Part shown: one piece after another, positions 1 through 32,026 of the stretch | Layout of the letters: the number at the start of each line of letters is the position of its first letter | Position numbering within the stretch: the first letter of the stretch is position 1 | Assembly (NCBI GenBank): GCA_015231465.1 | Contig: JADGBO010000006.1 | Coordinates: forward strand, 1 to 32,026 | Source: Desulfamplus sp. | GTDB taxonomy: Bacteria > Desulfobacterota > Desulfobacteria > Desulfobacterales > Desulfobacteraceae | Direction of reading: 5' to 3' | DNA length: 32,026 bases | Notes under the pieces: generated by a model | Database searches by the model: none | Told to the model about the DNA's origin: nothing | The model's input: the letters and a program-made list of their open reading frames with translations, nothing else | Translations under genes and position numbers: made by a program

Positions 1-2
1 TT

Positions 3-662
3 GGAACAGAAGAGTACCTTTATACCTGGAGCAGCGGCAAGGGCCAAAGGGAAGGGGTGACGGATACGGCAAGTTATTCTGATGTTCCGTTAACTTATAC
101 TGCCCCCACCATGCCCGGCATCCATACGGTAACGGTTTTTGACAGTGCCGGCAACAGTGCCAAAGCCGAGGTGATTGTGTCAGGCGGGGCAAAACGATCC
201 AGAATTGAAAAAACTTCGATTTTTGAGATTGCCAACCCCAGGGCCCATCCCAGCTCGGAAACCCAGCCCGTGGGAGTGGGGCCCGTCCAGCACGGAGAGC
301 CTGCCTTTGCCATGGCATTTGATTTTGCCAACTACGAAGATGGAGAGGGCACTCCGGTTCCCATGAACTATTATGTGGCTGTATTCATTCCCGAATGGGA
401 CTTCTGGGGTATGTTTGATGCCCACGGCGGAGTTTTCGATCTCAATGACGGCGTGATCCCCTGCCTTACCCGGGGGTTCGATTCCGTCTATTTTGAAGGG
501 CTGACCTTTGATTACTGCAATCCGGTTCTGCCCATTCATGCGGATATGTACATTCTGGCCGTTGAGTCCGGGTATGATCCCCAGGGGAATCTGGAATTAA
601 CACCCGCGGCTGCTCCCTTTGAGTTGTGGCAGTTTAAATTCAGTTTTCCGGCTTGTCCTTAA
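3..662 (+). CDS. C-terminal part of a secreted Ig-like (YTAP...G.HTVTVxDSxGNSA) repeat protein, truncated by the window edge
   Basis: Frame stays open upstream of the listed start to the window edge (GTEEYLYTWSSGKGQREGVTDTASYSD...). The motif YTAPTMPGIHTVTVFDSAGNSAKAEVIVSGG matches the Ig-like repeats of the 5285-7684 gene. Confidence 0.8.
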   Translation, partial: GTEEYLYTWSSGKGQREGVTDTASYSDVPLTYTAPTMPGIHTVTVFDSAGNSAKAEVIVSGGAKRSRIEKTSIFEIANPRAHPSSETQPVGVGPVQHGEPAFAMAFDFANYEDGEGTPVPMNYYVAVFIPEWDFWGMFDAHGGVFDLNDGVIPCLTRGFDSVYFEGLTFDYCNPVLPIHADMYILAVESGYDPQGNLELTPAAAPFELWQFKFSFPACP

Positions 663-744
663 AAATATAAGGAGTGAACGTAACATATCCGACTGGAGAC
701 ATGAGATCATGTAAATTTTTTTTAAAAATCAGCATACTTCATTA

Positions 745-847
745 CTCGTGAGTGATAAGTTCTCCCACTGACCACTGCTGATAGTACTGTAATGCAATAT
801 ATAATCACAATATATGGTGTGGAATATGAGAACTTACAACTCTTGAG
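745..847 (+). mobile_element. 103-bp MITE-like element, copy 1
   Basis: Starts CTCGTGAGTGATAAGTTCTC, ends GAGAACTTACAACTCTTGAG (20-bp TIRs, 16/20). Flanked by direct repeat TTCATTA (738-744 / 848-854). Identical to copy 4. Confidence 0.85.
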
Positions 848-988
848 TTCATTATGCCCTTGAATTCATTTTACACTTTCAATGGGCAAAGAAAGTGCAA
901 CCTATGAAATGAACCATGCCTAATTATATTTCTTTTTTTAAAAGAGTTTGCCACTGTTCAGGAAACAATATGAGGGAGGAGGGGAAAA

Positions 989-3900
989 ATGCTTAGATCA
1001 ATAATGGTTATCTTTTTTTGTATAGTGATTGCAGACAGTTCCCGGGCAGCCCAGGGTCTTGACTCCCAAGCGGAGCTTAACCCTGAAAATGCCCTTTGGG
1101 AGGTGTTTACTTATACCGGAGAAGTCACAGACATCATCTATTCCGATGACGGAACTGTTCTATGGGCAGCCACTGTAGGCGGTCTGGAAGAGCGGGATTC
1201 CAGAACCGGTGAAAGACTGCGGCTATATACAAATCTGGACGGTCTGCCTCACAATTTTACCACTTCTCTGATCACCGACGGTGAAGGCAACTTGTGGGTT
1301 GGAACCTGGGGAGGCGGTATTGCCTGCAGGTCTTCCAGGGGTGAGTGGAAAACTTATACTGCCCAGGGGGACGGTCTGCCGGACAATCGGGTTAAGTCCC
1401 TTTCCCGGGATGGTGACGGCGGAATCTGGATTGGTACCCGGGAAGGCGGCCTTGTTCATCGTTCACGGGATGGCCAATGGAGAGTGTATGACAAAGACAA
1501 CTCGGAGTTGCCGGATAATGATGTCCACACCCTTTTTTATGACGATGCCGGAAGCTTGTGGGTCGGCACCAGGGGCGGAGGAGTTGCCCACAGGAGCGTT
1601 GGCGGAATTTGGACCGTTTACGATGAATATAATTCGGATTTGCCCCATAATAGTGTATCAAGCCTTGCCTCGGACCCTTTGGGGGGCATCTGGATAGGTA
1701 CCCGGGAGGGCGGCCTTGCCCATCGCTCATCAGATGGCCAATGGAGAGTGTATGACAAAGACAACTCGGATTTGCCGGATAATGATGTCCGCACCCTTTT
1801 TTATGACGATGCCGGAAGCTTATGGGTCGGCACCTGGGGCGGGGGGCTTGCCCGCTTTTCGGACAGTGCTGAATGGAAGGTTTACACCATGTATAATTCC
1901 AGGTTGCCTGATAATTTTATTTTATCTCTTTTTCCCGACCATGAAGGGGGCATGTGGATCGGAACTAACGGGTATCTTATCCGGTTGGATGCCCGGGATG
2001 ACTGGACCGTTTATGACAGGGAGAGTTCAGGTTTACCGGATAATCGGGTTTGGAGCCTCTCCCCGGATACCTTCGGGGGTATCTGGATGGGAACCTCGGA
2101 TGCCGGATTGGCCCATCTCTCCTTTTCGGGTAACTGGAAGAGATACAATAAGAGTAACTCCCCTTTGCCCCACAATGAGGTTATGGCAATTTCCTTAGAC
2201 AAAGCCGGGGCTGTTTGGATTGGAACTTCCGGCGGGCTGGCCCATATCTCATCCATAGGTAACTGGAAAGTTCATGATAAGGATAATTCCAGTTTGCCCC
2301 ATAATGAGATTAAGTGTCTCCTGGGGGGGGATGACGGCGGACTTTGGATGGGAACCTGGGGCGGCGGACTTGCTCACCTCTCGGCCATGGGTGAATGGAC
2401 CATCTATAACCAGCAGAACTCCCATTTTTCTTCCCTTTATATATCTACACTGGCCCGGGACGACTCCGGAGGGGTTTGGGTGGGAACCTGGGGTGACGGT
2501 CTGGCTCATATTTCCACCACCGGGGGCTTGACGGAATATACGAAGGAGAATTCCGGACTGCCTGACAATAAGGTCTCCCAGCTTATCCCTGACGGCTTAG
2601 GAGGCATTTGGATCGGAACCTGGGGAGGCGGACTTGCTCATATTTCGGCCAGCTCCGGCCTGGGAGATTCCCCAGCTTATGGACCCAGGGATTCAGCAGG
2701 TTCCGGAATGGTCTTTTCCGGCATTTTTAAAAAGAGTGTTTCCGCCGATTATAAATGGAATGTTTATACAAAAGAGAACTCAGGATTGGCTGATAACCAT
2801 ATACAGAGCCTCTCGCTGGACGGTTCAGGCGGATTGTGGGTGGGTACGGCTGCTTTAGATCTTGCTACTTTGGATATTATTGGCAGGGGACTTGCCCATT
2901 TTTCAGGCCATGGCCACTGGACGAGTTATGATGTTTACAATTCAGGATTGCCGGCAAATCGTGTACTCAGCATCTCTTTGGAAGATAAGGGCGGCCTTTG
3001 GATAGGAACTGAATTTGGCGGAATAACCCGCCTAACCTTTGGATACAAACAGGAGATTCCAGATCTCCCCGAAGCCCATCGTGCAGCAATAATAGTACTG
3101 CCCAAGGGTACGGACCGCAACGACATGTTTGCCCTGGAAACCATGTCTATTCATGCCTACAACACATTTTTGAAGAGAGGCTTTGACAATGATGAGATAT
3201 ATTACCTGGCCTACAAGCCTGACATTGATATAAATGCCGATGGTATAGCCGATATCAATGTGGTCAATGCTCCTGTCACCCTTTCGGAGTACCGCCAGGG
3301 TGGGAAACCCCGGCCGGAACTTACCTTGGATGATGTGGCCCGGGCCTTTGGGTGGGCAGAAAAAAAGGGCAGCCTGAATCATCCGCTCTACTTTGTTTTT
3401 ACAGGCCATGGTCTGCCCGGCCGCCTCAGGCTGGACAATATGAACAGTATGCTCGATGTATCCCAATTCAATGATATTTTGACAAAATACCAGCAGGCCA
3501 CAGGAAACCAGGTGGTGCTGATTCTGGAGGCTTGCCACTCCGGAACCCTGATTGAAGGATTGTCTGGCAAAAATCGGGTTATCATCACCAGTACCAGCGA
3601 AAACCAGGCTTTTTATACAGATAACGGAATTGGTTCCTTCAGCCGGCTCTTTCTTTCGGAACTCTCGGTGAACAACTCGTTTTATGATGCCTTTGAGTTC
3701 GTTTCCAATGAATTTCAGTCCATGTCCAGCCCCTTTAACAAGCAGATTCCTCTCATAGATGACGACGGGGACAGTATTCCAAACCATCTGGACGGCAGTA
3801 TGGCCTCCCAACTGCATCTCAACGGTAATTTCAGTGCCCTTGACGGAACTGTAGCATTGGAACCGATAACGGAATCACGAATTGTCAATGCAGGTGAGAC

Positions 3901-4525
3901 CCTTAACCTTGAGCTGCAGGTGGGCTATACCGAATCCCCCCTGGATGTCTGGGCAATGATTTTGACGCCGGAATATGTGCAGCAGCGTTCCGCAACTGGA
4001 TTTTTTCTCCATCCGGCACCCCGGGTCAATCTCTCATCGGATGACGGCATGACCTATCGGGGAACCTTCACCGGCCTTAATTACAAGGGAGAGTATGTGG
4101 TGACCTTTAATGCCAAGGATCATAAAGGGTGGATCAGCAGCTCCCGTTCCCTGACATTTAGCCTTAAAAACGGCCCTGTCCCTCCTGCTGTGCCCATACC
4201 ATCCCAGCCCGTTTATCATGACGGGGACCCCTTGCAGATAACCATTCCCCATGCTCCCGAGGGAGCAGATCAGTATGTATGCGTGACAGTACCTGGTATG
4301 GACTCCATTTTTATGCTTGTCTCGGAAAATGTTCCGGTATCTTTTGAGGGCACTCTAAGACCCTTTGTGAGCAGCCGGGAACTGGCCCTTGATCTTCCCG
4401 ATGTAACCGGACTGCCCGGGGGAGTCTGGAGAGTCTTTCTCCTGAGGGTTCCGGCCGGTTCGGACCCCTGGGCCATTGATCCATCGGAATGGATACTTGG
4501 CCAGGCAGATTTTGAGGTGAACTGA
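989..4525 (+). CDS. Secreted two-component-regulator-type beta-propeller protein (about 14 blades) with C13/caspase-like peptidase domain and C-terminal Ig-like region
   Basis: RBS gaggagg before ATG. Repeats of the type WxVYDxxNSxLPDNxVxSLxxDxxGGxWIGTxxGGLAHxS. Downstream YFVFTGHG and LILEACHSG (His/Cys dyad) and a DDDGDSIPNHLDG Ca-binding-like motif. Confidence 0.9.
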   Translation: MLRSIMVIFFCIVIADSSRAAQGLDSQAELNPENALWEVFTYTGEVTDIIYSDDGTVLWAATVGGLEERDSRTGERLRLYTNLDGLPHNFTTSLITDGEGNLWVGTWGGGIACRSSRGEWKTYTAQGDGLPDNRVKSLSRDGDGGIWIGTREGGLVHRSRDGQWRVYDKDNSELPDNDVHTLFYDDAGSLWVGTRGGGVAHRSVGGIWTVYDEYNSDLPHNSVSSLASDPLGGIWIGTREGGLAHRSSDGQWRVYDKDNSDLPDNDVRTLFYDDAGSLWVGTWGGGLARFSDSAEWKVYTMYNSRLPDNFILSLFPDHEGGMWIGTNGYLIRLDARDDWTVYDRESSGLPDNRVWSLSPDTFGGIWMGTSDAGLAHLSFSGNWKRYNKSNSPLPHNEVMAISLDKAGAVWIGTSGGLAHISSIGNWKVHDKDNSSLPHNEIKCLLGGDDGGLWMGTWGGGLAHLSAMGEWTIYNQQNSHFSSLYISTLARDDSGGVWVGTWGDGLAHISTTGGLTEYTKENSGLPDNKVSQLIPDGLGGIWIGTWGGGLAHISASSGLGDSPAYGPRDSAGSGMVFSGIFKKSVSADYKWNVYTKENSGLADNHIQSLSLDGSGGLWVGTAALDLATLDIIGRGLAHFSGHGHWTSYDVYNSGLPANRVLSISLEDKGGLWIGTEFGGITRLTFGYKQEIPDLPEAHRAAIIVLPKGTDRNDMFALETMSIHAYNTFLKRGFDNDEIYYLAYKPDIDINADGIADINVVNAPVTLSEYRQGGKPRPELTLDDVARAFGWAEKKGSLNHPLYFVFTGHGLPGRLRLDNMNSMLDVSQFNDILTKYQQATGNQVVLILEACHSGTLIEGLSGKNRVIITSTSENQAFYTDNGIGSFSRLFLSELSVNNSFYDAFEFVSNEFQSMSSPFNKQIPLIDDDGDSIPNHLDGSMASQLHLNGNFSALDGTVALEPITESRIVNAGETLNLELQVGYTESPLDVWAMILTPEYVQQRSATGFFLHPAPRVNLSSDDGMTYRGTFTGLNYKGEYVVTFNAKDHKGWISSSRSLTFSLKNGPVPPAVPIPSQPVYHDGDPLQITIPHAPEGADQYVCVTVPGMDSIFMLVSENVPVSFEGTLRPFVSSRELALDLPDVTGLPGGVWRVFLLRVPAGSDPWAIDPSEWILGQADFEVN
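1430..1840 (+). repeat. Near-identical duplicated two-blade unit (264-bp offset) inside the propeller gene
   Basis: gatggccaatggagagtgtatgacaaagacaactcgga..ttgccggataatgatgtcc at about 1469 recurs at about 1733. 264 = 2 x 132 bp. Confidence 0.8.
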
Positions 4526-4579
4526 CAGATAACTTTTACCGTGAAAATAGATACAAATTTAGATATTTTTTTCATCTTT

Positions 4580-4611
4580 GGGGCTGGCTGAATGGCAGCC
4601 ATGCCCCTTTA
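4580..4611 (+). terminator. Possible intrinsic terminator hairpin downstream of the propeller-peptidase gene
   Basis: GGGGCTGGCTG-aatgg-CAGCCATGCCCC followed by ttta; short T-run only. Confidence 0.45.
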
Positions 4612-4635
4612 TAGTTGAAATCCGGGAGGTTTCTT

Positions 4636-4811
4636 ATGACAACAAAATTTTATGTTGCTTTAGAATAGCGGAGGTTTTTATGAAAACAAAATCTTATGTT
4701 GCTTTAGAATAGCGGAGGTTTTTATGACAACAAAATTTTATGTTGCTTTAGAATAGCGGAGGTTTTTATGAAAACAAAATCTTATGTTGCTTTAGAATAG
4801 CGGAGGTTTTT
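4636..4811 (+). repeat. 4 x 44-bp tandem array; each unit is a start codon, 9 further codons, TAG and a Shine-Dalgarno, duplicating the initiation region of the following gene
   Basis: ATG at 4636, 4680, 4724, 4768, then the true gene ATG at 4812. Mini-ORFs MTTKFYVALE*, MKTKSYVALE*, MTTKFYVALE*, MKTKSYVALE*; each followed by cGGAGGtttttATG. Confidence 0.95.
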
Positions 4812-5288
4812 ATGAAAAGAAAATTTTATGTTGCTTTAGTGGTGTTTGTTATCCTTTTGTTTGGTTCGGATGGTGCTTTTGCCCAAGGTAAAGCCAGGCT
4901 TGCCGTTCCCCATCTCTCCCTAGGTGCAGGTCAGGAACTCGGTGCCGTTGTGATTCTTTCGGGGACGGGAAATTATGACCTCTATGCCGCCGTCACCGGG
5001 GGCGTTCTCGGAGATGAACTATATCTCTTCAGGGGTACCCTTGATCTTGTGCCGCTCTCTTCGTCTGTTTCCGATACCGCTTCTTTGGGCATTCCAAAAC
5101 TCATGGAGAACCTAAACTTTGAATCCCTCTCGGTTGCGGATCGAATAGTGACATTGATTCCCAAGCTGACTATTACTGATGGATCACTGGCCGGAATATA
5201 TACCTTTTTTGTGGCACTGACCTCTCCGGGCCGGGATGACTTTCAGCATGACACCCTGACAGTTGAAATTAAATGGGAGGGAATATGA
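4812..5288 (+). CDS. Small secreted protein (158 aa) with signal peptide
   Basis: MKRKFYVALVVFVILLFGSDGAFAQ signal peptide. RBS cGGAGG 5 nt upstream. Stop overlaps the next ATG (ATGA). Confidence 0.85.
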   Translation: MKRKFYVALVVFVILLFGSDGAFAQGKARLAVPHLSLGAGQELGAVVILSGTGNYDLYAAVTGGVLGDELYLFRGTLDLVPLSSSVSDTASLGIPKLMENLNFESLSVADRIVTLIPKLTITDGSLAGIYTFFVALTSPGRDDFQHDTLTVEIKWEGI

Positions 5289-7684
5289 AAAAATATAGCA
5301 TAGCTCTATATATTGCACTAATAACGGCTTTTGTGATGATCCCCGGTTCCTGGGCATGGGCAGTTGAGCCGGTGGATTCCCCTTCCGGGCCGCGGACTGC
5401 CGCCGAAGCTTATCTTGATGACTTGACCATAACCCCTGGGCAGGTCTCTGTCTCCCCTGGGAAAACCATATCCTTTAGCGTAACAAATGCGGCTTCAGAT
5501 TCTGATACCGGAGATGCGGTTCTCCTGTGGACCGCTTCCATGGGAGATGTCTCCAGTGAAGGTCTCTACACGGCACCGGACACCATCGGCAGCCATACTG
5601 TATCTGTTACGGATCTGCTCAACGGCAGGACAGCCGATGCTTCTGTACATGTAAGACAAGAACTTGTCATCACTCCGGACACCGCCGCAGTCACTGCCGG
5701 CGGAAGCAGGGCCTTCACTGTTTCAGGGGGTGAGCCCCCCTACACATGGAATGTTTCAGAAGGGGGTTCCATGGATGACCCATCCGGGGATACTGTGACC
5801 TTTACAGCAGGCACAAGAACCGGCACCAGCAGGATATTGGTTATTGATAAAAACGGTATCAAGGCCGAAGCCGAAGTTGAAATAACCGGAGCCATTATCG
5901 TAAGCCCTGCAAGCATAACCCTTATGCCCCTGGGAGAGACAACCTTTTCAGCCCCTGGTGTTTCAGGGGTAACATGGGAAGCTGATAAGGGAATAATTGA
6001 CCAGAAGGGCAACTATACTGCCCCTGCCCAGTTGGGAAGAGACACGGTGACCGCAAGGGACAGCCTGGGAAACGAGTCCGCAGCAACGGTAATTGTTGCC
6101 GATATTCCCGTGATAACACCTGCCATGGCATGGATAGAAAAGGGTGATTCCGTATCCTTTGATCTCCTTGGAGGTACTCCGCCTTACACATGGTACACAG
6201 ATGCAGGAAACATTGAGGGTTCAACAGATTCGGCTGTTTATACATCACCTGACCTTTCCGGAGAGTTCACAATAAAAGTGAGGGACTCCCTGGCTCAGGA
6301 GGCATCTGCCGTCATCTACGTTGATCTTGAACTCAGGGCCACCCGGGAGGAGATATTTGTAAAGCCCGGGGAGATGGCAAAGATTGCCGTGACCGGAGGT
6401 GTTCCCCCATTTGACTGGCAGACCGTTACAGGTGATTTGGAGGAGGCCGTGACCGAGAATGCGGGATTCAACATCTATACCGCCCCGGGTATCATGGGCC
6501 AGGATACCGTCACCATCCGGGACAGAAAAAACAATACGGTCTCTGTAACAGTTCATGTAACCACTCCATTGCAGGTGACCCCCAATGTCCGTTACCTCAC
6601 CAGGGGTGATTCAGCAAGATTCACCGTGGTCAGCGGTGTTCCCCCCTATGTTGCGGCCATAATTGACGGAGACGGTGAGATATTTCCCGAAAGTGGCGGC
6701 AGCGATTTCACCGGCATGGAGGGAGTGTTCACATTCACAGCCGGTAAAACCGCCGATGATGACGTTGTAATCGAGTTTACAGACAACACCGGACAGACCG
6801 TCACTGCCCATGCATTTGTGGAAGCTACGCTCAGGGTATCTCGGGCCACCATCTATGTTGACATAAACAGTGAGGTCTCTTTCAGGGTCACAGGGGGAAC
6901 CGGAGGATATGTTGCCATAGCAGGTGCAGGGGATGCTCACGTGGATTCAGAAACCGGAAGGGGTACCTATAAATCAATCGGGCGTTACGACAACGATACC
7001 ATAACAATATTTGACTCCATGGAGCAGTCCCTTGACATCCTCGTTGTGGTGGCTAAACCCACACCTGTTATATCACCCTCAATTGCCCACATGGAAGCCG
7101 GTCAATCCCGGGCCTTCATGGTTACCATGGGTTCACCTCCCTACGACTGGGCCATTGAAGCGGGCCGGTTCATATCCATAGACGAGAATAATTCCGTGGT
7201 TGAGATCACGGCACCGGAAGTTTCCGGGACATATACCCTCACCGTAAGCGATGCCGGGGGCAATCAGGCAACGGCAAATTTTTCCGTAACCCTGCCCCTG
7301 GCCATATCTCCCTCGTCCATGACTGTTTATCAGGGTACCTCCCCGTCCCTGAGAGTGTTGGGAGTCGGGGGCATCCCTCCCTATCAGTGGATCAGTTCCG
7401 AGGTGACCGTTGAAGAGCATGACACCTTTGCCGTTATAAAACCTGAAACCAGGGTTAATGCGGGGAAGGTTTACTCCCTTGAATGCCGTGACTCTGCCGG
7501 AAAAACCGTCTCCATGAACGTGATCGTAAGCCGCATTCCAGGAGACCTCAACGGTGACGGTATCCTTGATGATGATGAGATGATCAATGTTATAGAGGCT
7601 TACACCGACGATACTCCTGTACAGGGGATAAAAATTGATCCCGTGACAATGTACAGCCATGCTGAATCCTTTATCGACAATTGA
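5285..7684 (+). CDS. Secreted Ig-like multi-repeat protein with C-terminal dockerin/EF-hand-like motif
   Basis: ORF given as 5273; ATG at 5285 (MKKYSIALYIALITAF) has RBS gggagg. Repeated GGxPPYxW..YTAP...VTVxDSxG units. C-term GDLNGDGILDDDEMINVIEAY. Confidence 0.85.
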   Translation: MKKYSIALYIALITAFVMIPGSWAWAVEPVDSPSGPRTAAEAYLDDLTITPGQVSVSPGKTISFSVTNAASDSDTGDAVLLWTASMGDVSSEGLYTAPDTIGSHTVSVTDLLNGRTADASVHVRQELVITPDTAAVTAGGSRAFTVSGGEPPYTWNVSEGGSMDDPSGDTVTFTAGTRTGTSRILVIDKNGIKAEAEVEITGAIIVSPASITLMPLGETTFSAPGVSGVTWEADKGIIDQKGNYTAPAQLGRDTVTARDSLGNESAATVIVADIPVITPAMAWIEKGDSVSFDLLGGTPPYTWYTDAGNIEGSTDSAVYTSPDLSGEFTIKVRDSLAQEASAVIYVDLELRATREEIFVKPGEMAKIAVTGGVPPFDWQTVTGDLEEAVTENAGFNIYTAPGIMGQDTVTIRDRKNNTVSVTVHVTTPLQVTPNVRYLTRGDSARFTVVSGVPPYVAAIIDGDGEIFPESGGSDFTGMEGVFTFTAGKTADDDVVIEFTDNTGQTVTAHAFVEATLRVSRATIYVDINSEVSFRVTGGTGGYVAIAGAGDAHVDSETGRGTYKSIGRYDNDTITIFDSMEQSLDILVVVAKPTPVISPSIAHMEAGQSRAFMVTMGSPPYDWAIEAGRFISIDENNSVVEITAPEVSGTYTLTVSDAGGNQATANFSVTLPLAISPSSMTVYQGTSPSLRVLGVGGIPPYQWISSEVTVEEHDTFAVIKPETRVNAGKVYSLECRDSAGKTVSMNVIVSRIPGDLNGDGILDDDEMINVIEAYTDDTPVQGIKIDPVTMYSHAESFIDN

Positions 7685-7767
7685 TGAAAACCCATCAGTC
7701 GTTAGTTCCCAATGATCACCCACTTAGCTTTCATGTTTCATTGTGGGAGATGAGTCTGCCATGGCCG

Positions 7768-7848
7768 TTTATATGAAAGTCCCCGCCGTTTCAGGACTTT
7801 CATCACTTCGATTGTGGCGGTAATGCTGCCATGTTGGTTATATGAAAG
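7768..7848. repeat. Dispersed double-hairpin repeat (family R), with a degenerate copy just upstream (about 7727-7764)
   Basis: TTTATATGAAAGTCC..GGACTTTCATCACTTCGATTGTGGCGGTAATGCTGCCATG; shared with 17961-18099 and 19411-19556. Confidence 0.8.
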
Positions 7849-7866
7849 CCATCAGCGATCAGTACG

Positions 7867-7969
7867 TATAGTTTTCCAGATAATGAAATTGGTAATCATA
7901 CTTTAGGGGCAGCCCCCTGTGGCTGCCCTTGGGAATGGATATGCTCAAAGATTTTTCTGGAAGTCTATA
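7867..7969. repeat. Palindromic dispersed repeat (family P), copy 1
   Basis: TATAGTTTTCCAGATAAT...GGGGCAGCCCCCTGTGGCTGCCC...TTCTGGAAGTCTATA; aligns with the reverse complement of 9394-9489. Confidence 0.75.
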
Positions 7970-7984
7970 GCAATCAGTTAACAG

Positions 7985-8020
7985 CTTTCATGCTTCGATT
8001 GTGGTGGTAATGCCGCCATG
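7985..8020. repeat. Partial family R repeat
   Basis: CTTTCATGCTTCGATTGTGGTGGTAATGCCGCCATG. Confidence 0.75.
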
Positions 8021-8031
8021 TTATTTCCTTC

Positions 8032-9264
8032 TCATTGCTTAAAGAGAAAAGTCTTGATTCTGTTGCCGTCCCGCTCCTTTACCGTAACAGAATAGTTATC
8101 TATCTGAACCGTCTCTCCAACTTTGGGAATTCTGCCCATTTGATCAAGAATATAGCCTGAAAATGTATCATAATCCGTGGATTCCGGGATAGTCAGGCCC
8201 ATTTTTTTGTTGAGTTCATCTATCTCTATTTTGCCGAGAACTATCCATTTTCCATCATTGAGCTTGACAGTCATGGGATCTATATGATCAGTCTCATCTG
8301 CTATCTCGCCCACAATCTCCTCCAGAACATCCTCCATGGTGACAATGCCGCAGACACCTCCATGCTCATCCACCACAATTCCTATATGATTCTTTCTCTG
8401 CTTGAAATCATGAAGCAGGGAGTCTAATTTTTTGGACTCCGGAACAAAATAGGCTTCACGGATAATCTCGGAAATGTCAATGGGCACCGGAGTTGCATCA
8501 TCCGAGCAGTTTTCATGGAACCATGCAAAAAGGTCCTTTACGTTCAAGATACCAACAATATTGTCGATGCTGCCGTCAATGACGGGAATCCTTGTAAAGC
8601 CCGATTTGAGAATGGTTCTGATATTAAGTGGGGCATTTATATCCACAACATACATATCCGCCCTTGGTGTCATGATCTCCGAAGCACTGGTGTCGTCAAA
8701 CTCAAAAATATTTGAGATAAATTCCCGCTCCTCTTCCTTTATCTCACCCTCCTCTTCAACCACCTCAACCATGGTCATGAGTTCATCTTCCGTCACCGAA
8801 GGGGATGTATGCGTCTGGCCGAGGAGATTAGAAACAAATTTCAATATGATAATAAGTGGAGCAAATATTTTGGAGAGCCACCATAGGGGGAAAATGGCAA
8901 TTTTTGCAACGAGAATGTTATTATGGGCGGCAAAGGATTTTGGAATTACTTCACCAAAAATAAGAATTAAAAGGGTCATGACACCGGTTGCGATACCAAC
9001 CGCGTTGGAAGAGAAAAAATCAATTGCCAGGGCAGTTGCAAGGGAGGAAGCACCTATATTGACGAAATGGTTGCCGATGAGAATGGTTGAAAGAAGTTTA
9101 TGGGAATCATTTTTCATCTTGTAAATAAGCGAATTGAGGCTTCCGCCATCTTTGGAAAGGTGGAGGGCCTTGGCTCGGCTGATGGAAAAAAGAGCTGTTT
9201 CGGCAGATGAAAAAAAACCTGACAATAAAAGGCATATCAAAAGCATTATCACGTTGAGTGACAT
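8032..9264 (-). CDS. HlyC/CorC (CNNM/DUF21) family membrane protein with CBS pair and CorC_HlyC domain
   Basis: MSLNVIMLLICLLLSGFFSSAETALFSISRAKALHLSKDG N-terminus; CBS region EIMTPRADMYVVD and HIGIVVDEHGGVCGIVTMEDVLEEIVGEIADE. Confidence 0.95.
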   Translation of the reverse strand: MSLNVIMLLICLLLSGFFSSAETALFSISRAKALHLSKDGGSLNSLIYKMKNDSHKLLSTILIGNHFVNIGASSLATALAIDFFSSNAVGIATGVMTLLILIFGEVIPKSFAAHNNILVAKIAIFPLWWLSKIFAPLIIILKFVSNLLGQTHTSPSVTEDELMTMVEVVEEEGEIKEEEREFISNIFEFDDTSASEIMTPRADMYVVDINAPLNIRTILKSGFTRIPVIDGSIDNIVGILNVKDLFAWFHENCSDDATPVPIDISEIIREAYFVPESKKLDSLLHDFKQRKNHIGIVVDEHGGVCGIVTMEDVLEEIVGEIADETDHIDPMTVKLNDGKWIVLGKIEIDELNKKMGLTIPESTDYDTFSGYILDQMGRIPKVGETVQIDNYSVTVKERDGNRIKTFLFKQ

Positions 9265-9393
9265 AAAAAGCTTGTTTACCTCATTTATATGTTAATAATG
9301 ATCAAAGCCGGAGCCTCCGGCTCTACTTTACCGTGGAAACGGATACAAATTTTCATCTTCGGTGGTGAGTGAGAGCCTGTTTAAAAATCAGGC

Positions 9394-9489
9394 TATAGAC
9401 TTCCAGAATAATATTTCAGCAAATCAATTCTTAAGGGCAGCCGCTGCCCTTACAGAATGGTTGCCAATTTAATTATCTGGAAAACTATA
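9394..9489. repeat. Palindromic dispersed repeat (family P), copy 2, inverted relative to copy 1
   Basis: TATAGACTTCCAGAATAAT...AAGGGCAGCCGCTGCCCTT...ATTATCTGGAAAACTATA. Confidence 0.75.
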
Positions 9490-10230
9490 TTAATAGAGAA
9501 TCTGACTCAGGAAAAGCTTTGTTCTCTCATTACGGGGATTGGAGAAGAACTCTTCTGGATTGTTCTCCTCCACTATCATGCCTCCGTCCATGAAGATAAC
9601 CCTGTGGGCCACTGATTTAGCAAACCCCATTTCATGGGTCACCACAAGCATTGTCATGCCCTCTTCGGCAAGGGATATTATAACATCAAGAACCTCCTTC
9701 ACCATTTCGGGATCCAGTGCCGATGTGGGTTCATCAAAAAGCATTATCCTTGGCTGCATGCAGAGGCTTCTTGCAATGGCAACCCTCTGCTGCTGGCCCC
9801 CGGAAAGCTGTCCGGGAAATTTTTTTGCCTGCTCTGAAATTTGAACCTTTTTAAGATACTCCATGGCAATCTCCTCGGCATCTTTTTTGGACATTTTTCT
9901 AACCCATATGGGTCCCAGGGTAAGATTGTCCAGGATGGAGAGATGGGGAAATAGATTGAAGTGCTGGAACACCATACTCACTTCGGTACGGACTTTTTCA
10001 ATGTTTTTAAGATTGTCCGTAAGCTCTATGCCATCCACATTGATGCTTCCCCGCTGGTGTTCTTCCAGGCGGTTTATGCAGCGTATCAAGGTTGACTTTC
10101 CAGAACCGGAAGGGCCGCAGATAACAATCCTCTCCCCCCGATGGACATTGAGATTGATGTTGTTGAGTACATGGAAATCTCCATACCATTTGTGCATCTC
10201 GGATATTTTTATAATATAGTCGTTTTTCAT
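9490..10230 (-). CDS. Polar amino acid ABC transporter ATP-binding protein (GlnQ-like)
   Basis: [18 protein letters not shown] Walker [16 protein letters not shown] signature, [15 protein letters not shown] Walker B. Confidence 0.95.
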
Positions 10231-10258
10231 TTTGATCTCGAATAAAACCTTTTATGTT

Positions 10259-10361
10259 CTCAAGAGTTGTAAGTTCTCATACTCCACACCATATATTGTG
10301 GTAATATATTGCATTATAGTACTATCAGTAGTGGTAAGTGGGAGAACTTATCACTCACGAG
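10259..10361 (-). mobile_element. 103-bp MITE-like element, copy 2
   Basis: Reverse orientation (CTCAAGAG...CTCACGAG); TSD TTATGTT (10252-10258 / 10362-10368). Confidence 0.85.
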
Positions 10362-10507
10362 TTATGTTAATGTTTTTAAAATGGGAGTATCATCCGGCAC
10401 TCAATACCAACTGAAAAATTATATTATTTGAATTGGTTGTTCCAGTCAAGGAATTGGTTTCGACTTTGACGGTCCATCCCAATCTAAAATCATGGTCCCG
10501 TCTTTTA

Positions 10508-13500
10508 TCATGGTTCCGTACTGGATTTCCTAAATGGAAAACTCCATTTAGAATCCTTTTTGGGAAGGGAACGCCACATCACAGGCTGGGAGAAACAGCC
10601 CCATCCCCACTTGATTATGTGGACAAGGCCGATGGCAATCCAAAGGGCCCAGGCCAGCATGGCAAGACGGTAAACCAGCATGGGAAGGGAGAAGAGCCAT
10701 GCCCTTGGAAGAACTTCCCGGCTTATATCCTGGTACCAGCGCATATAGTATGCAGAAGAGCCGTTGCCTCTTATGTTCATGTCAGGATGGCCGATGAGTC
10801 CCTGGGATATTGCAAAAACAAGGGATAGAAGTGCAAGTATCCACAGTCCGGCCAGGCCCATCTGCATAAGATTAAATTTAAAGGGAGTGAGATCGCTTTG
10901 AAGCTTCTCACCCTTTTTTCCCCGGATGTCCGTAAGAATGAGCCATGCCGCCACAAAAAGAGATGCAGCCATGCTGCTCATGGCCATGCCCAGGCCGAGA
11001 AGAAACCAGTGGTGGAACTTTAAAGGCGACATTTTTGTCATGGAGAGGCAAAATGAGACTGCAATAACCATAAGCACAACGGACCAGAACAGAACAGCAG
11101 GTCCCATGAGGTGCCCCCCTCCCATGAGAAGGGGCCATCGGCTGCGTGGGAGGTGAATATCCACGGCAGCGTTGACACTTGGAATGCCAAGATCTATGGA
11201 CGGTGTCCGAAAGATGCTTGAGATGGTACTGTTTTCTCCTCCCCGCCATTTTATCTGTACAATCTGACTTCCAGGATTGAGGGGAATGGGAAGATTCCTG
11301 CCATCCAAGCGTATTATTCCGGCTTTGCCATTTACGGTAACCTCCTGCACTTCGGCATATTCGGGTAGTTTTACAGTGTGCTGACCCCCCTGGCTGCTCC
11401 TGATCTTCAGGGTGAGGGATGCACTTGAGGAGCGTACTCCAGGACGAAGTTCTAAGTGGGAGCTTTCAATGGTAATGGTCTCTCCGTCCACACCCCGGGG
11501 GCGTTCCACAAGAAGGGTGACCTTCTCTCCGGGCCAGGGGTGCCATGTGGGATGCCACCGATCCTCCACCTGGTGGAGAATAACCGGAATACCTTTGGTC
11601 TCCACATGGAATATGGGGCTCACATCCAGGGTCCATATCTCTTTCCACTCTGTGGAAAGGGCATGTTCAAGTACAATGGTATTGGATGGTTCAAGGAAGG
11701 ATTCCCAGGAGATACGGGAAGTTCCCGCCGGCATTGTGAGCTGGACGGTTCCATTTTTTATACGCATATCCCGGGTGGTGACGGACTCCCCGGGAATAAG
11801 GGGAATGTTGAGTACCATGGCCGAGTCCGGGGGGGATATGCGTATGAGTTCGTTCTCCACCTTCCACTCCAGTCCCAGGAGAAGCCGTCGCTCAAGATAT
11901 GCAAAGGGCGGAAGGATAGAGCTTTCCAAAGGCGGCTCCTTTCCTGGGCCGGACTCCCGGGCTCCGGGTTTGAACTGAATCTGATCCTCAATGGTTCCAT
12001 CCTGGTTAATGCCCTCCACAACCCATTCACCCCTGTTTACAACCCTTCCGTGGCGGGGCTTCATGGGCAGGGGAATCTGGAAGGTTCCCTGGCCCCTTAT
12101 GGGGCTCTGGAGGGAAATGGTGTGGCTCCCCGGCGGCACCAGCATCCAGAGAATATCCCCCTCCCTGAAAAGGTGGGAGGATTGGGCTCCATTGAGTAAA
12201 ACAGACCGGGGAATCCAGTGTCTGGCATTGCCCGGAAGGGGTATTGCCGAAGCCAGGGCCGAGTGGACCCCAAGGGTCACTGAAAGATGATCCCGGGTTA
12301 TCTCTATTTCCATATGGGATACGTCGGCACAGTTGGGAAAACATTCATGGGGTTTTAGAAGCCTTTTTTGAAGCTCATCCAGGATTGCCCGGGGGGGAAT
12401 CACTCCGGCAGTGCCGTTTTGGTGACTCTCTCCCGCCCTCTCCACTGCTGCATGGGCATTGGGGATCGCCTGGTAATTGAATATAGGGGCAGTTAAAAGA
12501 AGGGCAGTGAACAGAAGGGGGGTTAAAAGAAGGGGCGTTAGAATAATAGATATATTTGAATGTCTTCCCGTGGATGGTCCCGGTGAAAAAAAGATGATGG
12601 CGGCCTTTGCCGGACCCTTGAACAGATTGCCGCCCTTGAACAGGTTGCCGCCCTTGAACAGATTGCCGCCCTTGAACAGGTTGCCGCCCTTGAACAGTTT
12701 GCCGAAAAGCCCCCCGGCCAGGATAAAAATCAGGCCCACCCTCAAAAAGGCCAGCATAAAGTTGATTTTGGGACCCGCAAGAAAGAGGGATATGGTTTCA
12801 TTGGGGGGCACCGGTCCTGACCAACTGAATTTAAGGGTGTCAAAGGGAGTCCACATGGGAAGCCCGGGGCCTGTCTGGGTAAGGGCCCGGGGATCCTGCT
12901 GCATCACACTGGATTTTTTCTTATATCCGGCATATCCTGGAACAGAGTCCTGGACAACACCAGGCATGGAGCCTGCCGTCACCCTCTCCGATGCGGACAT
13001 TGCCCCACCGGTCCTTAAAACTTTGACCCCCGGAGGAGCCAGTGCCCGGGACTTCATCATCACCTCCTCTTCCATGGCCATATCTGACTGTACCTGGTAT
13101 TGTTTCTCCATATTTAATGATGCCATATTCCCGGAACCCATATTCCCGGTTCCATGGGTACCATATGCTCCCTGGTCCCTTGATGTGATTTCGTTGTTCA
13201 TGGATATCCATGGCCGCTCCAACTGGGGATATATCCCCACCCGGAGGGCATTGATGCTGTAGGGCAGTACAATCAAAACAAGTACCATGGCAGCCAGGGC
13301 CTGGTAACGTTTCACCGCGTTTTTCAATCTGCCTTCGGGCAGATGGGCAATAAGGGCAAATCCTGCAAGGAGAAAAAGCCATATAAATCGGGGAGCCCCG
13401 GGCTCATGCCAGGTCAGGACCAGGGTAAGAAACCCCAGGACGGCAAGAACAGGACTGTATAGTTTAAGTGTTGCAACGGTGAAGACCAGGACAATGAAAA

Positions 13501-15406
13501 AATCAAGCAATGTCCACTGTTTCACCCAGGTATGGGGGGTGTTGTCAACGCCGGATGCATGGAGCAGTTTCCATCCCGGAGGCAGAAAAATTTTTCCCTG
13601 GACCTGATTGAACTCATGCTGCCATCCTGTTGCAGGCAGTCGGTTCACAGGCCCCATGAAACGGGTTTCCGCGGTCACATCCAGCAGGCCCCGGCGAATC
13701 TCTACCCCCACGGCAGGTGTGCCGGAATCACCCGATGTGTGGGAACCGGCAGGGGTACCGGAATCACCCGATGTGTGGGAACCGGCAGGGGTACCGGAAT
13801 CACCCGATGTGTGGGAACCGGCAGGGGTACCGGAATCACCTGATGTGTGGGAATCAGCAGGTTTTGGGGAAATATCAGGATTGGCCTGTGTGGCATCGGG
13901 AAGAGGTTTTCCAGGATTTTCATCCATGGAGAGACCCTGTTTATCAAGGGTTGTTATCAACTGCTCCCGGCCGTTCACCATCACCCTGCCGGGTTCCATG
14001 GACGGCTCCATCTCCAGCCGCCATCCACTGCTTTTCCTGCCCGTTATCCTATCCTGTACGGTATAGCCCGATCCATCAAAATGGAGCCACAATGTTCTGT
14101 CAAGGATTAACTGATCCGGTGCCGGAACCGGATCTCCCCTTTTAATCTCCCTGAAGGTCAAAATTTCTCCAGGAAGCATGCTAAAGGCAGGATAGCTTCT
14201 CCATGCCTCCGGAAGGGAGGTGTGGCGGGGATCCACTTGTGTGCCTCCTTCAACCTCGATGATCCTCATATCCGGACGGCGTATCACCGACCATATCTCC
14301 TGATCCGGCCAGAATCCGTCATGGGGTACTTCAAAGACCATGCTCTTCAAAGGATCAATGTGCCTGGTTTTGACGGTGACTCCATATTGACCGGGTCTCA
14401 CCCGAAGTACCAGGGAGCCGTCTTTTTCCAGCCTTGCCGGAAGGGGAGTGTCCATGGAGAGGGGAATCATCTTCTCCCTTGGAAAAACCGGCCCCAGCAC
14501 AATCTCCCTTGCAGATCCGGAGACATCCAGGGATATATAGATGGTTACGACCCCGGGCACCGCATCGTCTATGAGGCGGAAAACTTCGATTTTAAGGCGA
14601 TCTTCGGCTTTTTTTGTCAAAGTTGCATCATCGGTCTTCTTCAACCACACCCTGCCCGAGGCATCCACGGGGGGGAAGGCTGCATCTTCATTGTTCACAG
14701 ATAGTGTCACAATGGCACTCTTTTCAGGAATGGTCAAATATTCAGGAAGAGTGTTCCAGATGAATGTGCCGGAAACGGATACAAGACCTTGCATGGGTAG
14801 AGAAGCGGCATGGATGACTCCGGGAGAGGGAGCCTGGAAGGGATCGGGAATGGGGATTTCAGAATCATGCTGCAAAGAAGGGGGCGGCGGGTCACTACTG
14901 TCCGGGAATAGTCTTGCCACAGGCCTGGAGTTCCTTGCCAGTACAACGGCGGGTACCCCGTCAATGGTTACATCCACCGGCCATTGGCGGCCATGGCCGG
15001 GCAGGGGTATCTCTTCCCCTTCCATGACATGTATAAGCTGGGTAAAAGAGCCTCCCTCTCCGGATAGTTCCAGATGAATAATGGATGGCCAGATGCACTG
15101 GAAGTTTTTGGGGTCGTTATAGCGGGGTATGCAGTCTCTTTCCCTTTCCCTGCCATGCAGTACCCAGGGTATCCAGGATTTCAAAATATCCGGAATTCCC
15201 AGGTGCCCAAAATGTTCATTGGTCAGCGGGGTAGCATCTTTATTGGTGACAGAATTATAATTTTCATGGGAGACAGGATTATAACCTCCATGGGAAACAG
15301 GATTTTCACCGGCAGCCGGCAAGGGAGAAAGGAGAAAAATCAATGAGATAAACAGGGGGAATAAAGGCAAACGGCATGAAAAATTGTTCGAGCATGTCTT
15401 AATCAT
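10508..15406 (-). CDS. 1632-aa exported protein with several TM segments and extensive beta-rich regions; unknown function
   Basis: Long uninterrupted ORF with signal-like N-terminus; central and C-terminal TM stretches (FFIVLVFTVATLKLYSPVLAVLGFLTLVLTW; GPAVLFWSVVLMVIAVSF). Confidence 0.85.
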   Translation of the reverse strand: MIKTCSNNFSCRLPLFPLFISLIFLLSPLPAAGENPVSHGGYNPVSHENYNSVTNKDATPLTNEHFGHLGIPDILKSWIPWVLHGRERERDCIPRYNDPKNFQCIWPSIIHLELSGEGGSFTQLIHVMEGEEIPLPGHGRQWPVDVTIDGVPAVVLARNSRPVARLFPDSSDPPPPSLQHDSEIPIPDPFQAPSPGVIHAASLPMQGLVSVSGTFIWNTLPEYLTIPEKSAIVTLSVNNEDAAFPPVDASGRVWLKKTDDATLTKKAEDRLKIEVFRLIDDAVPGVVTIYISLDVSGSAREIVLGPVFPREKMIPLSMDTPLPARLEKDGSLVLRVRPGQYGVTVKTRHIDPLKSMVFEVPHDGFWPDQEIWSVIRRPDMRIIEVEGGTQVDPRHTSLPEAWRSYPAFSMLPGEILTFREIKRGDPVPAPDQLILDRTLWLHFDGSGYTVQDRITGRKSSGWRLEMEPSMEPGRVMVNGREQLITTLDKQGLSMDENPGKPLPDATQANPDISPKPADSHTSGDSGTPAGSHTSGDSGTPAGSHTSGDSGTPAGSHTSGDSGTPAVGVEIRRGLLDVTAETRFMGPVNRLPATGWQHEFNQVQGKIFLPPGWKLLHASGVDNTPHTWVKQWTLLDFFIVLVFTVATLKLYSPVLAVLGFLTLVLTWHEPGAPRFIWLFLLAGFALIAHLPEGRLKNAVKRYQALAAMVLVLIVLPYSINALRVGIYPQLERPWISMNNEITSRDQGAYGTHGTGNMGSGNMASLNMEKQYQVQSDMAMEEEVMMKSRALAPPGVKVLRTGGAMSASERVTAGSMPGVVQDSVPGYAGYKKKSSVMQQDPRALTQTGPGLPMWTPFDTLKFSWSGPVPPNETISLFLAGPKINFMLAFLRVGLIFILAGGLFGKLFKGGNLFKGGNLFKGGNLFKGGNLFKGPAKAAIIFFSPGPSTGRHSNISIILTPLLLTPLLFTALLLTAPIFNYQAIPNAHAAVERAGESHQNGTAGVIPPRAILDELQKRLLKPHECFPNCADVSHMEIEITRDHLSVTLGVHSALASAIPLPGNARHWIPRSVLLNGAQSSHLFREGDILWMLVPPGSHTISLQSPIRGQGTFQIPLPMKPRHGRVVNRGEWVVEGINQDGTIEDQIQFKPGARESGPGKEPPLESSILPPFAYLERRLLLGLEWKVENELIRISPPDSAMVLNIPLIPGESVTTRDMRIKNGTVQLTMPAGTSRISWESFLEPSNTIVLEHALSTEWKEIWTLDVSPIFHVETKGIPVILHQVEDRWHPTWHPWPGEKVTLLVERPRGVDGETITIESSHLELRPGVRSSSASLTLKIRSSQGGQHTVKLPEYAEVQEVTVNGKAGIIRLDGRNLPIPLNPGSQIVQIKWRGGENSTISSIFRTPSIDLGIPSVNAAVDIHLPRSRWPLLMGGGHLMGPAVLFWSVVLMVIAVSFCLSMTKMSPLKFHHWFLLGLGMAMSSMAASLFVAAWLILTDIRGKKGEKLQSDLTPFKFNLMQMGLAGLWILALLSLVFAISQGLIGHPDMNIRGNGSSAYYMRWYQDISREVLPRAWLFSLPMLVYRLAMLAWALWIAIGLVHIIKWGWGCFSQPVMWRSLPKKDSKWSFPFRKSSTEP
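12615..12704. repeat. 18-bp x 5 in-frame tandem array encoding (LFKGGN)n after a TM segment
   Basis: cccttgaacagattgccg / cccttgaacaggttgccg alternate. Confidence 0.95.
13722..13865. repeat. 36-bp x about 4 in-frame tandem array encoding (SHTSGDSGTPAG)n
   Basis: ccggaatcacccgatgtgtgggaaccggcaggggta repeated. Confidence 0.95.
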
Positions 15407-15474
15407 TTTTTTCTCCCCTCATGGTTTAAGTAATGGGCAGCAAATATTATTTATTTAACTTGTTTGTGTAACCG

Positions 15475-15930
15475 TCACCATTTTTCGGGGTAGGCAACGT
15501 CAGTATAGAAGTTCTCCATATTTTGTTTATGGCCCTGCTCCATGGCAGCGAAATCCTCAAAAACTTTTTTCAAGCTGCTGTCGGAACAATCATCGGCCAT
15601 TTTTTTATACATGGTCATTGCATACTCTTCATTTTTCATGGCCAGGGCAAATGCATCGGCCAGGGTCATATCTTCTTTTATCCTGGGTCTCTCAATGGTT
15701 TGTGATATGCCGTAGTCATGGGCTGGTTGGAAATATTGTCCTGTCTCCTCCTTTACCATGAGACGTGTCAAAATCTCCCTGTGTGCCTTCTCTTCCATTG
15801 AAAACTTGAGAAACATCTCTTTTAGATATGGATCATTAACTTTTTCAGACACCTTTGTGTAAAATATTTCCGCTTCCATCTCAAGATTTATGGCATACTG
15901 CATAATATCCTTGTATTCTGCACTGTTCAT
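15475..15930 (-). CDS. Ferritin-like / rubrerythrin-family diiron protein
   Basis: Four-helix type sequence with E..E/H motifs (NLEMEAEIFYTKV, MEEKAHREIL, NEEYAMTMYKKM, AAMEQGHKQNMENFY). ATG at 15930 preceded by GGAGGG. Confidence 0.85.
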   Translation of the reverse strand: MNSAEYKDIMQYAINLEMEAEIFYTKVSEKVNDPYLKEMFLKFSMEEKAHREILTRLMVKEETGQYFQPAHDYGISQTIERPRIKEDMTLADAFALAMKNEEYAMTMYKKMADDCSDSSLKKVFEDFAAMEQGHKQNMENFYTDVAYPEKW

Positions 15931-16023
15931 TATTTTTCCCTCCATAATTAATTAAGGGGCAATCAAGGCATAACACACACAAAATAACGATGGTGAATGC
16001 CTTCTGCCGATTGATTTTTAAGC

Positions 16024-16132
16024 TTAAGGAATGAACACGAGATAACTTACCCATTCTCCCCCTCTCCATTCATGGAGAGGGGGTTGGGGGGTGAGGTAAA
16101 TGGGCAAGTTAATTAAGACCCATTCCTAAATT
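16024..16132. repeat. REP-like nested palindrome
   Basis: CCCCCTCTCCA-ttca-TGGAGAGGGGG core (16058-16083), then TTGGGGGGTGAGGT. Outer arms AACTTACCCATT/AATGGGCAAGTT and TTAAGGAATG/CATTCCTAAA. Confidence 0.8.
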
Positions 16133-16148
16133 GACAGATGAAGTATGC

Positions 16149-17942
16149 CTAAATTTTGAATTTACTTACGGTCTGCTTCATCTTTTCAGATATTTCAAAC
16201 AGCTCAGCGGATTTGTCATTGAGATCAGCACTGTTTCTGGACATATCCTGGGCAGATGCATTCACATCTGCAATATCCCTTGCAATCTCTTCGGACACCG
16301 CCGATGTCTGGGATACATTTTCATTGACTTCGCTGATTCCCTGGGATGCCTGCATAACATTTTCAGCGATTTCACTTGTGGTTCTTGACTGCTCATCCAC
16401 GGAAGCCGCTATTTCAGAAACTGTTTTATTGACGCTGTTGATTACAGCAGATATCTCTTCAATATCCTTGACAGTCTCCATGGTGGATTTTTGAATGTCC
16501 TCAATCATCTGATTTATTTCGCTGGTGGCATCCGAGGTTTGTTTAGCCAGTTCTTTTATCTCGTTGGCAACCACGGCAAAGCCCTTGCCGGCCTCTCCTG
16601 CCCTGGCCGCTTCAATGGTGGCGTTAAGTGCCAGAAGATTGGTCTGTTCGGAAATACTGCTGATTGCCTCGGTGACCTTGCCGATTTCCGTGGCGGCTTT
16701 TCCCAGCTTGTCAACCCTTTCAGATGCCGTCATGGCCTGTTGAACAGCCTTGTGGGTTATATCCCTTGCCTTGTCCGAGTTGCTTGATATGGCATTTATG
16801 TTCCGTGTTATATCTTCGGCAGAGGTCGCCACTATGCTGATATTTGTGGATGCCTGCTCCATGGCCGCTGCAACCGAGTTCATGTTTGAACTCATCTCTT
16901 CGGCAGCCACGGCAACGGTATTGGCATTGCCCGAGGTTTTTTCCGAACCTGACGAGAGGGATTCGGCTATGGCCTGGAGGCCGCTGGAGGAACCAAGAAG
17001 TACCTTGCTGTTCTCGGATATTTCAGACATCATTTTTCTTAAGCTTGCGGCCATGTCATTGAGATTGGCAAACATCTCGCCAAACTCATCCCCTGATTTT
17101 GCATCCCCTGATTTTACATCCCCTGATTTTATATCCCCTGATTTTATATCCCCTGATTCTGCATCCCCTGATTTTATTTCAATGGTGCCTGTCAGGTCCC
17201 CATTGGAGATTCTCTTGATGAATACCCTTGAAAGATCAAGGGGCTTTACAATGTTTATCTGTATCAGAAGCCATACCATTATGCTGATGACGATCAAGAT
17301 TGCCGCAGTCCATAGGGCTATGCTGATTCTTGCCTTTGCAACGGCCTTGTGGGCCGCCTCAAGGGAGCCTATGATTTCAAAGGCCCCATGAATTTCTCCC
17401 TCTTTCCAGCCTTCCATGGTGCCGCCGGTGGGATCCTTTTTGCCTTTGGGGTTTCCGTGGCAGAAGAGGCAATCCTTTGTAAGACGCACCGGCTTGAAGT
17501 AACGTATCTGATCTTTTTCGATGACGATCTTCTCTTCAAGGTTTTTTTCGGTGATCTCCCTCAGTATTGCCGCTTCAAGTTCAGTGGGGGTATTGGCCGG
17601 ATTCCTGGGATTGAACTTTGGCACCCTGAAATCATACCCTGCTTTTTGGGCATTGATTTTGGCCATGTTGATGGCCGTTATAATGGGAACGGCCTGGACA
17701 ATGTTGTTTTTATCAAGCTCTTCAAAGGGCTTTATGATTCCCTGATTCAGCTTGGCAGCCATCTCGCTTCTGCCCGCTTCCGCCATGAGTACAACGGCCC
17801 GGCTTTTTTCAATGGTACTCTGTTCAGCCCATGTCCGGATGTCATTGATCCTCTGGGCAGCGAGGATAAGGGCCACCACAAGGGGCCCTAGTATGACTAT
17901 GGTAAAAATTTTCCATTTAACGCTAATTTTTTTGATACCCAT
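16149..17942 (-). CDS. Methyl-accepting chemotaxis protein with DUF3365/Tll0287-like CxxCH (heme c) sensor domain
   Basis: Signalling hairpin [48 protein letters not shown] in the region between two TM helices; HAMP-like [16 protein letters not shown]. Confidence 0.95.
17090..17179. repeat. 15-bp x 6 in-frame tandem array in the MCP encoding (SGDxK)n
   Basis: cccctgattttgcat / cccctgattttacat / cccctgattttatat units at 15-bp spacing. Confidence 0.95.
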
Positions 17943-17960
17943 TGTTCATGCTCCCTATAA

Positions 17961-18099
17961 CCACCATGGCGGCATTACCGCCACAATCGAAATGATGAAA
18001 GTCCTTGAACGACGGGGACTTTCATATAAACAAATATGGCGGCCCACCGCCACAATCGAAATGATGAAAGTCCTTAAACGGCGGGGACTTTCATATAAA
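17961..18099. repeat. Two direct family R double-hairpin units
   Basis: TGGCGGcattaCCGCCA and ATGAAAGTCC...GGACTTTCAT stems, twice. Confidence 0.85.
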
Positions 18100-18106
18100 A
18101 TGGATT

Positions 18107-18868
18107 CTAAATTTCTTCGCTTACGTTATATTTTTTTAGAATTTCTGAGTAAATACCCTTATCTTTTATTCTTTTAATGGCCTGGTTCACTTTTTCCGTA
18201 ATAGCTTGGGCATCAGGATAGGTACGCGATACCATGAGACGAAGTTGGTCATTGTTAAGAGGGGTGCTTACAATGGCAAAATTATCAATCTCGGTAGGAA
18301 ATAGTGTTTTTATTAAATCCCATCCAACCAGCTCATCGGTGGCAAGGAGATCAAATCTTCCACCATGAAGTTTTTTCATGCCAAGTTCATCACTTACAGC
18401 CAGATCAAGTTCAATCCCGGCATCCTTAAATGCCTTTTCATACCAGTATCCAGCAGTTCCGCCTATTTTGTAGTTTTTTAAGTCTTCAAACGTTTCCCAC
18501 ACAACATCTGATTTGATATTTTTTTTCAGATAAAAGAATCTGCCCGTTGAGTTAGCCAGGGGATCGCTGAAATCATATTTGGCTTTCCTGTCTTCATTTA
18601 TCATATAAGGAAATGCTGCAAAAGCCCTGCCTTTTTGTATGGCATCTTCACATCTTAACCAGGGATAAAATTTATACTCAATTTCAAGTCCGGCTTCTTT
18701 AAATACAGCAGATACAATTTCAGTAAAAAAGCCGTAGCCTTCCATTTTTTCAGAGGTGTAAGGGGGCCATTCTCCTGTTGCAAGAACAATTTTGTCCGAT
18801 GCCGTACAAACAGATGAGAAGATCAAGACAGACGTAATAACAATGCCAATCAAACTAATCTTTTTCAT
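18107..18868 (-). CDS. Periplasmic amino-acid-type solute-binding protein (SBP_bac_3 family)
   Basis: Signal peptide, then IVLATGEWPPYTSEKMEGYGFFTEIVSAVFKEAGLEIEYKFYPW. Confidence 0.9.
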   Translation of the reverse strand: MKKISLIGIVITSVLIFSSVCTASDKIVLATGEWPPYTSEKMEGYGFFTEIVSAVFKEAGLEIEYKFYPWLRCEDAIQKGRAFAAFPYMINEDRKAKYDFSDPLANSTGRFFYLKKNIKSDVVWETFEDLKNYKIGGTAGYWYEKAFKDAGIELDLAVSDELGMKKLHGGRFDLLATDELVGWDLIKTLFPTEIDNFAIVSTPLNNDQLRLMVSRTYPDAQAITEKVNQAIKRIKDKGIYSEILKKYNVSEEI

Positions 18869-18932
18869 AATATTTCTCTCTAATTGTTTAATTTATTTTT
18901 TTGATTTGACTTAATTTAATGCAGACTTAGAA

Positions 18933-19035
18933 CTCAAGAGTTGTAAGTTCTCATATTTCACACCATATATTGTGGTTATATATTGCATTACACTACTATC
19001 AGTAGTTGTCAGTGGGAGAACTTATCACTCACGAG
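18933..19035 (-). mobile_element. 103-bp MITE-like element, copy 3
   Basis: CTCAAGAG...CTCACGAG; TSD ACTTAGAA (18925-18932 / 19036-19043). Confidence 0.85.
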
Positions 19036-19185
19036 ACTTAGAAGTACTCTACGTAAATTTGGAAATTGGCTTATCGTAAAATGTCGTTATCAAGTAACTT
19101 AAATTTTTGGCATGATCAATTCCTCCTTAAAAATTATGACTGACAAATATGAATAGAATTTTATCCTTTAAAATTACTGCTAAAA

Positions 19186-19389
19186 TTACTGTTGCAATTC
19201 ATCATTTTTTGGCAGGATAAATTCCTCAAGTTTTTTAAACATGGCTTCAGGCCACTCTTCGGCATACAAAAAGAGTTCCTTTTCGGTATCATCCATACTG
19301 TTTCTTATGTGGGGAGGAAGGCTTTCAAAAGCCATCTTCCGTTCAGGGTCAATTCTGGGGGCAGGGGGTTCTGTTTTTCTCTTTTTCAT
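19186..19389 (-). CDS. Small hypothetical protein (67 aa)
   Basis: MKKRKTEPPAPRIDPERKMAFESLPPHIRNSMDDTEKELFLYAEEWPEAMFKKLEEFILPKNDELQQ; plausible composition, no antisense conflict. Confidence 0.5.
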   Translation of the reverse strand: MKKRKTEPPAPRIDPERKMAFESLPPHIRNSMDDTEKELFLYAEEWPEAMFKKLEEFILPKNDELQQ

Positions 19390-19410
19390 GATGTTTCATC
19401 CGATGGTTTT

Positions 19411-19556
19411 TTTTATATGAAAGTCCCCGCCGTTCAGGGACTTTCATCACTTCGATTGTGGCGGTAATGCCGCCATGGAGGTTTATATGAAAGTCCCCAT
19501 ATTTTAAGGCTCCCGGGACTTTCATGCTTCGATTGTGGCGGTGGGACACCATGGCC
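19411..19556. repeat. Two direct family R double-hairpin units
   Basis: ATGAAAGTCCC...GGGACTTTCAT perfect stems plus TGGCGGTAATGCCGCCA. Confidence 0.85.
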
Positions 19557-19557
19557 G

Positions 19558-20580
19558 TTATGTAATCTTTTTATTATTATAGAGTTTTTCGATTTCTCTA
19601 ATAAACAAGTCCATTTGTACCGATTCATTTGTATATGAGTTAATTGATTCGATAGATTTTTGGGCTATTTCGACGGACTTATACTCTTTATCTATCCCAA
19701 TGTATTGCCTGCCTTCACTAATAGCAGCAATTGCCGTAGTTCCGCTTCCGATAAAACAGTCAAGAACTATTTCCTCTGGATCAGTCAACAATTTTATCAC
19801 CCTTCTCGGTAATTCGACTGGAAATTTTGAGTCATGATCAGCATTGCTTCGGACAGATGGAATATCCCATACACCCCTTGACCCCCAATTAACCCATTCT
19901 TGTTTAGTAAGTCGTGAACGATCTACTTTAGTTATACCTGGCTTCCAAAAAAAATAGATGTATTCAGATTCATCAACAGAACGATATGATATTGTATGCC
20001 ATTTAGAGCTTTCCCATGCAGCATCCTTCACCCAAATTCTACGGTCATATAAATAGAATCCAGCCTCTAATGCAGCTTCTTCTATAAAACCACCGACTAA
20101 AAAAATTCTTGTTTGAGTCTGATATTTACCCCCCCTGATATTATTGCCGTTAAGCCTTCTATCAATTGTTTGTTCGCTACATTTAAAATGTTCGGCTAAT
20201 TTATATCTGTTCCAATCCGGATGTTTTTCTTTGAGATTTAATATTTCTCCCTTTGATAATTTTATTTTTTTTAGGGATATATTTTCAGCCATTATTTTTG
20301 GCATTGATTCATCTTTAAAGCACAAAATATCAGCAATATTTATTACTATAAATCCACCCGGTTTTATAATTGAAAAATGCAATTTAATAACATCTCGAAG
20401 TAATTTTTTCCATGCTTCAAAAGTCAAATCTTTCTCATAATCCTTTCCAACGTAATAAGGAGGTGACCAAACGCTTATGGCAATAGATTCAGGTTCAATT
20501 TTTTTTAGCAATACCCTTGAATCCCCACAATATATATCATTGGGTTCCAACATTTTTAAAAATTTTTTTATGATTGCCAT
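19558..20580 (-). CDS. Site-specific DNA methyltransferase (type II RM; N4-cytosine/N6-adenine class) with embedded HTH-like segment
   Basis: SVWSPPYYVGKDY (SPPY catalytic motif), VLDCFIGSGTTAIAAISEGRQYIGID (FxGxG SAM motif); HTH-like YKLAEHFKCSEQTIDRRL. Confidence 0.92.
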   Translation of the reverse strand: MAIIKKFLKMLEPNDIYCGDSRVLLKKIEPESIAISVWSPPYYVGKDYEKDLTFEAWKKLLRDVIKLHFSIIKPGGFIVINIADILCFKDESMPKIMAENISLKKIKLSKGEILNLKEKHPDWNRYKLAEHFKCSEQTIDRRLNGNNIRGGKYQTQTRIFLVGGFIEEAALEAGFYLYDRRIWVKDAAWESSKWHTISYRSVDESEYIYFFWKPGITKVDRSRLTKQEWVNWGSRGVWDIPSVRSNADHDSKFPVELPRRVIKLLTDPEEIVLDCFIGSGTTAIAAISEGRQYIGIDKEYKSVEIAQKSIESINSYTNESVQMDLFIREIEKLYNNKKIT

Positions 20581-21287
20581 AATCCAATACACTCCATAGT
20601 AGATTCATCATAAGTTATCGTCTGCACACGCCATGCTGCTTTTGATTTCAATCGGATAAAACTAACTCGCACCCTGAAATCTTGGCCTAATGTGGGTGCG
20701 TTTCTACCGGCAAACCAAATTCCGTCTTCAACTGTTGGATTATATCTATCTTGAAGTCGCCCGTTAGGTATTACTGCTATTGTAACTTCACGCAGGTGAT
20801 GCACACCATCTGAGTCATCATTATACATAAAGTGAACAAGACAAGTAGTCGTTAAATAATTTTTTTCACCATATTCAGATATTTCTGGTAAAAAACCCTT
20901 TTCGATAATATTATTGCCTGATCTTTGTTGTTTTATCCACATTGAAGTTTGAGACATTTGAATTGTGGCTGATCTGTTTTCTTTTTCAGCCTTTGAATCT
21001 ATGAACAAAGCTTGTCTGACTGTTTGTTCCGGAAGAATAACATATCTCGCCTTTTTATAATCCACATTTCCGTAAATTCGCTGTTGAACATTAAATCCAG
21101 AAAGCCTGTCAAGTAATTCTCTTGTAATATCTTCGGCAATATCTTTAACACTATCGGGTGATTTCAGAAATATTTCATGTGATTCCATTCCAAAATCTAT
21201 TACCGCTTGAAATACCCAACGTAAAGTGAGTTTTTCAATTTCTTCAATTTCATCCAATGAAAGATCAACAGGATTTTTTTCTGTCAT
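20568..21287 (-). CDS. Probable SfiI-like type II restriction endonuclease
   Basis: Adjacent to and overlapping the MTase start. ARYVILPEQTVRQALFIDSKAEKENRSATIQMSQTSM resembles SfiI-family proteins from memory; D...D.K-type motif. Confidence 0.7.
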   Translation of the reverse strand: MTEKNPVDLSLDEIEEIEKLTLRWVFQAVIDFGMESHEIFLKSPDSVKDIAEDITRELLDRLSGFNVQQRIYGNVDYKKARYVILPEQTVRQALFIDSKAEKENRSATIQMSQTSMWIKQQRSGNNIIEKGFLPEISEYGEKNYLTTTCLVHFMYNDDSDGVHHLREVTIAVIPNGRLQDRYNPTVEDGIWFAGRNAPTLGQDFRVRVSFIRLKSKAAWRVQTITYDESTMECIGLWQS

Positions 21288-21308
21288 AATTTCCTTTTAG
21301 CCAATGAT

Positions 21309-21411
21309 CTCGTGAGTGATAAGTTCTCCCACTGACCACTGCTGATAGTACTGTAATGCAATATATAATCACAATATATGGTGTGGAATATGAGAACTTA
21401 CAACTCTTGAG
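21309..21411 (+). mobile_element. 103-bp MITE-like element, copy 4
   Basis: Identical over 103 bp to copy 1; TSD CCAATGAT (21301-21308 / 21412-21419). Confidence 0.85.
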
Positions 21412-21488
21412 CCAATGATAATGTAATTGTTAATCCGCCCAACATTAAAATGATATGGGTATTTTCACGGGTAACGATAATAAAAGTA

Positions 21489-22220
21489 TTAATACAATTT
21501 CGATATGATGTATGGCACGGCAGTTTCAAGTCTCAATATCCTTTGACCCAGGTGTACTGTTTCAAAGCCCGATCTTTCAAGGGTTTTAACCTCCCTGTCA
21601 ATGAATCCCCCTTCCGGGCCCATGGCAAGGATTGTCTCCCTGCCCACATTGACAGGACATGGCACGCTCCCTTTTCCAGGGTGGGCGGTGAGAAGAAGGG
21701 GAGCGGGTTTTCTATCTGTGAGCATTGGAAGGTCGTCGTCTATAAAGGACATGAAGAGCTGTTGCATGTGGATGCGGGGCATTATGGTATCCCTTGCCTG
21801 CTCCAGACCCAGAATCAGCTCGGATTGAAGGCTTTGGGGGGCAAGCAGGGGTGAGCCCCAGTAACTTTTTTCCACACGCCAGGTGTTTATAAGATAGATA
21901 TCCTTCACTCCCAGGGATGACACCGAGTGTAGTATCCGCCGGAGCATCTTGGGCCGGGGCAGTGCAAGTAAAAGGGTAAGGGGAGGGAAGGGGGGAGGCT
22001 CTGTGTCAAGTATAACATGGAGCCCAATGGAATCTTTGGAGATACTTTGAACACTCCCCTCGCCCATGGGACCGTTTATCAGGCCCACCTTCAGTCTATC
22101 TCCAGGTTTTATCCTGTTGACATCCCTTAGATGGGCCATTCTCCTGCCTTTGAGGATAACAAAATCCGGCCCTTCAAAATCGTCCTTAAAAAGAAGGATA
22201 AGGTTCATATAATCAGGCAC
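21489..22220 (-). CDS. rsmE: 16S rRNA (uracil1498-N3)-methyltransferase
   Basis: GPEGGFIDREVKTLERSGFETVHLGQRILRLETAVPYI C-terminal motif. Confidence 0.93.
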   Translation of the reverse strand: MPDYMNLILLFKDDFEGPDFVILKGRRMAHLRDVNRIKPGDRLKVGLINGPMGEGSVQSISKDSIGLHVILDTEPPPFPPLTLLLALPRPKMLRRILHSVSSLGVKDIYLINTWRVEKSYWGSPLLAPQSLQSELILGLEQARDTIMPRIHMQQLFMSFIDDDLPMLTDRKPAPLLLTAHPGKGSVPCPVNVGRETILAMGPEGGFIDREVKTLERSGFETVHLGQRILRLETAVPYIISKLY

Positions 22221-22267
22221 AGGAAACCCCGTCCCCTTGTGGGCGGGGTAGTTGATGGAGTTTTAAA

Positions 22268-23848
22268 TTAAAGTTCGTAACGTATTATGGAGTGAACCTT
22301 GTCCAGGGCCTCCAGCTCCTTGGAGACATCTTCGGATACAGGAGTATCTGTCCGGATGAAGATTATGTTCCTGTCTCCGTCATCCTCCCGGCCCACCATC
22401 ATTCTGCCGATGTTCAGGCCGTGTTTGCCAAGGCATGTGCCGATGTCGCCGATGGCTCCCGGTACATCCTTGTTGTGAATGATGGAGAGATAGCCTTCGG
22501 GAACCACTTCAAGGCGGAATTTGTTGATTCTTATGATCCTTGCATCATCTTTTCCGAAGATTGTGCCGCATATCAGATGCTCATCCTTTTCATAGATTAC
22601 CCGCATACGGATGAGATTTATGTAGTGTTCGCTCTCCTGGCTGGCGGTCTCGGATATCTTTATACCCATCTCCTGTGCCAGGGATGTGGCATTGACCGAG
22701 TTGACATTGTACTTGACCAGGGGCGTGAGAAAACCCCGGATCGCTGCAAGGGTAACGGGTTTCATGTCCAGATCCAGGAAATTGCCGGCATACTCAATCT
22801 TGATCTCCCTGATGGGACCACTGGTCATGAATGTGTGCATCTTGCCGATGCGTTCTGCAAGGTATAGATAGGGAGTGAGTTTTTTCAGCAGATCTCCAGT
22901 GACCGAGGGAACATTCACCGCGTTTATGACAGTATCGTGCTTGAGATAAGCTATGATCTGGTTTGCCACGGCCACGGCAACATTTGTCTGGGCCTCTTTG
23001 GTGGATGCTCCAAGATGGGGGGTGCCGATGACCTTGTCCAGGGTCAGGAGGGGAGTGTCCCCGGGAGGTTCCTGTTCAAAAACGTCCAGGGCCGCACCTG
23101 CCACCTTTCCGCTTGTTATGGCATCATAAAGGTCCCCTTCATGGATGATACCTCCCCGGGCACAGTTGACTATCATGACCCCATCCTTCATAATCTCAAA
23201 GGCTTTTTTGTTCAGGAGATTGGTGGTGGCCGGCAGTTTGGGAACATGGATGGATATGTAGTCCGAGCGCCTGTAGAGTTCTTCTATGGTCACGCACTCA
23301 TATCCTGATTTTTCGATGTGTTCGCAGGTTACATTGGGGTCGAAAACAATTACCTTCATCTTGATACCCTGGGCAAGGGATGCCACAATGGAGCCAATGT
23401 TTCCAAAACCTATGATGCCGAGGGTTTTATTGAAAAGCTCCCGGCCCTGGAGTTTTTTCTTCTCCCATAGCCCGGACTTGAGTGTTGAGGTTCCCTGGGG
23501 GATGTTACGGGTGAGGGCCATCATCATGGCAACGGCATGCTCTGCGGTGGTCCGGGTGTTTCCCCCCGGGGTGTTCATGACGGCAATACCCTTCTGGGTA
23601 GCGGCTGGTATATCCACATTGTCAAGACCAATGCCGGCACGTCCCACAACCTTTAGATTTGTGGCAGCTTCAATGATCTCGCTGGTAACCTTGGTGGCAC
23701 TTCTAATGGCAAGGCCGTCATACTCTCCGATGATCTCCTTTAGTTCTTGGGGGGTCAGTCCTGTCTTGACATCCAGCTCTATTCCCTCTTCGTTTCTGAA
23801 TATTTCGAGACCCTCATCTCCCATCTTGTCACTGACAAGTACCTTCAT
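22268..23848 (-). CDS. serA: D-3-phosphoglycerate dehydrogenase
   Basis: MKVLVSDKMGDEGLEIF, GRAGIGLDNVD, TLGIIGFGNIGSIVA; C-terminal ACT domain. Confidence 0.97.
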   Translation of the reverse strand: MKVLVSDKMGDEGLEIFRNEEGIELDVKTGLTPQELKEIIGEYDGLAIRSATKVTSEIIEAATNLKVVGRAGIGLDNVDIPAATQKGIAVMNTPGGNTRTTAEHAVAMMMALTRNIPQGTSTLKSGLWEKKKLQGRELFNKTLGIIGFGNIGSIVASLAQGIKMKVIVFDPNVTCEHIEKSGYECVTIEELYRRSDYISIHVPKLPATTNLLNKKAFEIMKDGVMIVNCARGGIIHEGDLYDAITSGKVAGAALDVFEQEPPGDTPLLTLDKVIGTPHLGASTKEAQTNVAVAVANQIIAYLKHDTVINAVNVPSVTGDLLKKLTPYLYLAERIGKMHTFMTSGPIREIKIEYAGNFLDLDMKPVTLAAIRGFLTPLVKYNVNSVNATSLAQEMGIKISETASQESEHYINLIRMRVIYEKDEHLICGTIFGKDDARIIRINKFRLEVVPEGYLSIIHNKDVPGAIGDIGTCLGKHGLNIGRMMVGREDDGDRNIIFIRTDTPVSEDVSKELEALDKVHSIIRYEL

Positions 23849-23966
23849 TTTTACATCTCCATCTAAAATTAAAGTTTATGTTTAACTGCTTATATCATGC
23901 TTCCGGAAGTACCATGAAAAAGGAATCCGGATTTATATTACGTACAGCCTAAGCCTTATCTTGGGA

Positions 23967-25634
23967 TCAGTTATACTCCCTTGTTTTATGAAACTCTATT
24001 CCAGGCCACGCTTCCACGGCAAAACCGAGCTGATATTCACTGGTGGTAAGAAATGCAGTGCAGCCCTCCGAGTCCGTTGCAACGGACGCTTCGTTTTTCC
24101 CGAGGAACTCCTTGAACCGATCCTTGTCATGGCAGGTGATCCAGCGTGCCACCGAGAGATCCACGGTTTCATGGGTTGCCTCCACACCGTATTCGGCCCC
24201 GAGCCTTGCCATGGTTACATCGAACTGGAGTACGCCCACGGCTCCCAGGATATAGTCATTGTTTATTCTTGGCCGGAAAACCTGGATGGTGCCCTCCTCG
24301 GCAAGCTGCATAAGACCCTTTTGCAGGGCCTTGGTTTTCATGGGATTCCTTAGAATGACACGCCTGAAATGCTCCGGTGCAAAACTTGGAATGCCGATAA
24401 ACTTCAAAGGCTCCTTTTCGGTGAAGGTGTCGCCTATCTTGATGGTTCCATGGTTGTGAATTCCAATGATATCTCCGGGCCAGGCTTCATCTATGTTGCT
24501 CCTCTCCCGGGCCATGAAAATGGTGGCATTAGAGAGGATGACGTCTTTATTGATGCGATGGTGACGGACCTTCATGCCCCGGGTGAACTTTCCCGAACAG
24601 ATGCGGAAAAAAGCTATTCTGTCCCGATGGGCGGGATCCATGTTGGCCTGTATCTTAAAAGTAAATCCTGAAAAGGCGGGTTCCTCCGGAGAGACCTCCC
24701 GGGTGGATGTCCGGCGGATGCCCGGTGCCGGGGCAATCTCCACAAAGGAGTCCAGCATCTCCCTCACACCGAAGTTATTGATGGCACTGCCGAAAAAAAC
24801 CGGTGTCTGGGAGCCCTTGAGGTACTCATCCATATCAAAGGGGTCCGCTGCCCCCTGGATCAGCTCAATGTCATCCCTCAGCTCCCGGGCCTGACTTCCA
24901 AGATGTCTGTCCAGCTCCCTGTCTTCAAGGTCGGTTATTACAATGCCGTCTCCGCTTTTTGGGGTGTAACCGGCGGAAAAGAGCCCCAGCTCCTGCCTGG
25001 AGAGGTGATAAACCCCCTTGAAACGTTTTCCCATGCCGATGGGCCAGGTTATGGGTGTACACTCTATCTGGAGCTTCTCTTCAATATCCTCGAAAAGGGA
25101 CAGGGGATCCATCCCCTCCCGATCCAGTTTATTTATGAAGGTGATGATGGGGGTGTTGCGCATCCTGCACACCTCCATGAGTTTTCTGGTCTGGGGCTCC
25201 ACACCTTTTGCACTGTCTATGATCATGACGGCACAGTCAACAGCGGTGAGTACACGGTATGTGTCCTCGGAAAAATCCCTGTGACCCGGCGTGTCGAGAA
25301 GGTTTATCTCGTAATCTTTGTAGTTGAACTTCATAACCGAGGATGAGACACTTATGCCCCTCTCCTGCTCTATGGAGAGGAAATCGCTTGTGGCCTTGCG
25401 TTCCGTTTTACGGGATTTGACGGCACCGGCCTCTTTTATGGCACCTCCAAAGAGCAGAAGTTTTTCCGTCAGTGTGGTCTTTCCAGCATCGGGATGGCTT
25501 ATGATGGCAAAGGTTCTGCGTCTGTTTATCTCCTTGATGGCACGGGATGGGGCCGATTTGAAGAGGGGTTGTGGATCTGAGGTATCTGTGGTCATGGGTT
25601 CCATATTGCCTGTTGTTTCTTTCAGTAAAGTCAA
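23967..25634 (-). CDS. prfC: Peptide chain release factor 3
   Basis: [36 protein letters not shown]...[11 protein letters not shown]...[14 protein letters not shown]. Confidence 0.97.
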
Positions 25635-25685
25635 TTTTATAAATTATTCAAGGTTATTAATCAATAAAATATTTTGTTTGGCGGT

Positions 25686-25782
25686 GTAAACCTTCATAGT
25701 TGGAGGCTGGCCAACCAGAACCGAGTATGTTTCTAACGTCCTCGGCCTCAAGTAAACCTTCATAGTTGGAGGCCAGCCAACC
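25686..25782. repeat. Two direct copies of GTAAACCTTCATAGTTGGAGGCYRGCCAACC
   Basis: 25686-25716 and 25752-25782; each contains GTTGG...CCAAC stem-loop. Confidence 0.8.
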
Positions 25783-25824
25783 CCGATCATGGAAATAATG
25801 TATCCATTTCCATGGTAAAGTGCA

Positions 25825-27507
25825 TTATCTCGTAAGGTGTCTGTATTTGATCCTCTCGGGTTGATCCGCCTTTATGCCCAGGCGTTTTTTCCGATCCTTG
25901 TCATAGTCCGAGTAACTCCCTTCAAAAAACAGGGTGCTGCTATTCCCTTCAAAGGCAAGGATATGGGTGGCGATCCTGTCCAGAAACCACCTGTCATGGC
26001 TGATGATGACGGCACACCCGGCAAAGTTCTCTAATGCCTCCTCCAAGGCTCTGAGGGTGTTGACATCAAGGTCGTTGGTGGGCTCGTCAAGGAGCAGAAG
26101 GTTGGCCTCCTCCTTGAGCATTCGGGCAAGATGTACCCTGTTTCTCTCACCTCCCGAGAGTACACCCACTTTTTTTTGCTGATCCTGGCCGGAAAAGTTG
26201 AACTTGGAAACATAGGCCCGGGAGTTCACTTCACGTCCGCCAAGGTTTATGGTGTCATGGCCGCCGGAGATAACCTCCCAGATGCTCTTGTCCGGGTCAA
26301 GGACGTTGCGATCCTGATCCACATAGGCAACCTTTACCGTCTCTCCCAGCTCAATGGTTCCCGCATCCGGCTTCTCCTGGCCGGTGATCATTTTAAAGAG
26401 TGTGGATTTGCCTGCTCCATTGGGGCCTATTACCCCGATGATTCCCCCCGGGGGGAGCATGAAGTCCATATCTTCCACAAGGAGTTTATCTTCAAAGGTC
26501 TTGGTAACTTCCCGGGCAACAACCACCTTGTCGCCAAGGCGGGGGCCCGGGGGAATGAAAAGCTCCAGGTCCAGCTCACGATCCTTGCTGGCATTTTGCA
26601 ACAGTTCGTCATAGGCTGTGATCCTTGCCTTGGATTTGGAGCGTCTGCCTTTGGGTGACATGCGTATCCACTCCAGCTCCCTTTCGAGGGTTTTCTGCCT
26701 TTTACTCTCCTTTTTCTCCTCGTTTTTAAGGCGGTTCTGCTTCTGTTCCAGCCATGAGGAGTAGTTGCCCTTCCAGGGGATGCCTTCACCCCGATCCAGC
26801 TCAAGGATCCATCCTGCCACATTATCAAGGAAGTATCTGTCATGGGTTACGGCAATAACGGTGCCCTGGTACTGGCTCAGATGCTTCTCAAGCCATGCCA
26901 CGGACTCGGCATCCAAGTGGTTGGTGGGCTCATCCAGAAGAAGGATATCCGGTTTTTTCAGCAGGAGCCGGCACAGGGCCACCCGGCGTTTTTCACCTCC
27001 GGATATGACATCCACGGCCATATCCTCGGGCGGGCATCGCAGGGCATCCATGGCCATTTTGAGGCGGGAATCCAGATCCCAGGCATCCATGTGATCCAGC
27101 TTGTCCTGGAGCTCTCCCTGGCGCTGGATCAACTTGTCCATCTCCTCATCGGACATGGGCTCGGCAAATTTTTCACTGATGGCCTCGTATTCGTTTATGA
27201 GATCCACGGTCTCCTGTACCCCCTCCTGGACAACCTCCCTCACGGTGCGGGTCTCGCCGAGCAGGGGCTCCTGTTCCAGATAACCTATGGAGAAGCCTTT
27301 GGAGAGGATGGTCTCTCCGTTGTACTCTTTATCCACCCCTGCCATTATTTTGAGAAGGGAGCTTTTACCGGATCCGTTGAGACCCAGAACGCCGATTTTG
27401 GCCCCATAGAAATAGGAGAGGGAGACATCCTTGATCACCGGTTTTTTATCATAATATTTACTCACCTTGATCATGGAGTATATAACTTTTTTTGTATCTT
27501 CAGACAT
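25825..27507 (-). CDS. ettA: ABC-F protein, energy-dependent translational throttle EttA
   Basis: Two ABC cassettes with LLLDEPTNHLDAESVAWLE and LLLLDEPTNDLDVNTLRALEEAL; N-terminal MSEDTKKVIYSMIKVSKYYDKKPVIKDVSLSYFYGAKIGVLGLNGSGKSS. Confidence 0.95.
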   Translation of the reverse strand: MSEDTKKVIYSMIKVSKYYDKKPVIKDVSLSYFYGAKIGVLGLNGSGKSSLLKIMAGVDKEYNGETILSKGFSIGYLEQEPLLGETRTVREVVQEGVQETVDLINEYEAISEKFAEPMSDEEMDKLIQRQGELQDKLDHMDAWDLDSRLKMAMDALRCPPEDMAVDVISGGEKRRVALCRLLLKKPDILLLDEPTNHLDAESVAWLEKHLSQYQGTVIAVTHDRYFLDNVAGWILELDRGEGIPWKGNYSSWLEQKQNRLKNEEKKESKRQKTLERELEWIRMSPKGRRSKSKARITAYDELLQNASKDRELDLELFIPPGPRLGDKVVVAREVTKTFEDKLLVEDMDFMLPPGGIIGVIGPNGAGKSTLFKMITGQEKPDAGTIELGETVKVAYVDQDRNVLDPDKSIWEVISGGHDTINLGGREVNSRAYVSKFNFSGQDQQKKVGVLSGGERNRVHLARMLKEEANLLLLDEPTNDLDVNTLRALEEALENFAGCAVIISHDRWFLDRIATHILAFEGNSSTLFFEGSYSDYDKDRKKRLGIKADQPERIKYRHLTR

Positions 27508-27613
27508 ATTGTTTTGCTCCTGGTATTTTCATAAGATTTAGTGCGGGAAACCGCTATACATTCAGGGTAGTGGTTATTGACAAAGTTAGTAGGCCGGCAA
27601 CTTCTGTGGCTTC

Positions 27614-27705
27614 CCCCTGCCTTGTATGGGTACAGGGAAACGGTTCTCCGTCGATTTGTACCCGTTCCAGGTTATCCCTGCCCTGTATGGGTACAGGGAA
27701 CCGAT
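27614..27705. repeat. Two direct copies of CCCTGCCYTGTATGGGTACAGGGAA, 62 bp apart
   Basis: 27614 and 27676; second contains perfect hairpin CCCTGTA-TGGG-TACAGGG. Confidence 0.8.
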
Positions 27706-27848
27706 CACCACAGGCATGTGATAAGCACACGTAACTGATAATTTTATGCGTACTTAATATTTTTGTCAATGAAGGGTTTTGGGGAATGGGAACGAGAAAT
27801 ATTGGAATGATGGGAATGGGGATACCTGTACTCCATGATTTAATTAAA

Positions 27849-27978
27849 ATGCAGCGGATGCAGGCCAAGTACCATTTAATTGAAATGCAGCGGATGCAGG
27901 CTAAGTACCATTTAATTGAAATGCAGCGGATGCAGGCCAAGTACCATTTAGTTGAAATGCAGCGGATGCAGGCTAAGT
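27849..27978. repeat. 36-bp x about 4 tandem array upstream of ettA
   Basis: atgcagcggatgcaggYcaagtaccatttaRttgaa units at 27849, 27885, 27921, 27957. Confidence 0.95.
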
Positions 27979-28041
27979 GCCCGCACCGCTGATTTGAAAT
28001 GTTATGATCTGGGAAAGGGAGCAAGCTGTCGATTTTGCTAT

Positions 28042-29178
28042 CTATTCCACCGAGTCTATTTTTTCCGGGGATTCAATATCCTCATTATGTTCCATGTTTT
28101 CAAGGACTTCGGTACTTTCCATGCTATTCATCATGCTCCCTCTATTTTGCGTATCCCCTTGATCATCAATATCCATGATCTCATCCATCTTTTTAAGAAG
28201 GTTCTCTCCCTGCCATGTGTCGAGATAGAATGGATAGTCATTTTCAGAGCTTATCGCTGGGAAGAGTTCTCCATCCTTGGAAAAAATTTTTAATGAGAGG
28301 GTTTTATCTCCTTTCATTGTAATGGAGGCAGCGGTTTCCATATCCTGGAACGCTTCATCTTTGGAGTCAATATCCGCAAACCTGGAGCATTTGAGGCTTG
28401 AAAGGGTTGAAAGCATTGAATCCAACGCATCTCTTTTATCCTGGGGAATATCCGGTTTTTCAGGGGAGATATCCGGCTCTTCTCCTGACGTATCAGAGGT
28501 TTGGAAGTATCCTTCCCCCTTTGACGTATCCGAGGTTTGGTCGTCTCCTTGCCCCTGTGGCAGATCAGAGGTCTGGGCATCTCCTCCCCCCTTTGACAGA
28601 TCAAATATTTCCATCTTTCCCCCTTTTTCCAGGGTTACATGGGTAATTTTATCCTTTTCAAAGGTTAGAACATTGCTGTCCCTGAGGTCATCCACGGATT
28701 TGTCAAAGTTCCGGCGAAAATTTTCCGGAGCATGATAGACACTCCTGCTACCCTTGATTCTGATGAATGTGTGTCTGAATGAAGGTGCAGCTTTTCCGAT
28801 CTCAAACTCCCTTAGTACTTCAGCTTCCGATTTGACGGTCACTTTGATTCGATTTTCCGGGTCCAGCTCATAACGGGCCAGATTATCCCCCTCCTCGGAT
28901 ACCAGAGCAGTCACCTTGAGATTCTTGATTATGTCCAGCATTTCAGTGATTCTGTTTTTATCTGCCGGATAGTTTTTATCGGTGACACTCCATACTCCGT
29001 CTTTTCCGGTGATGATTATGCTGACACCCCCTTTTTCCACTGTAATTTCACTTATGTCTGAAACAGCCACTCCAGGAATGAAGGGCAGGGTGTAGTGGCT
29101 GCGGTCCCTGTCATGCAGAACAAGATAGGCCGACAGCAGCAGTATGAGCAGACCTGGTATAATATACGCCTTTTTCAT
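28042..29178 (-). CDS. DUF4340 domain-containing protein
   Basis: N-terminal TM plus LLILLLSAYLVLHDRD...GVAVSDISEITVEKGG; adjacent to GldG-like gene. Acidic low-complexity insert. Confidence 0.85.
   Translation of the reverse strand: MKKAYIIPGLLILLLSAYLVLHDRDRSHYTLPFIPGVAVSDISEITVEKGGVSIIITGKDGVWSVTDKNYPADKNRITEMLDIIKNLKVTALVSEEGDNLARYELDPENRIKVTVKSEAEVLREFEIGKAAPSFRHTFIRIKGSRSVYHAPENFRRNFDKSVDDLRDSNVLTFEKDKITHVTLEKGGKMEIFDLSKGGGDAQTSDLPQGQGDDQTSDTSKGEGYFQTSDTSGEEPDISPEKPDIPQDKRDALDSMLSTLSSLKCSRFADIDSKDEAFQDMETAASITMKGDKTLSLKIFSKDGELFPAISSENDYPFYLDTWQGENLLKKMDEIMDIDDQGDTQNRGSMMNSMESTEVLENMEHNEDIESPEKIDSVE
28487..28626. repeat. Imperfect 36-bp repeat (about 4 units) in the DUF4340 gene
   Basis: gacgtatcagagg, gacgtatccgagg, ggcagatcagagg, gacagatcaaata at 28487, 28523, 28559, 28595; encodes (Q/S)TSD-rich repeats. 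Confidence 0.8.
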
Positions 29179-29194
29179 TTACATGCCTCCCTTA

Positions 29195-31597
29195 TCACTG
29201 ATTGTTTCCATGGTGGAACATGATTTTAATGGTTCTCTTTTTTGATTTTCTTCTCAGCCATACCCCAAAGCCAAACAGGATGACAAGCACCGGAAGACCT
29301 GCAATATTGAAGGTCTTGATAAATCCCCTTGCCATGGGAGTGGTTTCACCCAGCGGGTTCAGGGTCTGGTTTTTGCTTCGCAGCAGGGCAATGTCATCCC
29401 TGTCGTTGAGGTGGTCTATGACGTTGAGGATAAAGGTGGCATTGGTGGTCCTTCCTTCCGGATCAAGCATGTTGTCCTGGAGCATGGAAGAACATGCCAT
29501 TACAAATATCTTTCCGGGTTTACTTCGGGTCAGGGTCATGTTGTCCACTTCAATGGCCGAAAGAGCAATTTGGGTGCCGTCATCATCTTTGTGAGGGGCA
29601 GTATCTTTATCACCGGCATCATCTTTATCAGCAGCACCATCTTCGGCATCGGCATCATTTTTAATAGGCCCAGGGGTAAGGCTGGTGTCCATAGGCCCAG
29701 GGGTTATGCCGGTGTCATCAACTTTCCCGCCGTCCGCATCATCCTCCCCTCCAGGCATCTCTTTTTGGGGAACCGGCTTTCCTGCAAAGTAGCTTGTGAA
29801 CTCTCCGGCGAGCATATAGGCAAGTGCCCGGGACTCCATCCCTTCACCACCTGTGGGAGGAGTTATGAACATGGGATTGAGATTTATGTGATCCTTCATG
29901 AGCCATGATTCATCGGATGATGAGAAGAGCCTGGTGGCGGTAATGCCGGTCTGTTCAAGTTGTTTCTCGTCTATGGCAAGGGGGGATATTTTAAACGCTA
30001 TGATGCCCTTGATGTTTTTCATGTAGTCAGGAGTGCTGTTGATTTTTGCGTCCCGGATGATGGGAGCAAAATATATCTCCTGCTCTCCGCCGCCCTGGGA
30101 AGCGGGTTTCATCTGTTTGTAGCAGCTCTTGTCCATAACATAGGAGCGTTCCACATTAACACCGTAATGGTTCAACAGCTTTTCCAGGCCCGTATCTATG
30201 GGAAGATACTGGGGACCTCCCCCGAATCCCATCTGCTGCTGGGGCATCACTTCATTGAAGGGTTCGATGAAAAAGGCTATGTTGGTGCCCCTCATCAGGG
30301 CCTGGTCGATCTGGTACAGCTCATGGTCGGAAAAGGGTTCGGTGGGTCTTGTAATGATAAGGGTTTTAAGGGCTTCGGGAATTGGGGAAGCCTTTTTCAC
30401 ACCCCCCATGGTGCCGCTGTCCTGGGTATCTTCCTTTAAGGTGATGTTTTCAATGGTGTAATGTTTCGAGATCAGGCTGTTGAATACATTCATGGTGGAT
30501 CCCTGCTGTCCCGGCATCATGCCCATGCCTTGACCCGTAAGGGAGAGTGTGCCGTGGTCTGCAAGATAACCAATGGTCTGGTTTATTCCGATCATGGTCT
30601 CCATGGTCGATGTGAACAGCTCCTCCAGTGCCCCGGGATCCACCATCTGGTACGTGGTACCGATTATGGGTAAAGAGATGCTTGATATGAGGGGAGTGGT
30701 TTTTATCTTCTCCCTGTACTGCATCACGACCCCGGCTCCTCCGCTTCCCGCGGCAATGCCCTGTTTGGGAATATCAGGCCACTTCAGGGCCATTACATTA
30801 TATGCCCGGGATATCTCTTCAAGATTGTTCTCCTTTGTGGGGTCCACAAATTTATAATCAATGCGGCCCATGCTTCGTGCGTTTAACTGCTCCACAACCT
30901 CTTCAATGCGCCCGGGCAGGGTGGGCAGGTCATCAAGTCCCATGAGGGGAGCCACCTTTTCAAGGGAAGAGGATAGATAGAGGGTTATTTTGACATTTTC
31001 GTCCAGGGCAGCCAGGGCACTGACCTTGTTGTTGAGTTTCTGTATGGCGGTGGTCAGGGTATATTCCAGACCGTTGGTGGATGTTATGGCCGGGATCTTC
31101 TCGATCATGTCGCCGTGTATGATAACAAGCCCCATGTAGGCCTGCTGGAATTTTATCTCATCATTTTCAATTATGCGTATCTGCACCGGTGATATGCCGT
31201 AATCCTCGGCCATCCGCCGGTGGATGCCTGCTGTTTCGGTCATGCCTGATTCGCCAGCCGTGACATCATAGAACCGATAGTTGAATTTTTTGCCTCCCTT
31301 GGCAGCATACTCCTGGAGAATATCCATGAGATACCGCTCGGTGTTGTTGTGGGGAGCGGGCAGGTTTTTGGTGAAAAAGACCTTGATGGTGAGGGGTTCG
31401 GAAAGGTTTTCCACCACTTTGTGGCTTGCCTGGGACAGGGAGTATATGCGGTTGGATGTGAGGTCAACCCTGAAAAACAGGGTTATGCCCACAATGTTTA
31501 TAAGCACTGCCACCACGGCATAGAGCATAAATTTAATCCATGGCTCCTTTCCAGCGGTCATGCCTCTATTCTTCCTATGATCAACTTCTTTTTTCAT
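29195..31597 (-). CDS. GldG-family (ABC-type uncharacterised transport) protein
   Basis: VVAVLINIVGITLFFRVDLTSNRIYSLSQASHKVVENLSEPLTIKVFFTKNLPAPHNNTERYLMDILQEY; C-terminal TM. Confidence 0.9.
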   Translation of the reverse strand: MKKEVDHRKNRGMTAGKEPWIKFMLYAVVAVLINIVGITLFFRVDLTSNRIYSLSQASHKVVENLSEPLTIKVFFTKNLPAPHNNTERYLMDILQEYAAKGGKKFNYRFYDVTAGESGMTETAGIHRRMAEDYGISPVQIRIIENDEIKFQQAYMGLVIIHGDMIEKIPAITSTNGLEYTLTTAIQKLNNKVSALAALDENVKITLYLSSSLEKVAPLMGLDDLPTLPGRIEEVVEQLNARSMGRIDYKFVDPTKENNLEEISRAYNVMALKWPDIPKQGIAAGSGGAGVVMQYREKIKTTPLISSISLPIIGTTYQMVDPGALEELFTSTMETMIGINQTIGYLADHGTLSLTGQGMGMMPGQQGSTMNVFNSLISKHYTIENITLKEDTQDSGTMGGVKKASPIPEALKTLIITRPTEPFSDHELYQIDQALMRGTNIAFFIEPFNEVMPQQQMGFGGGPQYLPIDTGLEKLLNHYGVNVERSYVMDKSCYKQMKPASQGGGEQEIYFAPIIRDAKINSTPDYMKNIKGIIAFKISPLAIDEKQLEQTGITATRLFSSSDESWLMKDHINLNPMFITPPTGGEGMESRALAYMLAGEFTSYFAGKPVPQKEMPGGEDDADGGKVDDTGITPGPMDTSLTPGPIKNDADAEDGAADKDDAGDKDTAPHKDDDGTQIALSAIEVDNMTLTRSKPGKIFVMACSSMLQDNMLDPEGRTTNATFILNVIDHLNDRDDIALLRSKNQTLNPLGETTPMARGFIKTFNIAGLPVLVILFGFGVWLRRKSKKRTIKIMFHHGNNQ

Positions 31598-31621
31598 GAC
31601 AAAAAAACTCCTTATCTGGTC

Positions 31622-32026
31622 TTAATTTTTCTTCTGCATCACAAGGTAAGTTCCAAAAAGACCCAGGAATATGACGGTGGCAAAATAGACAATGTCCCTT
31701 GAGTCAATGACACCCTTGGATATGCTCTGGAAATGGATATCTGCTCCCATGAAGGCCACCACCGATGTTATGGATGCTGGCACAAAAAATAGAATTTTAT
31801 CAAGGATGGTGAGGGTGAAGCAGAGGGCTGAACCTGTTATGAATGCCACAATCTGGTTACGGGTCAGTGATGATGCAAATATCCCCATGGCACAGTAGGC
31901 CCCGGACAGAAGAAGGGCCCCGATGTAACCGCCGATTACAGGGCCGGGATCCAGATCTCCGATAAAGGAGATGAATATGGGATAGGAGATGGTGGGAACC
32001 AGCATGCATCCGCAGAAAAGTGTGGC
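31622..32026 (-). CDS. ABC-2 type permease (GldF-like), partial at window edge
   Basis: GGYIGALLLSGAYCAMGIFASSLTRNQIVAFITGSALCFTL; frame stays open to the window edge. Confidence 0.85.
   Translation of the reverse strand, partial: ATLFCGCMLVPTISYPIFISFIGDLDPGPVIGGYIGALLLSGAYCAMGIFASSLTRNQIVAFITGSALCFTLTILDKILFFVPASITSVVAFMGADIHFQSISKGVIDSRDIVYFATVIFLGLFGTYLVMQKKN

Follow-up and report, generated by a model that had tools for sequence, protein, structure and literature searches.

Tandem copies of a gene's initiation region in a repeat-rich Desulfamplus genome, a probable by-product of tandem duplication

Among the closest described systems are those in which a short open reading frame precedes a gene and is coupled to it. 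The iraD gene of Escherichia coli is coupled to a short upstream open reading frame (uORF) located just before it (PMC5574718), and in the engineered bicistronic design a short first cistron is combined with a Shine-Dalgarno (SD) sequence for the gene, the gene being read by reinitiating ribosomes (PMC5995908). In E. coli, an SD sequence raises reinitiation more than threefold, and a gap of 40 nt drops it to background (PMC2268962). Our literature search for multiple SD sequences that combine tandem starts with reinitiation gave no result. The locus analysed here carries, upstream of an orphan gene whose start codon is at position 4812 (gene 4812), several near-identical copies of the initiation region of that gene. 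It lies in a stretch of 32,026 nucleotides, hereafter the window, from a metagenome assembly of the genus Desulfamplus (3.63 Mb, 402 contigs, 72% complete). The window encodes a phosphoglycerate dehydrogenase that shares 86% identity with its counterpart in Desulfamplus magnetovallimortis; its next six matches also belong to Desulfamplus.

The array was delineated by Tandem Repeats Finder (TRF) at positions 4625-4839, with a period of 44, 4.9 copies and 94% matches, and direct reading of the sequence places its ATG codons at 4636, 4680, 4724 and 4768, the ATG of the gene itself following at 4812. Each 44-bp unit consists of an SD sequence, an ATG, nine codons and a TAG. At the junctions the TAG is directly followed by CGGAGGTTTTT (C-GGAGG-TTTTT) and the next ATG, so that each stop lies 11 nt before the next start with the SD in between, as the earlier note on this DNA had observed. 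Unit 1 (4625-4668, plus strand, as are all the units) is made of GGAGGTTTCTT and the mini-ORF MTTKFYVALE, with its ATG at 4636 and its TAG at 4666-4668; unit 2 (4669-4712) and unit 3 (4713-4756) are made of CGGAGGTTTTT followed by the mini-ORFs MKTKSYVALE (ATG 4680) and MTTKFYVALE (ATG 4724), respectively; unit 4 (4757-4800, ATG 4768) again encodes MKTKSYVALE and is identical to unit 2. A 21-nt probe taken from the unit matches the window at four places when up to three mismatches are allowed, and finds no match in 100 shuffled sequences. The description of four SD-start-minipeptide-stop units given in the earlier note is accurate.

The two types of unit strictly alternate in the order A-B-A-B, the ORFs of units 1 and 3 being identical to each other, and they are distinguished by two differences, both of which change an amino acid. 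The longest exact self-match in the array extends over 94 nt at a shift of 88; combined with the alternating order, it indicates that the latest step was the duplication of 88 bp, that is, of two units at once. Selection on the mini-peptides was considered and rejected: no more than two codons distinguish the units, each by a non-synonymous difference, and the sample is small. The resemblance to the start of gene 4812, from which the units had been said to be copied, holds for the SD and about nine codons and does not extend to the tail of the unit, which reads GAATAG where the gene has GTGGTG. The claim that each mini-ORF differs in frame from the next and that none fuses to the gene likewise stands for neighbouring units; unit 2 (ATG 4680), however, shares the frame of gene 4812, 132 nt away, and is separated from it by its TAG alone. 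Furthermore, 44 equals 2 modulo 3 and all units as well as gene 4812 begin with ATGA; consequently, if its TAG were missing, each mini-ORF would still be closed by the TGA within the following ATGA. Duplications with a period of 2 modulo 3 over an ATGA start thus close themselves, and may for that reason be easily tolerated.

The gene upstream of the array (989-4525, plus strand) encodes a secreted protein of 1178 residues combining a Reg_prop propeller of the two-component-regulator type (Pfam, E 3.9e-65) with a Peptidase_C13 domain (E 1.7e-10). Secreted proteins of this Reg_prop/Peptidase_C13 type (989-4525 in the window; loci L041, L043 and L051-L055 elsewhere) form a paralogous family in the genus, some genomes having several of them, and among the loci retrieved for these paralogues no homologue of gene 4812 was found. 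Between this gene and the array, positions 4530-4612 (plus strand) belong to a dispersed intergenic repeat, identified by nhmmer, alignment and consensus folding; this copy stops about 12 nt short of the SD of unit 1. The repeat, of about 65-80 bp, has the consensus TTTACCGTGGAAATGGATACATTATTTCCATGATCGGGG.TGGC.GGAC.CC..CCATG and two hairpins, the second of which shows changes on both sides in some copies, according to the alignment and the consensus fold. Further copies are found in the window at 9326-9375 (plus strand) and 25754-25822 (minus strand); in 734 kb of the same genome nhmmer returned 36 rows at E<=1, some of them weak or overlapping, and the repeat occupies 15 places in this genome and 51 in one congener, some copies being in direct tandem.

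Gene 4812 and its SD (4801-4811) occupy positions 4801-5288 of the plus strand. The 158-residue product, whose N-terminus (MKRKFYVALVVFVILLFGSDGAFAQG) reads as a signal peptide, has no Pfam match, and no relative of it was found in a scan of GTDB contigs or in 57 related genomes, which makes it an orphan. The next gene (5285-7684, plus strand; ORF and Pfam search) encodes a secreted repeat-domain protein of 799 residues; its start codon and the stop codon of gene 4812 overlap as ATGA, and its closest homologue, in the congener G002, shows 62% identity over query residues 350-797 and is located at a contig end without upstream sequence. Between 4400 and 5000, no sigma-70-like promoter on the plus strand and no intrinsic terminator were called, and the Rfam search gave matches at chance level only. 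Elsewhere in the window, the translation of the ORF at 19558-20592 (minus strand) contains SPPY, which reads like a DNA amino-methyltransferase motif, and is overlapped by the ORF at 20568-21287 (minus strand).

The 44-bp array belongs to a genome that is rich in such repeats. Our sample of this genome comprised 107 stretches and 1,384 kb (1.38 Mb, 38% of the assembly), in which arrays were counted at a period of at least 9. It contains 555 tandem arrays, or 0.40 per kb, against 0.22, 0.07, 0.03 and 0.03 per kb in four related genomes, for which the samples are small (40-120 kb per genome); the gene calls used are crude. The 322 arrays of coding DNA have a period that is a multiple of three in 302 cases, whereas this holds for about one third (81) of the 233 arrays of non-coding DNA, where the density reaches 1.19 per kb. 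Such a bias within genes is what one would expect from duplications that form without constraint and are then lost from coding sequences where they shift the frame. The window alone contains ten tandem arrays in addition to the one described here. With its head-to-tail copies of high identity, the 44-bp array has the characteristics of a minisatellite or tandem duplication, and is typical of the repeat load of the genome and of a placement by chance.

The duplication of a gene start is not peculiar to gene 4812. A search for upstream copies of the SD and start of a gene, in which at least 21 of 27 nt had to be shared and both SD and start codon kept, gave 20 candidates in the sample of this genome; some are in frame and produce N-terminal repeats. 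In the 38% of the genome sampled, independent start duplications that form separate mini-ORFs, out of frame or closed by a stop, occur at about ten other genes; their sequences are mutually unrelated and encode unrelated peptides. These genes include an NtrC-like regulator (29 bp, mini-ORF MNYMVKDNNP, whose TGA overlaps the next ATG), an AAA-ATPase-like gene (43 bp, MSNTIP), an FtsX-like permease (35 bp in four steps, with three mini-ORFs of 15 codons), a gene for a 208-residue protein (38 bp, two mini-ORFs of 13 codons with ATGA overlaps), and start duplications of 25 bp at guanylate kinase (gmk), 37 bp at a PIG-L/glycosyltransferase gene and 29 bp at a histidine kinase. At L188 (minus strand, starts 883/921/959) and L058 (minus strand, starts 9930/9959), the TGA of the mini-ORF overlaps the next ATG (ATGA), a tighter coupling than in the array of gene 4812. 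At L091 (minus strand, starts 729/771/813), an in-frame triplication of 42 bp, every copy of which has its own SD and ATG, generates an N-terminal repeat in an ABC-type ATPase-like protein.

In our judgement the array is probably a recent, lineage-specific tandem duplication of the initiation region of gene 4812, one of many in this genome, arising as a by-product of chance and without a selected rheostat. Such a rheostat was the first proposal of the earlier note, as a multi-cistron leader for ribosome loading or termination-reinitiation. In the form considered here, several SD sequences would load ribosomes, termination-reinitiation would carry them down the leader, and the number of units would set how much protein is made from gene 4812 and from the overlapping gene 5285, a view that we consider improbable. 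It has the spacing in its favour, since a stop and a start 11 nt apart with GGAGG between them are close enough for reinitiation, which in E. coli is promoted by an SD and abolished at 40 nt (PMC2268962). Passage of ribosomes down the ladder is thus possible, and the mini-ORFs, if transcribed, are probably translated and could plausibly be traversed by termination-reinitiation. The ATGA overlap at the 4812/5285 junction and the similar operation of engineered bicistronic leaders (PMC5995908) agree with this proposal. Against a chance duplication speak the intact SD and start of all units and the strength of the array, which, with a TRF score of 386 and 4.9 copies, ranks fourth by score among the non-coding arrays of the first 734-kb sample, although it is matched by arrays of 54 bp x 5.0, 42 bp x 5.0 and 30 bp x 7.2. 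A regulatory leader should, however, be commoner over starts than chance provides, and this is not what is found: arrays spanning an SD and start with an extra upstream unit number 16, whereas 22.7 +/- 4.8 would be expected if arrays were placed at random in positions that are not entirely coding (16 or fewer in 21 of 300 trials); the first half of the sample gave 11, with 12.5 +/- 3.1 expected. Similar ladders with unrelated peptides stand before unrelated genes, and the congener orthologues of three of these genes are without the duplication: gmk in nine genomes, the NtrC-like regulator in nine and the FtsX-like permease in five with a readable start. The lack of enrichment together with the absence in congeners suggests that start ladders are transient, coming and going, and that conserved genes manage without them. 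A search of related genomes for the unit had also been suggested; as carried out, it found the ladder pattern of the gene 4812 locus in none of 97 relatives. The selected device is therefore left unsupported, and the neutral duplication, which the earlier note had offered as its second option, is favoured by the ten or so other duplicated starts, by the absence of enrichment over chance and by the lack of the duplication at three conserved genes of congeners; it is from the lack of enrichment and from other loci that we infer neutrality.

RNA folding weighs on the leader in two directions. The SD of gene 4812 has a predicted openness of 0.36 in the absence of units, and this value drops to 0.13-0.18 once one to six units are present. 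Such a drop speaks against simple enhancement, although translating ribosomes could offset it by holding the RNA open. The same fall in accessibility from SD to ATG once a unit is added would suit a down-regulating or insulating leader, in which the mini-ORFs occupy ribosomes or the repeats fold over the SD, more copies giving less protein, and the RNA of 4526-4900 does fold better than shuffled sequences (z -2.04). Folding of a single strand ignores translation, however, a z near -2 is a modest value of the kind that repeated sequences are expected to give, and conservation gives no backing in the case of an orphan such as gene 4812, so that we regard this effect as quite improbable. The array, or its copy number, might also have been made or altered by short-read assembly: the genome is a draft metagenome in 402 contigs, in which an exact repeat of 94 nt at a shift of 88 may be unreliably resolved, leaving the number of copies uncertain. 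An error of this kind is nonetheless highly improbable as the origin of the array, since the substitutions that tell the units apart follow a consistent order, and since the multiple-of-three rule within genes holds for hundreds of arrays in this genome, as it would not for errors.

The chance duplication that we favour would have proceeded as follows. A very active tandem-duplication process in this Desulfamplus genome would have struck the initiation region of gene 4812, and the array would then have spread by slippage or unequal recombination and been tolerated because the gene keeps its own intact SD and start. If an mRNA covers the array, ribosomes could start at each unit and stop after ten codons, and after each stop they would dissociate or else initiate again at the SD that follows, within 11 nt. 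The mini-peptides would be incidental, and any effect on expression a side effect. Could the start duplications of this Desulfamplus lineage nevertheless constitute a standing translational variation, in which dozens of ladder genes with fast-changing copy number, self-closing through ATGA starts and periods of 2 modulo 3, tune their output by termination-reinitiation? We advance this wider idea as a speculation that is unlikely to hold.

Considered by itself, the array is a tandem duplication of an ordinary kind, situated in a genome rich in repeats, and the wider pattern is the more useful result. In a single genome some ten natural genes, guanylate kinase and an NtrC-like regulator among them, carry upstream one to four additional copies of their own initiation site, and this set is well suited to studying whether repeated start regions are put to use by bacteria and how they are tolerated. 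The pattern also calls for caution, the annotation of start codons being unreliable in such repeat-rich genomes.

Among known systems, the array resembles bacterial minisatellites (VNTRs) by its head-to-tail, near-identical units, its nested 88-bp duplication and the many arrays per genome, and the arrays of this genome resemble them in being in frame within genes and free in intergenic DNA. It resembles the iraD uORF in placing a short ORF just upstream of a gene, and differs from it in consisting of several near-identical copies of the gene's own start. In the engineered bicistronic design the second SD lies inside the leader ORF (PMC5995908), whereas in the array, which is natural and repeated, the SD follows the stop. 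On the other hand, what distinguishes the array from the minisatellites is that its unit happens to hold a complete SD, start and stop, thereby forming a series of mini-cistrons.
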